DNA of 64,000 nt. It comes from Henriciella sp. Its GTDB lineage: Bacteria; Pseudomonadota; Alphaproteobacteria; Caulobacterales; Hyphomonadaceae. The position numbers and the translations under genes were made by a program. Within the stretch, counting starts at the first letter, position 1, and the number at the start of each line of letters is the position of its first letter. The notes beneath the pieces are model-generated. The model was not told the DNA's origin. It made no database searches and worked only from the letters and a program-made list of their open reading frames with translations. The stretch covers positions 225,648-289,647 of the forward strand of contig NZ_JAPYPG010000002.1 in assembly GCF_029937755.1 (NCBI RefSeq). Direction: 5' to 3'. Shown one piece after another: positions 1-64,000 of this stretch.

Positions 1-160
1 CCCTGAGCCGGGCACGGTCGCAAAGACCGACCCCGAGACCGGCAAACGCCTCAAGGGCAAGGCCAAGGGCCGCGCCAAGAAGCAGGCGCAGGCGGTGAAA
101 GCACTGCAGGATATCGATGCGTGGCTGGCGGCGCAGACCGAAGTCGTGGCGGCGGAATGA
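1..160 (+). CDS. 3' end of an unidentified gene (partial)
   Basis: An open frame enters from the left edge and stops at TGA 158-160, giving about 52 C-terminal residues. They begin with a Lys/Arg/Gly/Ala-rich stretch (GKRLKGKAKGRAKKQ) and end in an Ala/Glu-rich helix (DIDAWLAAQTEVVAAE). The stop lies 7 bases before the epimerase start on the same strand, so the two genes are probably co-transcribed. The fragment is too short to assign a family. Its codon use looks typical of the high-GC host. Confidence 0.55.
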   Translation, partial: PEPGTVAKTDPETGKRLKGKAKGRAKKQAQAVKALQDIDAWLAAQTEVVAAE

Positions 161-167
161 TCGACAG

Positions 168-1142
168 ATGCGCCTGCTTCTGACGGGCTCTACCGGCTGG
201 CTTGGGCGTCATCTCGCGCCGATGCTGGCTGCAGAAGGCCATGAGGTCGTTGGCCTCGACGTTGCGCCCGGTCCTTTTACACACGAGATCGGCACGGTCG
301 CCAACCGCACCTTTGTCGACCAGGTGATGGCACGACATGGCATAGAGGCGATCCTTCATGGCGGAGCCCTGCACAAACCTGATATTGCGCGCTTCCCCCG
401 TCAGGCTTTTGTGGACGTCAATGTCACCGGCACGCTGAACCTTCTGGAAGCTGCCGTGGAAGCAGGCCACGACCGGTTTGTCTTTACCTCGACGACCTCG
501 CTGATGATCTCGCAGGCGATCCGGTCAGAAGAGGCCGATCACGCCGTATGGATCGACGAGCGCCATACCCCGCTCGCACCCCGCAACATCTATGGTGCAA
601 CCAAGCTGGCAGCCGAAAATCTCTGCCGGGACATCCATCTGAATACGGGCCTTGCCTGCCTTGTCCTGCGCACCTCGCGCTTCTTCCCCGAAGATGATGA
701 TACGCTGAGAGACCCGCCGCCGGACAATCTGAAAGCCAATGAATTCCTGAACCGGCGGCTAAGCGTCGAGGATGCAGCCCGAGCGCATGTCGCGGCCCTT
801 GCAAAAGCACCGGAGCTCGGATTTGGAATCTATATCGCCTCTGCGCCGACACCCTTTTCACGAAAAGACTGCGCGGCCTTGAAACTGGACGCGGCCAGCG
901 TGATTGCGCGCTATTTCCCTGACGCTCCGGACCTCTATGCCCGCCATGGCTGGAAACTGCCGACCTCGATCAGCCGGATCTATGATTCCTCAGCCCTGGA
1001 AAACGACCTCGGTTTTCGGTGTGAGACCGACTTCGCCGCTATTCTCGATGCACTTCGCTCCGGCAGCGATCTGCCATTCGCGCACGATGCCGCCTATTCC
1101 TCCCCGAGCGTGACCGGGGCGAAACTCATCCATCCGGGCTGA
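168..1142 (+). CDS. NAD-dependent epimerase/dehydratase (extended SDR)
   Basis: Protein of 324 residues starting at ATG 168 (MRLLLTGSTGWLG); an in-frame start at 117 would overlap the upstream gene and adds a non-family leader. The N-terminal GxxGxxG nucleotide-binding motif (TGSTGWLG, residues 6-13) and the catalytic YGATK motif (near residue 143) mark an extended short-chain dehydrogenase of the sugar-nucleotide epimerase type, probably cytosolic. The substrate cannot be told from sequence. It follows an unknown gene on the same strand and converges on a GST gene. Confidence 0.85.
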   Translation: MRLLLTGSTGWLGRHLAPMLAAEGHEVVGLDVAPGPFTHEIGTVANRTFVDQVMARHGIEAILHGGALHKPDIARFPRQAFVDVNVTGTLNLLEAAVEAGHDRFVFTSTTSLMISQAIRSEEADHAVWIDERHTPLAPRNIYGATKLAAENLCRDIHLNTGLACLVLRTSRFFPEDDDTLRDPPPDNLKANEFLNRRLSVEDAARAHVAALAKAPELGFGIYIASAPTPFSRKDCAALKLDAASVIARYFPDAPDLYARHGWKLPTSISRIYDSSALENDLGFRCETDFAAILDALRSGSDLPFAHDAAYSSPSVTGAKLIHPG

Positions 1143-1153
1143 AGACCCAGCAT

Positions 1154-1762
1154 TCAGCCGATCTTCTCTTTCGCGCGCGGCATCCATTTGCCGATATTCT
1201 CGAATTCCTCGGCCGGCTTCCATTTCATCACCCCGGCAAAGCCACAGGCGCAATAAAGCGTGATGTCGGCGATGGAGAAGCGGTCGGCGGCGACCCAGTC
1301 CGTCGAGGCGAGGCGCTCGTCGATCTTCTTGGCGAACATCTTGGCGTTCTTCTCACCCTTGGCGGCCGATTCCGGTGATTGCGGATTTTCGAGCGGCGCC
1401 ATGACCGGGTGCGCGTTTCGGAACCAGGTCGCAAACTGCAGGAACAACATCAGCTCGACGCGCCGGTCCCACATCTCGATCAGGGCCTTTTCCTTCGGGT
1501 CACTGCCCATCAGGTTCGGCTCCGGGAAGACGCCTTCGAAATAGGTGCAGATCGCGCGGCTCTCGGTGAGCTTCGTGCCATCATCGAGGACAAGTGCCGG
1601 CACCTGCGCGAACGGCGAGACTTCCCGATACATTGGCGCCTTGTGCTCCTGCTTCATGATGGAGATTTCCTCGATCTCCACCTCGCCGAGCTTTCCCTTG
1701 GCCTTGAGGAAATTGGTGACGCGTTCCGGGTTCGGCGCCTGGGGGCTGTGATAGAGCTTCAT
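1154..1762 (-). CDS. glutathione S-transferase family protein
   Basis: Protein of 202 residues. The N-terminal thioredoxin-like half (about 1-80) carries the GST-typical SPFAQVPALVLDDG and TESRAICTYFE segments that bind glutathione, followed by an all-helical C-terminal half. The length is standard. Such enzymes conjugate or transfer glutathione to electrophiles in the cytosol; the substrate is unknown. It lies 66 bases downstream of the TonB receptor gene on the same strand, so read-through is possible but a shared role is not implied. A good AGGAGG-like site precedes ATG 1762. Confidence 0.88.
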   Translation of the reverse strand: MKLYHSPQAPNPERVTNFLKAKGKLGEVEIEEISIMKQEHKAPMYREVSPFAQVPALVLDDGTKLTESRAICTYFEGVFPEPNLMGSDPKEKALIEMWDRRVELMLFLQFATWFRNAHPVMAPLENPQSPESAAKGEKNAKMFAKKIDERLASTDWVAADRFSIADITLYCACGFAGVMKWKPAEEFENIGKWMPRAKEKIG

Positions 1763-1828
1763 GGGATCCTCCTGTTTGCACGGAGGTGTAGCGCAGGGCG
1801 TCGGCTGCGCGAAAGGCTTTCCCTTGCG

Positions 1829-3880
1829 CTAGTTGAACCGCTTCTTGATGCCGACCGTCGCATTCAGCGGTTCGCCCGGGAAATACCGGTTCGCGCCGAA
1901 GGCAAGATCGGCGCGGTCGGCATAGTTCAGGTCGAACAGGTTCCGCACGATGACAAAGGCTTCGAGATCGTCGGTAAACGCATAGGACGCCCGCGCCTGA
2001 GTTACGGTGTGGCCGGGATAGGTCTGCGTGTTGCCCGGATTGGTATAGTATTCGCCGATATATTCCGCCGAGACACTCGCTTCGAAAGCGTCGGTAGGAC
2101 GCCATGTCAGACGAAGGTCGCCAAGCCAGTTGGGCGCGGTATCAACCTCATTGCCCGACCGAATGACTTCGGAGCCGGACGCCACGACACGGTCGAACGT
2201 ATAGGTATGCTCGGCATAGCTGGCCGTGCCCGACAAGGTCAGACGGCCATCATCCAGGATATCCCAGGATGCATTCGCCTCGATTCCCTGGTGCCGGGTC
2301 GAGCCATCCGTCACGTTGAGACCATCAGAATCACGGAAGAAGAAATTCTCCTTCTCGGCATAATAGGCGGCGACATCGAAGACGAGCTGGCCATCAAAGG
2401 CCGAGCCCCTGGCCCCGGCCTCGATGCTGTCCATCGTCTCGACATCGGCCTCGGCGATGCCCTGCTGGGATTGAAGACGGTAGAGGTCAGAAGCCTGCGG
2501 CGCGCGTTCGCCGCGGGCATAGTTGACGTAATAGCTGACAGCGCTGCCGCGCGGCGTCCAGATGGCGCCGAGCTTTGGCGTCAGCAGGTCGAAACTGTCT
2601 TCGCGGTCATCCGGTACGAGGAAGCGGCCATTGGGGCCGGGCGGAACATCGGTCGAGTAATCATAGTCATGCGTCTCGCCGCGCAGGCCTGCGAGCACGG
2701 TGACGGTGTCGGAGACAGCCCACTCCGCTTCCGTCCAGAGACCGAGCATGGTCGTGTCGACAGTGTAGTCATAGTGCACGCCAACCGGGAAACGGGTATC
2801 TCCGGGGAAGAAGCCAAACGGCTCCAGCTGCGTTTCCTTGAGCCAGCCTGAGGCGACATCGACATCAGCACCGATGCGCAGCGTGACCGCGTCAGAGGCT
2901 TTCATCTCGTATTTCGATTGCAGGCCGAAAGCGTCATGGCCGTTCTCTTCCAAGCCGCCATTCGGCAGAAAGTGCTGGGCGAACGCCATTTCCTGCCAGC
3001 GATAGTAAGGCGTCAGCGTCAGCTTGCCCGGACCGAGCCAGCGGGTCAGCCGCACGGCTCCCATTGCCCACTGCGCATCGCGATAGGCTTCCGGGTTGGG
3101 GTTGGTCGTCGCCGTATCATCGTCGCGATAGGCCTTGAAGCCTTCGAGGAAGCCGGCGGTTTCCTGGTTGAGGTTCGACGCGCTGATCCAGGCGAGGCCA
3201 TCCCAGCCTGCGGCGTCGAAGGCATAGCTGCCGGAGAGCTTCTGCTGTTCGACGCTTGTATTGTCGCGCCAGCCGGCATCATCCTGCAGCGACAGCGAGA
3301 GGCGGGCCGTGTCATCGAGATTGCCTGTCAGATCGGCTTTGTAGCGATTGAGCGTCGAGCCCGACAGGCGCATATCGAGATAGTCGCGCGGCGTCGGCTC
3401 TCCGAGGATGACATTGATCAGTCCATGGACGGCGTTCGAGCCGTATTTGGCAGAGCCCGGCCCACGCACGATTTCGATGGCCTCGGCAACTTCGTGATGG
3501 ATTTCGAACAGCGAGTTCACATTGCCAAAGGCCGGTGACCGTGTCGGCAGCCCGTTCTCTAGAATCAGAAAACTCCCCTGCCCCGCACCGCCCGTCAGGA
3601 CAGGTGAACGAAGGGCTATCAGATGCTCCTGACCGGAATTCATCTGGATGTTCACGCCGGGAAGTTCGTTCAGGATCTGGGCGGGATGGTCAGCATCGAT
3701 TTCATCGATCGTATCCGCTTCAAGTGTCGCAACACTACCAGGCTGGGTGACAAGGCGGTCACCGTAAACAGTTACCGGCTCCAGTCGCGACGCACCGTCT
3801 CCGCTTTGGGCATTTGCGGCTGCAAATACCGATACCAAGGCAAGACTGGCAGATGTCGCAAGCAAGGCGCGGAGCGGCAT
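1829..3880 (-). CDS. TonB-dependent outer-membrane receptor
   Basis: Protein of 683 residues with a cleavable signal peptide (MPLRALLATSASLALVSVFA, cleavage near AANA-Q). It then has a plug domain with the typical ELPGVNI and EIVRGPGSAKYGSNAVHGLINV segments (about residues 40-160), and a 22-strand-type barrel ending in a terminal aromatic residue (KKRFN). It imports a substrate across the outer membrane with TonB energy. It sits 82 bases downstream of a nucleoside transporter gene on the same strand, so I infer nucleosides or related compounds as substrate. No riboswitch was recognised in the short upstream gap. Confidence 0.9.
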   Translation of the reverse strand: MPLRALLATSASLALVSVFAAANAQSGDGASRLEPVTVYGDRLVTQPGSVATLEADTIDEIDADHPAQILNELPGVNIQMNSGQEHLIALRSPVLTGGAGQGSFLILENGLPTRSPAFGNVNSLFEIHHEVAEAIEIVRGPGSAKYGSNAVHGLINVILGEPTPRDYLDMRLSGSTLNRYKADLTGNLDDTARLSLSLQDDAGWRDNTSVEQQKLSGSYAFDAAGWDGLAWISASNLNQETAGFLEGFKAYRDDDTATTNPNPEAYRDAQWAMGAVRLTRWLGPGKLTLTPYYRWQEMAFAQHFLPNGGLEENGHDAFGLQSKYEMKASDAVTLRIGADVDVASGWLKETQLEPFGFFPGDTRFPVGVHYDYTVDTTMLGLWTEAEWAVSDTVTVLAGLRGETHDYDYSTDVPPGPNGRFLVPDDREDSFDLLTPKLGAIWTPRGSAVSYYVNYARGERAPQASDLYRLQSQQGIAEADVETMDSIEAGARGSAFDGQLVFDVAAYYAEKENFFFRDSDGLNVTDGSTRHQGIEANASWDILDDGRLTLSGTASYAEHTYTFDRVVASGSEVIRSGNEVDTAPNWLGDLRLTWRPTDAFEASVSAEYIGEYYTNPGNTQTYPGHTVTQARASYAFTDDLEAFVIVRNLFDLNYADRADLAFGANRYFPGEPLNATVGIKKRFN

Positions 3881-3962
3881 GAATTCACCCGTAAACTGGA
3901 GGAAGTGTCTGATACCCGCGTTCTAGGCCGCTGCCCCTGCCCTGACGAGTCCCCTCGCTGCG

Positions 3963-5252
3963 TCAGCCTGCAGAGCCGATGAAGAGCTGCACGGGAAGCG
4001 CACCAACGACGGCGCCCGACAGGCAGGTCGCAAGCGTGCCTGCGATCAGCGTCTTCCAGGCCAGTTCGAGGAAGGTAGAGCGGCGCTCCGGGCAAATGAT
4101 GTTCAATCCGCCGATCAGGATGCCGATGGAGCCGAAATTCGCAAAACCGCAAATGGCGTGGGCCGTGATGATGCGCGTGCGCGGGTCCATGGCGTCTGCG
4201 GGAACGTTGCCGAGCTCGATGAAGGCAACGAACTCCGTCAGCACCGTCTTGATGCCCATGAGCGAGCCCGACAGCGAAGCCTCCTGCCAGGGCACGCCGA
4301 TCATGTACATCAGCGGCGCAAAGATCCAGCCGAGGATGCGCTGGATGGAGAGCGGCTCACCGTAGACATCTGGCAAGGCGCCCAGCCCGGCATTGGCAAG
4401 CCAGAGCAGCGCCAGGGCGGCGATCAGCATGGTTGCGATGTTGAGGACGATCTGCAGACCATCTGCCGCGCCCGTCGCGAATGCATCCATGGTGGAATTG
4501 TATTCGAAATCCGGCTCGTGAGCGCGCTGGTGCTCGTCGACGGTTTCCGGAATCATGGTGAGCGCCATGGCGACAGCGGCCGGTGCTGCAATGATCGAAG
4601 CGGTCAGGAGTTGCGCCAAGGGATTGGCCATGACGCCCTCGAGGAAAGTCGTGTAGATGACGAGGACAGAGCCTGCGATGGTCGCGAAACCGGCGGTCAT
4701 CAGGATGAAGATTTCAGACCGGGTCATGCCGCGGATATACGGCTTGATGAGCACAGGGGCTTCGGTCATGCCCATGAAAACGTTGGCCGATACGGCAAGC
4801 GACGTCGCGCCCCCCAGACCCATCCCCTTGCGGAAAATGAAGGCGAAGCCCTTGGTGATCCAGCGCAGGATATGCCAGTGCCAGAGGATTGCCGAGAGCG
4901 CAGCGACCACGATGACGACCGGCAGGATCTGGAAAAAGAAGAGCGGCGGGGCGTCGCCCGTCATGATCTCGCTGGCGGCCTGGTTGTCACCGACATAGCC
5001 GAAGACGAAGCTCGTCCCGTTCCGGGTGGCTTCCTGCAGGCCATCGACAATCACGTTCGCCTTGAAGAGGATGTTGCGGACCGGCGGCAGACCGAACAGG
5101 ATAAGCGCAAAGCCGAACTGGATCGCGACGGCGCCGAGTACGATGCGCCAGGGAAAATCCTTGCGGCGTTCGGACAGGATCCAGCCAATGCCGAAAATCA
5201 GCGCGATACCAATCAACGCGCGCGCATTGTCCCAGCCCCATTCCATGCCCAT
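3963..5252 (-). CDS. concentrative nucleoside transporter (CNT/NupC family)
   Basis: Protein of 429 residues with about ten hydrophobic helices. Family-typical segments include the GATSLAVSANVFMGMTEAPV loop, MTAGFATIAGSVLVIY and the C-terminal CGFANFGSIGI motif, all characteristic of CNT cation-coupled nucleoside symporters of the inner membrane. The start at ATG 5252 is preceded by GGAGA. It is the first gene of a probable two-gene unit with the downstream TonB receptor, which together would form an outer- plus inner-membrane nucleoside uptake route. That pairing is inference from adjacency. Confidence 0.9.
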   Translation of the reverse strand: MGMEWGWDNARALIGIALIFGIGWILSERRKDFPWRIVLGAVAIQFGFALILFGLPPVRNILFKANVIVDGLQEATRNGTSFVFGYVGDNQAASEIMTGDAPPLFFFQILPVVIVVAALSAILWHWHILRWITKGFAFIFRKGMGLGGATSLAVSANVFMGMTEAPVLIKPYIRGMTRSEIFILMTAGFATIAGSVLVIYTTFLEGVMANPLAQLLTASIIAAPAAVAMALTMIPETVDEHQRAHEPDFEYNSTMDAFATGAADGLQIVLNIATMLIAALALLWLANAGLGALPDVYGEPLSIQRILGWIFAPLMYMIGVPWQEASLSGSLMGIKTVLTEFVAFIELGNVPADAMDPRTRIITAHAICGFANFGSIGILIGGLNIICPERRSTFLELAWKTLIAGTLATCLSGAVVGALPVQLFIGSAG

Positions 5253-5407
5253 CTCCTCTCGCCACGGATGATTCAGCCTTAGCCTGCGACGGCCAAGCGC
5301 TCTACCCCTCTTCTTCAGGCCACGTCAGCCGGCGCAGCCTTCCTTTGGAACGAGGGAGAGGCCCGTCCGTTACTGATGTGTGAGTTAACGTCTGAAAGGA
5401 GAGACAT

Positions 5408-5674
5408 ATGAAACGTCAAAGATTCGTCCCCCTGAGAGAACAGACGGTCGTCATGGAACCGCGCCCGGTCACGACTGATCAGGTCGATGCGGTCCAGAAC
5501 TCCTCGGAGGCCCTTGATGTCCGGATGGCAAAGCTGCGCGATCTGCGCCAGCAGCATGCCGAGTGGGCCAACCGCCAGAAGGAAACCGATGGTGCCCCGC
5601 TCTTGCGCTACATTGATGACGGTATGCTGCGCATGCTGCGTCAGGGTGACCTGGAAGAGGTCGAAGTCGCCTAA
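5408..5674 (+). CDS. small hypothetical protein
   Basis: Protein of 88 residues with no family I recognise. It is hydrophilic and mostly helical, with a charged Arg/Gln-rich centre (MAKLRDLRQQHAEWANRQ), and has no signal peptide or membrane segment. Reality is supported by a GAAAGGAGAG ribosome-binding site just upstream and a strong Rho-independent terminator directly after the stop. It stands alone between the divergent CNT gene and the convergent VOC gene. Confidence 0.65.
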   Translation: MKRQRFVPLREQTVVMEPRPVTTDQVDAVQNSSEALDVRMAKLRDLRQQHAEWANRQKETDGAPLLRYIDDGMLRMLRQGDLEEVEVA

Positions 5675-5699
5675 GCACGGCCTTTGAGCCAGAAATGAG

Positions 5700-5736
5700 A
5701 AAGACCGCCAGTTATGTGACTGGCGGTCTTTTTTTG
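5700..5736. terminator. Rho-independent terminator
   Basis: A perfect 13-bp stem AAAGACCGCCAGT (5700-5712) and ACTGGCGGTCTTT (5719-5731) with a 6-base loop is followed by a T run. It ends the small gene on the plus strand. Because the stem also begins with an A run, it could serve the convergent VOC gene as well. Confidence 0.9.
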
Positions 5737-5752
5737 ACGTTGCGTTTGGGGG

Positions 5753-6121
5753 CTAGCCCAGCTTGCAGACGCAGATCTTGTTGCCATCCGGGTCGCGGAA
5801 GTAGGCGCCATAGAAGGTCGGCATACGGTTGCCCGGCTCGCCCTCATCCGCTGCGCCCAGCTCCAATGCCTTCTTGTAAACGCGGTCGACTGTGTCGTTA
5901 TCCGGCGCAGCAAGCGCGGCCATGACCCCATTGCCAGCCGAAGCGGTCTGTTCGTCATAGGGGCCGCCAACCGCTAGCATGGGCTGGCCGGGACCGGTGC
6001 CGTAGAAATAGAGACGGCCATTGTCGAAGAAGCGTTTCGCGCCAAGCTCAGGCATCAGCGCATCGTAGAAAGCGGTCGCTTTTTCCGTGTCATTCGAACC
6101 AAGTGTCACATAGGCCAGCAT
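5753..6121 (-). CDS. VOC (glyoxalase/bleomycin-resistance-like) family protein
   Basis: Protein of 122 residues with the paired beta-alpha-beta-beta-beta modules of the vicinal-oxygen-chelate fold: MLAYVTLGSNDTEKATAFYDAL at the start and the FRDPDGNKICVC end motif, where the acidic residue usually binds the metal. The family includes dioxygenases, isomerases and resistance proteins; the substrate is not predictable here. It is cytosolic, a single gene, with AGGAGG upstream of ATG 6121. Confidence 0.85.
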   Translation of the reverse strand: MLAYVTLGSNDTEKATAFYDALMPELGAKRFFDNGRLYFYGTGPGQPMLAVGGPYDEQTASAGNGVMAALAAPDNDTVDRVYKKALELGAADEGEPGNRMPTFYGAYFRDPDGNKICVCKLG

Positions 6122-6271
6122 AATCGGGTTTCCTCCTGTATTGAGGCATCACATGCAGCATGGCGAAAGGCGCTGTGCAAGCGATGACCTTGCGCCAATG
6201 CTTGACGATCGCGTGAACCGGTGCTGCAAGGCTCAGCAACAAGAATCCATAGTATCCTGAGGAGCTTACTC

Positions 6272-7189
6272 ATGTCCGATATCCGTTTTGATGGTCAGGT
6301 CGCCATTGTCACCGGCGCCGGCGGCGGTCTTGGCCGTTGCCACGCGCTCGAGCTTGCACGCCGCGGCGCCAAGGTGGTCGTCAATGATCTTGGTGCGTCC
6401 ATGGATGGCTCCGGCGGCAGCTCGGAAGCGGCCGATGCTGTCGTGAAGGAAATCGAGGCGCTCGGCGGCGAAGCCATCGCAAACGGCTCATCGGTGACCG
6501 ATGATGCCGGCGTGAAGAAGATGATCTCTGACGCCATGGACAAATGGGGCCGCATCGACATCCTCATCGCGAACGCTGGCATCCTGCGCGACAAGTCGTT
6601 CTCCAAGATGACGATGGAAGACATTCAGCTCGTCGTCGATGTCCACCTCATGGGCTCTTTCAAGCCGATCAAGGCGGCCTGGGACATCATGAAGGAACAG
6701 AATTACGGCCGTATCGTCGTGACCACGTCCTCAACCGGCCTCTACGGCAATTTCGGGCAGGCGAACTACGGCGCTGCAAAGCTCGGCCTCGTCGGCATGA
6801 TGAACACGCTGAAGATCGAAGGCGCGAAGAACGACATCAAGATAAACGCCGTCTGCCCGGTCGCCGCCACGCGGATGACTGAAGGCCTGATGTCGCCAGA
6901 AGTGCTCGAACAGCTGAAGCCGGAATATGTAACGCCGGGCGTGATGAACCTGGTCAAGAAGGAGGCTCCCACGGGCATGGTTCTGTCAGCAGGCGCTGGC
7001 GCCTTCTCCATGGCCGAGATTGTCGAGACCAACGGCACCTATGTCGGTCAGGGCGACGAGCTGACCGCCGAAGCCGTCGAAGCCGCCTGGGACAAGATCA
7101 CCGACAAGTCGGTGCAGACCCATTTCAACATGGGCGGCGAGCATGGCCAGAACATCTTCGCCCGCCTGGCCGAGGGCAAGAAAGACTGA
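6272..7189 (+). CDS. SDR family oxidoreductase, (3R)-hydroxyacyl-CoA dehydrogenase type
   Basis: Protein of 305 residues from ATG 6272, preceded by TGAGGAG; an in-frame start at 6221 lacks such a site. The TGAGGGLG cofactor motif (residues 14-21), the NAG motif (IANAGILRD) and the YGAAK catalytic motif define a classical SDR. The conserved VVNDLGASMDGSGGSSEAAD segment and the long C-terminal part resemble the dehydrogenase domain of peroxisomal multifunctional enzyme type 2, suggesting oxidation of (3R)-hydroxyacyl-CoA in fatty-acid breakdown. The exact substrate is inferred from family resemblance only. Confidence 0.88.
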   Translation: MSDIRFDGQVAIVTGAGGGLGRCHALELARRGAKVVVNDLGASMDGSGGSSEAADAVVKEIEALGGEAIANGSSVTDDAGVKKMISDAMDKWGRIDILIANAGILRDKSFSKMTMEDIQLVVDVHLMGSFKPIKAAWDIMKEQNYGRIVVTTSSTGLYGNFGQANYGAAKLGLVGMMNTLKIEGAKNDIKINAVCPVAATRMTEGLMSPEVLEQLKPEYVTPGVMNLVKKEAPTGMVLSAGAGAFSMAEIVETNGTYVGQGDELTAEAVEAAWDKITDKSVQTHFNMGGEHGQNIFARLAEGKKD

Positions 7190-7220
7190 TTTCCGGTCAG
7201 CCGACCACAATTCCAGGCTG

Positions 7221-7251
7221 GCCCGGAATGGCGTCCCTTGTCATTCCGGGC
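7221..7251. repeat. intergenic inverted repeat
   Basis: GCCCGGAATG (7221-7230) pairs perfectly with CATTCCGGGC (7242-7251). It may act as a terminator for the SDR gene, although it lacks a T run, or be one copy of a dispersed palindromic repeat of the genome. Confidence 0.6.
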
Positions 7252-7298
7252 CCGTCATGCACCTAATGGCGTGAACATTCACAGGCGGGGGTCTGAGC

Positions 7299-7697
7299 AT
7301 GCGTATCCTTATCCTAGCTATCGCTGTCCTGATGGCGGCCGCCTGTCAGGAGCAGACAGCAGACCAACCGGCCGACTCCGCCCCGGCGGAAGAGACATCG
7401 ACTGAAGACGCCATCCCGGACGCCCCCGCTCCGGCACCGGATGCTGAAGGCGCCATGTGCGGCGGCGTCGCCGGTATTGCCTGCCCCGCCGGGCTCTACT
7501 GCAAGCAACCGGACGGCCAGTGTCTCGAAATCATGGACGGCAGCGGCACATGCGAGCCCCTCCCGGAGGTCTGCACGCAGGAATACGCGCCCGTCTGCGG
7601 GTGCGATGGCCAGACCTATGGCAATGCCTGTGAAGCCGCAGCAGCTGGCGCCAGCGTTGCTGCCGAAGGCGAGTGCGCCGGGGCAGATGTAGAGTAA
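7299..7697 (+). CDS. Kazal-type protease-inhibitor-like lipoprotein
   Basis: Protein of 132 residues. The signal peptide ends in a lipobox-like AAAC (residues 13-16), then comes a Pro/Ala/Glu-rich linker (about 17-48). A cysteine-rich part follows: CGGVAGIACPAGLYC, then the Kazal signature CTQEYAPVCGCDGQTYGNAC and a final Cys. In this family the region forms a disulfide-rich serine-protease inhibitor domain; here it would be anchored to the cell envelope. The target protease is unknown, and self-protection or defence against exogenous proteases are both plausible. Single gene, ATG 7299 preceded by GGGGGTC. Confidence 0.85.
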   Translation: MRILILAIAVLMAAACQEQTADQPADSAPAEETSTEDAIPDAPAPAPDAEGAMCGGVAGIACPAGLYCKQPDGQCLEIMDGSGTCEPLPEVCTQEYAPVCGCDGQTYGNACEAAAAGASVAAEGECAGADVE

Positions 7698-7706
7698 CGC
7701 AGCCGC

Positions 7707-8360
7707 CTAGAGCGCAGCCGATTTACCGGCCCGCAGAAGCGGTAGCGGTTCCAGTATCTGAAAATCACTCTGCTCGCCCTTGCCGGTGACGCGGCGGATC
7801 ACCTGGTCCTTGCCCGTCTCGTTGAACGGCGTAACAAGCGCACCATCCTTGGCCAACTGCCCCAGCAGCCCCTCCGGAATCCCGGACACCGCACCTGTCA
7901 GCAGGACACGGTCGAATGGCTTGTGCTCCGGCCAGCCATCCAGGCCGTCACCATGCTTCAGCGTCACATTCTCGACCTTCAGCTCGAGCATACGGGCGCG
8001 CGCATCGGTGACGAGTTTCTGATAGCGGTCGATGGCCCAGACATGCCGACCGATCTGCGCGAGGAGCGCCAGCATATAGCCGCTGCCAGCACCGATCAGG
8101 AGGATACGGTCTTCCTTGCCCGGCGTCGCTTTCAGGGCACCCAGCAGCTGGGCCACGACAACCGGTTTGGGAATCATTTGCCCGCAAGGAATCGGCAGGG
8201 CGGTATCCTCATAGGCCAGCTCTGCAAGCCCTGGTTCGACAAAGACACCCCGGTCGATCGTTTCCATGGCCGACAGCACACCATCGTCACGAATGCCCTG
8301 CCGGCGAAGCAGCAGCACCAGGCGCGCGGCCCGGAACGGATCGGCAATCAGGTCCGCCAT
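7707..8360 (-). CDS. pcm: protein-L-isoaspartate O-methyltransferase
   Basis: Protein of 217 residues. It has the SAM-binding motif [17 protein letters not shown] and the upstream [25 protein letters not shown] segment, close to the family's pre-motif. The enzyme methylates isoaspartyl residues to start repair of aged proteins in the cytosol. It is the last gene of the long minus-strand operon and overlaps surE by 13 bases, the usual surE-pcm pairing. One caution: the glycine-rich motif reads IGAGSGY rather than the commoner IGTGSGY. Confidence 0.88.
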
Positions 8361-9109
8361 GAGGCCTTCAGCTCCTCGAGGTAGCGATTATGCGTCAGGT
8401 CGACATGCAACGGCGTGACCGAAACGCGCCCTTCATAGATCGCGCGCAGATCGGTGCCCTCATCCGGCTTTGAAAGCCGCCCACGAAAGCCGATCCAGTA
8501 ATAATCATTGCCGCGAAGATCTTCGCGCCGTTCGGTGTGAATGATCTGTTCGTCGCGGAAGCCTTGCCGGGTCACTTCCACACCGGCGACATCCTGAGGC
8601 TCGCGGTCCGGAAAATTGATGTTCATGACGACATCATCGGGCCAGCCTTTCTCGATCAGCGGCTTTAGCACTTTCGCGCCCCACTGTTTCGATGTCTCCC
8701 AAGGCAACGATCCACGTTCGCGAAAGCTCTGCGCCTGGCTGAGGGCAACGGACGGAACACCGAGATGCATCCCGAACATGGCACCGGCAATCGTCCCGGA
8801 AAGGCTGGTGTCCTCGGCGATATTCTGCCCGCGATTGACACCCGACAGGATCAGGTCCGGCTTCTCGTCCATGAGGTCGTGGACGGCAAGAAGGACGCAA
8901 TCGGTCGGCGTGCCCATAACCGCCCAGCACTGCTCACGTACTTTTCGCGTACGCACCGGCTGGGTCAGCGTGATCGAGCGCGACTGGCCGGACTGTTCGA
9001 CCTCCGGTGCCGCGATCCAGATGTCATCAGAGAGCTCGCGCGCAATGCTTTCGAGGACGGAAAGCCCGGGCGCGTGAATGCCGTCATCATTGGTCAGGAG
9101 GATTCTCAT
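8348..9109 (-). CDS. surE: 5'/3'-nucleotidase SurE
   Basis: Protein of 253 residues with the unmistakable N-terminus [15 protein letters not shown]; its Asp-Asp pair and the later [18 protein letters not shown] segment form the divalent-metal site. It removes phosphate from nucleoside monophosphates (and possibly short polyphosphate) in the cytosol. The ATG overlaps the serS stop by 4 bases and its end overlaps pcm, so the three are translationally coupled. Length and motifs are standard. Confidence 0.95.
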
Positions 9110-10728
9110 CCGATCACCTCAAGCCCGCCCATATAGGGCTGCAGCACAGCCGGGACATCAATCGTGCCGTCTTCGCGCTGATAGTTCTCGAGGATCGCAA
9201 CCAGCGTACGCCCGACGGCCAGACCGGAACCGTTCAGTGTGTGGACGAACTCCGGCTTCGGTTTGGGGTTTTCCTCGGTCGGTGCCGGGCGCCAGCGGGC
9301 ATTCATGCGGCGGCCCTGGAAGTCCCCGCAATAGGAGCATGAGCTGATCTCGCGATAGGTGTCCTGGCTCGGTAGCCAGACTTCGAGGTCATAGGTCTTG
9401 CGCGCCCCTGCCCCCATATCGCCGGTACAGAGCAGCATGCGCCGATATGGCAGCTCGAGACGCTCAAGGATGGTCTCGGCGCAGCGCGTCATCCGCTCAA
9501 GCTCTTCCAGCCCCTCCACTTCGTCGCGCACGATGGAAACGAGCTCGACCTTGTTGAACTGGTGCAGACGGATCATGCCCTTCGTATCGCGGCCTGCGCT
9601 GCCGGCTTCGGAACGGAAGCACGGCGTGTGCGCGGTCAGGCGCCGCGGCAGGGTGTCGGCGTCGAGGATCGATTCGCGGACGGTATTGGTGAGCGCGACT
9701 TCAGCAGTCGGCGTCAACCAAAGTTTATCCGTCAGCTCACGCATGACCGAATCTTGATCGTGAGCAAGCTTATTTCGGGTCGATTTGATTTCCTGAAGCG
9801 CTTCCTCGGAATTGTAGTCGATATAGGCAGTTGCCGCCTTCTCCACGATCTGCCTGAATTGCTGGTTCAGCAATTTCATCTGCAACATGGATGAGTCCAT
9901 GTAATCTTCGATATGCACTCTATCCATTGCTGCGGCAATTGAGCGGCGATCAACCGTCTCATCGACGTTACGAAGACTTTCAAACAGGCTAATCAGATAA
10001 GTCAGCGCTCTGAGCCTAACGTTCCCGACTTGAACAATAGGCTTAATCCCAAAGATTCCCGAAAACAGATCCTCAGCAAACTTTGGCAACTGACCTGTCC
10101 CCACAAGCGCCTGATCCCGCACTAGGACAGGTGGGCTCGTCTCCTCATAGCCATGCTCGCCGGTCTGGACGTCCAGCATGTAGTTCGCCAGCGCGCGTTC
10201 GAGCCGTGACAGCTGGCCGCGCAGAAGCACGAAGCGTGAGCCGGACATTTTCGCCGCCGTCTCGAAATCCATCATGCCGAGGGCTTCGCCGAGGTCAGCA
10301 TGATCCTTCGGGGCAAAGCTCAGCGCCGTGGGCGTGCCGACCTTTTTCTGCTCGACATTGGCCTCTTCATCCTCACCTTCGGGCACATCGGCCAGCGGGA
10401 TGTTGGGGAGGCCGAGCAGGAGGTCGTCCAGCGCCTCGCGGGCCGCCGCTTCCTGCTCGCCGGCGGCTTCGATCGTGTCCTTGGCTTGCGAGACGACCGT
10501 ACGCAGGCGTTCGAACTCCGCCTCGTCGCCCTTGGCCTTGGCCTGGCCGACGAGCTTGGAGTTGGCATTGCGCGCGCTTTCAGCCTCCTGCTTGTCGGTG
10601 ACGGCTTTGCGGAGCGCACTGTCATGCGCAAGGATCTCGTCGACCTTTTCGCCCAGCCCCGGCTTGCGCCGGTTCCAGGCATTGCGGAAGACGTCTGGGT
10701 TTTCGCGGATCGCGCGGATGTCGAACAT
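9106..10728 (-). CDS. serS: seryl-tRNA synthetase with a large internal insertion
   Basis: Protein of 540 residues, against roughly 425-430 for the family. Residues 1-110 form the tRNA-binding coiled-coil arm. Class II core motifs are present: [11 protein letters not shown] (motif 1), [11 protein letters not shown] (serine-binding TxE), [22 protein letters not shown] (motif 2 loop) and [17 protein letters not shown] (motif 3). The extra length is one block, about residues 223-336, between EDLF and LWLTPTAEV, where usual enzymes have only 10-15 residues. The frame is open throughout, so an active enzyme with an added domain is likely. It sits between tatC and surE in a coupled operon. Confidence 0.95.
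9721..10062 (-). other. AT-rich in-frame insertion domain in serS, HEPN-like motif
   Basis: About 114 codons (SerRS residues 223-336). A hand count of bases 9781-10080 gives about 47% GC, against about 73% at 10381-10440 and 60% at 9661-9720, so the drop is confined to the insert. The predicted peptide is helix-rich, with few prolines or glycines. Near its end it contains [12 protein letters not shown], which fits the R-N-x3-H form of the HEPN RNase motif (R318, N319, H323). The size and the C-terminal place of the motif match a HEPN fold. No intein splicing residues are seen at the edges. The fold assignment is inference from one motif. Confidence 0.6.
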
Positions 10729-10816
10729 GTCGTCTCTCTGAATTCCGGAACAACGGTACGGGCACCCCTGTAGAGGAATTGGCCGCGAAGCGGAACCGGG
10801 CAGATGACGGCAAACC

Positions 10817-11656
10817 CTAGTCTTCTGCCTCTCTCGCCGCTTCTTCTTCGGCAGCCTTCTTCTCCATCATGGCGACGCACCAGATAGAAATCTCATAGAG
10901 ACAGTAGACAGGCACGGCGAGCATGACCTGCGAGATCAGGTCTGGCGGCGTGAAGAAAGCGGCTGACACAAGAATCGCGACCACCGCGTATTTGCGTCCA
11001 GACCGCAGCGTATCGGACCCGATGATGCCCGCCCGCCCCATCAGGCTGAGGATCACGGGCAGCTGGAAGGACAGCCCGAAGGCAAGCATCAGCGCCATGA
11101 CCAGCGAGAGGTACTCCGACACCTTGATCTGTGGTGTGATCGCAGCAATTCCCTCGCCGCCCATTTGCTCGAAGGACAGCGCAAAGCGCGAGATCAGCGG
11201 CAGCATGACAAAGAAGACGAAGAGCGCGCCGATCACGAAGAGCACGGGCGCAGCGATCAGGAAAGGCAGGACGGCGCCTTTTTCACGCCGGTAAAGCCCT
11301 GGCGCGACAAAGGAATACATCTGCCAGCCAATGATCGGAAAAGCGACGAAAACACCGGCAAAGAGCGCCAGCTTGAGCTGTACGAAAAAGACTTCCAGCG
11401 GCGCGGTGTAGATCAGCTCGAAATTGGCATCCTGCCGTTCCAGCTCGGCCACAGCGACGAGTGGCCCGAGGAGAATATTGTAGAGCGGCCTGGCGACGAA
11501 AAAGCAGCCGATTGTTGCAGCGGCCAGGGCAACGATGGACCAGATCAGACGCGACCTCAGCTCGATCAGATGATCAAGCAATGGCGCCCGCGAGGACTCC
11601 AGTTCGTCGTCATCGGTGATGTCCGGGCGCTCGTCAGCGCGCATATCCTTGCTCAT
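10817..11656 (-). CDS. tatC: twin-arginine translocase subunit TatC
   Basis: Protein of 279 residues with about six hydrophobic helices, starting with the typical [20 protein letters not shown] region; the [18 protein letters not shown] and [20 protein letters not shown] segments are TatC landmarks. It recognises twin-arginine signal peptides and, with TatA and TatB, moves folded proteins across the inner membrane. Its start overlaps the tatB stop by 4 bases. A charged Glu/Ala-rich tail follows the last helix. Confidence 0.95.
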
Positions 11657-12105
11657 GTAGACCGGGCCTTCTTCTCGGACGGGTCTGTCTCTTCAGGCGC
11701 GATATCAGGGGACTCCTCCGGCACCTTCTCTTCCGCTGGCGTGGGAGTCTCTTCGGAAGCATCGTCCGGAATCGCAGCCGGACCACCCTCCATACCGGTT
11801 TCCGGCATGGGGTTTTCCATCATGACCTTGCGATTGATGTCGGCCTCGGTGCGCTTGAGATCGTCAACGGCCTGGGTCAGCTCATTGTCGCGGCGCAGAT
11901 CCTCGATTTCCTTACGGAGTTCGTCGAGTTCGGCCTGGCGGGCGATATCGTCAAAGGCGGACTGGAATTCGCGCGCCATGGACCGGCCCTTGGCCACGAA
12001 CTGGCCAAGCTTGCGCATCATCATGGGCAAGTCCTTCGGGCCGACAACGATCAGGGCAATGATCGCGACGAGCAGGAATTCCGTGAATCCGAATTGAGGA
12101 AGCAT
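11653..12105 (-). CDS. tatB: Sec-independent translocase subunit TatB
   Basis: Protein of 150 residues. A single N-terminal membrane helix (FTEFLLVAIIALIVVGPKDLP) carries the conserved GPKDLP hinge, followed by an amphipathic helix (MMRKLGQFVAKGRSMAREF) and an acidic Pro/Glu-rich tail. It partners TatC in the receptor complex. The gene lies between tatA and tatC. Confidence 0.93.
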   Translation of the reverse strand: MLPQFGFTEFLLVAIIALIVVGPKDLPMMMRKLGQFVAKGRSMAREFQSAFDDIARQAELDELRKEIEDLRRDNELTQAVDDLKRTEADINRKVMMENPMPETGMEGGPAAIPDDASEETPTPAEEKVPEESPDIAPEETDPSEKKARST

Positions 12106-12128
12106 GGATCAGTCGCCTTCCTCAGAGC

Positions 12129-12383
12129 TTAGCTGGACGACTTCGTCTTGTCCTTTTCAGGGGTGACGTTGACCATCTTGTCGTCGCTGAGCGACTTGCC
12201 TGAGGAAGAGTCCTTCTTCTTGACCTCTTCATCCTCATCATCGTCATCGTCGTTCAGGCCCTTGCGGAAGGACCGCATGCCCTTCGCCATATCACCCATG
12301 ATCGAGGAAATCCGCCCGCGCCCGCCAAACAGAAGCAGGGCGACAACAAGGACAATGAGAAGCTGCATCCAGCTGGGGGCCAT
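12129..12383 (-). CDS. tatA: Sec-independent translocase subunit TatA
   Basis: Protein of 84 residues with a short N-terminal membrane helix, the [21 protein letters not shown] amphipathic region and an acidic, Lys/Ser-rich tail. The usual FG-x-G/K hinge is present as FGGRGRI. It forms the protein-conducting assembly of the Tat system. The gap to tatB is 23 bases and to scpB 75 bases. Confidence 0.93.
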
Positions 12384-12458
12384 GGCCGTACTCCGAGTTT
12401 ACATCAGCACAGATAGCGCTGAGCCGGGCGCGGCTCAATGGGCGCGCCTGACTTTGCC

Positions 12459-13253
12459 CTAGTCGTCCTCGCTCTCGGAGTCCATGAAATCTGTCACGAA
12501 GGCAGCGTCTTCAGCGCTTTCTTCGCGTGATGAGGTGTCGTCCAGATCGCGCAGCGGCAGTTCGACCTCGCTCGGATCGAAATCATCCGGAACAACGTCT
12601 GACAGGAGACCGCCGGCTTCCAGTTCAGCGCGGCCGGGCAACAGCTCAAGGCTCTCGAGCCCGAAATGCTCAAGGAAATCATCGGTCGTGCCATAGGTGA
12701 CCGGGCGGCCCGGCGTCTTGCGGCGCCCCTTGATTCGCACCCATCCGGCTTCCATCAGCTGGTCGATTGTGCCCTTGGAGACGGCGACCCCGCGTACCGC
12801 CTCGATCTCGGCACGGGTCACCGGCTGGCCATAGGCGATGATGGCCAGCGTCTCGAGCGCGGCCTGGGAGAGCTTCTTCTGCTCATGGCGCTCTTCCACG
12901 AAAAGATAGGAAAGATCTTCAGCCGTCTGGAAACGCCACTTGCCGGCCACCTCGACGAGGTTCACCCCGCGATGGGCATAAGCCGCTTTCAGCGACATCA
13001 AAACCTGAGCGGCGTCCACACCTTGAGGCAGGACCTCGGCGATCTGCTCTGCCGACAGCGGCTCGCCAGCAGCGAAGAGGACTGCCTCGGCGCGGCGCAG
13101 CGCTTCTGCGCTTTCATCGACTTCCCCGCCGCCGGTCTCGGAGAGTGCCTCGGCAGAGCGACGGTAGGCAAAGGAAAGCTGACGCACGGCGTTGCGGATG
13201 TCATCCGGTTCGTCGTCCATGGCCTCATCTTTCATCTGGGGTATCGCATTCAT
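12459..13253 (-). CDS. scpB: segregation and condensation protein B
   Basis: Protein of 264 residues. It contains paired winged-helix domains with the characteristic SQAALETLAIIAYGQPVTRAEIE core and YGTTDDFLEHFGLESLELLP, followed by an acidic C-terminal tail. ScpB dimers bind ScpA as part of the SMC condensin that organises and segregates the chromosome. The start overlaps the scpA stop by 4 bases. The N-terminus is somewhat longer than usual; an internal start at MDDEPDD (residue 13) is also possible. Confidence 0.92.
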   Translation of the reverse strand: MNAIPQMKDEAMDDEPDDIRNAVRQLSFAYRRSAEALSETGGGEVDESAEALRRAEAVLFAAGEPLSAEQIAEVLPQGVDAAQVLMSLKAAYAHRGVNLVEVAGKWRFQTAEDLSYLFVEERHEQKKLSQAALETLAIIAYGQPVTRAEIEAVRGVAVSKGTIDQLMEAGWVRIKGRRKTPGRPVTYGTTDDFLEHFGLESLELLPGRAELEAGGLLSDVVPDDFDPSEVELPLRDLDDTSSREESAEDAAFVTDFMDSESEDD

Positions 13254-14068
13254 GCGGTGAGCCCTCCCCTTTCTTCCTGGTTGCCGCGCAGATAGAGCGG
13301 CGAAAAATGCTGGTCCTGCCGAAGCTCGACATCACCATCGCGGGCGAGTTCGAGCGCAGCGGAGAAAACGCTGGCCATGACAGAGCGCGGCGGGATGTCA
13401 CCGGCAATGTCCTTCATGCGGGCGCGCAACTCATCAAGGCTCGCCCATTCATCAATCAGTTTCGACAGACTCTTCAGCGAGTCGCGCGCATGTTCGAGCG
13501 GCAGGACAAACTGGTGCTCGATCTTGTGTGGCGCGGCCTCTTCGCGGCGCTGGCGGATCGAGCCGAAGGCCTGCATCAGGTGCCAGAGCGTTGTGTCATA
13601 CTCGGTCTGCTTGATGACGCGCGGCTTTTCCGGCGCGCCGCGGACAAAAACATCCTGACCGAGCTGGCCGAGCTCCATGAGCTGGTCGCCAGCCTCACGC
13701 ATGGCATCGAGCCGTTTCAGGCGGAAGGCCAGCCGGGCGGCCATCTCCTCGCCATCCATCTCGTCATTGTCGGCCTTTTCAGGCTTGGGCAGCATCAGGC
13801 GCGACTTCAGGAAGGCGAGCCATGCAGCCATGAGGAGGTAGTCGGCGGCGAGGTCTATTCGCTTCTTACGGGCATCCTCGATAAAGCCGAGATATTGCGT
13901 TGCCAGCTCCAGCATGGAGACCTTGAGCAGGTCGACCTTCTGCTTGCGGGCAAGGTCGAGCAGCAGGTGAAGCGGGCCCTCATAACCGTCAATATCGACG
14001 GAGAACATGTCTTCCGCTTCGATGTCCTCGCGCTCGACGAGATCGGTGGAAACGAGTTCAAGGCTCAT
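13250..14068 (-). CDS. scpA: segregation and condensation protein A
   Basis: Protein of 272 residues, the kleisin subunit of SMC condensin. The signature DGYEGPLHLLLDLARKQKVDLLKVS and ADYLLMAAWLAFLKSRLMLP lie in the N-terminal SMC-neck-binding part, and a C-terminal winged helix ends the protein. It overlaps nagZ by 4 bases upstream and scpB downstream, so ScpA and ScpB are made together. Confidence 0.95.
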   Translation of the reverse strand: MSLELVSTDLVEREDIEAEDMFSVDIDGYEGPLHLLLDLARKQKVDLLKVSMLELATQYLGFIEDARKKRIDLAADYLLMAAWLAFLKSRLMLPKPEKADNDEMDGEEMAARLAFRLKRLDAMREAGDQLMELGQLGQDVFVRGAPEKPRVIKQTEYDTTLWHLMQAFGSIRQRREEAAPHKIEHQFVLPLEHARDSLKSLSKLIDEWASLDELRARMKDIAGDIPPRSVMASVFSAALELARDGDVELRQDQHFSPLYLRGNQEERGGLTA

Positions 14069-15108
14069 GCGCCGGCCACTCCCAAATGCGGGATGAGCGC
14101 GCGGAATTGCTCCCAGCCCGCCTCTGAGTCGAACGCCGTGGCCCGCTTCGAGGCGGCCTCTGCAGCCTCGGCCCGCTCAAGCGCACGTCCATCGAGCATA
14201 GGGGCAGCTTCAGCCACTTCCGTCATTTCGGCGAGGATGGCGTCGGCATCACTCAAGAACCCCGAGCAATGCAGCAGCACATCGCACCCCGCCTCGATCG
14301 AGGCGTGCGCACGGTCTGTCAGAGAGCCCCCCAGGGCCTTCATGCCGAGATCATCTGTCATCAGGAGGCCATCAAACCCGATTCGGTGCCGAATGACTTC
14401 CTGAATCATCTTGTGGGAAACGGTTGCCGCCTTGCCGGGGTCGAAATGGTCGTAGGCAATATGCGCCGTCATCGCCATCGGTGCGTCCGTGACATGCATG
14501 AAGGCGGAGAAGTCGGAGGTGAGCTCATTGTCGCCCGCTGTGACGCGCGGCAGCTCGAGGTGGCTATCGGCCATGGAGCGGCCATGGCCGGGAATGTGCT
14601 TGATAACGCCGGCGACACCGCCATCCTCAAGGCCCTGGAGCGCAGCCTTTGCCAGCGCGCCGACCTTGTCGGGATCGGTCCCGAAGGCCCGGTCGCCGAT
14701 GACATCATGCGCGCCGGGTTGTGGCAGATCACAGACCGGCGCACAGTCAGCATGGATGCCAATGGCAGCCAGTTCATGGGCGATCAGCCGGTGACCAAGC
14801 CAGATCGCTTGAAGCCCCTTTTCGGGATCGGCATCATAGAGGTCGCCATAGACCTGCCCCTGCGGGAAGAGCGGCCATTCCGGTGCCTTGAGGCGTGCAA
14901 CGCGTCCACCTTCCTGGTCAATAAAGATCAGGATCTCACGGCCGACCGCATTCCAGATATCTTCAACCAGCCGGCTGACCTGCACCTTGGAGTGGCAGGA
15001 ACGTCCCATCAGGATGACGCCCCAGGGCTTGTGCTCTGACAGGAGCGCCGCCTCGTCGCGCAGCAGGTTGGCGCCCGCGACGCTCAGGATACAGGCCTTG
15101 TTGTTCAT
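14065..15108 (-). CDS. nagZ: beta-N-acetylhexosaminidase NagZ
   Basis: Protein of 347 residues of glycoside hydrolase family 3. It has the IFIDQEGGRVARLK motif and the KHIPGHGRSMADSHLELP loop that carries the catalytic His/Asp pair; LLMTDDLGMKAL supplies the nucleophile aspartate. The enzyme removes N-acetylglucosamine from muropeptides in cell-wall recycling, in the cytosol. It is coupled by 4-base overlaps to the SPOR gene before it and scpA after it. Confidence 0.93.
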   Translation of the reverse strand: MNNKACILSVAGANLLRDEAALLSEHKPWGVILMGRSCHSKVQVSRLVEDIWNAVGREILIFIDQEGGRVARLKAPEWPLFPQGQVYGDLYDADPEKGLQAIWLGHRLIAHELAAIGIHADCAPVCDLPQPGAHDVIGDRAFGTDPDKVGALAKAALQGLEDGGVAGVIKHIPGHGRSMADSHLELPRVTAGDNELTSDFSAFMHVTDAPMAMTAHIAYDHFDPGKAATVSHKMIQEVIRHRIGFDGLLMTDDLGMKALGGSLTDRAHASIEAGCDVLLHCSGFLSDADAILAEMTEVAEAAPMLDGRALERAEAAEAASKRATAFDSEAGWEQFRALIPHLGVAGA

Positions 15109-15950
15109 GCAGTCCCGCGAACGACGATGCAGTCTCCACCCTCTGCCTTGTAGGCATCACAGAAATCGGAGGCGCTTTCACGCGTGCCAAAAGCGCCCGC
15201 GCGCAGACGGAAGTAGACCCCTTTTGCCCCAAGATCGGCCCGTTCGATGGACATGCTGGCTCCTTCGAAGATTGTCGGGTTGGACCGGCGCGCCTTTTGC
15301 CAGGCCGCAGTTGCAGCTTCCTCACTGCGAAGCGCCGATATCTGGACAAGATAGTCGCCTCCGGGGGCAAACGCAAAGCGCGATGCAGGTGGCGGCGCAG
15401 GGCTGACGGGTTCGGGTTGCGCCACTGGGCGCTGTTCCGGCTGAGACTCCACAGGCGGGAGCGCCTCTTGCGAGGAAGCCGGGGTCTCGGACACGATGCG
15501 CTGGCCGGACGCCAGCTCGTCTTCTGCTGGTGCTGCCTGCGTAGACGCCTCGCCTTGCGGCGATGAGGGACGAAGATCCTGTGGCGGACCACCCCGTAGA
15601 TAGCCATCGTTACGACTGGAAACCTGCTGCGGCGCCGTCTTCGGCGCACGCTCGCTGCCGTCGATCACGTCGTAGAGCATGCGGTCCAGGTCATCGATCT
15701 CGACCCCACCGCGATCATCCGGCACGCGTTTATAGGGCTGGGCCTCGGCCACCACCATCGGCAGCGCGCCGTCCTGCGGGCGAACGCCCTGCCGGTATGT
15801 ATTCCAGACAACGGCGGCGAAGACGATCAGCACGCCGATTGCCAGTGTCAGGATCAGCGGTCCACGCGCGGTTTCGTCATCGCGGATTTCAAACCCGCGA
15901 TATTCTTCTTCATAAGGCCCAAGATCGGTCTCACGGTTGCGATAAGTCAT
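15105..15950 (-). CDS. SPOR-domain inner-membrane protein
   Basis: Protein of 281 residues. It has a short cytosolic N-terminus, one membrane helix (about 31-51, PLILTLAIGVLIVFAAVVW), a long Pro/Ala/Glu/Ser-rich periplasmic linker, and a C-terminal SPOR domain (about 205-281, GGDYLVQISALRSEEAATAAW). SPOR domains bind denuded septal peptidoglycan, so a division-site or cell-wall role is likely. It is the first gene of the operon running to pcm. Confidence 0.9.
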   Translation of the reverse strand: MTYRNRETDLGPYEEEYRGFEIRDDETARGPLILTLAIGVLIVFAAVVWNTYRQGVRPQDGALPMVVAEAQPYKRVPDDRGGVEIDDLDRMLYDVIDGSERAPKTAPQQVSSRNDGYLRGGPPQDLRPSSPQGEASTQAAPAEDELASGQRIVSETPASSQEALPPVESQPEQRPVAQPEPVSPAPPPASRFAFAPGGDYLVQISALRSEEAATAAWQKARRSNPTIFEGASMSIERADLGAKGVYFRLRAGAFGTRESASDFCDAYKAEGGDCIVVRGTA

Positions 15951-16050
15951 TCTAAGTCATCTGCCCCTGATGAATCTCGATTTTGGTTAAGATTAGGGGG
16001 CGCTTCGTTAACGATCATTGAATCGCTCTGGCCGCAGAGACCCAGCGCGA

Positions 16051-17253
16051 TCAGATCATGCTTTCGAGATTGAAGACCTTGCGGTGGAGATCGATGGCAT
16101 AATTATCCGTCATGCCGGCGATATAGTCGCAAACAAGACGCGCACGGCGATCCTGCGGCGCCTGTTCTGCATCCTGGCGCAGCGGTGGCGGCAGGATGTC
16201 GGGCTCTTCGAGGAAAAGGTCGAACAGCTCCTTCAACACACGCTTGGCCTGGCTGCGCATGCGGTTGACCTTGTAATGCTTGTACATCCGCTCGAAGAGG
16301 AAAGCGCGCAGGGCCCTCTGCTGCTGGTCGAAGTCTTCGGAGAAGGCAACCAGCGGCTCCGGCAGCGCACGAACCTCTGCGGCAGACTGGGGCTTATACT
16401 GCGCTACACGCCGTTCGGTCTCCTGTACCAGGTCATCGATCCACAGTCCGATGAGACGGCGCACGGCCTCATAGACGGTGCGCTGCTGGTCCAGCACCGG
16501 ATACTCCAACCGCACCGAGCGGAAGACATCGCCCACCACTGGCAGGTGCAGCATGTCGTCAATGGAAAACAGCCCTGCCGCGATGCCGTCATCGATGTCG
16601 TGATTGTTGTAGGCGATATCGTCCGCCAGGGCAGCGATCTGGGCTTCGGGGCCGGCGAACTGGTCAAGCTCGAGCTTTTCGAGATGCGGAAAGTCACGGA
16701 ACGCGGCCGGCAATGCCGAGATCGGCGTGTCCTTCGTGATCAGCGGACCGTTATGTTTGACCAGCCCTTCGAGCATTTCCCAGGTCAGGTTCAGCCCGTC
16801 AAATGTCGGATAACGTTGCTCCAGACGGGTCACGACACGTAGTGTCTGTGCGTTGTGGTCGAAGCCCTCATAGCCTTCCATGCTCGCATCGAGCTGGTCC
16901 TCGCCGGCATGGCCGAAAGGCGGGTGGCCGAGGTCGTGGGCAAGCGCCATGGCTTCGGCGAGGTCTTCATCCACGCCAAGGCGACGCGCCACGGAGCGTG
17001 CAATCTGCGAGACCTCCAGCGAGTGTGTCAGACGCGTGCGATAATGATCGCCCTCATGCGCGACGAAAACCTGCGTTTTCTGCTTCAGCCGGCGAAAGCC
17101 CGAAGAATGGATGATCCGGTCACGGTCGCGCTGAAACGGCGTGCGTGTGGCCGATTCAGGCTCATTGTGAAAGCGCCCGCGGCTCGCCTGCCAGCGGGTT
17201 GTGTACACGGCGGGCTTTTCTGGAAGCACAGGCTTTCCTATCTTGGTGGACAT
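16051..17253 (-). CDS. dgt: deoxyguanosinetriphosphate triphosphohydrolase-like protein
   Basis: Protein of 400 residues from ATG 17253 (MSTKIGK); an in-frame start at 17322 would lie inside erpA. The TPFQRDRDRIIHSSGFRRLK segment and the HD-domain motif MALAHDLGHPPFGHAGED mark the dGTPase family, which cuts dNTPs to nucleoside and triphosphate. It is divergent from erpA, with the start codons sharing the bases CATG. In related genomes argS commonly lies between dgt and the SPOR gene; here only about 100 bases separate them. Confidence 0.9.
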   Translation of the reverse strand: MSTKIGKPVLPEKPAVYTTRWQASRGRFHNEPESATRTPFQRDRDRIIHSSGFRRLKQKTQVFVAHEGDHYRTRLTHSLEVSQIARSVARRLGVDEDLAEAMALAHDLGHPPFGHAGEDQLDASMEGYEGFDHNAQTLRVVTRLEQRYPTFDGLNLTWEMLEGLVKHNGPLITKDTPISALPAAFRDFPHLEKLELDQFAGPEAQIAALADDIAYNNHDIDDGIAAGLFSIDDMLHLPVVGDVFRSVRLEYPVLDQQRTVYEAVRRLIGLWIDDLVQETERRVAQYKPQSAAEVRALPEPLVAFSEDFDQQQRALRAFLFERMYKHYKVNRMRSQAKRVLKELFDLFLEEPDILPPPLRQDAEQAPQDRRARLVCDYIAGMTDNYAIDLHRKVFNLESMI

Positions 17254-17578
17254 GACCGACGTCACCCTTTCTTCCAATGCTGCCAAGCGCATTAATGCGA
17301 TTCTGGCCAAGCAGTCCGGCAAGGACTTCCTTCGTGTCTCCGTCGAAGGCGGCGGCTGCTCGGGCTTTTCCTACAAGTTCGACCTCGACGACACGAAGAA
17401 TGATGACGACATCATCGTCGAAAAAGACGGTGCGCGCGTCCTGATCGACGAGATGAGCATGGAATTCATGCGCGGTTCCGAGATCGATTTCTCGACAGAA
17501 CTGATCGGCGCCGCCTTCAAGGTCAACAACCCGAACGCAACGGCGGCCTGCGGCTGCGGCACGAGTTTCTCACTTTAA
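17252..17578 (+). CDS. erpA: iron-sulfur cluster insertion protein ErpA
   Basis: Protein of 108 residues, an A-type Fe-S carrier. The three conserved cysteines are present in GGGCSGFSY and ACGCGTSFSL. It delivers Fe-S clusters to apo-enzymes in the cytosol. ATG 17252 is chosen because the family starts a few residues before the SNAAKRINAIL helix; the upstream in-frame ATG at 17201 adds residues unlike the family. Three bases separate its stop from the convergent SulP stop. Confidence 0.93.
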   Translation: MTDVTLSSNAAKRINAILAKQSGKDFLRVSVEGGGCSGFSYKFDLDDTKNDDDIIVEKDGARVLIDEMSMEFMRGSEIDFSTELIGAAFKVNNPNATAACGCGTSFSL

Positions 17579-17581
17579 GGC

Positions 17582-18844
17582 CTAACGCTTCGGCGTCTTC
17601 CAGTCGCTTTCGGGGGAACGCCGGCTGAGGCGCAGGGCAAGTCCGACAGCGACACCCACGCCGATGGCTACAGTCAGGTCGACCAGCACGGTCAGCACGA
17701 GCGTCAGGACCAGCAAGACCAGGTCGCTTGCCCTTCCCCGCGCATATTCGCCCCATTTGTGCGGCTCGCTCATATTCCAGGCGGTCATCACCAGAAGCGC
17801 CGCCAGCGCCGGCATGGCGAGATAACCGGCCAGTGGCGCGGCCACCAGCATGATCACGAGGATCACGAGCGCGTGGACGATACCGGCAACCGGGGTCTTG
17901 CCACCGGCGCGGACATTGGTTGCGGTACGCGCAATGGCCCCTGTCGCCGGAAGGCCACCGAAAAGCGATGAGGCGATGTTCGCCGCACCCTGTGCTGTCA
18001 GCTCGGCATTCGGGCGATGCTGGCCGCCGATCATCCGGTCGGCCACCATGGCCGAGAGAAGCGACTCCACTCCGGCCAGAAAAGCAATGATGATCGCCGA
18101 GGGAAGGAGTTCAACCAGCCGCGCCCATCCCATCTCCGGCAGGTGCGGCACCGGTAGCTGGTTCGGCAATGCTCCAAAACGCGAATAGAGCGTCTCAACG
18201 GGCAGATTCATTAATGCTACGGCGGCAGAGCCTGCTCCCACCGCGACGATCAGGCCGGGATATTTCGGCGCTGCCCTTCGCAACACAATGATCAGAACCA
18301 GCGTCACCAAGGCAATCATTAGCGCCTGGGCGTTAAATGTGTCGCGGGCCTCCCACAAGGCCGGTAGCTTTTCGATGAAATCGGCCGGGACATGATCGAG
18401 CGTCAGTCCGAAAAAGTCATTGAGCTGGCTCGTCGCGATGATGACGGCGATGCCGATAGTAAAGCCGTTGACGACCGCCTCCGGCACGAAAGCAATGAGG
18501 CGACCGGCACGAAACCAGCCTGCAACCAGCAGAATGAACCCCGCCATGAAGGTCGCAAGCACCAGCCCGTCATAGCCATGCTCGGCGATCACGCCGAAAA
18601 CAACGACGATGAAGGCGCCCGTTGGCCCGCCGATCTGTACGCGCGACCCGCCAAGCAGCGAAATCATGAAGCCCGCCACGATGGCTGTAACCAGCCCGGT
18701 GGCCGGATCGGCGCCCGAGGCAATGGCGATGGCAAGGCTGAGCGGCATCGCAACCATGGCAACGGTGAGCCCGGCCATCAGGTCGGCGAAAAACAGAGAC
18801 CAGGAATACTCCCTGATCGTCGTCAGAATTTTTGGCTTGCGCAT
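17582..18844 (-). CDS. SulP-family anion transporter without STAS domain
   Basis: Protein of 420 residues with about ten or more membrane helices. Family segments are ADLMAGLTVAMVAMPLSLAIAIASG near the start, GGSRVQIGGPTGAFIVVV, and GGLPATGAIARTATNVRAGGKTPVAG. It ends after the membrane domain, so the cytosolic STAS domain common in SulP proteins is missing. Transported ions in this family include sulfate, bicarbonate and dicarboxylates; none can be chosen here. Single gene, convergent with erpA. Confidence 0.88.
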   Translation of the reverse strand: MRKPKILTTIREYSWSLFFADLMAGLTVAMVAMPLSLAIAIASGADPATGLVTAIVAGFMISLLGGSRVQIGGPTGAFIVVVFGVIAEHGYDGLVLATFMAGFILLVAGWFRAGRLIAFVPEAVVNGFTIGIAVIIATSQLNDFFGLTLDHVPADFIEKLPALWEARDTFNAQALMIALVTLVLIIVLRRAAPKYPGLIVAVGAGSAAVALMNLPVETLYSRFGALPNQLPVPHLPEMGWARLVELLPSAIIIAFLAGVESLLSAMVADRMIGGQHRPNAELTAQGAANIASSLFGGLPATGAIARTATNVRAGGKTPVAGIVHALVILVIMLVAAPLAGYLAMPALAALLVMTAWNMSEPHKWGEYARGRASDLVLLVLTLVLTVLVDLTVAIGVGVAVGLALRLSRRSPESDWKTPKR

Positions 18845-18975
18845 AAAAACGGGCTGTTAGCACGCCAACGGGGCCGTGCCCACTGCGGCCTGGCTACGCA
18901 GGCGATCCGAAATCGCCCCTTCCCTTCCCCAAGGTCGGCACACTAGATCGCTCCAATAGCCATGGAGTGAGTGAT

Positions 18976-19647
18976 ATGGATGTGAGCCAGGCCGTAAAGC
19001 AGCGCATCTCGACGCGCGCCTTTCTCGACAAGCCGATTGGCAAATCAGAGGTTCGTGACTGGCTGGATAGGGCGCAGCGCGCGCCGTCGGGCGGGAACCT
19101 GCAGCCATGGCGGGTGATCGTCGTCACCGGCGAGGAGAAGCAGGCGGTGATCGACCTCGCCCAGAAGACACTGGCCAGCAACCCGCGTGGCGAACCTACC
19201 GACCGGCCGATCTATCCCGCCGATCTCTGGGAACCGCACAAGTCACGCCGCTTCCGGGTGGGCGAAATGATGTATGCCGAGCTCGGCATTCCACGCGAGG
19301 ACAAGGCCGCCAGGCTGCAATGGTTTGCCCGCAACTACCGATTCTTCGACGCCCCGCTGGGGGTCTTCTTCATCATCGACGAACGCATGGGTCACGGCCA
19401 GTGGGCCCATACCGGCATGTACATGCAGACGCTGGCCCTGCTCGCCGAGGAGCGCGGCTGGGGCACCTGCATGCAGGAATGCTGGGGCATCCTGCGGCAG
19501 ACATTGCACGATCACTTCAAGCTGGGTCCGACCGAAATGGTCTATTGCGGTATGGCCGTCGGCTGGCCGGACAAGGACCACCCGGTCAACAAGCTTTATG
19601 CCGAGCGCGCGACGGTCGATGAAGTCGCCGAACTGAAAGGCTTCTAA
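18976..19647 (+). CDS. nitroreductase family protein
   Basis: Protein of 223 residues. Start ATG 18976 is preferred over GTG 18967 because GGAG (18964-18967) is then well spaced. FMN-binding features are QRISTRAFLDKPI, RAPSGGNLQPW and MGWPD-like AVGWPDKDHP near the end. Such enzymes reduce nitro groups, quinones or enones with NAD(P)H. A second, only moderately similar nitroreductase lies at 28325. Confidence 0.87.
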   Translation: MDVSQAVKQRISTRAFLDKPIGKSEVRDWLDRAQRAPSGGNLQPWRVIVVTGEEKQAVIDLAQKTLASNPRGEPTDRPIYPADLWEPHKSRRFRVGEMMYAELGIPREDKAARLQWFARNYRFFDAPLGVFFIIDERMGHGQWAHTGMYMQTLALLAEERGWGTCMQECWGILRQTLHDHFKLGPTEMVYCGMAVGWPDKDHPVNKLYAERATVDEVAELKGF

Positions 19648-19700
19648 AGGCCGCGCGCGCGCCACAATCGCGCCTCAAGCGCCGCTCAGTCTCGTTTCCC

Positions 19701-20291
19701 ATGACACGGAGAGAGATGATGACCGGCATGGCCTTTCTACCGCTCGCGGCGACCAATGCCGGCTGGCAGGTCTTTCCTCAAGCGACGCAGCTCATCGCGG
19801 CGGCAAGGCGCCAGATCGGCGTGACGGTGGACTATGACCCGGCCTATGTCCGGCTCGCCTATCCCGGCGGGGATGTTCCGCGCGAGACCGGGGTGTGTAT
19901 CGACGTTATCGTGCGCGCCTATCGCGATGCTTTCGACTTCGATTTCCAGAAGGCTATTCACGAGGACATGCGCGCAAATTTCTCTGCCTATCCAAGGACA
20001 TGGAGCCTGTCGCGGCCCGACCGCAACATCGACCACCGCCGCGTGCCGAACCTCGAAACCTGGCTTGTCCGCAACGCCATGGAGCTGCCGGCAGAGGACT
20101 GGAAAGCCGGGGATCTTCTGACCTGCCGGGTCGATGCCTCGCTGCCGCATGTCGCCATCATCTCGGACCGGCGCACCGAGTGGGGCGAGCCCTATGTGAT
20201 TCACAATATCGGGCTTGGCGCGCGCGAGGAGCGCCTTATCGGACGCTTCAGCAACGAACGCCGCTTCCGGTTCTATCCCCCACAGGCGTAG
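19701..20291 (+). CDS. DUF1287 domain-containing protein
   Basis: Protein of 196 residues matching the DUF1287 pattern: AARRQIGVTVDYDPAYVRLAYPGGDVPRETGVCIDVIVRAYR, a DLQKAIHEDM-like segment, DRNIDHRRVPNLETW and DWKAGDLLTCR with LPHVAIISD. The Cys in GVCIDV and His in PHVAII suggest an NlpC/P60-like Cys-His catalytic pair. The N-terminus looks like a Tat- or Sec-type signal (TRREMMTGMAFLPLAATNAG), so it is probably exported. Function unknown, possibly cell-wall hydrolysis. Confidence 0.8.
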   Translation: MTRREMMTGMAFLPLAATNAGWQVFPQATQLIAAARRQIGVTVDYDPAYVRLAYPGGDVPRETGVCIDVIVRAYRDAFDFDFQKAIHEDMRANFSAYPRTWSLSRPDRNIDHRRVPNLETWLVRNAMELPAEDWKAGDLLTCRVDASLPHVAIISDRRTEWGEPYVIHNIGLGAREERLIGRFSNERRFRFYPPQA

Positions 20292-20629
20292 AAATGTCTC
20301 CCGCAGCTTAGCGGTCACAGACCGGGATTTTGGGCATTCCAGAAACAGCCCAATTCCAGCCCAGAATCAGCCCACTTCCGGAGCGCTTTCGGACAAGCAG
20401 CGCCCAATTTCGCTCTTGCGTCTCATTCGCATTTAATCTAGCCGTCATGAAAAGGATGATGTCCGGCGGGGCGATGGCCCCAGGTGGACAGGTCCGGGGC
20501 GAACGGGACCCGGTTGAGCGGGTCGGTGCGTGCCGGATGGAGCTCGGCGTATTGGACGGGCCGGTCTTCGTCCCGGATGCATCCCCAACTCCGGCGCCAT
20601 TCCCGGCCCACAAAAAAGGATCCTGCTTC
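20292..20629. other. 338-bp stretch without a convincing gene
   Basis: The frame of the following DUF4198 gene is open back to about 20330, but the residues it encodes have no family character and the clear signal peptide starts at 20630. A short GC hairpin (GACCCG at 20508 with CGGGTC) is visible. No riboswitch, tRNA or operator pattern was recognised. It probably holds the promoter and leader of the next gene. Confidence 0.5.
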
Positions 20630-21439
20630 ATGCGCCTCAAGACCTGTCTCGCTGCACTCGCTCTCTTCACGCCCCTGGCGCTCGCACCTGCCCTGCCGGC
20701 GGCGGCGCATGCGGGCTTCCTCATGCCGGTCTCCGATGACACCGACACATCGGGTGAAATCATCCTCATGGCGAGCTTCAGTGATAGGTTCCCGGTTGAG
20801 GAAATCGCGCTGAAGACAGACAGCTGGACCATCATCACGCCGGATGGAGAGGAATTGGCGTTCGACCGCATCGCAGAAACCAGGACCCGCTCCATCCTGC
20901 AGGCGACGCTGCAAGCGGAGGGCACTTACCGCGTCTCGACCGGCGAACGGCTCGGGCGTAGCGGCAAGGTCGCGAAGGTGGGCAATGCTTATATCCGCCT
21001 CGACGCAGACGGGCTCGCAGGCGCAGGGCTTGCCGACGACACCGAGGTGCTGACCTCTCAGACGGCGACCGTGTCGGACCTCTATCTTACTCGCGGGGCG
21101 CCAAGCGATGAGGTGCTCGACACACGCATCGGCAGGCTGGCCCTCGTGCCCGGCGCTAATCCGTCGACACTCGCGGCCGGGGACAGGCTGGCGGTGACGG
21201 TCCTGTTCGATGGGACGCCCCTCGCCGAAGCGCCGGCCAGTCTCTTCACCCCGTCAAACAGCGGCCAGGAAGACGCCGCCGATACCAGCCTCATGACGGA
21301 CACGTCCGGTGCCCTCACCCTCGACCTCACAGAGCCCGGCCCCCACCTCCTCATGATCCGCCATATCGCTCCTTCGCCCGAGGGCGCGGCGACGGATGTC
21401 CGCAGCTATACCACCGTGCTGACCCTGATGGTGGAGTGA
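20630..21439 (+). CDS. DUF4198 domain-containing exported protein
   Basis: Protein of 269 residues from ATG 20630, preceded by AAAGGA. The signal peptide is MRLKTCLAALALFTPLALAP with cleavage after AAAHA, followed by HAGFLMPVSDD, typical of DUF4198 (periplasmic proteins often linked to metal uptake and once described with cobalt/nickel transport). The rest is beta-rich, with YIRLDADG and LDLTEPGPHLLMIRH near the end. No transporter genes adjoin it, so its role stays open. Confidence 0.78.
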   Translation: MRLKTCLAALALFTPLALAPALPAAAHAGFLMPVSDDTDTSGEIILMASFSDRFPVEEIALKTDSWTIITPDGEELAFDRIAETRTRSILQATLQAEGTYRVSTGERLGRSGKVAKVGNAYIRLDADGLAGAGLADDTEVLTSQTATVSDLYLTRGAPSDEVLDTRIGRLALVPGANPSTLAAGDRLAVTVLFDGTPLAEAPASLFTPSNSGQEDAADTSLMTDTSGALTLDLTEPGPHLLMIRHIAPSPEGAATDVRSYTTVLTLMVE

Positions 21440-21565
21440 GTAAAACGGCTCAGGCCAGGGCCAAAAGTGATGCACAGGGCGGTCTTCCCTGCGGGAATTT
21501 CAGATGCCTCTTTGATTTCGCCGGAATTTGTCTAGATTTCAGGCTCAATCAGATGCAGGCCATGA

Positions 21566-22609
21566 ATGACGAACGAGCTGCAGCAGGCAAGCCGCACTTG
21601 GCGGGTGACACCCGACATGATGTGCATACTGGATCGGCAGGGCTGCTTCGTCGCCGTCAATCCGGCCTGGGAGCCGACCCTTGGCTGGACGCGGGATGAA
21701 ATGCTGGGGCAGCCCTATATCGACTTCCTGCATCCCGATGATGTTGAGCCCTCCATTCAGGCGTTCGAGGTGGTCAAGACGGGCAAGCCTGTGCTTCGCT
21801 TCGAAAACCGTTACCGCCACCGCAACGGCGACTATCGCTGGTTCTCCTGGGTTGCCGTGCCGGAGGGCGAGAGATTCTATTGCACGGTCCGCGATGTCAC
21901 CGAGGACAAGCACCGGATCGAACTGATCAAGCAGAAGGATGCGGAAGCCGAACTGCGCGAACTGTTTCTTGCCGTGCTCGGCCACGACTTGCGCAATCCG
22001 TTGGCGGCCATGGAGGCCGGCACGCGCCTTATCGAGCGCAAGGCAGATGACGGGAAAGTGCTCCAAATCGCGCGGCAGATGCAGGGCAGCGCGGCGCGGA
22101 TGACGGAGCTGATCGACAATCTCATGGATCTCGCCCGCGACCGGCTTGGCAGCGGCATCGCCATTGAACGGGAGGCGACCTCGTCCCTGCCCGACAATCT
22201 GGCGCTGGTGATCGACGAAATCCGGCTGACAACGGATGAGTTCGACATCCGCACGAAAATCGACATTCAGGGCGAGGTGGTCTGCGATGCCTCTCGGGTC
22301 GCTCAGCTGCTATCCAACCTGCTTGCCAATGCGATCACGCATGGCGATCCGGCCAGCCCGGTCGATGTGCAGGCAGCCCATGCCGACGGGCGGCTGACGA
22401 TCAGCGTGACCAATGGCGGGGCACCGATCCCGGAGGCCACGATGAAACAGCTCTTCCAGCCCTTCTTCCGGGGCAGCGTGCGCGACAGCCGCCACGGCCT
22501 GGGCCTCGGCCTCTACATCGCCCACCAGATCGCCGCCGCGCATGAAGGAACACTGGATGTGACCTCAGCAAATGGCGAGACATGCTTCAGGCTGGATATT
22601 CCAGCTTGA
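21566..22609 (+). CDS. PAS-domain sensor histidine kinase (orphan)
   Basis: Protein of 347 residues with no membrane segment. An N-terminal PAS domain (about 13-115, MCILDRQGCFVAVNPAWEPTLGW to RFYCTVRDVTEDK) is followed by a dimerisation/phospho-acceptor helix with the H-box LAVLGHDLRNPLAAME, and an ATPase domain with N-box LLANAITHGDP and G-box HGLGLGLYIA. It should autophosphorylate on the H-box His in response to an unknown cytosolic signal. No response regulator gene lies nearby. Confidence 0.9.
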   Translation: MTNELQQASRTWRVTPDMMCILDRQGCFVAVNPAWEPTLGWTRDEMLGQPYIDFLHPDDVEPSIQAFEVVKTGKPVLRFENRYRHRNGDYRWFSWVAVPEGERFYCTVRDVTEDKHRIELIKQKDAEAELRELFLAVLGHDLRNPLAAMEAGTRLIERKADDGKVLQIARQMQGSAARMTELIDNLMDLARDRLGSGIAIEREATSSLPDNLALVIDEIRLTTDEFDIRTKIDIQGEVVCDASRVAQLLSNLLANAITHGDPASPVDVQAAHADGRLTISVTNGGAPIPEATMKQLFQPFFRGSVRDSRHGLGLGLYIAHQIAAAHEGTLDVTSANGETCFRLDIPA

Positions 22610-22685
22610 GGTTCGTCCAAGAGGGTGGAGACGAGATGTGCGCTGCTGACACTGATGGTGGGATGAAGCCTCGTCGCGAATAAGC

Positions 22686-22702
22686 TATCATAGAGTATGA
22701 TA
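22686..22702. promoter_or_regulatory. dyad overlapping a -10-like box, probable original SIR2 promoter
   Basis: TATCAT-AGAGT-ATGATA is a perfect 6+6 dyad overlapping the -10-like TATGAT (22696-22701); no good -35 is visible. It lies just left of the transposon. With the element removed it would sit about 50 bases from the TTG of the SIR2 gene. Confidence 0.4.
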
Positions 22703-22705
22703 ACG

Positions 22706-22713
22706 TTCATTTA
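22706..22713. repeat. target-site duplication, left copy
   Basis: TTCATTTA abuts the left inverted repeat and is repeated exactly at 25894-25901, next to the right one. This 8-bp duplication is what IS1-like transposition leaves and shows the element moved here as a unit. Confidence 0.92.
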
Positions 22714-22735
22714 GGTAGTGTCTCAGTTTGAAATT
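22714..22735 (+). repeat. left terminal inverted repeat
   Basis: Begins GGTAGTGTCTCAG and runs 22 bases to GAAATT. It is the exact reverse complement of 25872-25893. The leading GGT is common in IS1-group ends. Confidence 0.95.
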
Positions 22736-22743
22736 CAAGCCGT

Positions 22744-22785
22744 TTGAACGGTCGGCCTCTTTCCTATATGCTTAGCGTTAAGCAA
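22744..22785 (+). promoter_or_regulatory. promoter and operator-like palindrome of the passenger operon
   Basis: TTGAAC (22744-22749) and TATGCT (22767-22772) with 17-base spacing form a plausible sigma-70-type promoter. Overlapping the -10 is ATGCTTAGCGTTAAGCAA (22768-22785), whose core TGCTTA-GCGT-TAAGCA is a perfect dyad. A near copy lies in front of the transposase, so a regulator encoded by the element may bind both. Confidence 0.55.
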
Positions 22786-22798
22786 TAGGAGCTTAGGC

Positions 22799-23005
22799 AT
22801 GTCAAACCGTGTAATAGAGTGGGCTCGCAGACAATGCGCGGACTGGGAAAGATCTATTGCGCTCATGGAAAGTGGCCGAATGACCACAGGAGAGCGGCGC
22901 GATGGAAAGCAGGTTGACACCACCACAGAGACCATTCTCGACAGAAAGCAAAGAATTGTGGAGCTGAAGACGATCATACAGCAGCATGAGGCCAAGAATG
23001 CCTAA
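22799..23005 (+). CDS. hypothetical transposon passenger protein (68 aa)
   Basis: Hydrophilic, helical protein of 68 residues rich in Arg, Glu and Thr (ERSIALMESGRMTTGERRDG, then a helix TETILDRKQRIVELKTIIQQHE). No family recognised. ATG 22799 has AGGAG at 22786-22790. It is the first gene behind the element's promoter and overlaps the next gene by 8 bases. Confidence 0.65.
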   Translation: MSNRVIEWARRQCADWERSIALMESGRMTTGERRDGKQVDTTTETILDRKQRIVELKTIIQQHEAKNA

Positions 23006-23228
23006 AGGACCGAAGGGCGAGAAGCGCCCCGCCGATGTGATTGGCGCCGCTATCAAGGTGGCAAAGATCGCCACTGGCGAGGAAGAAGACGACAGCAAGG
23101 ATGAGGTTTCATCCGCTGCGGCTCAGATGGGGCGCAAGGGCGGGAAGGCGCGCGCCGAGAAGCTGACGAAGGAGCAGCGGTCGGAGATTGCGAAGAAGGC
23201 TGCTGCTAAACGCTGGAAAAAGGGATAA
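22998..23228 (+). CDS. small basic transposon passenger protein (KGEKRPADVI type)
   Basis: About 76 residues from ATG 22998, chosen because GAGG lies 7 bases upstream; ATG 22986 lacks a site. It starts MPKGPKGEKRPADVIGAAI, then an acidic linker, then GRKGGKARAEKLTKEQRSEIAKKAAAKRW, a Lys-rich helical tail resembling KGG-type small proteins that may bind nucleic acid. Similar short proteins are widespread in proteobacterial mobile DNA as I recall, with no firm function. Confidence 0.65.
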   Translation: MPKGPKGEKRPADVIGAAIKVAKIATGEEEDDSKDEVSSAAAQMGRKGGKARAEKLTKEQRSEIAKKAAAKRWKKG

Positions 23229-23307
23229 TTTTCTCCTTCCGTTCCGATTTTCACCCATTGCACTCCTATCTGTTGCGCCTATCGCCTTCATAGTGCAGGA
23301 GGGAGAA

Positions 23308-24171
23308 ATGAGTAAAGAATCTCCTTCGCAGGGGCCGTCCCCGGATACGCCTGCATTTACGATGGGCGATATCGCCGATTTTGAGAATCGTGCGCACGAT
23401 AAGCTGCGCCATGCGGATGATCTGGAAAAGCGAGCCGAGACTCTGCGAGCCGAGGCCAATAGCGATTTCAAAAAGATTGAACTTCTTAAAGAAATGCTTC
23501 CCGCCCTGAAGGGTTTCAGGAATCCTTCGCCCAGGGCTGCGGGTTCGACGTCTAACCGGGTAAAGAAAAGCACTTGGACCTCAGAAATCCTTTTTCTGGT
23601 ACAAGAAGCGCCCGAAGGCGTGGTTTCGTATGCAGACATGAAGGCGGCTCTAACGGAGGGACCGCTAGGGCCCGCGTTGGAGCAGTCTGATAAGAGCTTC
23701 TACGGAGCACTTCTAAAGCTAGAGAGCCAAGGGCTTGTCGTTCGCCACAATGCGCATGCTTTCACACCAGAAGCTTTTGATCAGCACATGACCGCGGTTA
23801 ATGAAGGAAGGCGCCCTGATGTGCGCCCCAAGCGCGTATCGGCTGGTTCGCCCATTACTGATGCTGTTATCGAAGTTCTAGAGCGCAGCGACCGCCCTCT
23901 AACAGGGCGAGAAGTCATTGGTGAACTTCTTGAAATGCCGCAGGTTCGGGGGCCTGTCGAGCGCAACAACACCAGCGCTTACAATGTGCTGTCCCGACTG
24001 GTGAAGCAGCATCGCATTGTAAAGAACGCCAAAGATAAGACATACCGGCTCTACATCGAAGGAGAAGAGCCGCAAAAGATCGGGCCGGTCTCGCAAAAGA
24101 CCGGCCCGTACGTTGGCGAGGATAGCGCCTCGCTTAACGGTAGCACTGCTCCAAATGGAGCACTGCTATGA
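23308..24171 (+). CDS. double winged-helix passenger protein
   Basis: Protein of 287 residues from ATG 23308, with AGGAGGGA upstream. An N-terminal coiled coil (about 20-65, FENRAHDKLRHADDLEKRAE) is followed by two similar winged-helix units: TSEILFLVQEAPEGVVSYAD... to GLVVRHNAHAF, and ITDAVIEVLERSDRPLTGRE... to HRIVKNAKDKTYRLY. The architecture suggests a dimeric DNA-binding regulator, and the two matching palindromes in the element are its natural candidate targets. This is inference; no named family was identified. Confidence 0.65.
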   Translation: MSKESPSQGPSPDTPAFTMGDIADFENRAHDKLRHADDLEKRAETLRAEANSDFKKIELLKEMLPALKGFRNPSPRAAGSTSNRVKKSTWTSEILFLVQEAPEGVVSYADMKAALTEGPLGPALEQSDKSFYGALLKLESQGLVVRHNAHAFTPEAFDQHMTAVNEGRRPDVRPKRVSAGSPITDAVIEVLERSDRPLTGREVIGELLEMPQVRGPVERNNTSAYNVLSRLVKQHRIVKNAKDKTYRLYIEGEEPQKIGPVSQKTGPYVGEDSASLNGSTAPNGALL

Positions 24172-24223
24172 CTCCTGCGCAAACCCAGAGAAGAAAGGAG
24201 GTTAGCGTGGCTTGGCATCCCAC

Positions 24224-24326
24224 CCGGTTGTTGCCGGATAGCCGCTTCTAGCGGCACACTCACCGCCCCCTTCCAAAAGGGGTAGGAGCTGAAGTGGCTG
24301 GGTCTCCAAAACCCGGCTGCTTCAGT
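24224..24326 (+). ncRNA. structured RNA segment before the transposase
   Basis: Successive hairpins occur in 100 bases: CCGG/CCGG (24224-24237), GCCGC-TTCTA-GCGGC (24241-24255), CCCCTT-CCAA-AAGGGG (24267-24282), and a 15-bp stem with three G-U pairs (24289-24303 with 24311-24325) closing the 7-base loop CTCCAAA. It has no open frame with a start. It may be a leader controlling transposase expression or a separate RNA. Confidence 0.45.
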
Positions 24327-24385
24327 GCGTCTTAAAGCCGAAATTGACCCAAAAGTCAATGACTCGGCGCATTGGATTGAAAATA

Positions 24386-24403
24386 ATGCTTGACGCTAAG
24401 CAT
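24386..24403 (+). promoter_or_regulatory. second operator-like palindrome, transposase promoter
   Basis: ATGCTTGACGCTAAGCAT is an inverted near copy (16 of 18) of the palindrome at 22768-22785. It contains TTGACG (24391-24396), which with TATCAA (24414-24419) at 17-base spacing could be the transposase promoter, so a protein bound here would block it. Confidence 0.5.
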
Positions 24404-24424
24404 AAAAGTTCATATCAAAAGGGC

Positions 24425-25303
24425 ATGGCAAATGTCCTTCCCCTCGAAAAGCGCGTCATGATCCTCAACATGCTTGTTGAGGGCAGCTCTATGCGCTCGA
24501 TCAGCCGGGTTGCAGGCTGCTCCATCAACACGGTGACGAAACTGCTCGTGGACGCTGGCGAAGCTTGCCTGGATTTCCATGACGAGAATGTGCGCGGCCT
24601 CAAGAGCGAGCGCGTCGAGTGTGATGAAATCTGGTCGTTCTGCTACGCCAAGCAGAAGCAGGCCGACGCTGCTGACATGCCGGACTTCGCGGGTGATGTC
24701 TGGACGTGGACCTCGATTGATGCCGACAGCAAGCTCATTTGTAACTGGTTTGTCGGTGGCCGTGACGCGGAGTTTGCTAACCACTTCATGCAGGACCTTG
24801 CATCGCGCCTCGATAACCGCGTGCAGATGACGACGGACGGCCACAAGGTCTACCTGAACGCCATCGATCAGGCATTCGGCAATGAGATCGACTATGCCCA
24901 GCTTGTGAAGCTCTACGGTAATCAGCCGCAAGGCAAGACGACGCGCTACAGTCCTGCCGAATGCACCGGCATCAAGAAAAAAGTTCAGACGGGCACGCCG
25001 GACAAGAGCAAGATTTCAACGTCCTACGTTGAGCGCCAGAACCTCACCATGCGCATGTCCATGCGCCGCTTCACGCGCCTGACGAATGCCTTCTCAAAGA
25101 AGTTCGACAACCACTGCCACGCGCTTGCGCTCTATTTCGTATTCTATAATTTCTGCCGCAAACATAAGACGCTCGGAACGACGCCCGCAGTCGCCGCCGG
25201 TCTGACGGATGAAAAGCATGACATGGCTTGGATTGTGGGCCTGATTGATGCGGCCAACCCGACGCCGAAGAAGCGCGGATCATATAAGAAGAAGGCTGGA
25301 TAA
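24425..25303 (+). CDS. IS1-type DDE transposase
   Basis: Protein of 292 residues from ATG 24425 (MANVLPLEKRVMILNMLVEG), where the family usually begins; an in-frame ATG at 24344 lies upstream of the presumed promoter. An N-terminal helix-turn-helix (SMRSISRVAGCSINTVTKLL) is followed by the IS1-like DDE domain with CDEIWSF, DGHKVY and STSYVERQNLTMRMSMRRF. It binds the terminal repeats and catalyses transposition. The frame is intact, so the element may still be active. Confidence 0.9.
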   Translation: MANVLPLEKRVMILNMLVEGSSMRSISRVAGCSINTVTKLLVDAGEACLDFHDENVRGLKSERVECDEIWSFCYAKQKQADAADMPDFAGDVWTWTSIDADSKLICNWFVGGRDAEFANHFMQDLASRLDNRVQMTTDGHKVYLNAIDQAFGNEIDYAQLVKLYGNQPQGKTTRYSPAECTGIKKKVQTGTPDKSKISTSYVERQNLTMRMSMRRFTRLTNAFSKKFDNHCHALALYFVFYNFCRKHKTLGTTPAVAAGLTDEKHDMAWIVGLIDAANPTPKKRGSYKKKAG

Positions 25304-25708
25304 TTGGCGCTAAGATTTCCCCCCAAGGTGGGCCAGGTTTTTGTCTGCAACCTCAAGAATGCGGTCCACCCTGAAATTGGGAAGGTCCGCCCTGTCGTTG
25401 TGATCGCACCCAGGCTGCCTCATAGGCCGGAGCTGGCTACCGTGGTGCCGATCAGCACTACTGCGCCAATCCATGAGCACCCTTTCTGCTACAAGCTGTC
25501 CAAGAACTATCACCCTGAAGAACCCGATGATCTTGATTGCTGGGCAAAGGCAGACCTTGTGATGAGCGTGTCTTATCAACGGCTATCGCCATTCAAAACA
25601 GATAGGCGGAAATATGTTTATCCAACCCTAGGCGCCACAGATATAAAAGGCGTGCGGCTCGCGATTGTGCACGGCTTAGGACTTCATTCATTGATTTCGG
25701 GCAACTGA
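25304..25708 (+). CDS. PemK/MazF-type toxin-like protein
   Basis: Protein of 134 residues starting at TTG 25304, directly after the transposase TAA, so it is translated by coupling. FPPKVGQVFVCNL, IGKVRPVVVIAPR, TVVPISTT and KADLVMSVSYQRL follow the MazF/PemK fold, whose members cut mRNA. No protein antitoxin is recognisable beside it; the small passenger proteins or a nearby RNA could fill that role. A non-toxic relative is also possible. Confidence 0.78.
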   Translation: MALRFPPKVGQVFVCNLKNAVHPEIGKVRPVVVIAPRLPHRPELATVVPISTTAPIHEHPFCYKLSKNYHPEEPDDLDCWAKADLVMSVSYQRLSPFKTDRRKYVYPTLGATDIKGVRLAIVHGLGLHSLISGN

Positions 25709-25759
25709 GGCGATATATAAACGTTGTACCTTCCCGCTGAGTCGGGATCTAAGACCTAG

Positions 25760-25829
25760 AGTACTAGGCAGGCTACTCCGAGGAGCGATGACAAGTTTCG
25801 AGTAGCCTAGACACTGTCAAACTGTCCCT
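25760..25829 (+). ncRNA. possible small RNA with 9-bp stem
   Basis: AGGCTACTC (25770-25778) pairs perfectly with GAGTAGCCT (25800-25808). The segment follows the toxin gene and ends in a strong terminator. It is either the 3' UTR of the toxin mRNA or a separate RNA. No promoter was established. Confidence 0.35.
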
Positions 25830-25855
25830 AAGCCCCGCCTTGTGCGGGGCTTTTG
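25830..25855 (+). terminator. Rho-independent terminator at the transposon's right end
   Basis: A 9-bp perfect stem AAGCCCCGC / GCGGGGCTT with a 5-base loop is followed by TTTT. It should stop transcription from the element before it reaches the SIR2 gene 66 bases downstream. Confidence 0.9.
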
Positions 25856-25871
25856 TATTTCAGCTGAAAGA

Positions 25872-25893
25872 AATTTCAAACTGAGACACTACC
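25872..25893 (-). repeat. right terminal inverted repeat
   Basis: A 22-base exact reverse complement of the left end, finishing in ...GAGACACTACC. Confidence 0.95.
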
Positions 25894-25901
25894 TTCATTT
25901 A
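25894..25901. repeat. target-site duplication, right copy
   Basis: TTCATTTA, identical to 22706-22713. Confidence 0.92.
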
Positions 25902-25920
25902 AGCTGACTGGGTACTACAC

Positions 25921-27249
25921 TTGAGCAACGAAAACTACTGCGAATGCCCCTATTGCGCAGGCCGCTTCGAATTCGAAATCGATGAGTTCTTGTTCGACGA
26001 GCTCGAAGCGCAGAATGTTGTTCTCTTTATCGGAGCGGGAGTAAGCACGGAGAACAAGACTAGCGCGCCTCACTCATTGTATGTCGAGATCGCCCGCGTA
26101 GCAGGGTTGAACAATTCTGATCTTCCTTTTCCTGACGTTGTAGAGAAAGCCTGCGCAAAACCTGACGGCCGCTTTCACTTCATGCAAAAAGTCCAGCATC
26201 GGTTTGATTATATTCAGAAATTCTCAGATTTACGGAATCGTGCAACGAGGTTTTTCAAAGAGCTGGCTACAATGCCATATTTTGAAACTTTTATTACGAC
26301 CAATTGGGATCGTTATCTTGAAGATATTTGCGCTGCAAAGCCTTATGTATACGATTCCGATATGCGGTTTTGGGAGGTCACAGGCCGTAAGGTTCTAAAA
26401 ATTCACGGTACCATTGACGATTACTCGTCAATCATCGCCAGCCGCACAGACTATGAAGAGTGTAGGAACCGTCTTCCGTCGTCTCTAATCGGGGGAAAAC
26501 TAAAAGAGCTCCTGACAACTAAAACTTGTGTTTTTGTAGGATATTCACTTCAGGATGACGACTTCCTAGACATATATGAATTCGTAAAACAGGCACACGG
26601 CAAGTTTCCAAAAACACACTACTTCGTATCTCCTTTTGATGAAAAATCTGAGGACGATCTCTTAGAAAAGATTCACACAGACGGAACGTTCTTTTTAGAA
26701 ACAGTAAAAGAACACATGTGTAACAAATACTGCTTCCTTGAAGACTGGGTTTATGATGCAGCTGAGGAGGAACTCATCGAAGTTCTACATGAACATCAAG
26801 ATTTGTGGGACTCGTACGATCTTCAAGAAAACCCGCAAGTCATACTCTCGGGCATGTATCAAGATGGTCTAATTCACGCACTTCAAATGGCACGAGACGT
26901 TAGAGCTACTGGCAAATTTTCCGATGTCCACGCGCTTCGACGGCGAATTTTTGCGTATGAAGACAAAATCAAAGAATACCGAAGGCGAAAATCATACTCA
27001 GATGTCGCCTATTTCCGGGGCTTTCAAAACGTCCTGATAGCATTCGCAGAAGCTCTTCATAGCGATTGGCTGCCGTCACCTCCAAGATACTTTTTTGCGC
27101 ATTGCAACGAAATGGATCGCGATGAATTTGTTTCGCAACTGGAGCTTCTTCCAGACTTACACAAAGCAGCTTTCAGGGAATGCGAGAAGTTTGTTTCGCG
27201 TTGGCCAAGCGATCAAAAATTTGTGCCCCAGCATAGCGCATGGGGCTAG
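25921..27249 (+). CDS. SIR2-domain protein, probable anti-phage effector
   Basis: Protein of 442 residues with TTG start at 25921; no earlier ATG is in frame. The N-terminus has a Cys cluster (C7, C9, C12). The SIR2-like NAD-binding motifs are FIGAGVS (36-42), ITTNWD (125-130), LKIHGT (159-164) and FVGYSLQDDDF (205-215). Such domains in defence systems destroy NAD+ when phage infects. The C-terminal 200 residues are helical and unassigned. Base composition is clearly AT-richer than its neighbours, pointing to transfer. The transposon lies 27 bases upstream and probably cuts it from its promoter. Confidence 0.85.
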   Translation: MSNENYCECPYCAGRFEFEIDEFLFDELEAQNVVLFIGAGVSTENKTSAPHSLYVEIARVAGLNNSDLPFPDVVEKACAKPDGRFHFMQKVQHRFDYIQKFSDLRNRATRFFKELATMPYFETFITTNWDRYLEDICAAKPYVYDSDMRFWEVTGRKVLKIHGTIDDYSSIIASRTDYEECRNRLPSSLIGGKLKELLTTKTCVFVGYSLQDDDFLDIYEFVKQAHGKFPKTHYFVSPFDEKSEDDLLEKIHTDGTFFLETVKEHMCNKYCFLEDWVYDAAEEELIEVLHEHQDLWDSYDLQENPQVILSGMYQDGLIHALQMARDVRATGKFSDVHALRRRIFAYEDKIKEYRRRKSYSDVAYFRGFQNVLIAFAEALHSDWLPSPPRYFFAHCNEMDRDEFVSQLELLPDLHKAAFRECEKFVSRWPSDQKFVPQHSAWG

Positions 27250-27297
27250 CCCCCTGATCCGCTTGACCTAAACTTCTTTTCATCATATCGTTTATCG

Positions 27298-27675
27298 ATG
27301 AACGATAAAAATGATCTGCGACCCGGGGATGTCGTCTCTGTCCGCTTTGGCGGGGTGCTTCGCCATTATGGTGTGGTGACCTGGGGTGGCCGGGTGGTGT
27401 CGAACAATGGGCGGTATGGCGGGGTGGTGACACAATCTGTCGCCGCCTTTGCCCGCGGACGCCCTGTGATCAATCATGGCCCCGGCGATTCTGCAGGGGA
27501 CTTTCTTGCCACCGAGCGGGCGCGCCGCCGGATCGGGCATGACTATCACCTCACCGGGTCCAACTGCGTCCACTTCGTCCGCCACGCCCATGGCCGCAAG
27601 CCGACGGTGACGCAGGTCGCGCGTGGGACGTTCGAGGCCTTTCGCGACATGCTCGGGCCGAAACGGCACCGGTAA
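27298..27675 (+). CDS. LRAT-like (NlpC/P60 superfamily) protein
   Basis: Protein of 125 residues. It begins DLRPGDVVSVRFGGVLRHYGVVTWGG, the His-containing H-box of lecithin:retinol acyltransferase-like permuted papain folds, and has the Cys motif GSNCVHFVRHA near residue 96. Bacterial members are acyltransferases or amidases of unknown substrate, and some sit in envelope or toxin contexts. Cytosolic as read (no signal peptide). Its GC matches the host, so the accessory island ends before it. Confidence 0.75.
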   Translation: MNDKNDLRPGDVVSVRFGGVLRHYGVVTWGGRVVSNNGRYGGVVTQSVAAFARGRPVINHGPGDSAGDFLATERARRRIGHDYHLTGSNCVHFVRHAHGRKPTVTQVARGTFEAFRDMLGPKRHR

Positions 27676-27689
27676 CCCTCTCTCAGGCC

Positions 27690-27775
27690 CCGCTCATCCC
27701 GGCGAAAGCCGGGACTTCCTGCGGTAAGCCTGGCGCTTCAATTGCTGAGACTCCGGCTTTCGCCGGGGTGAGCGG
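27690..27775. repeat. long inverted repeat of the CCGGCGAAAGCCGG type
   Basis: A 23-base arm at 27690-27712 (CCGCTCATCCCGGCGAAAGC...) pairs with 27753-27775 with a single mismatch, leaving a 40-base loop. The arms hold GGCGAAAGCC hairpins themselves. Elements with this core are frequent between genes in alphaproteobacteria and may be dispersed palindromic repeats. It lies between two convergent genes and may also end transcription. Confidence 0.8.
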
Positions 27776-27784
27776 TCCAAGTGG

Positions 27785-28186
27785 CTAGTGCTTCCAGTGT
27801 TTCGGCGGACTGCCGTGCTTGCCGGTGCTTTCCCATCGGGCCTCTTCGGCGCGGTTGCGGACCTGCAGGTTGAACAGCACCGCCTTGAAGGGCGGCAGCA
27901 GGAACAGCGCGAGCCCGATCATCATCGAGAGCAGCAGGACCCACGACCCGATCATCAGCGGAAGCGGCAAGGGCAGCATCGGCAGGATGAAGTAGAAGGG
28001 CGCAAACAGGATCATCACCAGGAAGCCGACGAAGAAAGCCGGGCCGTCAGCTGTATCGGCGACAGTGAAGTCCTGCCCGCAGGCCGGACATTCGTCGTTG
28101 AATTTGAGATAGGCGCGGAACAGCTTGCCCTCGCCGCAGCGCGCGCAACGGAGCTTCAGCCCCCGGCGGATTGGTTCTTCGTACAT
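27785..28186 (-). CDS. DUF983 domain-containing membrane protein
   Basis: Protein of 133 residues from ATG 28186. A short zinc-ribbon-like N-terminus (CARCGEGKLF ... CPACGQDF) precedes two hydrophobic helices (about 50-95, FFVGFLVMILFAPFYFILP and IGSWVLLLSMMIGLALFLLP). DUF983 proteins are inner-membrane proteins of unknown function, often near cytochrome oxidase genes, which are absent here. A longer in-frame start at 28240 is less likely. A second DUF983 gene lies at 28999. Confidence 0.82.
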   Translation of the reverse strand: MYEEPIRRGLKLRCARCGEGKLFRAYLKFNDECPACGQDFTVADTADGPAFFVGFLVMILFAPFYFILPMLPLPLPLMIGSWVLLLSMMIGLALFLLPPFKAVLFNLQVRNRAEEARWESTGKHGSPPKHWKH

Positions 28187-28324
28187 GGCTGCTAGATGCG
28201 CACGGCCCCGCACGGAAGGAAGTGCGGCGGGTGATCGCATCAGCCGCTCACGGTTTTCTCACTTGGCTGCCGCTGCGGCAGCCCTCTAGCTTCCGCCCGG
28301 TAAAAGACATGCCGGGAGAAAGAC

Positions 28325-29002
28325 ATGGAATTCGAAGAGGTCGTCAAAAGCCGCCGCAGCATTCGCGGCTATCTGGACAAGCCGGTGCCGAAGGCGCTGG
28401 TACGCGAGATTCTCGAGATCGCGATGCGCGCGCCGACCTCGCTCAATACCCAGCCGTGGAATTTCTATGTCGTCGCCGGCGACGTGCTGGACAGGATTCG
28501 CGAAGGCAATGTCGAGCGCAATGTCGCCGGTGTACCGGACTCGCGCGAGTTCCGCATGGGGCCGGGCTATGAAGGTGTCCATCGCGAGCGCCAGATCGAG
28601 ATCGCGAAACAGCTTTTCGGCGTCATGGGCATCGAGCGTCATGACAAGGAGGCGCGGATGGACTGGGTGTTGCGCGGCTTCCGCCAGTTCGATGCGCCGG
28701 TCTCCATCGTCATCACCTATGACAAGTCGATCCAGGGCAGCGACATCGCGCCTTTCGATTGCGGCGGGGTGGTGAACTGCATCGTCAACACGGCCTGGAA
28801 TCGCGGGCTGGGCTGCGTTATCAACTCTCAGGGCATCATGCAAAGCCCGGTCGTGCGCGAGCATGCGAAGATCCCCGACGACCAGGTCATCCAGACCTGT
28901 ATCGCCATGGGCTGGCCGGATGACAGTTTCCCGGCAAATTCCGTCGTCTCCAAACGCAAGACCGTGGATGAAGCGGCGACCTTCCTCGGCTTCGAGGACT
29001 AG
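28325..29002 (+). CDS. nitroreductase family protein
   Basis: Protein of 225 residues with MEFEEVVKSRRSIRGYLDKPV, RAPTSLNTQPWNFYVV and the C-terminal AMGWPDDSFPANSVVSKRK, all nitroreductase FMN-site signatures. It reduces nitro- or quinone-type compounds with NAD(P)H; the substrate is unknown. AAAGAC precedes the ATG. It lies between two DUF983 genes and overlaps the second by 4 bases, tail to tail. Confidence 0.88.
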   Translation: MEFEEVVKSRRSIRGYLDKPVPKALVREILEIAMRAPTSLNTQPWNFYVVAGDVLDRIREGNVERNVAGVPDSREFRMGPGYEGVHRERQIEIAKQLFGVMGIERHDKEARMDWVLRGFRQFDAPVSIVITYDKSIQGSDIAPFDCGGVVNCIVNTAWNRGLGCVINSQGIMQSPVVREHAKIPDDQVIQTCIAMGWPDDSFPANSVVSKRKTVDEAATFLGFED

Positions 29003-29391
29003 CCCGTCTCGTCGGGGCTCGCTGAGGTTTGCGCGCCGAGCTTCCAGATCGCGGCGATAAACAGCCCCTTGGCCCGCGGCAACAGGGCCACGCAAAGGCT
29101 GGCCGCCACCAGCGCCATCACCATCGTGCTCGCCCAGACGGGCAGTTTCGTACTCATGAAAACGATGATCATGAAAGGCGCGAGCAGGTGTCCGGTGGCC
29201 AGCAGGGTCAGCCATGGCGGCCCGTCATCGGCCCGAATGGCACCAGTCTCCAGCCCGCAATGGGAACACGCCGGCGCCTGACGCAGATACCCGATGAGGA
29301 GCTTACCCTCTCCACAGCGCGGGCAGCGGAGGCTAAGGCCGCGCCGGAGGGCGGTTGCAAGTGATAGCTCGGCGGCGGGCTGAGAGAACAT
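28999..29391 (-). CDS. DUF983 domain-containing membrane protein (second copy)
   Basis: Protein of 130 residues from ATG 29391; a TTG at 29427 would extend it. The same plan as the gene at 27785 is seen: ALRRGLSLRCPRCGEGKLLIGYL, CSHCG, then two helices (LLATGHLLAPFMIIVFM and STMVMALVAASLCVALLP). The two are diverged paralogues. Function unknown. Confidence 0.8.
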   Translation of the reverse strand: MFSQPAAELSLATALRRGLSLRCPRCGEGKLLIGYLRQAPACSHCGLETGAIRADDGPPWLTLLATGHLLAPFMIIVFMSTKLPVWASTMVMALVAASLCVALLPRAKGLFIAAIWKLGAQTSASPDETG

Positions 29392-29547
29392 TGCGGGCTT
29401 ATGCGCATGCGCAGACCCGTCTGCCAATAGTCGTCAGCGCCGCACGCCCTGCGTCTGAACCGACAGGGCACGGCTTTGAGCACGATACGGCCTAGACGGG
29501 CGGCGCTGGCCGATTAAGCTCGCGGCAGGCAATGCGGGGGAAAAGGT

Positions 29548-30051
29548 ATGCTGAACTGGTCCGGAAATATCTCCGCAGGCGATGCCATAACCGGCCTGTC
29601 GGTCCTGCTCGCTATTCTCACCTTTCTCTATCGTAATTATCGCGACAATCTGAATGAACGCCGGCAGACGACCTTTCAGCTGCTGTCGCGTATCTTCGAG
29701 CCAGGGCCGGTCTCGGAAGCCCGGATCACGATGGCGCGCTGGATCGCCTCGGGAAAGACGATTGAAGATGACGTGATCGAGGACGACGAGACCGACCGCG
29801 TCATCATGTACCTGATCGACTTCTATGAATTCACCTGTGAGGGCGCCTATCGGGGCGTCGTCGATGCCAACCTGCTGAATCAGGAATCCGGCGGCAGGAT
29901 GGAGCGCGCCTATATCGTGGTCAGGAACTACGTCGCCGCCCGCGAGGCACGGCTGACTGCAGTCAACGAGCAGGCCGGGCTTCCGCCTGTGAAGCTTTAT
30001 CGTTATCTGCGATGGTTCCTCCGGACCAAGCGGAATTTCGATGTCGACTAA
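29548..30051 (+). CDS. hypothetical membrane-anchored protein, DUF4760-like
   Basis: Protein of 167 residues with one N-terminal hydrophobic segment (DAITGLSVLLAILTFLYRNY) followed by a helical cytosolic domain with the DLIDFYEFTCEGAYRGVVD-type segment seen in DUF4760-like proteins. No enzymatic motif is visible. GGGGGAAAAGG precedes ATG 29548. Its last codons overlap the next gene by 11 bases, suggesting co-translation. Confidence 0.65.
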   Translation: MLNWSGNISAGDAITGLSVLLAILTFLYRNYRDNLNERRQTTFQLLSRIFEPGPVSEARITMARWIASGKTIEDDVIEDDETDRVIMYLIDFYEFTCEGAYRGVVDANLLNQESGGRMERAYIVVRNYVAAREARLTAVNEQAGLPPVKLYRYLRWFLRTKRNFDVD

Positions 30052-30526
30052 GACTGCAATGCAGGACGTACCAGCCGCTCGCCTCTATTTTGCCTATGGG
30101 TCGAACCTGAAGACCGAGCAACTCGAAAAGCGGGTCGGCCCTGTCGAGCCGGTCGCGCTGGCCCGTCTGGACGACTACAAGCTCGTCTTTAACCGTAGAG
30201 GCTCCTACCGGCCGGGCGGCGTCGCCAGCATCAAGCCGTACAAGGCTTCCACCGTTTACGGTGTCGTCTTCAAACTGGGTGAAGAGGCTTTTTCCAAACT
30301 CGACGAGATCGAAGACCCGGCAGCCTATGAACGGGTTCCCCTCACCGTAACCACGGAGGATGGCAAGCCTCTGCGATGCCAGACGTATGTGGCGTTCCCA
30401 CAGGGGTACTTTCCCCCGAGCCCCGCCTATCTCGACATCATCCGTGAAGGGGCTCGCGAACATGGGCTGCCTTCAGACTATGTGCGCGCCCTTGGCCGGC
30501 GACAGGTGTTGCAGGAAGCTGCCTGA
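30041..30526 (+). CDS. gamma-glutamylcyclotransferase-like protein
   Basis: Protein of 161 residues with the YFAYGSNL signature (16-23) that binds the gamma-glutamyl group, a conserved acidic KLDEIEDPAAYERV segment carrying the catalytic glutamate, and KASTVYGVVFKL. Family members release 5-oxoproline from gamma-glutamyl compounds or act on other amines. It overlaps the preceding gene, so the two may share a transcript. Confidence 0.85.
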   Translation: MSTKTAMQDVPAARLYFAYGSNLKTEQLEKRVGPVEPVALARLDDYKLVFNRRGSYRPGGVASIKPYKASTVYGVVFKLGEEAFSKLDEIEDPAAYERVPLTVTTEDGKPLRCQTYVAFPQGYFPPSPAYLDIIREGAREHGLPSDYVRALGRRQVLQEAA

Positions 30527-30651
30527 TCCCGGTCTGACCGATCAGTGATAGGGTTGCCTCAACGTCAGCCCTCGAACAAACGCTCGAAAGTGGCATAGTC
30601 GGGCTCCGGACAACGTATCCGGCGGTCATTGAACCGGCAGGGAGGAAAGGC

Positions 30652-30675
30652 GTGCGCCCTCGTCGGGGCGCGTAG
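30652..30675 (+). CDS. possible 7-codon leader peptide
   Basis: GTG 30652 is placed 6 bases after an excellent Shine-Dalgarno sequence (GGGAGGAAAGG, 30640-30650). It opens a frame encoding M-R-P-R-R-G-A and stops at TAG 30673-30675, five bases before the emrA-like ATG. The emrA ATG itself has only a weak site. It may couple or attenuate translation of the efflux operon. Confidence 0.4.
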   Translation: MRPRRGA

Positions 30676-30680
30676 AAGAC

Positions 30681-31850
30681 ATGGACGGAACGATCGCATC
30701 TTCTCCGGCTCAGTCGGAGGCCGGACCTGCGACCCGCATGCGGCGCGTCGGTGGCGTGCTCAAGCGCCGCGCACGGCTGATCGGCGGCCTGCTGATTGCG
30801 CTCATCGCTGTTTTCCTGATCGCCCGCTTCCTCATTCACCGCGCTGCCTATGTCTCGACGGCCGATGCCCGCATCGCATCCGACATGATCGCCGTCTCGA
30901 CCGATATCTCCGGCCGCATCACCGGTGTTGCTGTTGGCGAGGGCGAGCGGGTCTCGGCCGGCGACGTGCTCTTTACCATTGATGACCGCGAGGCCGCCTA
31001 CACGCTCGCGGAATATGAAGCCGACGCTGAACGCCTGCGCGCGGAAATTTCGCGCGAGGAAACCCGCGCCTCGCTCGCCACCTCCAAAGCCGGCAGTGAA
31101 GTGGATGCGCGTACCGCTGGCACACAGTCAGCGAGCGCTGCTGTCGAGGCAGCCCGTTCGGACTATGCCACAGCACAGCGCGACTATGAGCGCACCCGGG
31201 ACCTGTTTGACCGCGGACGGGTCTCGCAGGCTGCGCTCGACCAGGCGACCAATGCGCTGGAAACCGCCGAACAGCAATTGCGCCGTGCCGAGGCTGACCG
31301 CAACCGGGCTGTCGCCGAGCAGCGCACGGCCAATATCGGTGGTCAGGAAGTCGAGCTGATCGAGCTTGAATTGCCTGTCCTGCGCGCGGCCCTGAAGCAG
31401 GTTGAAGCGCGCGTCGAGGCCCAGCAGGTGGTCGTCGACCAGCACACCATCCGCAGCCCGATCGACGGTATCGTGGACGAGATCTTCTACGATGTCGGCG
31501 AACACTCGCTACGCGGCTTCCGTATGGCGCTGCTCCACGATCCGGAAAGCGTCTGGGTCTCAGCCAACATCAAGGAAACCAATATCCGCCATGTCCGCCC
31601 CGGCGCCCCGGTGGAAATCAAGGCGGACGCCTATCCCGGCGAGGAGATCAGGGGCCGGGTCACAAAGGTCCATGATGCCACGATTGGCGAGGCCGCGCTG
31701 ATGCCCAACCCCAATGCCAATGGCGTGTTCACGAAGATTACCCAGCGCATCGCGATCCGCATCGACATTGAGGAGGCAGACGTGCCGTTGCGGCCCGGCA
31801 CCATGGTACGGGCACAGATCCGCAAACAGCCTCCCGATGAGGCAGGATAA
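30681..31850 (+). CDS. HlyD/EmrA-type periplasmic adaptor of a drug efflux pump
   Basis: Protein of 389 residues with a single N-terminal membrane helix (RLIGGLLIALIAVFLIARFL), a lipoyl-like half (SGRITGVAVGEGERVSAGDVLF), a long coiled-coil hairpin (about 110-220) rich in Ala, Arg and Glu, and the second lipoyl half plus barrel (IRSPIDGIVDEIFYDVGEHS). It joins an inner-membrane pump to an outer-membrane channel. The pump gene follows 10 bases downstream; no TolC homologue is in the window. Confidence 0.9.
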   Translation: MDGTIASSPAQSEAGPATRMRRVGGVLKRRARLIGGLLIALIAVFLIARFLIHRAAYVSTADARIASDMIAVSTDISGRITGVAVGEGERVSAGDVLFTIDDREAAYTLAEYEADAERLRAEISREETRASLATSKAGSEVDARTAGTQSASAAVEAARSDYATAQRDYERTRDLFDRGRVSQAALDQATNALETAEQQLRRAEADRNRAVAEQRTANIGGQEVELIELELPVLRAALKQVEARVEAQQVVVDQHTIRSPIDGIVDEIFYDVGEHSLRGFRMALLHDPESVWVSANIKETNIRHVRPGAPVEIKADAYPGEEIRGRVTKVHDATIGEAALMPNPNANGVFTKITQRIAIRIDIEEADVPLRPGTMVRAQIRKQPPDEAG

Positions 31851-31859
31851 AAGCCGCTT

Positions 31860-33542
31860 ATGAGCATCTCAGGCAGTCCGCGCGCAGAGAGGGCCCCGAA
31901 GGCGCCCCTGCCGCTGCCTGATGACATTCCGCCACTCGCAAACCCGGCCGTGCGCGACCGGTTCGCCCAGTTCGGCAGCATCTACCGCTGGCTGCTTCTC
32001 TTCGCGATGCTCACCGGCTCGATGGGTACGCTGCTGGCGGCAACGACGATCAATGTCGCCCTGCCCGCTATCATCGGCGCCTTCGGCCTTGGACAGGATC
32101 AGGCCCAGTGGATGTCGACGGCCTTCCTCGCCTCTTCGACCATTGCGATGCTCGCAAACGCCTGGGCCATGTCGAACCACGGCCCACGCTTCACCTACAT
32201 CTTCGCCATGCTGATGTTTGTGGCGGGCTCACTGCTCGGCGCGGTCAGTTCTTCGCTGGCCTTGCTGATTCTTGCGAGGGCGATGCAGGGTGTGGCGGCC
32301 GGCCTTATCCAGCCCATGTCGATGTTCCTGATCTTCCAGACCTTCCCGGATCACCAGCGTGGCACAGCCATTGGTATCTTCTCCATCGGCGTTGTCCTCG
32401 CCCCGGCCTTCGGCCCTGCGCTCGGGGGCGTGGCGGTCGACCTGGCAAGCTGGCGTCTGGTCTTCGTCGCGACCGTACCACTGGCCATTGTGGCGCTGGG
32501 GGCGGCCTACTTCCTGATGCCGGAGGCCGACCCGGAGCAGCAGGCCGAACGCCGCCCGCTGGACTGGGTGGGTCTGGGCCTGCTGACCATCGGCATCGTG
32601 TCGCTACTGTCGGGCTTTGCCGGCGGCAACCGGGATGGCTGGGACTCCGATCTCTCGCTGATCAAGTTCACGCTCGGCGCGGTGGTCCTTGTCGGCTTCA
32701 TCCTGTGGGAGTTGCGCCACCCTCATCCGGCGTTGAACCCGGCTATTTTCAAATACCGTCAATTCTGGTCGGCCGGGATGATCATCGCCGCGACAGGTAT
32801 TGCCATCTATGGCTCGACCTATCTCATCCCGCTCTTCGTCCAGCTTGTTCAGGGCTACTCGCCGACCGCTGCGGGCGTGATGATGATTCCGGCAGGCCTT
32901 GCCATGGTCATAGGTTTTCCCATTGCCGGGAACCTGACAGACAAGGTAGATGCGCGCCTCCTGCTCGGCTTCGGCATCATCTGTTTTACCCTGTCCGCCT
33001 GGTTTCTGTCGCATATCAGCATGCTGACGCCTTATTGGCCGCTGGTCTGGATGATCGTGCTCAGCCGTGTCGGCATCAGCTTCTGTATGCCGCCCGCCAA
33101 TACGACGGCAGTTCGCGCCGCCCCGCCGCACCTGCTGGCAGCGGCGACCGGCGGCGCGTCTTTCCTGATGCAGGTGGGCGGGGCCTTCGGGGTGAACCTG
33201 CTCGCCATCCTGCTGCAGCGGCGGCTGATTTTCCATGGTGACCACCTGGCGGCCGGACTGAACGAGGCCAACCCCCAGCTTGCCTATGAGCATTTCCAGC
33301 ATGCGCAGCAATATGAGGTCGCCGGCATGCCACCCATGCCGGCCTTCCAGACGGCATTTGGCGAGTTCGGAAAGCAGATTTCCGCCGAAGCCAGCGTCTT
33401 TGCCTTTCGCGACTGCTTCCTCGTCATCGCAATCTGGTTCATGCTTGTCATGTTCATTCTGACCCTGATGCCACGGCCAAACCTTCAGGCCCGGCCTGCG
33501 CCGCCTGCGGTCCGGCCAGCCGAGACATCAGGAACAGCCTGA
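31860..33542 (+). CDS. MFS drug exporter, DHA2 (EmrB) family
   Basis: Protein of 560 residues with about fourteen membrane helices. The motif-C region (GVVLAPAFGPALGGVAVD) and the DHA2-typical TTINVALPAIIGAFGLGQDQAQWMSTAFL are clear. It exports toxic hydrophobic compounds by proton antiport, working with the adaptor upstream. The start ATG 31860 lies 10 bases after the adaptor stop. The C-terminal tail is Pro/Arg-rich. Confidence 0.92.
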   Translation: MSISGSPRAERAPKAPLPLPDDIPPLANPAVRDRFAQFGSIYRWLLLFAMLTGSMGTLLAATTINVALPAIIGAFGLGQDQAQWMSTAFLASSTIAMLANAWAMSNHGPRFTYIFAMLMFVAGSLLGAVSSSLALLILARAMQGVAAGLIQPMSMFLIFQTFPDHQRGTAIGIFSIGVVLAPAFGPALGGVAVDLASWRLVFVATVPLAIVALGAAYFLMPEADPEQQAERRPLDWVGLGLLTIGIVSLLSGFAGGNRDGWDSDLSLIKFTLGAVVLVGFILWELRHPHPALNPAIFKYRQFWSAGMIIAATGIAIYGSTYLIPLFVQLVQGYSPTAAGVMMIPAGLAMVIGFPIAGNLTDKVDARLLLGFGIICFTLSAWFLSHISMLTPYWPLVWMIVLSRVGISFCMPPANTTAVRAAPPHLLAAATGGASFLMQVGGAFGVNLLAILLQRRLIFHGDHLAAGLNEANPQLAYEHFQHAQQYEVAGMPPMPAFQTAFGEFGKQISAEASVFAFRDCFLVIAIWFMLVMFILTLMPRPNLQARPAPPAVRPAETSGTA

Positions 33543-33584
33543 GCGTGTCGCGCGTAGCAACAGCAGACAAGCGGAGACCGCGGA

Positions 33585-34478
33585 TTGGCCTATTCCTTTA
33601 AACTGACAGACCAGAGCATCGATACCGGCCTGCGCAGGATCGCCGTGAGCCAGCTCGAGACGGGCCTCGCGGAGCTGCGCGATGAAGAGCTGAGCCAGGC
33701 CGAACGCGTGCACCAGGCTCGCAAACGCTGCAAGAAGCTGCGCGGGCTGCTGCGGCTGGTGCGCGGATCTTTCAGTGGCTACTCCGAGGAGAACACGGCC
33801 TTCCGCGATGCCGCGCGCACGCTCTCGTCCATACGTGATGCGACGGCCGTTCTGGAATCGCTTGAAGAGGTCGAAGCGCATTTCAGCGACGAACTGAAGA
33901 AAGCCGCCCTGAAGCCGCTTCGTGCGGCGCTGGAGAAACGCCGGGACAATCTCGATGAGAGCGAAGTCGAGGAGCGGCTGGCGGATATGCGTCTGGTTTT
34001 CCGGGAGGCGCTGGACCGCGTCGAGGACTGGTCACTTGATGCGAAAGGCGCTGACGCCTTCGCACCGGGCGCGGCCAAGACCTACAAGCGTGCGCAGAAA
34101 GCGATGGCCACCGCCCGTAAGTCCGGGAAGGCGGAAGACTTCCATGAATGGCGCAAGCGGGTGAAGTACCACTGGTACCATCTGCGCCTGCTGAAGCGGA
34201 TCTGGCCGCCGGTCATGAAGGGCTATGTCGACCAGGCAGATACGCTCTCGGACGAGCTGGGCGAACACCACGATCTCGCTGTCCTGAGTGCGACGGCCGC
34301 CGACTTGCTGGGCGCCAATTCAGACACCGCAGAACTCATTGATGGGCTCGCCACCGCGCGGCAGGCCAGCATTGAAGAGACCTGCCTGGCGCGCGGCGAA
34401 AAGCTTTTCACCGACAGCCCAGACGAGCTCGCAGAACGCTGGGCGACCTGGTGGGACACGGCCTTCAAAGCGGAGTGA
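33585..34478 (+). CDS. CHAD domain-containing protein
   Basis: Protein of 297 residues starting at TTG 33585, eight bases after GGAG. The helical CHAD domain shows its conserved histidines and basic residues: VHQARKRCKKLRGLLRLVRG, FHEWRKRVKYHWYHLRLL and LGEHHDLAVLS. CHAD domains bind inorganic polyphosphate. No polyphosphate kinase or CYTH domain is near, so its local role is unclear. Cytosolic. Confidence 0.9.
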   Translation: MAYSFKLTDQSIDTGLRRIAVSQLETGLAELRDEELSQAERVHQARKRCKKLRGLLRLVRGSFSGYSEENTAFRDAARTLSSIRDATAVLESLEEVEAHFSDELKKAALKPLRAALEKRRDNLDESEVEERLADMRLVFREALDRVEDWSLDAKGADAFAPGAAKTYKRAQKAMATARKSGKAEDFHEWRKRVKYHWYHLRLLKRIWPPVMKGYVDQADTLSDELGEHHDLAVLSATAADLLGANSDTAELIDGLATARQASIEETCLARGEKLFTDSPDELAERWATWWDTAFKAE

Positions 34479-34499
34479 GCGCGCGCCGGCGAGATCTCC

Positions 34500-34919
34500 C
34501 TAGATGATGTCGCGCAGGCGATAGAGGTGAGCATCCCACCCTTTGTCGTGACTGCCGAGTTCCTCAATCGGATTCTCGCGCTGGTCGAGGCCCTCATGGG
34601 TCAGCTTCAGTCGCGTGCCGTCACCAATAGCTGTGAGTTCCCAGGTGACGGTCGTCTCCATCCCATCGATCCACTGATGCGTGAACGTGTGCACCAGACG
34701 GTTTGGCGCATCGGCTTCAAGCACCCTCCCCCACATCAGCTTGCGATCTCCGGCATCGGTGTCGTGGCGCAGCCAGATGAAGTCCACACCAGCCTTGTCG
34801 AGAGGCTGGTCGGTTTCGTGAAACCAGCGGGCGAGTTTGTCCGGCGTGGTCAGGAAGGCCCACACCTTCTCGATCGGTGACTTCAGGTGAATCGTCTTCT
34901 CGATGGCGGTATCACTCAT
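34500..34919 (-). CDS. SRPBCC/AHSA1 family protein
   Basis: Protein of 139 residues from ATG 34919 (MSDTAIEKTIHLKSPIEKVW), which overlaps the arsR-type stop as ATGAGTGA; a longer start at 34937 is unlikely. The START-like helix-grip fold is suggested by KTIHLKSPIEKVWAFLTTPDKLARWF and TWELTAIGDGTRLKLTHEGL. Genes of this type are commonly paired with ArsR regulators. Ligand unknown. Confidence 0.87.
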   Translation of the reverse strand: MSDTAIEKTIHLKSPIEKVWAFLTTPDKLARWFHETDQPLDKAGVDFIWLRHDTDAGDRKLMWGRVLEADAPNRLVHTFTHQWIDGMETTVTWELTAIGDGTRLKLTHEGLDQRENPIEELGSHDKGWDAHLYRLRDII

Positions 34920-35247
34920 GACCGGTCTCCTCATCATCGGCCTCGATGGCCTGTTTCAATCTGTCGAGCTTGTGATCCCAGAAGGCGCTGTAATAGCCGA
35001 CCCAGTCGAGCACGGGCGCGAGCCCGCCCGGCTTCAGGCGGTGGATACGCTCGCGGCCGCGCGCCTCGACCTCGATCAGGCCGCCGGCCTTCAACACACC
35101 GAGATGCTTGGCGATGGCCGGGCGGGTCATGTCGAACCGCTCGGCAATCTCGCCGAGCCGGGCTTCGCCGCCGGTCAGGATGGAGATGATCTCACGCCGC
35201 GTCGGATCGGCCAGCGCATGAAGAGAAGACTGCAAAGCATCAGCCAT
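34912..35247 (-). CDS. ArsR-family transcriptional regulator
   Basis: Protein of 111 residues with a winged helix-turn-helix: LHALADPTRREIISILTGGEARLGEIAERFDMTRPAIAKHLGVLKAGGLIEVEARGRER. Cysteines for metal sensing in the DNA-binding helix are absent, so the signal is probably not arsenite-like metal. It sits behind two strong palindromes and probably represses its own operon with the SRPBCC gene. Confidence 0.92.
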   Translation of the reverse strand: MADALQSSLHALADPTRREIISILTGGEARLGEIAERFDMTRPAIAKHLGVLKAGGLIEVEARGRERIHRLKPGGLAPVLDWVGYYSAFWDHKLDRLKQAIEADDEETGHE

Positions 35248-35293
35248 AGGAAACCTCTTGGTTTCCTTTTATTAGGAAACTTTACGGTTTCCT
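35248..35293 (-). promoter_or_regulatory. double palindromic operator of the ArsR-type regulator
   Basis: AGGAAACC-TCTT-GGTTTCCT (35248-35267) is a perfect 8+8 palindrome directly before the ATG. AGGAAAC (35274-35280) with GTTTCCT (35287-35293) is a second. The AGAGG ribosome-binding site lies in the loop of the first, so bound repressor or an RNA hairpin would also cover it. Confidence 0.8.
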
Positions 35294-35321
35294 GTCAAGC
35301 CACGTGTATTGACTGCGCGGA

Positions 35322-35981
35322 CTACACCTTGCCGCTCATCACGCCCCGCATGACGCAGAGGCGCCGCGAAAGATTGCCGGCTTCGCTTTGCTTTCCATAG
35401 AGGCGGCGCAAGCGCAGGTGCGCGACAGCCGGGCGGATGGCTTTCGGCGCGCGCGGAACGACAGGTCCATACCCGACCGATTCGCCCCGGCGCATTGCGG
35501 CCACATGCGGGGCGAGCGTTGCGATATGCTGTCCCCACCCATGCGCATCAGCCAGGACACGGGCGGCGGTTGCCGTCAGCAGGGCTTCCGGTTGCTGGGT
35601 GCGGTCGGCATCCTCGAAGGCGTCCTCGAACTGGTCGACAAGCCGCTTTAGCGCATCGATGCGATAGCGCTTTTCCGCCAGCATCTCTGCAAGCGGGCCG
35701 ACGACATCATGAGCCCGTGGGGTCTCGCCCTGCTCGATTTCTTCCAGCGCTTCACGCCACCACTGGAAGCGGATCGCGCCAAGGCCCGGCTCGGTCACGA
35801 CGAGGCGTACGCGTGCAAGTTCATAGGCAAAGGCATAAAGCGCAATCAGGGCCCGGCGTTCAGGCTTGGGCGCGTAACGAGAGGACAGCCAGCGGTCCTC
35901 GTCGCCAGCCTGAACTTTCTCATCGAGACTTGCCCAAATTTCAGGACTTGTGAGGGTAGTAGTCTGTGGCATGGAACCCAT
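35322..35981 (-). CDS. squalene/phytoene-synthase-like protein (NDUFAF6-type)
   Basis: Protein of 219 residues matching the N-terminal and middle part of the trans-isoprenyl-diphosphate synthase fold: EDRWLSSRYAPKPERRALIALYAFAYELAR and AIRFQWWREALEEI. It is shorter than true synthases (about 280 or more), and the Asp-rich DxxxD motifs are not evident. Alphaproteobacterial members resemble the complex I assembly factor NDUFAF6, which is likelier than terpene synthesis. An alternative start at MPQTTTL (35972) is possible. Confidence 0.75.
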   Translation of the reverse strand: MGSMPQTTTLTSPEIWASLDEKVQAGDEDRWLSSRYAPKPERRALIALYAFAYELARVRLVVTEPGLGAIRFQWWREALEEIEQGETPRAHDVVGPLAEMLAEKRYRIDALKRLVDQFEDAFEDADRTQQPEALLTATAARVLADAHGWGQHIATLAPHVAAMRRGESVGYGPVVPRAPKAIRPAVAHLRLRRLYGKQSEAGNLSRRLCVMRGVMSGKV

Positions 35982-36034
35982 ATGAACTGCGACGCGCTAA
36001 AAACCTAGACACATCAACGCAAGGAGCGACCCTT

Positions 36035-36640
36035 ATGGCTTTCGAACTACCCCCCCTTCCCTATTCCCGCGATGCGCTGGCTCCAGCCATCTCAGAAGAG
36101 ACGCTGAATTTCCACTATGGAAAGCACCATCAGGCCTATGTGAACAATCTCAACAAGATGATTGAAGGCACCGAGCTTGAAGGGAAGTCTCTGGAAGAGA
36201 TCATCGCCGCCGCGTCGAAGGATTCCTCCAAGGCAGGCATCTTCAACAATTCTGCCCAGGTCTGGAACCACACCTTCTACTGGCACTCCATGAAGCCGGG
36301 TGGCGGCGGCAAGCCGTCGGGCGCCATTGCCGACAAGATCGACGCCGATTTCGGCTCCTATGAGAAATTCGCCGACGAGTTCAAGGCAGCCGGTGGCGGC
36401 CAGTTCGGCTCAGGCTGGGCTTGGCTTGTCCTGAAGGATGGCAAGCTCGGCATCCGCAAGACGCCGAACGCAGAAACCCCGCTGACCGAGCCGGGTGCAA
36501 CGCCGCTGCTGACCATGGATGTGTGGGAGCACGCCTATTATCTGGACTACCAGAACTCGCGCCCGAACTACATGCAGGCCTTCCTCGACGATCTCATAAA
36601 CTGGGACTTCGTGAACCAGAATCTGGCCGACGCAAGCTAG
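36035..36640 (+). CDS. sodB: superoxide dismutase, Fe/Mn type
   Basis: Protein of 201 residues from ATG 36035 with AAGGAG upstream. Metal ligands are visible: HYGKHHQAYVNNLN (His 28 region), SAQVWNHTFYWHSM, and DVWEHAYYLDYQN (Asp and His). GGGGQFGSGWAWLV-like residues (AGGGQFGSGWAWLV) favour an iron enzyme. It removes superoxide in the cytosol. The gene ends in a strong terminator and is followed by a helicase gene. Confidence 0.93.
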   Translation: MAFELPPLPYSRDALAPAISEETLNFHYGKHHQAYVNNLNKMIEGTELEGKSLEEIIAAASKDSSKAGIFNNSAQVWNHTFYWHSMKPGGGGKPSGAIADKIDADFGSYEKFADEFKAAGGGQFGSGWAWLVLKDGKLGIRKTPNAETPLTEPGATPLLTMDVWEHAYYLDYQNSRPNYMQAFLDDLINWDFVNQNLADAS

Positions 36641-36664
36641 GCGTTACCAACACGCTGAGACCAT

Positions 36665-36700
36665 AAGGGCCCGCCTTTTCGCAAGGCGGGCCCTTTCTTT
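36665..36700 (+). terminator. Rho-independent terminator after sodB
   Basis: AAGGGCCCGCCTT (36665-36677) and AAGGCGGGCCCTT (36683-36695), a perfect 13-bp stem with TTCGC loop, then a T-rich tail. Confidence 0.92.
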
Positions 36701-36867
36701 AGGCGGCGCTTCCAATACTGGCAGACTGTCCAGCCCTCTTTCGCATGTGCAAAAATTCAGCTATGGCGGCGCCAATATGTTCTTCCGGGCATGGAAGCGC
36801 CCGGGCCTGCCGTCATCCGGACGGCTTTCCGAGCGTTATTCCTGAAACCATCCCGAAAGCACACCAC

Positions 36868-38412
36868 TTGACCGACAAACAAGACGACACACCGAAAACA
36901 ACCTTCGCTGCCCTGGGCCTTGGCCCAAAACTCCTCCAGGCCATCGACGAGGCGGGCTACGACACGCCGACCCCGATCCAAGCCGAAGCGATTCCGCATG
37001 TCCTGCTCGGCGGCGACGTGACCGGCATTGCGCAGACAGGCACCGGCAAGACCGCCGCCTTCGTCCTGCCGATGATCCACCGCCTCGAACAGGGCCGTGC
37101 CCGCGCCCGCATGCCGCGCACGCTGATCCTTGCTCCGACGCGCGAACTTGCCGCGCAGGTCGCGGAGAACTTCGAGAAGTATGGCAAGAACCTGAAGCTT
37201 GAAATGGCGCTGCTGATCGGCGGCGTTTCCTTCAAGGAGCAGGAGCAGAAGCTGATGCGCGGCGTCGACGTTCTGATCGCGACGCCAGGCCGCCTGATCG
37301 ACCAGTTCGAACGCGGCAAGATCCTGCTGACAGGTGTTGAGATCCTCGTCATCGACGAAGCCGACCGCATGCTCGACATGGGCTTCATCCCGGACATCGA
37401 GAAAATCTGCGCGCTGCTCCCGCCACGCCGCCAGACCCTGCTCTTCTCCGCAACGATGCCGCCGGAGATCAACAAGCTCGCCCAGCGTTTCCAGAATCAG
37501 CCTAAGAAGATTGAGGTTGCCCGCCAGGCGCAGACAGCCGAGACGATCAAACAATTTGTCGTCAAACTCTCGCGCGACGATGACAAGGCCAAGCGCACTG
37601 CGCTGCGCCGGGTGATCGAGGCACGCGAAGTGAAGAACGGGATCGTCTTCTGCAACCGCAAGCGGGAAGTTGATGTCGTCACGAAATCGCTCATCAAACA
37701 TGGCTTCGATGCCGCCGCGATCCATGGCGACCTGCCGCAGGCCTATCGCACACAGACACTCGACCGCTTCCGCGATGGCGACCTGAAGCTGCTGGTCGCC
37801 TCCGATGTGGCCGCCCGCGGTCTGGACGTGCCGGATGTGAGCCACGTCTTCAATTATGCCCCGCCCCCGAAGGATGAGGACTATGTCCACCGCATCGGCC
37901 GGACGGGCCGTGCCGGCAAGAAGGGCGAAAGTGTCACCATTGTCGGACCGTTCGACGAAAAGTCGTGGGCCGGTGTGGTCAAGATGATTCAGACCGATGT
38001 CGAGGAGTTGATGCCCGAAGGGCTCGCCGAAGAGATCGAGAACCTGCCCGAGGACACAGGTGGCCGCAAAGGTGGGCGCGGTCGCAGCCGCGGTGGCCGT
38101 GGCAGCGACGACAGCCGCTCGGGTGGCCGCTCGCGCGGCGGACGCAGCCGAAGCCGGGCCAAGGACGAGACCACGTCCGACAGCAAGCCCGCCGAGGCCA
38201 AGGATACCGAGAGCAAGACAGAGACGAAACCGGCGGCCAAGTCCGACGACAAGCCAGCCGAAAAGCCCAGATCCGACAAGCCAAAATCATCCCGCGGCGG
38301 CGCCAAGAAAGGATCCGGACGGGACAAGAAGCGCGGCAAGGACGAACTGGCGCCAGCCTCCGACGCCGTCCGCGGCTTCGGCGACAACGTTCCGGATTTC
38401 CTGAAGCGGTAG
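36868..38412 (+). CDS. DEAD-box RNA helicase (RhlE type) with basic tail
   Basis: About 514 residues. The TTG at 36868 is preferred, since the frame open from ATG 36745 encodes a leader unlike the family; the start is uncertain. Helicase motifs are all present: Q-motif (TPTPIQAEAIP), AQTGTGKT, PTRELA, TPGRLID, DEADRMLDMGF, SAT, and HRIGRTGRAG. Residues beyond about 395 form a low-complexity tail with RGG-like GGRGRSRGGRG and Lys/Pro/Glu-rich repeats that bind RNA. It probably acts in RNA decay or ribosome assembly. Confidence 0.92.
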   Translation: MTDKQDDTPKTTFAALGLGPKLLQAIDEAGYDTPTPIQAEAIPHVLLGGDVTGIAQTGTGKTAAFVLPMIHRLEQGRARARMPRTLILAPTRELAAQVAENFEKYGKNLKLEMALLIGGVSFKEQEQKLMRGVDVLIATPGRLIDQFERGKILLTGVEILVIDEADRMLDMGFIPDIEKICALLPPRRQTLLFSATMPPEINKLAQRFQNQPKKIEVARQAQTAETIKQFVVKLSRDDDKAKRTALRRVIEAREVKNGIVFCNRKREVDVVTKSLIKHGFDAAAIHGDLPQAYRTQTLDRFRDGDLKLLVASDVAARGLDVPDVSHVFNYAPPPKDEDYVHRIGRTGRAGKKGESVTIVGPFDEKSWAGVVKMIQTDVEELMPEGLAEEIENLPEDTGGRKGGRGRSRGGRGSDDSRSGGRSRGGRSRSRAKDETTSDSKPAEAKDTESKTETKPAAKSDDKPAEKPRSDKPKSSRGGAKKGSGRDKKRGKDELAPASDAVRGFGDNVPDFLKR

Positions 38413-38446
38413 AGCTGACGCACACGGCACTTGAGACAATAAAGAA

Positions 38447-38480
38447 AGGCGAGACACCTGAGTGTCTCGCCTCTTTTTTT
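38447..38480. terminator. Rho-independent terminator between convergent genes
   Basis: AGGCGAGACAC (38447-38457) and GTGTCTCGCCT (38462-38472) with CTGA loop, followed by a run of eight T after one C. Confidence 0.92.
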
Positions 38481-38500
38481 GAACCGGATTGAAATCCAGC

Positions 38501-39937
38501 CTACTTCTTGATGCGGCCCTGGACCTGTTTGCGGTATTTGTCGCCATAGGGCGGACGGACCATGGCGAGCAGGTCGGCGCCGATCTGGGTGTAGACCGAC
38601 TTGCGGTGGCTGAACTCCTTGAAGCCGTCGACGCCATGATAGCTGCCCATGCCGGACGGGCCGACACCGCCGAAGGGCAGGTCTTCCTGGGCGACGTGGA
38701 AGATCACATCGTTCACGGTGACGCCGCCTGAGGTCGTGTTGTTCAGCACATAGTCGCGCTCTTTCGCGTCCTCACCGAAATAGTAGAGGCCGAGCGGGCG
38801 CGGATGCGCGTTCACATACGCCACCGCATCCTGCGTCGAGGTGTAGGACTTGATCGGCAGGATCGGGCCGAAGATCTCGTCCTGCATCACCTTCATGTCG
38901 TCGGTCGGGTCGACAATGAGGGTCGGCGGCATCTTGTGGTGCGGCTGCTGGTCGAAATGCTCGTTCTTCGGATTGATCTCGACGATCTCAGCGCCTTTCG
39001 ACCTGGCATCCTCAAGATACCCCTGGAGCCGGTCATAATGGCGCTGGTTGATCACGGAGGTGTAGTCGACATTGTCTTTCAGACCACTCGGATACATCGT
39101 CTCGACGGCGCTGGTCGCGGCAGCGACGAAATCTTTCGTCTTGTTCTTGGGCACGAAAGCGTAGTCGGGTGCGAGGCAAATCTGCCCGGCATTCAGCGTC
39201 TTGCCTGCCATGATGCGCTTGGCGGCCTTTTCGAGATCGGCCGATTCGCCGAGCACTACCGGCGACTTGCCGCCGAGCTCGAGCGTCAGCGGCACGAGGT
39301 TGTCGGCGGCGGCCCGCATGACGTGGTAGGCAATCGACGTCGCGCCGGTGAAGATGATGTGGTCGAAGGGCAGCTTGGTGAAGGCGGCGCCGGCGTCGGG
39401 GCCGCCGGTCACAACGGCGACTTCCTCTTCAGTGTAATACTCCGCGAACAGCTTCTTCATCAGCTCCGAGGTCTGCTCGGTAAACTCCGACGGTTTGATC
39501 ATCGCGCGGTTGCCCGCGGCGAACACACCGGCCAGCGGCGTGAAGGTCAGGTTCACCGGGAAATTCCACGGGCTGATCACCCCGATCACGCCCTTCGGCT
39601 GGTAGTGGATGCGGGCCTTGGCGCCGAACATGTTGAGCGGGAACTCGGTCGAGCGCTTTTCCGGTTTCATCCACTTCTTGAGGTTCTTCTTCGCGAATTT
39701 CAACGCACCGATGGAGCCTGCGATGTCGGTGAAGTCCGACTGGTCGATGGACCGGTGGCCGAAATCGGCGCTCATCGCCTCGCTCAGCGCGGTGCGGTGG
39801 GTGACCAGGAGGTCGATCGCCTTGTCGAGCCACTCCTCGCGTTTTTCCGCGGACGGAATGCCGTCGCGCAGATGGGCGGCCTTCTGCTTTGCGAGAATGG
39901 AGCTCATTTGATCGGGGCTTGCACCATCAAGAGCCAT
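38501..39937 (-). CDS. aldehyde dehydrogenase, coniferyl-aldehyde-dehydrogenase type
   Basis: Protein of 478 residues from ATG 39937, which has GGGAGG six bases upstream; the longer frame to 39967 is not needed. Catalytic motifs are LELGGKSPVVL (glutamate) and NAGQICLAPDY (cysteine nucleophile); GVISPWNFPVNLTFTPL is typical of this class. It oxidises aldehydes to acids with NAD(P). The NFP...LAPDY pattern resembles coniferyl aldehyde dehydrogenases and long-chain aldehyde dehydrogenases; the substrate is not settled. Confidence 0.88.
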   Translation of the reverse strand: MALDGASPDQMSSILAKQKAAHLRDGIPSAEKREEWLDKAIDLLVTHRTALSEAMSADFGHRSIDQSDFTDIAGSIGALKFAKKNLKKWMKPEKRSTEFPLNMFGAKARIHYQPKGVIGVISPWNFPVNLTFTPLAGVFAAGNRAMIKPSEFTEQTSELMKKLFAEYYTEEEVAVVTGGPDAGAAFTKLPFDHIIFTGATSIAYHVMRAAADNLVPLTLELGGKSPVVLGESADLEKAAKRIMAGKTLNAGQICLAPDYAFVPKNKTKDFVAAATSAVETMYPSGLKDNVDYTSVINQRHYDRLQGYLEDARSKGAEIVEINPKNEHFDQQPHHKMPPTLIVDPTDDMKVMQDEIFGPILPIKSYTSTQDAVAYVNAHPRPLGLYYFGEDAKERDYVLNNTTSGGVTVNDVIFHVAQEDLPFGGVGPSGMGSYHGVDGFKEFSHRKSVYTQIGADLLAMVRPPYGDKYRKQVQGRIKK

Positions 39938-40077
39938 GTCGAACCTCCCAGAAATTGTATAACTCACCTTACTCTACCGGATTATCGACCCAATCCAAAG
40001 ATTGTCGCCACGTCACGGTTTTCACAGGGCGAGAAGCGGGTACATTCCCCGAGAAATTGCACAGAGGAAACGCCCTG

Positions 40078-40866
40078 ATGAGCTTCGAAAAGATTACCTA
40101 CACCGTCGAGGACGACATTGCCGTCATCGCCTTCAACGACCCGAAGACGATGAATGCTGCCGGGGTCGATACCGTCGACGAAATGAGCCTGGCGCTCGAG
40201 AAGGCCGGCGACGCAGCACGCTGCACGATCATCACCGGCAATGGCCGCGGCTTCTGCTCCGGCGCCAACCTGTCAGGCAATATGGGCGGCGGAAAATCCG
40301 AGCGGAAGCCAGATGCAGGCCGGGAACTCGACCGGCTCTACAACCCTTTCATCAAGGCCATCCGCACACATCCCCACCCGGTTATCACGGCCGTAAACGG
40401 CGCGGCGGCCGGTGTCGGTTGCTCTATTGCGCTCGCCGGCGATTTCATCGTGGCGGCCGAGAGCAGCTACTTCCTGCAGGCCTTCCGCCGGATCGGCCTG
40501 GTGCCGGATGGCGGGTCCACCTACCTGCTGACCCGCGCCATCGGCCGGGCGCGCGCCATGGAGATGACCCTGTTCGGCGAAAAGATCCCGGCAAGCCAGG
40601 CGCATGAATGGGGCCTGGTCAATCGCGTCGTCGCCGATGACAAGCTGATGGACGAGGCGAAGAACTACGCCAAACAGCTTGCCGAGGGCCCGACCACGGC
40701 GCTTGCCCTGATCCGCGACCTGATCTGGCAGGCCGAAGACAATGACTTCGACGCCCAGCTTCAGGCGGAACGCTTCGCCCAGCGCACGGCCGGCCGCTCG
40801 CCAGACTTCGCCGAAGGCGTGAAAGCCTTCCTCGAAAAGCGCCCGGCTGACTTCAAGAAGGTCTGA
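40078..40866 (+). CDS. enoyl-CoA hydratase/isomerase family protein
   Basis: Protein of 262 residues from ATG 40078 with AGAGGA upstream. Crotonase-fold motifs are ITGNGRGFCSGANLSG (oxyanion hole) and AVNGAAAGVGCSIALAGDFIVAAE, with GLVPDGGSTYLLTRAIG after. It hydrates or isomerises enoyl-CoA in fatty-acid or aromatic acid breakdown. It is divergent from the aldehyde dehydrogenase and ends in its own terminator. The second catalytic glutamate position reads as Asp (VPDGG), which is common in this subgroup. Confidence 0.88.
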   Translation: MSFEKITYTVEDDIAVIAFNDPKTMNAAGVDTVDEMSLALEKAGDAARCTIITGNGRGFCSGANLSGNMGGGKSERKPDAGRELDRLYNPFIKAIRTHPHPVITAVNGAAAGVGCSIALAGDFIVAAESSYFLQAFRRIGLVPDGGSTYLLTRAIGRARAMEMTLFGEKIPASQAHEWGLVNRVVADDKLMDEAKNYAKQLAEGPTTALALIRDLIWQAEDNDFDAQLQAERFAQRTAGRSPDFAEGVKAFLEKRPADFKKV

Positions 40867-40895
40867 TCTGGCGCGCTTAGTCGCGTACTAATCCG

Positions 40896-40939
40896 AGCCG
40901 GTAGACGCCCTTGAAATTATCGGGGTCTACCGGCTTTTC
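40896..40939. terminator. Rho-independent terminator
   Basis: AGCCGGTAGAC (40896-40906) and GTCTACCGGCT (40925-40935), an 11-bp perfect stem with an 18-base loop, then TTTCTTTT. It lies between the convergent enoyl-CoA hydratase and serine hydrolase genes. Confidence 0.88.
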
Positions 40940-40993
40940 TTTTCGGGTGAACGAGGACTATTGCTGCAAACGCAAAGACCTCAGGCAATTCAA

Positions 40994-42229
40994 TCACCAG
41001 TCAATCGCCGCATAGACCAGTTGCTGGAATTGCGGGCGGATCGGGTAACAACCGGACGGGATCATCTGGGTGGCCTGTATCGCGATCAGCTCTTCCTCAT
41101 AGTCGATCCAGAAGAAAGTGTTGGCGAGGCCGCCCCAGCTGAACGTGCCGAGCGAGCCCGGCTGCATCGTCTCCGCAACGTCGGTGACAACCGAACCACC
41201 GAGACCGAAGCCATTGCCGTCCATCCGGGCCTCGGAGAAGGTCTTGTCGCCCATCTGGCGGATTGTCTTGTTCTCCGGCAGATGGTTCTGGCGCATGAAC
41301 TCGACCGTCTTCGGGCTGAGCAGCTGTTCGCCATCCAGGCGGCCGCCATGCAGCAGCATCAGGCAGAAACGGTGATAATCCCGCAGTGTCGAGACCAGCC
41401 CGCCGCCAGCATTGAGCAGCGGCGGCTGTGAGCGGTACTGTTTCGACTCCTCGCCAGCGCCATCGCTCTGCGTCACCTTTCCGGTGACCGCGTCCCTGTT
41501 GTAGCAAGCCATCAGGCGGCCCAGCTTGTCTTCGGGAACGTAGAAATCCGTATCGACCATGTTCAGCGGCCCAAAAATCCGCTCACGGAAGAATTGATCC
41601 AGCGTCTGCCCTGAAGCCACCTCGACCACCCGCCCGAGGACATCTGTCGAGTGGCTGTAATTCCAGCGCGTTCCGGGTGAGAAGAGGAGCGGCAGTCCGG
41701 CGAGCCTGGCACACATCTCTTCCAGCGTCTCATCCGGCCGGGCAATCTTTTCCTTGCGGTAAAGCGCATCGACTTCGTGCTGGTAGAGGAAGCCATAGGT
41801 CAGGCCCGAAGTGTGGGTGAACAGGTCCCGCACCTGCATCGGCCGGGTCGGCTTGCGGGTCTCGTAATCGTCTGTGGTGCCCTTCACCCAGACTTCTGTG
41901 TTCTCGAATTCCGGAATGTAGCGGAAGACCTCATGGTCCAGCCGGATCTTCGACTCCTCGAACAGCATCATCGCCGCAACCGAGGTGATCGGCTTCGTCA
42001 TGGAATAGATGCGGAAGATGGTGTCGGCATTGATCGGCTGACCACCATCGAGCTGCGTCTTGCCGCGATAGGCCTCATGCACGACCTGGCCATTGCGCGA
42101 CACCAGCGTCGCCATGCAGGGCAGCTTGCCGGTGTCGAGATAGTTTGCGCCGAAATAGCCCGGAATGCGGGCGAGACGCGTTTCGTTCATGCCGACATCG
42201 CTGGCGGTAATATCATCCTGGATCGTCAT
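40994..42229 (-). CDS. beta-lactamase-fold serine hydrolase (class C-like esterase)
   Basis: Protein of 411 residues. The SxxK motif is SMTK (residue about 76-79), followed by the YSHSTDVLG segment at the second motif position, and GTFSWGGLANTFFWID near the end as the third. Proteins of this pattern (EstB-like) are usually esterases rather than antibiotic resistance enzymes. No signal peptide is seen, so it is cytosolic. Its neighbours are acyl-CoA enzymes. Confidence 0.85.
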   Translation of the reverse strand: MTIQDDITASDVGMNETRLARIPGYFGANYLDTGKLPCMATLVSRNGQVVHEAYRGKTQLDGGQPINADTIFRIYSMTKPITSVAAMMLFEESKIRLDHEVFRYIPEFENTEVWVKGTTDDYETRKPTRPMQVRDLFTHTSGLTYGFLYQHEVDALYRKEKIARPDETLEEMCARLAGLPLLFSPGTRWNYSHSTDVLGRVVEVASGQTLDQFFRERIFGPLNMVDTDFYVPEDKLGRLMACYNRDAVTGKVTQSDGAGEESKQYRSQPPLLNAGGGLVSTLRDYHRFCLMLLHGGRLDGEQLLSPKTVEFMRQNHLPENKTIRQMGDKTFSEARMDGNGFGLGGSVVTDVAETMQPGSLGTFSWGGLANTFFWIDYEEELIAIQATQMIPSGCYPIRPQFQQLVYAAIDW

Positions 42230-42263
42230 GGTGCCCTCAGCCCTCCGGTAATTTTTCTAGTCT

Positions 42264-43424
42264 TTAGAGCGAACCAGCATTGGCCGCCTTCATCAACTCC
42301 CGTGCAATCACGATCTGCTGAATCTGGGACGTGCCCTCATAGAGCCGGAACAGGCGGACATCACGGTAGAAGCGCTCAATGCCATAATCGGTGATATAGC
42401 CGGCCCCGCCAAAGACCTGCACCGCGCGGTCGGCCACGCGGCCGGTCGCTTCACAAGCGAAGAGTTTCGTGGACGAGGCGAGCATGGTGACATTCTCGCC
42501 CGCATCGCGGCGGCGCGCAGCGTCGAGGATCATGCAGCGCGCGGCATAGGTCTCCGCCTGGCTATCGGCCATCATCGCCTGGATCAGCTGGTGCTGGGCG
42601 ATCGGCTTGCCGAACTGCTCACGCTCCATCGCGTACTCGACCATTTCCTTGATGAGTCGTTCGGAAGCGCCGGTTGCGACAGCGGAAATATGCAGGCGGC
42701 CCTTGTCCAGCACACTCATGGCGACCTTGAAGCCTTCGCCTTCATTGCCGAGCATGTTTTCGGCGGGCACACGGACATCGTCGAAAATGACGTCGCAGAC
42801 ATGCGCCCCCTGCTGGCCCATCTTCTTTTCCGGCTGGCCGACGCTGAGGCCCGGCAGGTCCCGCTCCACGACGAAGGCGGAGACACCCTTTGCCCCCGGT
42901 TCATCCTGATTGGTCCGCGCCATGACGGTGAAGACGTTCGCCTTGTTGGCATTGGTGATGTAGCGCTTGGTGCCGTTGAGGACGTAATGATCGCCGTCGC
43001 GCACAGCCTTCGTCTTGAGGCCGGCTGCATCAGAGCCCGCGCCCGGCTCTGTCAGGGCGAAGCTGCCGATCAGGTCACCCGAAGCGATGCCCGGCAGGTA
43101 TTTCTGCTTCTGCTCTTCGGTCCCGAACAGGACCAGCGCCTGGCTGCCAATGCCGATATTCGTGCCGGCCACCGAGCGGAAAGCCGGAGACGTGCGACCG
43201 AGTTCAAGCGCCACGAGGCATTCGGTCTCCATATCGAGACCGAGGCCGCCATATTCTTCAGGAACCGCGAGACCAAACAGGCCCAGCTCCTTCATTTCAT
43301 TGACAATATCCTGGGGCACCTCATCGGTCTCGCCAACTTGCGCTTCGATCGGGATGCAACGCTCATTCACGAAGCGGCGCACCTGTTCGATCAGCGCCTG
43401 ACGGATTTCGGCATCGAATGCCAT
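42264..43424 (-). CDS. acyl-CoA dehydrogenase
   Basis: Protein of 386 residues. Motifs FALTEPGAGSDAAGLKTKAV and TKRYITNANKANVFTVMAR (FAD/substrate binding) and the C-terminal QVFGGAGYITDYGIERFYRDVRL with IYEGTSQIQQI-like LYEGTSQIQQIVIAREL are standard. It removes two hydrogens from acyl-CoA and passes electrons to ETF. The chain length is unknown. It lies upstream of the serine hydrolase on the same strand. Confidence 0.93.
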   Translation of the reverse strand: MAFDAEIRQALIEQVRRFVNERCIPIEAQVGETDEVPQDIVNEMKELGLFGLAVPEEYGGLGLDMETECLVALELGRTSPAFRSVAGTNIGIGSQALVLFGTEEQKQKYLPGIASGDLIGSFALTEPGAGSDAAGLKTKAVRDGDHYVLNGTKRYITNANKANVFTVMARTNQDEPGAKGVSAFVVERDLPGLSVGQPEKKMGQQGAHVCDVIFDDVRVPAENMLGNEGEGFKVAMSVLDKGRLHISAVATGASERLIKEMVEYAMEREQFGKPIAQHQLIQAMMADSQAETYAARCMILDAARRRDAGENVTMLASSTKLFACEATGRVADRAVQVFGGAGYITDYGIERFYRDVRLFRLYEGTSQIQQIVIARELMKAANAGSL

Positions 43425-43555
43425 GAGAGCCTCCTATCATTATCTCATTTCAGCATACGCTTTGCGTGGAATTATGTCGAAGGGCAAGGCTGACGACGTT
43501 GTCAGCATGGTCGCAGGCAGGCTAGACGAAGGCCCAGAAGGAAAAGGGAGGCAGC

Positions 43556-43987
43556 ATGGTTCCGGAAAATCGCGTCGACAGCGGAGAGTTCGAAGGATGG
43601 TACACTTGGCCGGAGGAGCCGTTCGAACATGACACCGCAGGCCCTTTCTACTTCCGTGTCGATGACCAGGGCCCGGTCGCCGCTTTCCGTGCCCAGCGCA
43701 AACACATGAATGCGGGCGGCGTGGTACATGGGGGCTGCCTCATGGCCTTCGCCGACTTCTCCCTCTTCGCCATTGCGCATGAGCAGATCGAAGGCGAGTA
43801 TGGCGTCACGGTCGCATTCAATTCGGAATTCCTCTCCGGTCCGCCGGAGGGCGCCTATATCGAGGCACGCGGCGAGGTGCTGCGCGCGGGGCGGTCCATC
43901 ATTTTCGTTCGCGGCATCATCACCGGAGATGGCAAGGCCTGCCTGAACTTCTCCGGCACGATCATGCGCCGTCCGAAAAGCCACTGA
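43556..43987 (+). CDS. PaaI-type hotdog thioesterase
   Basis: Protein of 143 residues with the hotdog signature NAGGVVHGGCLMAFADFSLFA, where HGG and the acidic residue frame the active site, and TVAFNSEFLSGPPEG. It hydrolyses acyl-CoA thioesters. GGGAGG lies just before ATG 43556. It is divergent from the acyl-CoA dehydrogenase, fitting a shared acyl-CoA metabolism context. Confidence 0.87.
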   Translation: MVPENRVDSGEFEGWYTWPEEPFEHDTAGPFYFRVDDQGPVAAFRAQRKHMNAGGVVHGGCLMAFADFSLFAIAHEQIEGEYGVTVAFNSEFLSGPPEGAYIEARGEVLRAGRSIIFVRGIITGDGKACLNFSGTIMRRPKSH

Positions 43988-44032
43988 CCGTCCTTCGCGG
44001 AACGCTACCGCGCACCGGTCGTTGTGTCTTTC

Positions 44033-44680
44033 ATGAGACAACATGCCTTTGCCGCCATATCTGCCGCCGCCCTGCTGACCGCCTGCGGGCCGGGCGAGCC
44101 TGAGCCTGTTCCGACGCCACCGGTCGACCCCGAAGCCACGTCCGGGGCGAGCACCTCCGCCGGGATGTCGTCCGATGCGAGTATGAGCAGCTCACAGGAC
44201 GCAGGCGATGGCGCGTCCGGCGAAGCCTATCCGGACGCCGATCCGACCTATACCGGCGGCGTCGATATCGACATCGAAAGCGCCATGTCAGAACCGGCGG
44301 CTGAAGGCACCTGGGTGACCCAGCCCAACTGGACGGGCTTTGGCCCCGAAAACAGCGAAGCCTCCTTCATGGTCCGGTGCGCCGAATACGGCATGATCCG
44401 TATGACCCGCATGGTCGATATCGATCCCGCAAAACCGGCGCCAGCCGTCATTACCGCAGGCGGTGAGACGGAACGCGGCTACTGGAAAGCGCAGGAAAAC
44501 GCAGAGCTACCAGCCGCCGATCTGGAAATCTACGCCGAAAGCCCGGTCTTCACCGCGATGATGGGCGCCGACAAGATTGGTGTGCTCGCTGAAGGCAAGC
44601 CGCCGCTCATCGTGCCGGGCGACCCCCAGCTCGACCAGCAGATCGACTCCTGTCGCAACAAGGGGAACGGCACGCCATAG
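44033..44680 (+). CDS. hypothetical lipoprotein
   Basis: Protein of 215 residues from ATG 44033 (GTG 44024 is also possible). The signal peptide ends in the lipobox LLTAC (residues 15-19). A Ser/Ala/Gly/Asp-rich low-complexity linker (about 20-75) is followed by a globular part with WTGFGPENSEASFMVRCAEYGMIRMTRMV. No family recognised. It should be anchored to the envelope. Confidence 0.7.
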   Translation: MRQHAFAAISAAALLTACGPGEPEPVPTPPVDPEATSGASTSAGMSSDASMSSSQDAGDGASGEAYPDADPTYTGGVDIDIESAMSEPAAEGTWVTQPNWTGFGPENSEASFMVRCAEYGMIRMTRMVDIDPAKPAPAVITAGGETERGYWKAQENAELPAADLEIYAESPVFTAMMGADKIGVLAEGKPPLIVPGDPQLDQQIDSCRNKGNGTP

Positions 44681-44766
44681 GCCGACAAAACACTGTCGGG
44701 CCGTCACCGCCCGTGCTAGCCTTCTCTCCTGCTTTTCCATGATCAGCAGTTTCGGGAGGGGGAAAC

Positions 44767-45393
44767 ATGTCACTTACAGTCATGAGCGCCGGATTCGGGC
44801 GCACAGGTACGATGTCGCTTAAGCTGGCACTGGAGCAGCTAGGCTTCGGGCCGTGTCATCACATGATCGAAGTGATCCACAATGGAGAGACGCAGGTGCC
44901 GCTGTGGAATGCAGCGCTGGCGGGAAAGCCGGACTATGCGGCGATCTATGACGGATATCATTCTGCAGTGGATTGGCCGACAGCGGCCTTTTGGGAAGAG
45001 ACAGCAGCGGCCTATCCAGACGCGAAGATCATCCTGTCCACACGGTCACCAGAGAGCTGGTATGCCAGTATTTCCGAGACGATTCTCGCCACGGTCTGGA
45101 AGCCGGAGACCTGGCCGCCTCAGGCGGTTGAGTGGTTCAACATGGTGACCAAGGTGCTTGAGCGCAGCTTCGGAGATGCGCGAGACAAGGACGCACTGAT
45201 CAAGGCGTTCGAAGCTCATGAAGCCAGCGTGAAAGCGGCATTCCCGGACGATCGCCTTCTCGTTCATAGTGCAAAGGATGGCTGGGAGCCGCTCTGCGCC
45301 CACCTCGGCGTGCCCGTACCGGACGGCCCCTACCCCCGCACAAACAACCGTGACGAGTTCTTCCAGCACATGAAAGACGCCGACGATATGTAG
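44767..45393 (+). CDS. sulfotransferase family protein
   Basis: Protein of 208 residues. The N-terminal FGRTGTMSLKLALEQLGFGPCHHM is the phosphate-binding loop of the PAPS-dependent sulfotransferase-like family; KIILSTRSPESWYASISET is the 3'-phosphate-binding segment. The substrate is unknown. It is short but complete for this subfamily. GGGAGGGGGAAAC precedes the ATG. Single gene. Confidence 0.87.
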   Translation: MSLTVMSAGFGRTGTMSLKLALEQLGFGPCHHMIEVIHNGETQVPLWNAALAGKPDYAAIYDGYHSAVDWPTAAFWEETAAAYPDAKIILSTRSPESWYASISETILATVWKPETWPPQAVEWFNMVTKVLERSFGDARDKDALIKAFEAHEASVKAAFPDDRLLVHSAKDGWEPLCAHLGVPVPDGPYPRTNNRDEFFQHMKDADDM

Positions 45394-45401
45394 GCCTGAG
45401 C

Positions 45402-46574
45402 CTAGTAGCTCTTCGGCAGGCCCAGCACACGCTCAGCAATGAAATTCAGGATCATCTCCCGGCTGACCGGCGCGATGCGCGCCAGCATGGCTTCGCGCAT
45501 GTAACGCTCAACGTGGTACTCCTTGGCATAGCCCATGCCGCCATGGGTCAGTACAGCCGTTTCGCACGCCTTGAAGCCAGCTTCAGTGCCGAGATACTTC
45601 GCGGCATTCGCCTCGGCACCGCAATCCTGGTTGGCGTCGTAAAGGCCAGCGGCCTTGTAGGCGAGAAGTTCAGCTGCCTTCAGCTCCGCCCAGCTCTTCG
45701 CCAGCGGGTGCTGGATGCCCTGGTTCTGGCCAATCGGGCGACCGAAAACGACGCGCTCCTTGGCGTAGGTCGCCGCGCGTTCGAGGGCCGCGAAACCAAG
45801 ACCGACGGACTCGACAGCGAACAGGACGCGTTCGGGATTGAGGCCCTGCAGCAGGTATTTGAAGCCCGCGCCCTCTTCCCCGATCAGATGCTCCTTTGGC
45901 ACTTCCAGCCCATCGATATAGAGCATGTTACATTCGACAGCCTTGCGGCCCATCTTGGGGATCGGCTTGGCGTCGATCTTGTTGCGGTCGAAATCAGTGT
46001 AGAAGAGCGACAGGCCGAGATACGGCTTTGAGCACTCTTCCTTTGGTGTGGTCCGCGCAATGATCAGGATCTTGTCGGCGCGCTGGGCTCCCGTCGTCCA
46101 GATCTTGCGGCCATTGATGGTGTATCCGGCATTGGTGCGCTCAGCCTTGGTCTCGAGGCTGGAGGTGTCGAGCCCTGAATTCGGCTCGGTCACAGCAAAG
46201 CACATCTTCTCCTCGCCGGAGATGATTTTCGGAAGGTTTTCCTGCTTCTGCTCGGCATTGCCGAACTTCTCCAGCGGCTTCGGCCCGAAGATATTGAGAT
46301 GGATCGCCGAGGCGCCGGAATAGCCGGCACCGGAGCGGGTCACGGTTTGCATGACGAGCGCGGCTTCCGTGAGGCCGAGGCCCGCGCCGCCATATTCTTC
46401 CGGGAATGCCACGCCGAGCCAGCCACCTTCGGCCATGGCATCACAGAACGCTTCCGGCCAGTCGCCGGTCTCGTCGGTCTTCGCCCAGTACTCTTCGTCG
46501 AACTGGCGGCAGGTCCGCTCGACGGCGTCCTGGATTGCAAGCTGGTCTTCCGTCATCTGGCCGATCGAATGCAT
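45402..46574 (-). CDS. acyl-CoA dehydrogenase (second)
   Basis: Protein of 390 residues from ATG 46574, preceded by AGGAGG at nine bases; the longer frame to 46616 is rejected for that reason. AVTEPNSGLDTSSLETKAER and INGRKIWTTGAQRADKILIIAR are family hallmarks, as is CETAVLTHGGMGYAKEYHVERYMREA. It oxidises an acyl-CoA, feeding ETF. It is clearly distinct in sequence from the copy at 42264, so a different substrate is likely. Confidence 0.92.
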   Translation of the reverse strand: MHSIGQMTEDQLAIQDAVERTCRQFDEEYWAKTDETGDWPEAFCDAMAEGGWLGVAFPEEYGGAGLGLTEAALVMQTVTRSGAGYSGASAIHLNIFGPKPLEKFGNAEQKQENLPKIISGEEKMCFAVTEPNSGLDTSSLETKAERTNAGYTINGRKIWTTGAQRADKILIIARTTPKEECSKPYLGLSLFYTDFDRNKIDAKPIPKMGRKAVECNMLYIDGLEVPKEHLIGEEGAGFKYLLQGLNPERVLFAVESVGLGFAALERAATYAKERVVFGRPIGQNQGIQHPLAKSWAELKAAELLAYKAAGLYDANQDCGAEANAAKYLGTEAGFKACETAVLTHGGMGYAKEYHVERYMREAMLARIAPVSREMILNFIAERVLGLPKSY

Positions 46575-46640
46575 TCTCAAAATCCTCCTGTACCGGCCAA
46601 GACCTAGGCCGTTCATCTTGTGAAATCCAGCGCTAGCCGA

Positions 46641-47726
46641 TCATGTCGCAGCGCGAACCCTGTCTGGTGCGAAGACAGCCGCATCCGCATGACCGGCACG
46701 ACCGTCGATCATGTCAGCGATGCGCCGGGCGGTTGCCGGTGCGAGCAGGATGCCGTTGCGATGATGGGCTGCGGCAACAAACTCGCCCGGCGCGATCTCT
46801 CCGATAAGCGGCAGGCCGCTGTCGCGTTTGGGCCTGAGCCCTGTCCAAACCTCCATGAGGTCCGCCTTCGCCAGCATCGGCAGCACGCCGATCGCCGCAT
46901 CCAGAAGCGCTCGCGTAACGTCTTCCCGGACGCCCGCATGGGCATAGGTGGCTTCACTCGTCGCCCCGATGACGATCCGGTCCGGCTTCGGAACGACATA
47001 TCCGGACCCAAAACGCAGCACCTGCTCCGGCATATTCGGTAGCGGCTCAAGGGCGAGCGCCTGACCTTTCACCAGCGTATCGACGCCAAACTCCTGCGCG
47101 CCACGCGCCCAGACGATGACGTCATAGCCTTCTCCCTCGAGGTCGGCTTTGCTGGTAAGGGCCCGCGCGATGCGATCGAAGCGTCCTGCGCCTGAAGTCT
47201 GCTGGAAGGCCTGCATGAGGCGGCGATTGTCCGTCTGATGATCGTCGGGCAGGACAAGGCCGGCGCAGACCTTTCCGGAAAACCCAAGCCGGACGCGATG
47301 GTCGACGATATCGATCCAGCGGGGCGCGTGGGCCGTCTGTTCCAGCTCGGCATGAAGCGCTTCGAGCCGCGCCTGTTCTTCGGGAGAGCGGGCCAGCGCC
47401 AGGGTCGGGGCCGTGTGATAGCCGACAGGCATGCCACTCGCTCGCTGAACCGCCAAGGCAAAGTCGCGCCATAAGCCGGCACTCTCGAAGCAGAGCCGCG
47501 CGAGCGGTGTATCGGCGCCGCCCCCGTCCAGCATGACTTCATAGGCCGGGGCGATCATGCCCGCAGCGGCCCAGCTTGTGGACTGGCTCGGCGTGCCGGG
47601 ATCGAACACGGTCACTGATTGCCCGCGACGCGACAGCTCGAAGGCGCAGGTCATGCCGATGACCCCGCCTCCGGCCACAGCGATCCGGGCCTTGCCTGCC
47701 GCCCCAGTCTGCGAGAATGCGCTCAT
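46641..47726 (-). CDS. thiO: FAD-dependent glycine oxidase-like protein
   Basis: Protein of 361 residues. The dinucleotide fold starts at RIAVAGGGVIGMTCAFELSRRG, and the C-terminal LMEVWTGLRPKRDSGLPLIGEIAPG with HHRNGILLAPATA is typical of ThiO/DadA-like amine oxidases. ThiO makes dehydroglycine for the thiazole ring of thiamine; the presence of thiS and thiG 6-9 kb away supports this call, although they are not adjacent. A general D-amino-acid oxidase role is the alternative. Confidence 0.8.
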   Translation of the reverse strand: MSAFSQTGAAGKARIAVAGGGVIGMTCAFELSRRGQSVTVFDPGTPSQSTSWAAAGMIAPAYEVMLDGGGADTPLARLCFESAGLWRDFALAVQRASGMPVGYHTAPTLALARSPEEQARLEALHAELEQTAHAPRWIDIVDHRVRLGFSGKVCAGLVLPDDHQTDNRRLMQAFQQTSGAGRFDRIARALTSKADLEGEGYDVIVWARGAQEFGVDTLVKGQALALEPLPNMPEQVLRFGSGYVVPKPDRIVIGATSEATYAHAGVREDVTRALLDAAIGVLPMLAKADLMEVWTGLRPKRDSGLPLIGEIAPGEFVAAAHHRNGILLAPATARRIADMIDGRAGHADAAVFAPDRVRAAT

Positions 47727-47855
47727 TCGCGCTGTTTAGGCGAACCGATTGGGCTTGAACAGATTGCCGGGCTTGCAAAGCGCACCCGGCACCACATCTG
47801 AGACACTCTGACCCGCCTAGTTGCGATTGCTTCTCATTTGTGATTTAGCCTGCTC

Positions 47856-48944
47856 ATGCCTCATCTCATCCAGACAATTTCCTGTTTCGCCGTGGCCGGC
47901 CTTCTCGCCGCCTGCTCTCCTTCGACTCCGAACGACTCCGCCTCTGACAACCAGGAGGCGGAAACGCCGGCTGTGGAGCCCCAGACGAACGGGACGCTGC
48001 GCATCTATTCCGCACGCCACTATGATTCCGACCGTCTGATGTACGAGGCCTTTGAGGACCAGACCGGTATCCGCGTGCTCTATCGCGAGGCTGGCGCGAA
48101 CCAGCTTCTGGAAACCATGAAGGCCGAGGGTGCGAACAGCCCGTCCGACCTGATCATCGCTTCGGATGCAGGCGCGCTCTGGCGTTTCGAGGATGCCGGC
48201 CTGACGCAAGCCCTGCCCCAGGGCGAGTTCGAAGAGCGCCTTTCCGACCGCCTTCTGGACGACCAGCGCCAATGGGTCGGCCTGGCCCGTCGCGTGCGCG
48301 GGGTAGCCTATGATCCCGCGCGCATTGAGCCGGACCAGGTGGACGAATGGGAAGACCTCGCCGATCCGTCGCTTGAGGGCGAGATCTGCGTGCGGTCCTC
48401 GACCAATATCTACAACCTCTCCCTGATGGGCGAGATGATCGAACGCTGGGGTCCGGAAAGGGCGCAAGCCTGGGCCGAAGGTGTCGTGAACAACATGGCG
48501 CGCCAGCCCCAGGGCGGTGATACACAGCAGATCGAAGCCGTCGCCGCAGGGCTTTGCGGCATCGCCATCACCAACCACTACTATTGGGTCCGCATGGCCG
48601 AGAGCCGCTCGGGCTCGCTCAGCGAAGCGGCGCAGGCAACGACGCTCAGCTTCCCGACCTTCGGGGAAGGCACCGGGCACCACATCAACATCACAGGCGC
48701 GGCGCTCGCGGCCAACGCGACCAATCATGACCAGGCGCTGCAGTTCATCGAATGGCTCCTGAGCCCGGAAGGCCAGGCCATGCTGGTCGACGAGACCAAG
48801 GAAATTCCGGTCAATGCGGAGGCGGAGCGCCCGGCAGGTCTGGACCGTATTCCCGAGGTCGGCGAAAGCGACATGCGGCTGAGCGCCTTCGGCGAACATC
48901 AGGCCGAAGCCCAGCGCATCTTTGACGAGGCCGGCTGGAACTAA
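47856..48944 (+). CDS. iron(III) ABC transporter substrate-binding lipoprotein
   Basis: Protein of 362 residues. The signal peptide ends in lipobox LLAAC (residues 16-20). The mature part begins NGTLRIYSARHYDSDRLMYEAFEDQTGI and contains GLCGIAITNHYYWVRM, where the paired tyrosines coordinate Fe(III) in FbpA/FutA proteins. It captures ferric iron in the periplasm for the permease and ATPase genes directly downstream. Confidence 0.92.
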   Translation: MPHLIQTISCFAVAGLLAACSPSTPNDSASDNQEAETPAVEPQTNGTLRIYSARHYDSDRLMYEAFEDQTGIRVLYREAGANQLLETMKAEGANSPSDLIIASDAGALWRFEDAGLTQALPQGEFEERLSDRLLDDQRQWVGLARRVRGVAYDPARIEPDQVDEWEDLADPSLEGEICVRSSTNIYNLSLMGEMIERWGPERAQAWAEGVVNNMARQPQGGDTQQIEAVAAGLCGIAITNHYYWVRMAESRSGSLSEAAQATTLSFPTFGEGTGHHINITGAALAANATNHDQALQFIEWLLSPEGQAMLVDETKEIPVNAEAERPAGLDRIPEVGESDMRLSAFGEHQAEAQRIFDEAGWN

Positions 48945-48951
48945 CGTCCCC

Positions 48952-50574
48952 ATGCAGCAGCGACTTGCGCCTCGTCTCCTTCCCATCCGCCTGAATACGG
49001 CGGCCCTGACGACGCTCGCCGCCGCCCTGCTGATCGGCGCGCCGGTTCTGGTTGCGCTGATGACGGGGCTGTTCGGCGGCGGCGGCGATGCGTGGGCGCA
49101 TATCGTCTCCACCCAGCTGCTGGGCTATACGCTGACGACGCTCGGCGTCCTGTTTCTGACCACCGTCTTTATCCTGCTCTTCGCTGTTCCGTCGGCCTGG
49201 TTTGTCAGCCTATTCGACTTTCCGGGACGGGGCTTCTTCGAATGGGCGCTGATCCTGCCGCTCGCGGCGCCGGGCTATGTGCTCGCCTATGCCTGGGCGG
49301 ACATCATGGATGTCGCCGGGCCGGTGCAATCCTTTATCCGTGACATGACGGGGCTTTCGGCGCGCGACTACTGGTTTCCGGGGCTCTACAGCGTGCCGGG
49401 CCTGTCCTTCGTGATGGCCTGTGCGCTCTTTCCCTATGCCTATCTCACCTCGCGCGCGGCCTTCTCCAACCTGTCGCTCTGCACGATGGAAGCCGCCCGC
49501 AGCCTCGGGGCCTCACCGCGGCGCATTTTCTTCAATGTCGTGATCCCGTCCGCCCGTCCGGCCATCTTCGCGGGTCTTGCGCTGGCTCTCATGGAAACCG
49601 CCGCTGATTATGGTGCTGCCAGCTATCTCGGTGTGCAGACCCTCAGCGTGGGCATCTTCCGCGCCTGGCACAGCTTCAGTGAGCCTGCCGTGGCCGCCCG
49701 GCTTGCTTTCCTGCTCATCCTGATCGCCTTCGGCCTGCAACTGATTGAGCGCCAGGCGCGCGGACGCGGCGGCACGCAACAGACGGCGACGCGCTGGCGC
49801 ACCCCGAAGCGCCGCCAGCTAAGCCGAAGGGCCGGATGGCTCGTAGCGGCGGGCTGCACCGCCCTGCTCCTGCTCGCTTTTGTTTTTCCCGTTACACGGC
49901 TCATCTGGGTGAGCCTCGAGACGGGTATCGGCCAGAAGTCGATCTGGCGGCCCTTCCTGAATTCGCTGACCCTTGCCCTCGCAGGCTCCGCGCTGGCCTT
50001 CGTGTTTGCCGTGACGGTCGTGATCGGCGCGCGGCAGAACCGGTTCAGCCAGATCGTCGGAAGGCTCGCGGCTGGCGCGGGCTATGCCGCGCCTGGCATC
50101 GTTCTCGCGCTGGGCGCGCTCTTCATCCTGTCATGGACAGGTTTCTCCGTAGCCGGCCCTGCCGCGCTCGTCTTCCTCGTCTGGATCTATGCCAGCCGCT
50201 TCACCGCCGCCGGCGCCGAACCGCTAAGCGCTGCCTTCTCGCGGGCCCCAGCAAGTCTCGGCAATGCCGCGCGCAGCCTCGGGGCCAACCGTTTCCAACG
50301 GCTTGTGCGCGTCGACCTGCCTGTCGCCATGTCGGGCGCGGCTGCCGCCTCCATCATCCTGTTCGTGGAGATGCTCAAAGAGCTCCCGGCAACGCTGATG
50401 TTGCGGCCCTTCAACTGGGATACGCTGGCGGTACAGGCGCATGCCTATGCCAGCGATGAACGGCTCGCGGCTGCGACACTTCCCTCGCTGCTCATCACAC
50501 TCGCTGGACTCGGGCCGGTCATCCTGTTGTCACTGCAACTTACGAAAGCCGGTGAGTCGAGGGCAGCTGGATGA
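48952..50574 (+). CDS. iron(III) ABC transporter permease (FbpB type)
   Basis: Protein of 540 residues with about twelve membrane helices: a fused double permease, each half with an EAA loop (MEAARSLGASPRRIFFNVVIPSARP and GNAARSLGANRFQRLVRVDLP). Start ATG 48952 is preferred over TTG 48922, which overlaps the upstream gene. It moves iron across the inner membrane. Its stop overlaps the ATPase start by 4 bases. Confidence 0.92.
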   Translation: MQQRLAPRLLPIRLNTAALTTLAAALLIGAPVLVALMTGLFGGGGDAWAHIVSTQLLGYTLTTLGVLFLTTVFILLFAVPSAWFVSLFDFPGRGFFEWALILPLAAPGYVLAYAWADIMDVAGPVQSFIRDMTGLSARDYWFPGLYSVPGLSFVMACALFPYAYLTSRAAFSNLSLCTMEAARSLGASPRRIFFNVVIPSARPAIFAGLALALMETAADYGAASYLGVQTLSVGIFRAWHSFSEPAVAARLAFLLILIAFGLQLIERQARGRGGTQQTATRWRTPKRRQLSRRAGWLVAAGCTALLLLAFVFPVTRLIWVSLETGIGQKSIWRPFLNSLTLALAGSALAFVFAVTVVIGARQNRFSQIVGRLAAGAGYAAPGIVLALGALFILSWTGFSVAGPAALVFLVWIYASRFTAAGAEPLSAAFSRAPASLGNAARSLGANRFQRLVRVDLPVAMSGAAAASIILFVEMLKELPATLMLRPFNWDTLAVQAHAYASDERLAAATLPSLLITLAGLGPVILLSLQLTKAGESRAAG

Positions 50575-51587
50575 GCAAGCATCTTCCGCTAAAGGCCGTG
50601 GGCGTGTCTCGCGTCTATGACGGCACGCCGGTCGTCAACGAAGCCTCCCTGACGCTTGAGCCCGGCAAGATCACCGCCCTGCTCGGCCAGTCGGGTGCGG
50701 GGAAGTCTACGCTCCTGAGGCTGTTTGCCGGTCTTGAACCCGTCGATGCCGGAGAAATCCTGCTGGGTGATCGCGTCCTGTCCTCGACATCCACGCATGT
50801 CCCCGCAGAGAGCCGGTCCATTGGCCTGATCTTTCAGGATTTTGCCCTCTTCCCGCATCTCAATGCGCTGGACAATGTTGGCTTCGGCCTGAAGCGCATG
50901 GCGAAGGAGGCGCGCCGGAACCGGTCGGCCGAGTGGCTGGAACGCCTTGGCCTCTCGCACCGCGCGAAAGCCTATCCTCACCAGCTTTCAGGCGGCGAGC
51001 AGCAGCGTGTCTCGATTGCCCGGGCCCTGGCCGCAGAACCGGTGGCCATTCTTATGGACGAGCCCTTCTCGGGCCTGGATGTCACACTGAAATCGGAAGT
51101 CCGCGAGATCGCGCTGTCAGCCGTCTCGGAAGCCGGCATCCCGGCTCTTCTCGTCAGCCATGACGCTTCCGAAGCCATGCGCGACGCCGACCGGATCGCG
51201 GTGATGAAGAAAGGCGTCATCCTGCAGGAAGACACGCCGGAAATGCTCTATCTCAAGCCGACCTCGCTGCCGGTGGCGCGGGCCCTCGGCTCCCTGCAGT
51301 CCATAGCGCGCGCCGACATGCCCGCCGAATGGGTTGCAAGCCTGCCGAAAGCCGAAACCTATTGTCTGCGCCCGGAAGCGATCCGGATGTCCAACGACGA
51401 AGGGATGCCCATGCAGGTCGTCTCCGCACAGCGCACCTCGACGATCATCGAACTGGAGCTGAAGCTCAACGGTCACGCCACACTGCGTGGCGTCGGCATC
51501 GGTGCACACAGGCCATCGCCGGGCGACACGGTAAAAGTCAGCCTGTCACCGGAGTTCGTCTTCTGCCTGCCGCCAGAGGCACCCTGA
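50571..51587 (+). CDS. iron(III) ABC transporter ATP-binding protein (FbpC type)
   Basis: Protein of 338 residues. Walker A GQSGAGKST, Q-loop IFQDFALFPHL, signature LSGGEQQRVSIARAL, Walker B ILMDEPFSGLD and the switch His in LLVSHDASEA are intact. A C-terminal regulatory TOBE-like domain follows (about 250-338). It powers the importer with the two preceding genes. ATGA overlap with the permease ensures coupled translation. No Fur box was identified upstream of the operon. Confidence 0.93.
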   Translation: MSKHLPLKAVGVSRVYDGTPVVNEASLTLEPGKITALLGQSGAGKSTLLRLFAGLEPVDAGEILLGDRVLSSTSTHVPAESRSIGLIFQDFALFPHLNALDNVGFGLKRMAKEARRNRSAEWLERLGLSHRAKAYPHQLSGGEQQRVSIARALAAEPVAILMDEPFSGLDVTLKSEVREIALSAVSEAGIPALLVSHDASEAMRDADRIAVMKKGVILQEDTPEMLYLKPTSLPVARALGSLQSIARADMPAEWVASLPKAETYCLRPEAIRMSNDEGMPMQVVSAQRTSTIIELELKLNGHATLRGVGIGAHRPSPGDTVKVSLSPEFVFCLPPEAP

Positions 51588-51670
51588 CATTTCAGTCATG
51601 CGATGATGCGCCGTCTCGCCTTTGCCGTAATCTTTCACTACGGTCATGATCAGCAACACTCAGGTCGATC

Positions 51671-53032
51671 ATGACACTATCCTTCCTGAAACCCATTGCC
51701 GCCGCTCTGCTCGGTCTCGCAATGGCCGCGACAGCTTCGGCCCAGGGTCTGATTCGGGACGCGGAAATCGAGAACACCCTTCGCGAATGGTCCGACCCGA
51801 TCTTCGATGTCGCCGGGCTCAACCATGAAGATGTGGACCTCTACATCATCAACGATCCGAGCCTGAATGCCTTCGTGGCCAATGGTCAGAGAGTTCACTT
51901 GCATACCGGCCTGCTGATCGCAGCGGAAACGCCTGAGCAGATCATGGGCGTTATCGCGCACGAGACCTGCCACATTGCATGCGGCCATACGATCTCGCGC
52001 ACACGCGCCATGGATGTCGCTTCGCGCCCGGCCCTGGTCTCGATCGGTCTCGGCGTGCTTGCCATTGCTGCAGGGGCCGGAGATGCCGGTGCCGCGCTTA
52101 TCGCCAGCTCGCAGCAGTTCGCCGCGCTCAACTTCTTCGTCCATACCCGGGCCGAAGAAGCCATGGCGGACGCGGCCGCCGTTTCGTATCTGTCGGACAT
52201 TGGCCGGTCACCGAAGGGGCTCGTGACCTTCTTCGAGAAGTATCGCTATCAGGAAGTGCTTTCGGAAGCGCGCCGCTATCCCTATTTCCGCTCGCACCCG
52301 CTCGCCTCTGACCGGATCCGCACGACACGCCAGCTCGCCCAGGAAACCGGGATGATGGACAAGCCGACCGATCCGAATGTGCAACGCCAGTTCGACCTGA
52401 TGCAGGCCAAGCTGATTGGCTTTATCGAACCGCTTGCCCGTGTCTATCAGACTTACCCGCCGGGCGATGATAGTGAAGCCGCCCGCTATGCTCGTGCCAT
52501 CGCATCGATGCAGTCATCTGACCTGTCGGGCACGCTGAAGGAAATCGACTCGCTACTCGAGGAGTATCCCGAGAACCCGTATTATTGGGAGCTCAAGGGC
52601 CAGGCCCTGTTCGAGATGGGCAAGCCTGCCGCCTCGGTCGAGCCACACGCCAAGTCCCTGGAATTCCTGCCGGGCCACCCGCTGCTGCTGATCAACTATG
52701 CCCGTTCGGTCATCGCACGCGGCGATGAAGGCGACCTCGAGGATGGCGAAGAGGCCCTGCGCGATGCTCTCATCAAGGAGCCGAACAACTCCTTCGCCTG
52801 GTCCCAGCTGGCCATCGCACTGGAAAAACAGGGCCGGCGGGCCGAAGCCGAACTCGCTACAGCCGAGTCCGCCTATCATATCGGCGACTATCAGCGGGCC
52901 TATATCTTCGCAGGCCGTGCGGCCAAGGATCTTCAGCCGAACACCCCGGATGCGCGACGTGCCAACGATATCCGCAATGTCACCGATCCGGCCCTGCCGG
53001 AGAACGAGGTCTATTGGCGCCGCCGCGGCTAG
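51671..53032 (+). CDS. M48-family metalloprotease with TPR-like region (BepA-like)
   Basis: Protein of 453 residues with a signal peptide (MTLSFLKPIAAALLGLAMAA, cleavage after ASA). The zinc motif HExxH is HETCH (residues about 97-101), and the third ligand is the Glu in RAEEAMADAAAVSYL. TPR-like helical pairs fill about 290-440. Such periplasmic proteases oversee outer-membrane protein assembly. The Cys in the zinc motif is unusual in place but within the motif's free positions. Confidence 0.9.
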   Translation: MTLSFLKPIAAALLGLAMAATASAQGLIRDAEIENTLREWSDPIFDVAGLNHEDVDLYIINDPSLNAFVANGQRVHLHTGLLIAAETPEQIMGVIAHETCHIACGHTISRTRAMDVASRPALVSIGLGVLAIAAGAGDAGAALIASSQQFAALNFFVHTRAEEAMADAAAVSYLSDIGRSPKGLVTFFEKYRYQEVLSEARRYPYFRSHPLASDRIRTTRQLAQETGMMDKPTDPNVQRQFDLMQAKLIGFIEPLARVYQTYPPGDDSEAARYARAIASMQSSDLSGTLKEIDSLLEEYPENPYYWELKGQALFEMGKPAASVEPHAKSLEFLPGHPLLLINYARSVIARGDEGDLEDGEEALRDALIKEPNNSFAWSQLAIALEKQGRRAEAELATAESAYHIGDYQRAYIFAGRAAKDLQPNTPDARRANDIRNVTDPALPENEVYWRRRG

Positions 53033-53148
53033 ACACGGCGAGGGCCACTCACAGCAATGTCAGACGTCTCAGCGCATCCTATTGATGCAAAAGAAAGCTT
53101 TTTGGTCTAGGTGACCCCGAAATCCGGATCTCATTTTCAGGAGTGATC

Positions 53149-53895
53149 ATGGCAAAACGATTCCAGCCTGGCCTGCTTTGTGCCCTTGTCTTTGCTGCTT
53201 CCGCCTGCGCGCAGGGCGACGTGGATACGACCGACAAGGACGCGATCGAGCAGATTGTGCACGATTACATCATCGAGAATCCGGAAGTGATCGAGGAAGC
53301 CCTGATCAAGCTTTCCCAGCAGGCCGACGAGCGTGATGCCGCCACCAAGCGGGAAGCGATCCGCTCCAATATGGATGCGATCTACAATAGCGAATTCGAC
53401 TATGGTATCGGGCCGGAAGACGCGCCTGTCACGGTTGTGGAATTCTTCGATTACCGCTGCAGCTACTGCAAGCGCTCAATGGACTGGGCCCTGGCCCTGC
53501 CGGAGGCGCATGACGGCAATGTCCGCGTCGTCTTCAAGGAACTGCCGATTCTCAGCCCCGAGAGCGAGAAGGCCGCCCTTGCCGCCCTCGCCGCCGGACA
53601 ACAGGGCAAGTATGCCGAGATGCACCGCGAGCTGATGAGCATGGACAACGCCACGGGCTTTGACCCGGAGGACATCGATGCCGCAGCAGAGCGTGCCGGT
53701 GTCGACGTCGCACAGATGCGTGAAGCCATGGACTCCGTCCAGCTGAAGAAAGTCGTCGCAGACAATAAGAGCCTGGCCCGCAAGCTTGGCGTTGACGGCA
53801 CCCCGGCCTTCTTCATCGGCGAAAGCATGGTGCCCGGCGCCAACCAGGAAATGGTCAGCCGCCTGATCGAAGACGAACTGTCGAAGGAAAGCTGA
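53149..53895 (+). CDS. DsbA-family thiol:disulfide protein
   Basis: Protein of 248 residues from ATG 53149 with AGGAG upstream; GTG 53143 is the alternative. A signal peptide (cleavage near ASACAQ, possibly a lipobox), an acidic helical N-terminal part, then a thioredoxin fold with FFDYRCSYCKRSMDW (redox CxxC) and the cis-proline segment GTPAFFIGESMVPG. It forms or isomerises disulfides in periplasmic proteins. It resembles the Com1/DsbA type frequent in alphaproteobacteria. Confidence 0.9.
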   Translation: MAKRFQPGLLCALVFAASACAQGDVDTTDKDAIEQIVHDYIIENPEVIEEALIKLSQQADERDAATKREAIRSNMDAIYNSEFDYGIGPEDAPVTVVEFFDYRCSYCKRSMDWALALPEAHDGNVRVVFKELPILSPESEKAALAALAAGQQGKYAEMHRELMSMDNATGFDPEDIDAAAERAGVDVAQMREAMDSVQLKKVVADNKSLARKLGVDGTPAFFIGESMVPGANQEMVSRLIEDELSKES

Positions 53896-53898
53896 TTT

Positions 53899-54675
53899 CT
53901 AGATCAGCCCCGCCAGCGGCGAGCTCGGATCGGCATAGCGCTTACGGCCCATGCGCCCTGCGAGATAGGCTTCCCGGCCTGCAATGACGGCATGCTTCAT
54001 GGCCTTTGCCATGCGCACCGGATCCTTCGCTTCAGCGATGGCGGTGTTCATCAGGACGCCGTCACAGCCGAGCTCCATCGCCATGGCCGCGTCGGACGCC
54101 GTTCCGACACCGGCATCCACGATAACCGGGACACGCGCATTCTCGACGATGAGCCGGATATTGAGCGGGTTCTGGATGCCAAGCCCTGAACCGATCAGCG
54201 AGCCGAGCGGCATGATGGCGCAACATCCGGCCTCTTCAAGTTTCTTCGCATAGACCGGATCATCCGAGCAGTAGACCATCACCTGGAAGCCATCGGCGAT
54301 GAGGGCCTTGGCGGCGCTCAGCGTCTCTTCCATGTCGGGATAAAGCGTCTTCTGGTCTGACAGGACTTCCAGCTTCACAAGATCCCAGCCACCAGCTTCG
54401 CGCGCAAGACGCAATGTGCGCACCGCATCGTCGGCGGTAAAACAGCCCGCCGTGTTCGGCAGATAGGTATATTTATCCGGCGAGACATGGTCCTGCAGCC
54501 GGTCCTCGTCCGGATTGGAGAGGTTCACACGGCGCAGCGCCACAGTGACCATTTCGGCCCCTGCCGCTTCTGCAGCCTCGGCGTTCTGGGCATAGGACTT
54601 GTACTTGCCAGTCCCGATGATCAGGCGCGAGGAATATTCGCGCCCGGCGATGGTGAGCGTGTCGTCTGTCATCAT
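53899..54675 (-). CDS. thiG: thiazole synthase ThiG
   Basis: Protein of 258 residues. The [41 protein letters not shown] start, the [16 protein letters not shown] segment with the catalytic lysine and [34 protein letters not shown] phosphate-binding loop are diagnostic. It builds the thiamine thiazole phosphate from dehydroglycine, DXP and ThiS-thiocarboxylate. In the same direction upstream come an SRPBCC gene and thiS. Confidence 0.95.
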
Positions 54676-54737
54676 GGCTAGTTAGGAAACTAATTCTGGC
54701 AAGGCTAGAGCCCGGCCCGTCAGAACTGACATGCAGA

Positions 54738-55235
54738 TCAGGACAGACCGAATTTTGCGGGGTTGTCGCGGATATAGGCTTCGAGCTTCGGCAATCCCTT
54801 GCGGCCGCTCGATTTCATCTGTCCGTGGATAATCGGGCCGAGAATGAAGGGCGCCTTGCCGCGGAAGCGCCAGTCCAGACGACAGCCGCCCGGCGTCTCA
54901 TGTAGCTGATAGTCCTCGACAAAAGCCTTTACCGGCAGCGTCGTCCTGTCAAAGCGGAACGCCATTCGATGGCCTTCATCCCAGGCGAAAAAGACCTCTT
55001 CAACGACGTCCTTGCCAATCCAGACAGTTCTTGTGGTTCCGACACCAAAGGGCTCGGGAGAGGTCCACTCAACCTTGGTAATCGGTAGCCACTTGGTCCA
55101 GGTATCGCCATCGCGGAGAGCTTTCCAGACAGCATCTCGCGGGAAGGGAAATTCATGACTGAGGAGCTGGACTTTGGACGACTCGTCCAGAAACGCCTCA
55201 CCCGCCTCTTCGATCTTCTTTGGCTCTTTTGCCAT
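54738..55235 (-). CDS. SRPBCC family protein
   Basis: Protein of about 165 residues from ATG 55235 (MAKEPKKIEEAGEAF), with GGGAGG upstream; the frame could extend to 55328. The helix-grip fold is suggested by HEFPFPRDAVWKALRDGDTWTKWLP and the long C-terminal helix after PFILGPIIHGQMKSSGRKGLPKLEAYI. Ligand and role unknown. It separates thiS from thiG on the same strand, an uncommon order. Confidence 0.78.
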   Translation of the reverse strand: MAKEPKKIEEAGEAFLDESSKVQLLSHEFPFPRDAVWKALRDGDTWTKWLPITKVEWTSPEPFGVGTTRTVWIGKDVVEEVFFAWDEGHRMAFRFDRTTLPVKAFVEDYQLHETPGGCRLDWRFRGKAPFILGPIIHGQMKSSGRKGLPKLEAYIRDNPAKFGLS

Positions 55236-55349
55236 GTTTGCCTGTGCCTCCCCGTCAGGCGCTCCCTCTGAGCGCGCTTCGGCTTTTGGCGTAGCACTGC
55301 CGCAAGCGCAGCAAAAGGCAGGCCCCAACGGAAAGGCAGGGGTAGAGGC

Positions 55350-55550
55350 TCAGCCGCCGCCGACGAACTGGACGACTTCCAGCCGGTCGCCTTCGTTCAG
55401 CGACGTCTCGGCATGTTTCGATTTCGGAACGATCTCACGGTTGAGCTCAATGGCGATGCCGCGCGGATCATCGGTCAGCTTCGCCACAAGGTCGCTCACC
55501 GCTGCGCCGTCTTCCAGTTCGAAAGGGTCGCCATTGACGAAAACCTGCAT
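55350..55550 (-). CDS. thiS: sulfur carrier protein ThiS
   Basis: Protein of 66 residues from ATG 55550 ([12 protein letters not shown]); a longer frame upstream is not used. It has a beta-grasp, ubiquitin-like fold and ends in the obligatory Gly-Gly (VQFVGGG), whose C-terminus becomes the thiocarboxylate. [20 protein letters not shown] is typical. It supplies sulfur to ThiG. It is divergent from aroQ with about 65 bases between. Confidence 0.92.
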
Positions 55551-55615
55551 TGCATCCTGCTCCCTGATTGGCGATGGCTTGCCTTGCAGGCAGAAGCAGC
55601 GCAAGAACCGTCGCC

Positions 55616-56047
55616 ATGACAAAGCCGATTTATGTCCTGAATGGGCCCAATCTCAACCTTCTGGGTTCACGCGAGCCTGAGATTTACGGCACTCAGACTC
55701 TCGACGACATTCGTGATTCGCTCATTGAGACAGCGGATGGGCGAGCAATCGAGTTCCGTCAGACCAACTCTGAAGGAGATCTCGTGACCTGGGTGCAGGA
55801 GGCGCAACGTGAAGGCGCCGCACTGATCCTGAATGCGGGCGCCTACACGCACACATCCGTTGCACTGCACGATGCACTGCGTGCTTGCACCATACCCGTC
55901 ATTGAGGTTCACCTGTCAAACCCGGCGGCGAGGGAGTCCTTCCGCCACATCAATTATGTAACCCCGGCCGCGACCGCAACGATTGCAGGACTGGGGGCAC
56001 GCGGTTATCACTTCGCACTTGAAGCCGCGATAAAAATGACAGCTTGA
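55616..56047 (+). CDS. aroQ: type II 3-dehydroquinate dehydratase
   Basis: Protein of 143 residues from ATG 55616. [20 protein letters not shown] contains the catalytic Arg/Tyr loop, [19 protein letters not shown] and [17 protein letters not shown] complete the dodecameric type II enzyme. It dehydrates 3-dehydroquinate in the shikimate pathway. It is followed 14 bases on by accB, the usual alphaproteobacterial order. Confidence 0.95.
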
Positions 56048-56061
56048 GGACGCAGAATTTC

Positions 56062-56544
56062 ATGAGCACGGCAAAGAACGGCCTCGATACAGGTCTCGTC
56101 AGGGAACTCGCCTCCATCCTCCGGGATGCCGATCTCGGCGAGGTGGAAATCGAACATGAAGGCCTCCGGATCCGGGTCAGCAAATCCAGTCCGCACGCCC
56201 CGGCCCCGGTCCAGTACGCTGCGCCGCCAGCCGCCGCGCCGGCTCCTGCGCCAGCCGCAGCCGCAGCCGCACCTGCTCCGGCTGAAGCCGCGCCAGCCGC
56301 TGCGCCGGCCAAGAATGCGGTGACCAGCCCGATGGTCGGCACCGTCTACCTGTCGCCGGAACCGGGCGCCAAGGCTTTCGTCGCTGTGGGCGACAAGGTG
56401 AAGAAGGGCGATACGCTGATGCTTGTCGAAGCGATGAAGACCTTCAATCCCGTCGAGGCGCCTGCCGCCGGCACGGTGAAGGAAATTATCGTCGACGATG
56501 CGCAGCCAGTGGAATTTGGCGAACCCCTGATCGTCATCGAGTGA
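56062..56544 (+). CDS. accB: biotin carboxyl carrier protein of acetyl-CoA carboxylase
   Basis: Protein of 160 residues. An N-terminal helical part is followed by an Ala/Pro-rich linker (about 55-95), and then by the biotinyl domain with the biotinylation site [10 protein letters not shown] (Lys in MKT). It carries CO2 between AccC and the transferase. Starting at ATG 56062 it follows aroQ closely and precedes accC by 10 bases. Confidence 0.95.
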
Positions 56545-56554
56545 GGGCGGCCCT

Positions 56555-57895
56555 ATGATTGAGAAAGTCCTGATCGCTAATCGCGGCGAGATTGCCCTGC
56601 GCATCCACCGTGCCTGCAAGGAAATGGGCATCTCGACCGTCGTGGTCCACTCCGAAGCGGACCGCGATGCGATGGCTGTCCGCCTCGCCGACGAGAGCGT
56701 GTGCATCGGCCCGGCGCCATCCTCGGAAAGCTATCTCAAGAAATCCCGCATCCTGGCAGCCGCCGAGATCACCAATGCCGATGCAATCCACCCCGGTTAC
56801 GGCTTTCTCTCGGAGAACGCGCAATTCGCCGAAATGGTCGAGGCGCACGGTCTGAAATTCATCGGCCCGACGGCTGAGCACATTCGCGTCATGGGAGACA
56901 AGATCGCCGCCAAGCAGGCCATGATCGATGCCGGTGTCCCGGTCGTTCCCGGCTCGGATGGCGGCGTCTCCAGTACCAGCGAAGCCAAGAAGATCGCGAA
57001 GAAGATCGGCTATCCGGTTCTCGTCAAGGCTGCTGCCGGCGGCGGCGGACGTGGTATGCGGGTTGCCAAGACCGAGAAGGAACTCGAGAACGCGATCCGC
57101 AGCGCCAAGAACGAGGCGAAAGCCGCGTTCGGCGACGATGCGGTCTATCTCGAAAAATATCTCGGCACCCCCCGCCATATCGAGGTCCAGGTGATTGCCG
57201 ATACGCACGGCAACACCGCTCACCTCTGGGAACGCGACTGCTCGCTGCAGCGCCGCCACCAGAAGGTCTTCGAGGAAGCCCCCTCCCCTGCCCTCAACCA
57301 GGCCCAGCGCGAGGAGATCGGATCCATCGTCGCAAAGGCCGTCGCAAAGATCGGCTATCGCGGTGCCGGGACAATGGAATTCCTCTATGAAGACGGGAAT
57401 TTCTACTTCATCGAAATGAACACCCGGCTGCAGGTCGAGCACCCCGTGACGGAGATGATCACGGGTATTGACCTGGTGCGTGAACAAATCCGCATAGCCG
57501 ACGGGAAAAAGCTGTCTTTCTCGCAGGAAGATGTGATGCTGGTCGGGCATGCGATCGAGTGCCGGATCAATGCCGAGCACCCGGAAACCTTCATGCCATC
57601 ACCGGGCACGATCACCGATTTCCACGCACCGGGCGGCCCGGATGTGCGCCTCGACAGCGCCGCCTATGCCGGCTATCGCATCCCGCCTCATTATGACAGC
57701 CTGATCGGCAAGCTGATCGTGCACGGACGCACTCGCAATGAATGCGTGATGCGCCTTCGCCGCGCCCTGGACGAGATGGTGGTCGGCGGCGTCTACACGA
57801 CGCTCCCGCTCCACCAGAGGCTGGTCGACGAGAAGGATGTCATTGACGGCAATTATGACATTCACTGGCTGGAGCGCTATCTGGCCAAGGACTAG
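56555..57895 (+). CDS. accC: biotin carboxylase subunit of acetyl-CoA carboxylase
   Basis: Protein of 446 residues. [14 protein letters not shown] starts the biotin-carboxylase N-domain; the ATP-grasp domain shows [34 protein letters not shown] and [24 protein letters not shown] (catalytic Glu/Arg). It carboxylates the biotin on AccB with bicarbonate and ATP, the first step of fatty-acid synthesis. Confidence 0.96.
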
Positions 57896-57906
57896 TCTGC
57901 TTTGTC

Positions 57907-58575
57907 ATGTCCGACAGGTTCGACACAGAAAAACTCCTCGACTGCTACCGTCAGGGTGTCTTTCCCATGGCGGATTCCCGCCATGACATGAACCTGTTCC
58001 TGATCTCTCCGGAGGTCAGGGGTGTTCTGCCGCTGAAAGGCTTCCATATACCGAAGCGGCTGAGACGCACCGTGCGGCAGGCGCCGTTTCGCATCACCGT
58101 CGATGTCGCCTTCAACCGGGTGATCGAGGCATGCGCGGAAGAGATGCCGGACCGGCCGACGACCTGGATCAACTCGCCAATCCTCAACCTTTATGGCGCG
58201 CTGCACCGTCAGGGATACGCCCACTCCATCGAATGCTGGAATGAAGAGGGCTGGCTCGTGGGCGGCGTTTATGGAGTCGCGCTTGGCGGCGCTTTCTTTG
58301 GCGAGAGCATGTTCTCTCGTGAGACCGACGCCTCAAAGGTCGCGCTTGTGCATCTTGTCGCGCGGCTGATTGCGGGTGGCTACGAACTGCTGGATGCCCA
58401 GTTCCACAACCCGCACCTGGAGCAGTTCGGACTTGAAGAAGTCCCGAAGGCCGAGTTCAGGAAACGGCTGGACCACGCTCTCGCTGTCGAGGCGGACTTC
58501 TACTGTGCCGGGGCGTCCGGGCCGGACGGGCTGACCGGCGAACGCTCGGTACATCTGATCACCCAGACATCATAG
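57907..58575 (+). CDS. aat: leucyl/phenylalanyl-tRNA-protein transferase
   Basis: Protein of 222 residues. LLDCYRQGVFPMADSR, VIEACAEEMPDRPTTWINSPI and the GNAT-like ECWNEEGWLVGGVYGVALGGAFFGESMFSRETDASKVALVHLV are diagnostic. It adds Leu or Phe from tRNA to N-terminal Lys/Arg of proteins, marking them for ClpAP (N-end rule). It follows accC by 11 bases. Its last 76 bases overlap the end of the convergent DUF2155 gene. Confidence 0.94.
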   Translation: MSDRFDTEKLLDCYRQGVFPMADSRHDMNLFLISPEVRGVLPLKGFHIPKRLRRTVRQAPFRITVDVAFNRVIEACAEEMPDRPTTWINSPILNLYGALHRQGYAHSIECWNEEGWLVGGVYGVALGGAFFGESMFSRETDASKVALVHLVARLIAGGYELLDAQFHNPHLEQFGLEEVPKAEFRKRLDHALAVEADFYCAGASGPDGLTGERSVHLITQTS

Positions 58576-59141
58576 ACCGGGTGCTCAAGCGCGCTGAGAC
58601 CGGGCGACGAGGAGAACATCCAGCCCGAGAAAAGCAGTTTTTCGTCCTTGCCGGCGTCTTCATTCTCTTCACGCGCAGCGATCGCCTCTGCGTCGATTTC
58701 GGCATCGCTGACGCCTTCGACGTTGCTGGCGAGACGCGGCACAGTCATCGATTTCATGCGGATCGCATCGGTGGTCTCGATCTGCAGGAAGGCTGCGCTT
58801 TCCGGCGGTTCTTCCGGTGGCGTCTGGAAACAGACTTCAAGGTCGATCTTGAGCGAGCCATAGACGACCGGCGCGCCGACCTTGATCTCGAAGTCAGTGG
58901 ACCGGCCGGTGATCTTGTCGAGTGCACGCAGCGTGGCTGTGTCCTGCTTGTTGAAGCTCGGCTGCTGCGGCGCGGCCTCTTCGTCGGGGCCAAGCTGCTC
59001 GCCCTCGTCTGTGGCCTCATCAGCCGCCTGGTCTTCCGCCATGGGCTCGTCGAGCGGTTGGTCCTGCACCGACTGGGCAGCAGCAATCGCGCCGGACAGG
59101 GCAAGAAACGCTGTCGCGCAAGCGAATTGGGTAAGTTTCAC
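58500..59141 (-). CDS. DUF2155 domain-containing exported protein
   Basis: Protein of 213 residues from GTG 59141, with GGGAG nine bases upstream; the longer frame above it overlaps mlaD. The signal peptide (cleavage after IAAA) precedes an acidic linker, then the DUF2155 domain: TATLRALDKITGRSTDFEIKVG, YGSLKIDLEVCFQTPPEEPPESAAFLQIE, and FSGWMFSSSPGLSALEHPVYDVWVIRC. The family is alphaproteobacterial and of unknown function, near mlaD and the NDUFA12 gene. A long spacer with several Glu/Asp residues (about 160-180) is unusual. Confidence 0.85.
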   Translation of the reverse strand: MKLTQFACATAFLALSGAIAAAQSVQDQPLDEPMAEDQAADEATDEGEQLGPDEEAAPQQPSFNKQDTATLRALDKITGRSTDFEIKVGAPVVYGSLKIDLEVCFQTPPEEPPESAAFLQIETTDAIRMKSMTVPRLASNVEGVSDAEIDAEAIAAREENEDAGKDEKLLFSGWMFSSSPGLSALEHPVYDVWVIRCTERSPVSPSGPDAPAQ

Positions 59142-59154
59142 GAGGACGGTCTCC

Positions 59155-59865
59155 CTATTCAACCGGGTCCGTGGAGTCATCCTCACTAGAAGCCGATGAA
59201 TCGGACGATTCTGTGTCTGCTTCTGCATCCTCTTCAGGCGTGGCCTCTTCGGAGGTAGCGTCTTCACTGGTTGAGGATGCCGAGCCGCTATCATCAGCAT
59301 AGCTGTCGTCGCCATAGCCCGCATCGTCTGGATAGCCGCCATCCGAGGAAGACGAAGACGAGCTGCCGGAATCGGAATCCCCGCCGCCATTGGCGAAGGA
59401 GGCAAACAGCGTCAGCAGGTCGACGCTGCCTTGCGTATAGAGAATCTCACCGCAACCGCTTTCGCCGAAGAGTTCCTGGTTTTCGCCGCAAGGTTCGATC
59501 TGGCCGAAGCCCGAGCCAGGCTCAAGGCTGATATAATTTCCACCAAGCAGGCCTTCGGTCTGGATACGCGCCGAAGTGCCGTCTTCCATCGGGAAGAGGT
59601 CTTTGGACATGGCCATCGTAACCAGCGCTTCGGCCCGGTCGACATCCAGCTTGATCCCACGCACCGTGCCGACCTTCACGCCCGCCATGCGGACATCGGT
59701 GCCACGGTCGATGCCGCTAACGCTGGAAAAGCGTGCGCCGATCTCGACAGTGCCGGATGGAGTCGCCCCGGCGTCACCGCCGCGCATGAGCGCAAACCAG
59801 AGAAAAGCGCCAGCGACCGCGACCACAACGGCTCCGATCAGGGTTTCAAAAATCGATTCACGCAT
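59155..59865 (-). CDS. mlaD: MlaD/MCE-domain protein
   Basis: Protein of 236 residues with an N-terminal membrane helix (FETLIGAVVVAVAGAFLWFAL) and an MCE domain (about 38-125, with VSGIDRGTDVRMAGVKVGTV and GTSARIQTEGLLGGNYISLEPG). Usual MlaD forms a hexameric lipid channel in phospholipid transport between membranes. After about residue 160 comes a roughly 75-residue Ser/Asp/Glu-rich tail, probably disordered. No mlaE, mlaF or other partners adjoin it. Confidence 0.9.
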   Translation of the reverse strand: MRESIFETLIGAVVVAVAGAFLWFALMRGGDAGATPSGTVEIGARFSSVSGIDRGTDVRMAGVKVGTVRGIKLDVDRAEALVTMAMSKDLFPMEDGTSARIQTEGLLGGNYISLEPGSGFGQIEPCGENQELFGESGCGEILYTQGSVDLLTLFASFANGGGDSDSGSSSSSSSDGGYPDDAGYGDDSYADDSGSASSTSEDATSEEATPEEDAEADTESSDSSASSEDDSTDPVE

Positions 59866-60247
59866 CTGGGGTCCAGGCCTCGTAATCTGAGTCCGCCTTC
59901 TGCCGCTGGCCGGACTCCTTCAGGGAGCCGTCCGGGCGATAGGCAAACAGGGTGCCGGTCATGTTCGGCTTATGGTCTTTTTCCCACTCACGGCGATTGA
60001 GCGGTGCCTCCGTAGGCGGTTTCTCAAGCGTGTGGTGCAACCAGCCGAACCAGTCAGCAGGCACCTTGGACGGCTCCGCCAGACCTTTATACACAACATA
60101 ACGGCGGTTGCGGTGCTCGACCGATTCCTTGCGGTCTTCATAATACTTGTTGCCATAATCGTCAGTGCCGACCAGCGTGCTGCGGCGCTTGATATCGAAC
60201 AGGGCGCCAAGAGTTGCGCCATTCCACCAGGTGAAGAGCTTGAGCAT
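59858..60247 (-). CDS. NADH:ubiquinone oxidoreductase accessory subunit NDUFA12 homologue
   Basis: Protein of 129 residues. The pattern WWNGATLGALFDIKRRSTLVGTDDYGNKYYEDRK, RRYVVYKG and ADWFGWLHHTLEKPPTE is that of the complex I 17.2-kDa (B17.2/NDUFA12) subunit family, which is found in alphaproteobacteria and mitochondria. It supports complex I assembly or stability at the inner membrane. It overlaps mlaD by 8 bases and is the first gene of this minus-strand group. Confidence 0.92.
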   Translation of the reverse strand: MLKLFTWWNGATLGALFDIKRRSTLVGTDDYGNKYYEDRKESVEHRNRRYVVYKGLAEPSKVPADWFGWLHHTLEKPPTEAPLNRREWEKDHKPNMTGTLFAYRPDGSLKESGQRQKADSDYEAWTPDA

Positions 60248-60416
60248 AGCCGAATCCTGAACCTTCCTGTGAACTGGAATATGGAGCAGGCTGCGCCGCG
60301 AATCCAGTTAAGCTACGGCTCACAATATCTGGACCGACCCGTCAAGTCTGCGCCTCATCATGTCGCGCGCCTTGCCGGAGGCGTTACAGGAGTTCGAAGC
60401 CTTGAAGGAAGTGCCC

Positions 60417-62684
60417 ATGAGCCGCCAGACATCCGCCAACGACCTTCTCACCGCTGCCATTGACGCCGGACGGATCAGCCCGGTCATGCCGCTGGGCCGG
60501 CTGATGCCGGTCCCGGCAGGCGATGCAGCCGGGGATTGTGAAGACCGTCTGGCAATGGCGATAGAGTCCCAGCAGAGCCTCGACCTCGCCCGGCGCACCA
60601 GTCTTGGTCTTGCCGATCTGGTCGAGCAGCTGGGCGATGCGCCGCGCAATGCGGACCTTGCAGAAGCCATGGTCTCCGGCTTGCCCGAACCGCTAATCGA
60701 GGCAGGCTTGCGTCACCCGGATGGCTTTCCGGGTCTGGAGCGTCATCTTCGTCTCAACGCCATGGCTGTCCCCGCCGCTGCGCCTGTAGCCCTTGATGCA
60801 GAAGACTATGCAGCAAATGCCGGTGCGATTGCCGTGGCCCGGGCTCGCGGTGTAGCGCTCTGCATTGGCGGTTTTACGCTCGATGCAGGGCCTCCGGCCC
60901 TCGCAATCGACCTTGCAGCCTTTGTCGGCGAGGGCGGTCTGGAGATTGCCATGCTGCGCGAAACCATCACAGCCGCGCGCGAGATGACCGAGGTTAAGGC
61001 GCCGCTCAGCCTTCTGCTTCACGGTATCGCAGCCGGTGCGCTGTCACTGGCCCCGCATGGCGAAGCCGACCTGGCAAAACGCGGCGCGGCGCTGATCGCG
61101 GCTGTAGCCACCATTGCCGGCACAAACACCCTTACAAAGGCAGACGCGGCCCGGCTGGGCGTGGACCCGGCGCTGGAAATCCAGCCTGTCGATGGGATCA
61201 CTATCGCCATTGCGCCTTTCCGGGCCGATGCAGCTGTTCCATTCCTGCCAGCCAGCGACGGCCTCTCGGGCCATTGCGCCCTTACGGTGTGCGACGATGA
61301 TGGCCTCACGCATCTGAGCGAACCCGTCCGTCTGATGCTGTCGGACAGGCCGGATGATCTTGCAGCCGTACAGTCGGCGCTTGAAGAGGCTGGCGATATC
61401 GACTCCCTGCCGGGCCTCAGCCGCGACACGCTTCGCAGCCGCGGCTTTTCCGACGAGGCGCTGTCGCGCATCACCAACGCCTTCCGCGAAGGCCTGCCGC
61501 TGTCGGCAGCTTTCTCCCGCTGGGTGCTGGGCGATGATGTCATCGTCAAGGATCTGCAGCTGGCGCCGGAAGCCTTTGACACGGACGGCAGGGCCCTTCT
61601 CCGGGCTGTCGGCTTCTCTGCCGAAGCCGTCGTGGCGCTGGACGCCGCCCTGAGCGGCCTCGCGGAAACCACCGCCCGGTCGGCACTTCAGGCTGCCGGG
61701 GCGGTCCTGCCAGATGAGACAGGCTTCGCGATTTCGACGGCCGGCATCGCGCGCAAGCTCTGCGCCGGCATGATGGTGGAGGCCGATGGCTGGACAACCG
61801 CACAGATTGCCAGCGCGCTTGAGGCAGGCCTGGCGGTGTACCTGGCTGCCCAGTCAGGTGAGGAGGACAGCACGGTTTCTGATCGTATGGCCGCCATCAC
61901 ATCGCTTGCCGAAGACCTCGCTGCCGAAATGGACGATCCCGGGCCCGCTGCCGCATCAGGACCAATGCCGGCCCAGGCTGGCATCCAGCGCTCCCGTCTG
62001 CCCGACCGGCGCAAGGGCTATATCCAGAAAGCCACGGTCGGCGGCCACAAGGTGTATCTCCATACCGGCGAATTCGACGACGGCTCACTGGGCGAGATCT
62101 TTCTCGACATGCACAAGGAAGGCGCCGCCTTCCGCTCGCTGATGAACAATTTCGCAATCGCGGTCTCCCTCGGCCTGCAATATGGCGTGCCGCTGGATGA
62201 ATATGTCGATGCCTTCGTCTTCACGCGTTTCGAACCGGCGGGCGAAGTCACCGGGAATGACCGGATCGCCAAGGCAACGTCCATTCTCGATTATATCTTC
62301 CGCGAGCTCGCCATCTCCTACCTTGCCCGCGAGGATCTGGCCGAGGTGGGTGAGGATGTCAGCCATGACGGGCTCGGCCGCGGGCTGAAGGACGGTACAC
62401 GCCAGGGGCCGCAGCCGCTCCCCGAGGAGGCCGTACAGTTCATCTCGCGCGGTTTCTCGCGCGGGCAGCTGCCGGACAATATCGTTATCCTCGACAAGAA
62501 GCGCGCCGAGCGCGACGAGGCGGCGGTGGAAGGCGAATTGTCCGATGACCACGACGACCCCGCCTATCTGCCCCAGCCCTGCCCCAACTGTCAGAGTTTC
62601 ACACTGACCGAGCTACCGGACGAGGACACGATCCATTGCGAGACCTGCGGCGCTGAAACGAGCCCGGAAAGTGTCTTCAGCTAG
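60417..62684 (+). CDS. NrdJ-like protein lacking the catalytic core (TSCPD domain)
   Basis: Protein of 755 residues from ATG 60417, five bases after GAAGGAAG; ATG 60360 has no site. Residues about 530-650 closely match the C-terminal domain of B12-dependent ribonucleotide reductase ([58 protein letters not shown]). The tail has CPNC...CETCG, a zinc-ribbon or redox pair. The middle follows RNR more weakly ([23 protein letters not shown]). The radical-site NxCxE loop is not seen and the N-terminal third is missing, so it is probably a non-catalytic paralogue. Confidence 0.7.
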
Positions 62685-62765
62685 AAAGCGCTTTCGGGCC
62701 TCCCGTCTTGGCAAGCCGATTGCGAGTTCCCCTCTCAGGAGAACACTCGCCCCCTTGGATGTGTC

Positions 62766-63251
62766 ATGATGAAACAATTTGTTACCGCCGCTTTCCTGGC
62801 TATAAGCCTGCTTCCGGCCGCCGCGCAGGACGCTGGCGAAATCGCGCGTGTTCAGGCCGGACAGTCCTGCCCGGGCTGCAACCTCTTCCAGGCGGACCTG
62901 GCCTATCTCGATCTCGAAAACGTCGATGTTTCAGGGGCAAGGCTTCGGCAGTCCGACATGCAACTGTCCACATTCGATGGCTGGAACCTGAGCGGGACAA
63001 ATCTTTCCGTGGCCAATCTGTTTGGTACCCGGTTCACCCGGTCGAACTTCACCAATGCAAATCTGCAACGCGCTATACTTGTGGGCACATATTTCGGCAG
63101 CTCCTCCCTCAAGGGTAGTGACTTGACAGGTGCCAACATTTCTGGCGCTGATTTGTCTATCGCCGAGGGACTTTCCCAGCACCAGCTGGACAAGGCGTGT
63201 GGGGACAATTCGACAATGCTGCCAAAGGAACTGACTGTTCCGGCGTGCTGA
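62766..63251 (+). CDS. exported pentapeptide-repeat protein
   Basis: Protein of 161 residues. A signal peptide (MMKQFVTAAFLAISLLPAAA) is followed by QSCPGCNLFQADL with a CxxC pair, then about 15 A(D/N)LxX pentapeptides (residues about 40-140, such as LSGTNLSVANLFGTRF, LKGSDLTGANISGADLS). They would form a right-handed quadrilateral beta-helix. A short Cys-containing tail follows (KACGDNS, VPAC). It is periplasmic. Function unknown. A larger relative follows at 63354. Confidence 0.87.
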   Translation: MMKQFVTAAFLAISLLPAAAQDAGEIARVQAGQSCPGCNLFQADLAYLDLENVDVSGARLRQSDMQLSTFDGWNLSGTNLSVANLFGTRFTRSNFTNANLQRAILVGTYFGSSSLKGSDLTGANISGADLSIAEGLSQHQLDKACGDNSTMLPKELTVPAC

Positions 63252-63353
63252 CGCCGTATTAAGGTGAGGCGATTGCGCCACACCCTTCTGCTGTATGCAG
63301 GCATTACACGGATTTCAGTTCGTTGGGTGGCGAGGGGACAATAGAGTACGGTC

Positions 63354-64000
63354 ATGTTCAGAACCGGCAACAAGATCATATTTGCCACGCTGCTTGCCGC
63401 GATCGTTCTGCCGGCGGGCGTGGGAAACAGCCAGGACAGTTCGACCCGGGTCGCCTGGGCCCCTTCCTATGGCGGATCCTGCGAGGGGTGTGACCTGCGC
63501 GGGCGGAACATGTCGGGATGGGACATCTCCAACGCAAATTATCCGCGAGCGGACCTGTCGGGAGCGCTGCTGCGCGCCACGCGCGGGATCGATGTCGACT
63601 TCACCCATGCCATCGCGGAGTTTACCGATTTCCGCCAGGCCGTGCTTGACGGATCGAGCTTCATTGATGCCGAGCTGACCGAGGCCCGCTTCGACAAGTC
63701 TAGCCTTCTCAACAGCGACTTCTCACGCGCTGTCATGCTTGATGTGAAGCTGCGCGGCGCACGCCTTAACGGAGCAACCCTGCGCCGGGCCAATCTCACC
63801 GATGCCTATGCCCAGGGCGCAGATTTTTCCGGCGCCAATGTCTCTCTGGCGATCTTTGACAACGCCCAGCTGAAAGATGCCCTGTTCACAAACACCACGA
63901 TGACCGGTGCCTCTTTCAAGCGTGCGCGACTGGACGGCGCCGACTTTTCCAATGTCCGGCTGATGGAAGTTGATTTCACCGGCGCGACAGGTCTCAGTGA
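63354..64000 (+). CDS. exported pentapeptide-repeat protein (partial, runs off the window)
   Basis: At least 215 residues from ATG 63354, still open at the end of the window. The signal peptide is KIIFATLLAAIVLPAGVGNS. It shares with the preceding protein the start GGSCEGCDLRGRNMSG (CxxC), then has many pentapeptides (ADLSGALL, ARFDKSSLLNSDFSRA, GADFSGANVSLA). The two are tandem paralogues with about 100 bases between, likely periplasmic. Role unknown. Confidence 0.85.
   Translation, partial: MFRTGNKIIFATLLAAIVLPAGVGNSQDSSTRVAWAPSYGGSCEGCDLRGRNMSGWDISNANYPRADLSGALLRATRGIDVDFTHAIAEFTDFRQAVLDGSSFIDAELTEARFDKSSLLNSDFSRAVMLDVKLRGARLNGATLRRANLTDAYAQGADFSGANVSLAIFDNAQLKDALFTNTTMTGASFKRARLDGADFSNVRLMEVDFTGATGLS

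What the first reader, a model, noticed from the sequence alone, without database searches (positions are those of the whole stretch)
9721..10062. Foreign HEPN-like domain inserted in frame into the only seryl-tRNA synthetase gene seen
SerRS is about 110 residues too long. The extra block (residues about 223-336) lies between motif 1 and the serine-binding TxE motif, is about 47% GC against 60-73% on either side, and contains [10 protein letters not shown], the R-N-x3-H pattern of HEPN RNases, near its C-terminal end. HEPN domains often act on tRNA (as in anticodon nucleases), so one grafted into a tRNA-charging enzyme could be a nuclease, a tRNA-binding aid or a parasitic coding insertion. 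The coupled tatC-serS-surE overlaps and the open frame argue against pseudogenisation. Seen directly: length, composition, motif. Known: HEPN motif and SerRS core. Inferred: fold and role.
Basis: partly seen in the sequence, partly recalled or inferred. Interest (0 to 1): 0.88.

Follow-up and report, generated by a model that had tools for sequence, protein, structure and literature searches.

The report
Hypervariable insert in seryl-tRNA synthetase
The extra block in this essential protein-making enzyme is probably not a one-off nuclease graft: it is one version of a piece that related bacteria swap, change or lack at the same loop, as if the enzyme's surface were being altered to escape something that attacks it.

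Summary
SerRS (window 9106-10728, minus) carries 114 residues (223-336; 9721-10062) in place of a 6-residue hairpin, at 47% GC against 63%, in frame, catalytic motifs intact, in the genome's only serS. The HEPN reading is not supported: R-N-x3-H is absent from the three homologous inserts found (all in other SerRS), profile hits are sub-threshold, and the model is only a low-confidence helical bundle.

The larger finding: this hairpin is a hypervariable cassette site. In the family, 44 of 100 evaluable genomes carry an insert there. 79 collected inserts (20-120 aa) fall into 63 sequence clusters. Sister enzymes 97% identical elsewhere carry unrelated inserts, or one has none. Insert GC is below the core in 75 of 79. 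In a phylum sample 15 of 86 genomes of this class have one; none of 196 of other classes shows a split hit there. ThrRS shows no such thing.

Best explanation: alleles of a surface module at a catalysis-tolerant loop, probably turned over by recombination, most likely altering a surface that an antagonist binds. The cassette site is well supported; its function is inferred and untested.

The parts
9106..10728 (-). serS, seryl-tRNA synthetase, 540 aa, sole copy found in the genome
9721..10062 (-). hypervariable insert (residues 223-336), predicted four helices, 47% GC
9760..9777 (-). R-N-K-L-A-H (residues 318-323), HEPN-like motif, not conserved in homologous inserts
10078..10101 (-). conserved GTGQLPKF segment just before the cassette site (residues 210-217)
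   Evidence: conserved columns in A3
9700..9711 (-). PTAE, serine-binding TxE motif just after the cassette site (residues 340-343)
9601..9618 (-). class II motif 2 (FRSEAG, residues 371-376)
9205..9234 (-). class II motif 3 ([10 protein letters not shown], residues 499-508)

Best explanation
The block is one allele of a hypervariable in-frame cassette at a single hairpin of the SerRS catalytic domain (between [13 protein letters not shown] and the TxE motif) in this class of bacteria (Alphaproteobacteria by the named relatives). This part rests on sequence; I hold it at about 0.95. Alleles range from the bare 6-residue hairpin to modules of 20-120 residues, and sister species often differ. 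Turnover probably goes by recombination through the conserved flanks, because flanking DNA is extra-divergent where alleles differ (a statistical signal; inferred). The loop is tolerant: human SerRS has its 'insertion II' there with a negligible role in aminoacylation (literature). The enzyme should therefore keep charging tRNA-Ser while its surface near the active site changes. Most likely use (inferred, untested): the module shields or alters a surface that an antagonist needs, such as a phage protein or a delivered tRNase toxin that uses SerRS as target or activator, so that rare, unfamiliar alleles are favoured. In this reading the G000 insert is a helical bundle with no nuclease activity. 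The confidence below is for the whole statement, function included.
For: Site: 44 of 100 evaluable family genomes (sequences), 20 of 377 genomes with serS in an even class sample, 15 of 86 of the class against no split hit at the site in 196 of other classes. 79 inserts in 63 BLAST clusters, 54 singletons, Chao1 about 300. Core 97.0% identical but inserts 36 and 94 aa and unrelated (G463/G464); core 97.7%, 74 aa against none (G462/G452). At least 14 presence/absence changes on the core tree of 76 rows, 11 forced by strong branches; 39 state changes for 34 states. DNA next to the insert diverges twice as much as DNA further out in pairs that differ (19 of 20 pairs), against 1.35-fold in pairs that agree (P = 0.009). 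Coding and constrained: codon-position pattern of genes, Cys 4 of 4998, dN/dS 0.03-0.54 in the 5 of 16 pairs where it can be computed. Specific to SerRS: ThrRS, the one control run, is unsplit in 58 of 60 genomes with a hit, the other 2 lying on two contigs each. Catalytic core intact. Insertion II of human SerRS near the active site has a negligible role in aminoacylation (PMC10817482, passages). Precedent for cytosolic proteins used as toxin activators: CysK, EF-Tu (PMC7690452, passages).
Against: No antagonist of SerRS was found, in data or in the paper listings searched. None of the 5 of 79 inserts tested has a relative in phage or plasmid records (only the G000 insert was run against both) and the G000 family has none in viral contigs. 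For the G000 insert family the insert tree does not reject the core topology (AU p = 0.67), so lateral exchange is not shown there. Presence of an insert is clustered on the tree (14 changes against 25.1 in shuffles, none of 500 as low). Flank divergence is also somewhat raised in pairs that agree (10 of 11, P = 0.03). dN/dS never exceeded 1 in the 5 computable pairs; 11 of 16 are saturated. 23 of 79 inserts fall on the disordered side of a charge-hydropathy plot. One family stays at host GC in several lineages (L133, L139, L150, G1051), which looks like a settled domain rather than a race. No within-species variation could be tested.
Confidence: 0.42

Rival explanations
1. Tolerated, functionless coding expansion: the hairpin accepts captured DNA, and inserts come and go by recombination and drift without a job.
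For: Loop known to tolerate insertion (PMC10817482); huge diversity with no shared motif; lower GC than the core in 75 of 79; 23 of 79 predicted on the disordered side.
Against: dN/dS 0.03 and 0.07 in two pairs and below 1 in all 5 computable ones of 16; Cys almost absent and gene-like codon periodicity; no split hit at the site in 196 genomes of other classes; turnover between near-identical sisters is very fast for neutral changes.
Confidence: 0.25
2. Lineage-specific working domain: each insert binds tRNA-Ser or a partner protein and tunes or localises SerRS, as eukaryotic SerRS extensions do.
For: Purifying selection in some families; one family kept in several lineages, mostly at host GC; eukaryotic SerRS insertions and extensions have partner roles (PMC10817482, passages).
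Against: Sisters 97% identical lack the domain or have an unrelated one, hard to square with an integrated housekeeping role.
Confidence: 0.18
3. Guard, decoy or immunity use: the insert is a bait that binds an invader's protein, or an antitoxin or immunity domain housed in an essential gene.
For: Size range, low GC and diversity resemble immunity genes (inference from general knowledge); serS sits in an operon-like run tat-serS-surE-pcm, so the insert would be made constantly (inference).
Against: No Pfam, PHROG, PADLOC or NCBIfam family is supported across the 64 inserts scanned: best E 0.0005, no family matched by more than 2 members.
Confidence: 0.1
4. HEPN RNase grafted into SerRS that cuts or handles tRNA.
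For: R-N-x3-H in a predicted helix near the insert's end; sub-threshold DUF4145, HEPN_Swt1 and CARF-HEPN hits, E 0.003-0.024; four helices.
Against: Motif missing in the 3 homologous inserts found; motif frequency over 71 inserts at chance; no HEPN among the fold matches shown (low-confidence model); unrelated inserts occupy the same site elsewhere.
Confidence: 0.03

Closest known systems
Insertion II of higher-eukaryote cytosolic SerRS (human G254-N261)
   Same: Same hairpin: human residue 263/264 aligns with residue 334 here, directly after insertion II; near the active site, negligible role in aminoacylation (PMC10817482, passages).
   Different: Eight residues and described as a higher-eukaryote feature; here 20-120 residues, dozens of unrelated versions, absent in many sisters.
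Rickettsia palindromic elements (recalled, no call)
   Same: In-frame coding insertions in essential genes.
   Different: Those are repeated palindromic sequences in many genes; here one site, no repeats or inverted repeats of 10 bases or more, unrelated sequences.
Inteins (recalled, no call)
   Same: In-frame insertions in essential enzymes near active sites.
   Different: No splice-junction residues at the ends of this insert, no intein family among Pfam matches of 64 inserts, many inserts shorter than a mini-intein (size recalled).
Hypervariable alleles of loci under antagonist pressure (recalled), and toxin permissive factors (CysK, EF-Tu)
   Same: Many unrelated alleles, rapid replacement in sisters; cytosolic protein as possible toxin helper (PMC7690452, passages).
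   Different: No antagonist known; the locus is a housekeeping tRNA synthetase.

Membership tests
Seryl-tRNA synthetase (bacterial type) | N-terminal tRNA-binding coiled coil and class II core with TxE, motifs 2 and 3 | tested here: met
HEPN domain | R-x4-6-H motif conserved in the domain family | tested here: not met
   Present in G000; R-N-x3-H absent in the G013, G499 and G781 inserts
HEPN domain | Profile match above curated cut-off | tested here: not met
   DUF4145 16.6 bits against 23.1; HEPN_Swt1 15.3 against 27.5
HEPN domain | HEPN fold | tested here: inconclusive
   Four-helix model, pLDDT 68; no HEPN entry among rows shown, no hit E <= 0.001
HEPN domain | RNase activity | not testable with these tools
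   Needs an assay
Intein | Splice-junction residues (N-terminal Cys/Ser/Ala; C-terminal Asn followed by Cys/Ser/Thr; recalled) and intein profile | tested here: not met
   Insert begins with Ser but ends ..TDKL followed by Trp; no intein family among Pfam matches of 64 inserts
Group I/II intron | Conserved intron RNA structure | tested here: not met
   Only Rfam match in 9100-10800 is SCARNA6, 13.2 bits against 68, E 0.43
Palindromic repeat insertion elements | Inverted-repeat element or boundary duplications | tested here: not met
   No direct or inverted repeats of 10 or more bases in 9640-10140
Antagonist-driven hypervariable allele series | Many unrelated alleles at one locus, rapid replacement among close relatives | tested here: met
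   63 clusters among 79 inserts; sister replacement
Antagonist-driven hypervariable allele series | Known antagonist whose action depends on the allele | not testable with these tools
   No antagonist found
Antagonist-driven hypervariable allele series | Several alleles coexist within one species | not tested
   The genome collections searched hold one genome per species

The most novel reading that the evidence does not exclude
Seryl-tRNA synthetase in this class of bacteria is itself a front line of conflict: a specific hairpin of this essential enzyme is an allelic recognition site with hundreds of interchangeable modules, kept diverse because phages or competitors carry proteins that seize SerRS there. 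This would be a hypervariable 'identity' module housed in core translation machinery.
Probability: 0.35. Interest if true: 0.92.

Novelty: categorically new. Interest (0 to 1): 0.8.

Why it matters
tRNA synthetases are among the most conserved enzymes and are not expected to carry a part that is replaced wholesale between species whose enzymes are otherwise 97% identical. Such turnover at one loop of SerRS, seen in one class of the phylum sampled, points to a selective agent acting on SerRS that I could not find named. It makes a direct search possible: swap or remove the insert and see which phage, toxin or inhibitor changes its effect. It also marks a loop that naturally accepts over a hundred residues, useful for engineering.

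Tried and rejected
HEPN reading: tested with four profile libraries, the homologous inserts, motif shuffles, two AlphaFold models and two structure searches of the insert; not supported. No HEPN entry appeared among the 50 rows shown of each search of the insert model; this is not evidence of absence.

Intron, intein and repeat element: no Rfam match near its cut-off, no splice residues, no repeats. Pseudogene: open frame, motifs present.

Source of the inserts: the G000 insert against phages, plasmids and viral contigs gave no match; three other inserts against phages and one against plasmids gave none. 74 of 79 inserts were not searched this way, and only the G000 family was sought elsewhere in genomes.

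Lateral exchange of the G000 family: G013's insert is more like G781's (other family) than G000's by BLAST, but a four-taxon AU test does not reject the core topology, so I do not claim it.

dN/dS: 16 pairs tried, 11 saturated at synonymous sites.

Stop codons: one search counts none in 4524 codons, but inserts were taken from open frames, so this is partly by construction; of the split-hit genes that I read, only G486 failed to give one open frame across the site.

Literature: ten searches of held PMC papers; no listing described this. I read passages of PMC10817482 and PMC7690452 and only listings and abstract openings of the rest.

Rows dropped: G486 (L089, frame broken between the halves), L129, L177, L179 and G1011 (motif rule failed; G1011's insert was read by eye), L206 and L207 (not found by the script), eight duplicate named records, and L153 from the insert counts (same insert as L150). 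In the class sample G063, G128, G225, G309, G327 and G383 had several matches not explained by an insert at the site; G091, G131 and G423 were not examined.

Full report

The site. Searching SerRS across the family (105 genomes, 102 with a hit) shows the match split at this hairpin again and again. By my count 44 of 100 evaluable genomes carry an insert: 43 split hits (one, G486, with a broken frame) plus G002 with 20 residues. Two of the 102 had only a contig fragment that misses the site. The 56 others have one unsplit match across the site; I read only part of them, so short inserts may be missed. Sequences were read. In an even sample of the class, 20 of 377 genomes with serS carry one, a lower bound for the same reason. 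In a phylum sample (299 genomes, 282 with a hit), 15 of 86 genomes of this class have an insert. Of 196 genomes of other classes one had a split hit, which was a contig end; four of the 196 had only weak, probably partial hits, and the call lists only the best matches. Named relatives with inserts include Henriciella, Hyphomonas, Hellea, Methylobacterium and Rhodoplanes, hence Alphaproteobacteria. The window's genus contains G014, whose contig length equals that of Henriciella barbarensis, so the window is probably Henriciella. The control, ThrRS of the same genome (same core domain), is unsplit in 58 of the 60 genomes with a hit, own genome included, and the other two lie on two contigs each.

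Diversity. I collected 79 inserts of at least 20 residues (one identical copy dropped; this set was enriched by choosing split genomes, so 79 is not a prevalence). BLAST clusters them into 63 families, 54 of them singletons; Chao1 suggests about 300. Insert GC is below the core in 75 of 79; in 52 of 71 it is below every same-length window of the core. The extremes are 34% in genes of 68-69% (G222, G932). Sisters differ: G463/G464 cores 97.0% identical with unrelated 36- and 94-residue inserts; G462/G452 97.7%, 74 residues against none; G464/G483 96.3%, 94 and 92 residues at 25%. On a DNA tree of 76 family rows (42 with, 34 without), presence or absence needs at least 14 changes, 11 forced by strong branches; this is fewer than in shuffles (25.1), so presence is partly inherited. 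With insert families as states, 34 states need 39 changes.

How it turns over. In 20 disjoint close pairs that differ in insert state, DNA within 60 bases upstream and 30 downstream differs at 0.257 per base against 0.130 further out, higher in 19 of 20. In 11 pairs that agree the figures are 0.184 and 0.136, higher in 10 of 11, so the neighbourhood is somewhat variable anyway; the ratios differ at P = 0.009 (more distant pairs were dropped). This is what short recombination tracts carrying the cassette would leave. In Henriciella, 17 of 17 enzymes with the ATSE form of the TxE motif have no insert, while all 7 with an insert have PTAE or PTSE, as do 5 without. For the G000 family a tree test does not reject simple descent, so old alleles kept while sisters were replaced is an equal reading there.

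Real protein. The codon-position GC pattern of 71 inserts (0.61/0.40/0.54) is gene-like. They hold no in-frame stop in 4524 codons, partly by construction, though only G486 among the split genes read failed to give an open frame. Cys is 4 of 4998 residues. dN/dS is 0.03, 0.07, 0.52, 0.53 and 0.54 in the five pairs with measurable dS; eleven others are saturated. Where this can be judged, selection keeps the sequence within a family.

How it most likely works. Human SerRS has its 'insertion II' (G254-N261) at this hairpin: human residue 263/264 aligns with residue 334 here. That insertion is near the active site but has a negligible role in aminoacylation (PMC10817482, passages). The loop is thus a tolerant place on the enzyme. 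Great diversity, fast replacement, restriction to one class of those sampled, and constraint within a family fit a surface module that is valued for being different. The simplest agent is an antagonist that must bind SerRS there. Precedents exist for toxins that need a cytosolic host protein: CysK and EF-Tu activate tRNase toxins (PMC7690452, passages). Shown: the site, diversity, turnover, coding constraint in some families, absence in ThrRS. Inferred: the antagonist, shielding, recombination as the mechanism. Rivals are a tolerated functionless expansion, a lineage-specific partner domain, a decoy or immunity use, and the HEPN nuclease.

Novelty. Ten searches of the held papers listed nothing that describes this. 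Domain additions to tRNA synthetases are well known; a fixed-site cassette with dozens of unrelated alleles swapped between near-identical enzymes is, as far as I could search, not.

Noticed in passing
Henriciella SerRS loci (L004-L019, L021, L023-L033, L037): In 29 genomes of the window's genus, 17 have the serine-binding TxE motif as ATSE with (D/E)SF before the hairpin and none of these has an insert; the 7 with inserts have PTAE or PTSE, as do 5 without. The flanks seem to travel with the cassette state.
   Followed up: partly
79 inserts, all loci: Cysteine is nearly absent from the inserts: 4 of 4998 residues; in 71 of them 0.1% against 1.4% in the SerRS core around them.
   Followed up: no
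L089 (G486): In a one-contig genome the N- and C-terminal halves of serS lie in different open frames around an insert; an assembly indel or a broken gene.
   Followed up: no
L139, L150, L153, L215, L133, L203: One 51-residue insert family is kept at about host GC in several lineages, with a relative at 42% GC in G277, whose gene is 47%; it may be an allele that has settled.
   Followed up: partly
L202 (G222), L218 (G932): Inserts of 34% GC inside serS genes of 68-69% GC, open in frame.
   Followed up: no
serS antisense strand, e.g. L032:1501-2700:+: The antisense translation of serS matches antisense frames in 93 of 105 family genomes, many with few stops; most likely a mirror of the conserved GC-rich sense codons.
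   Followed up: no
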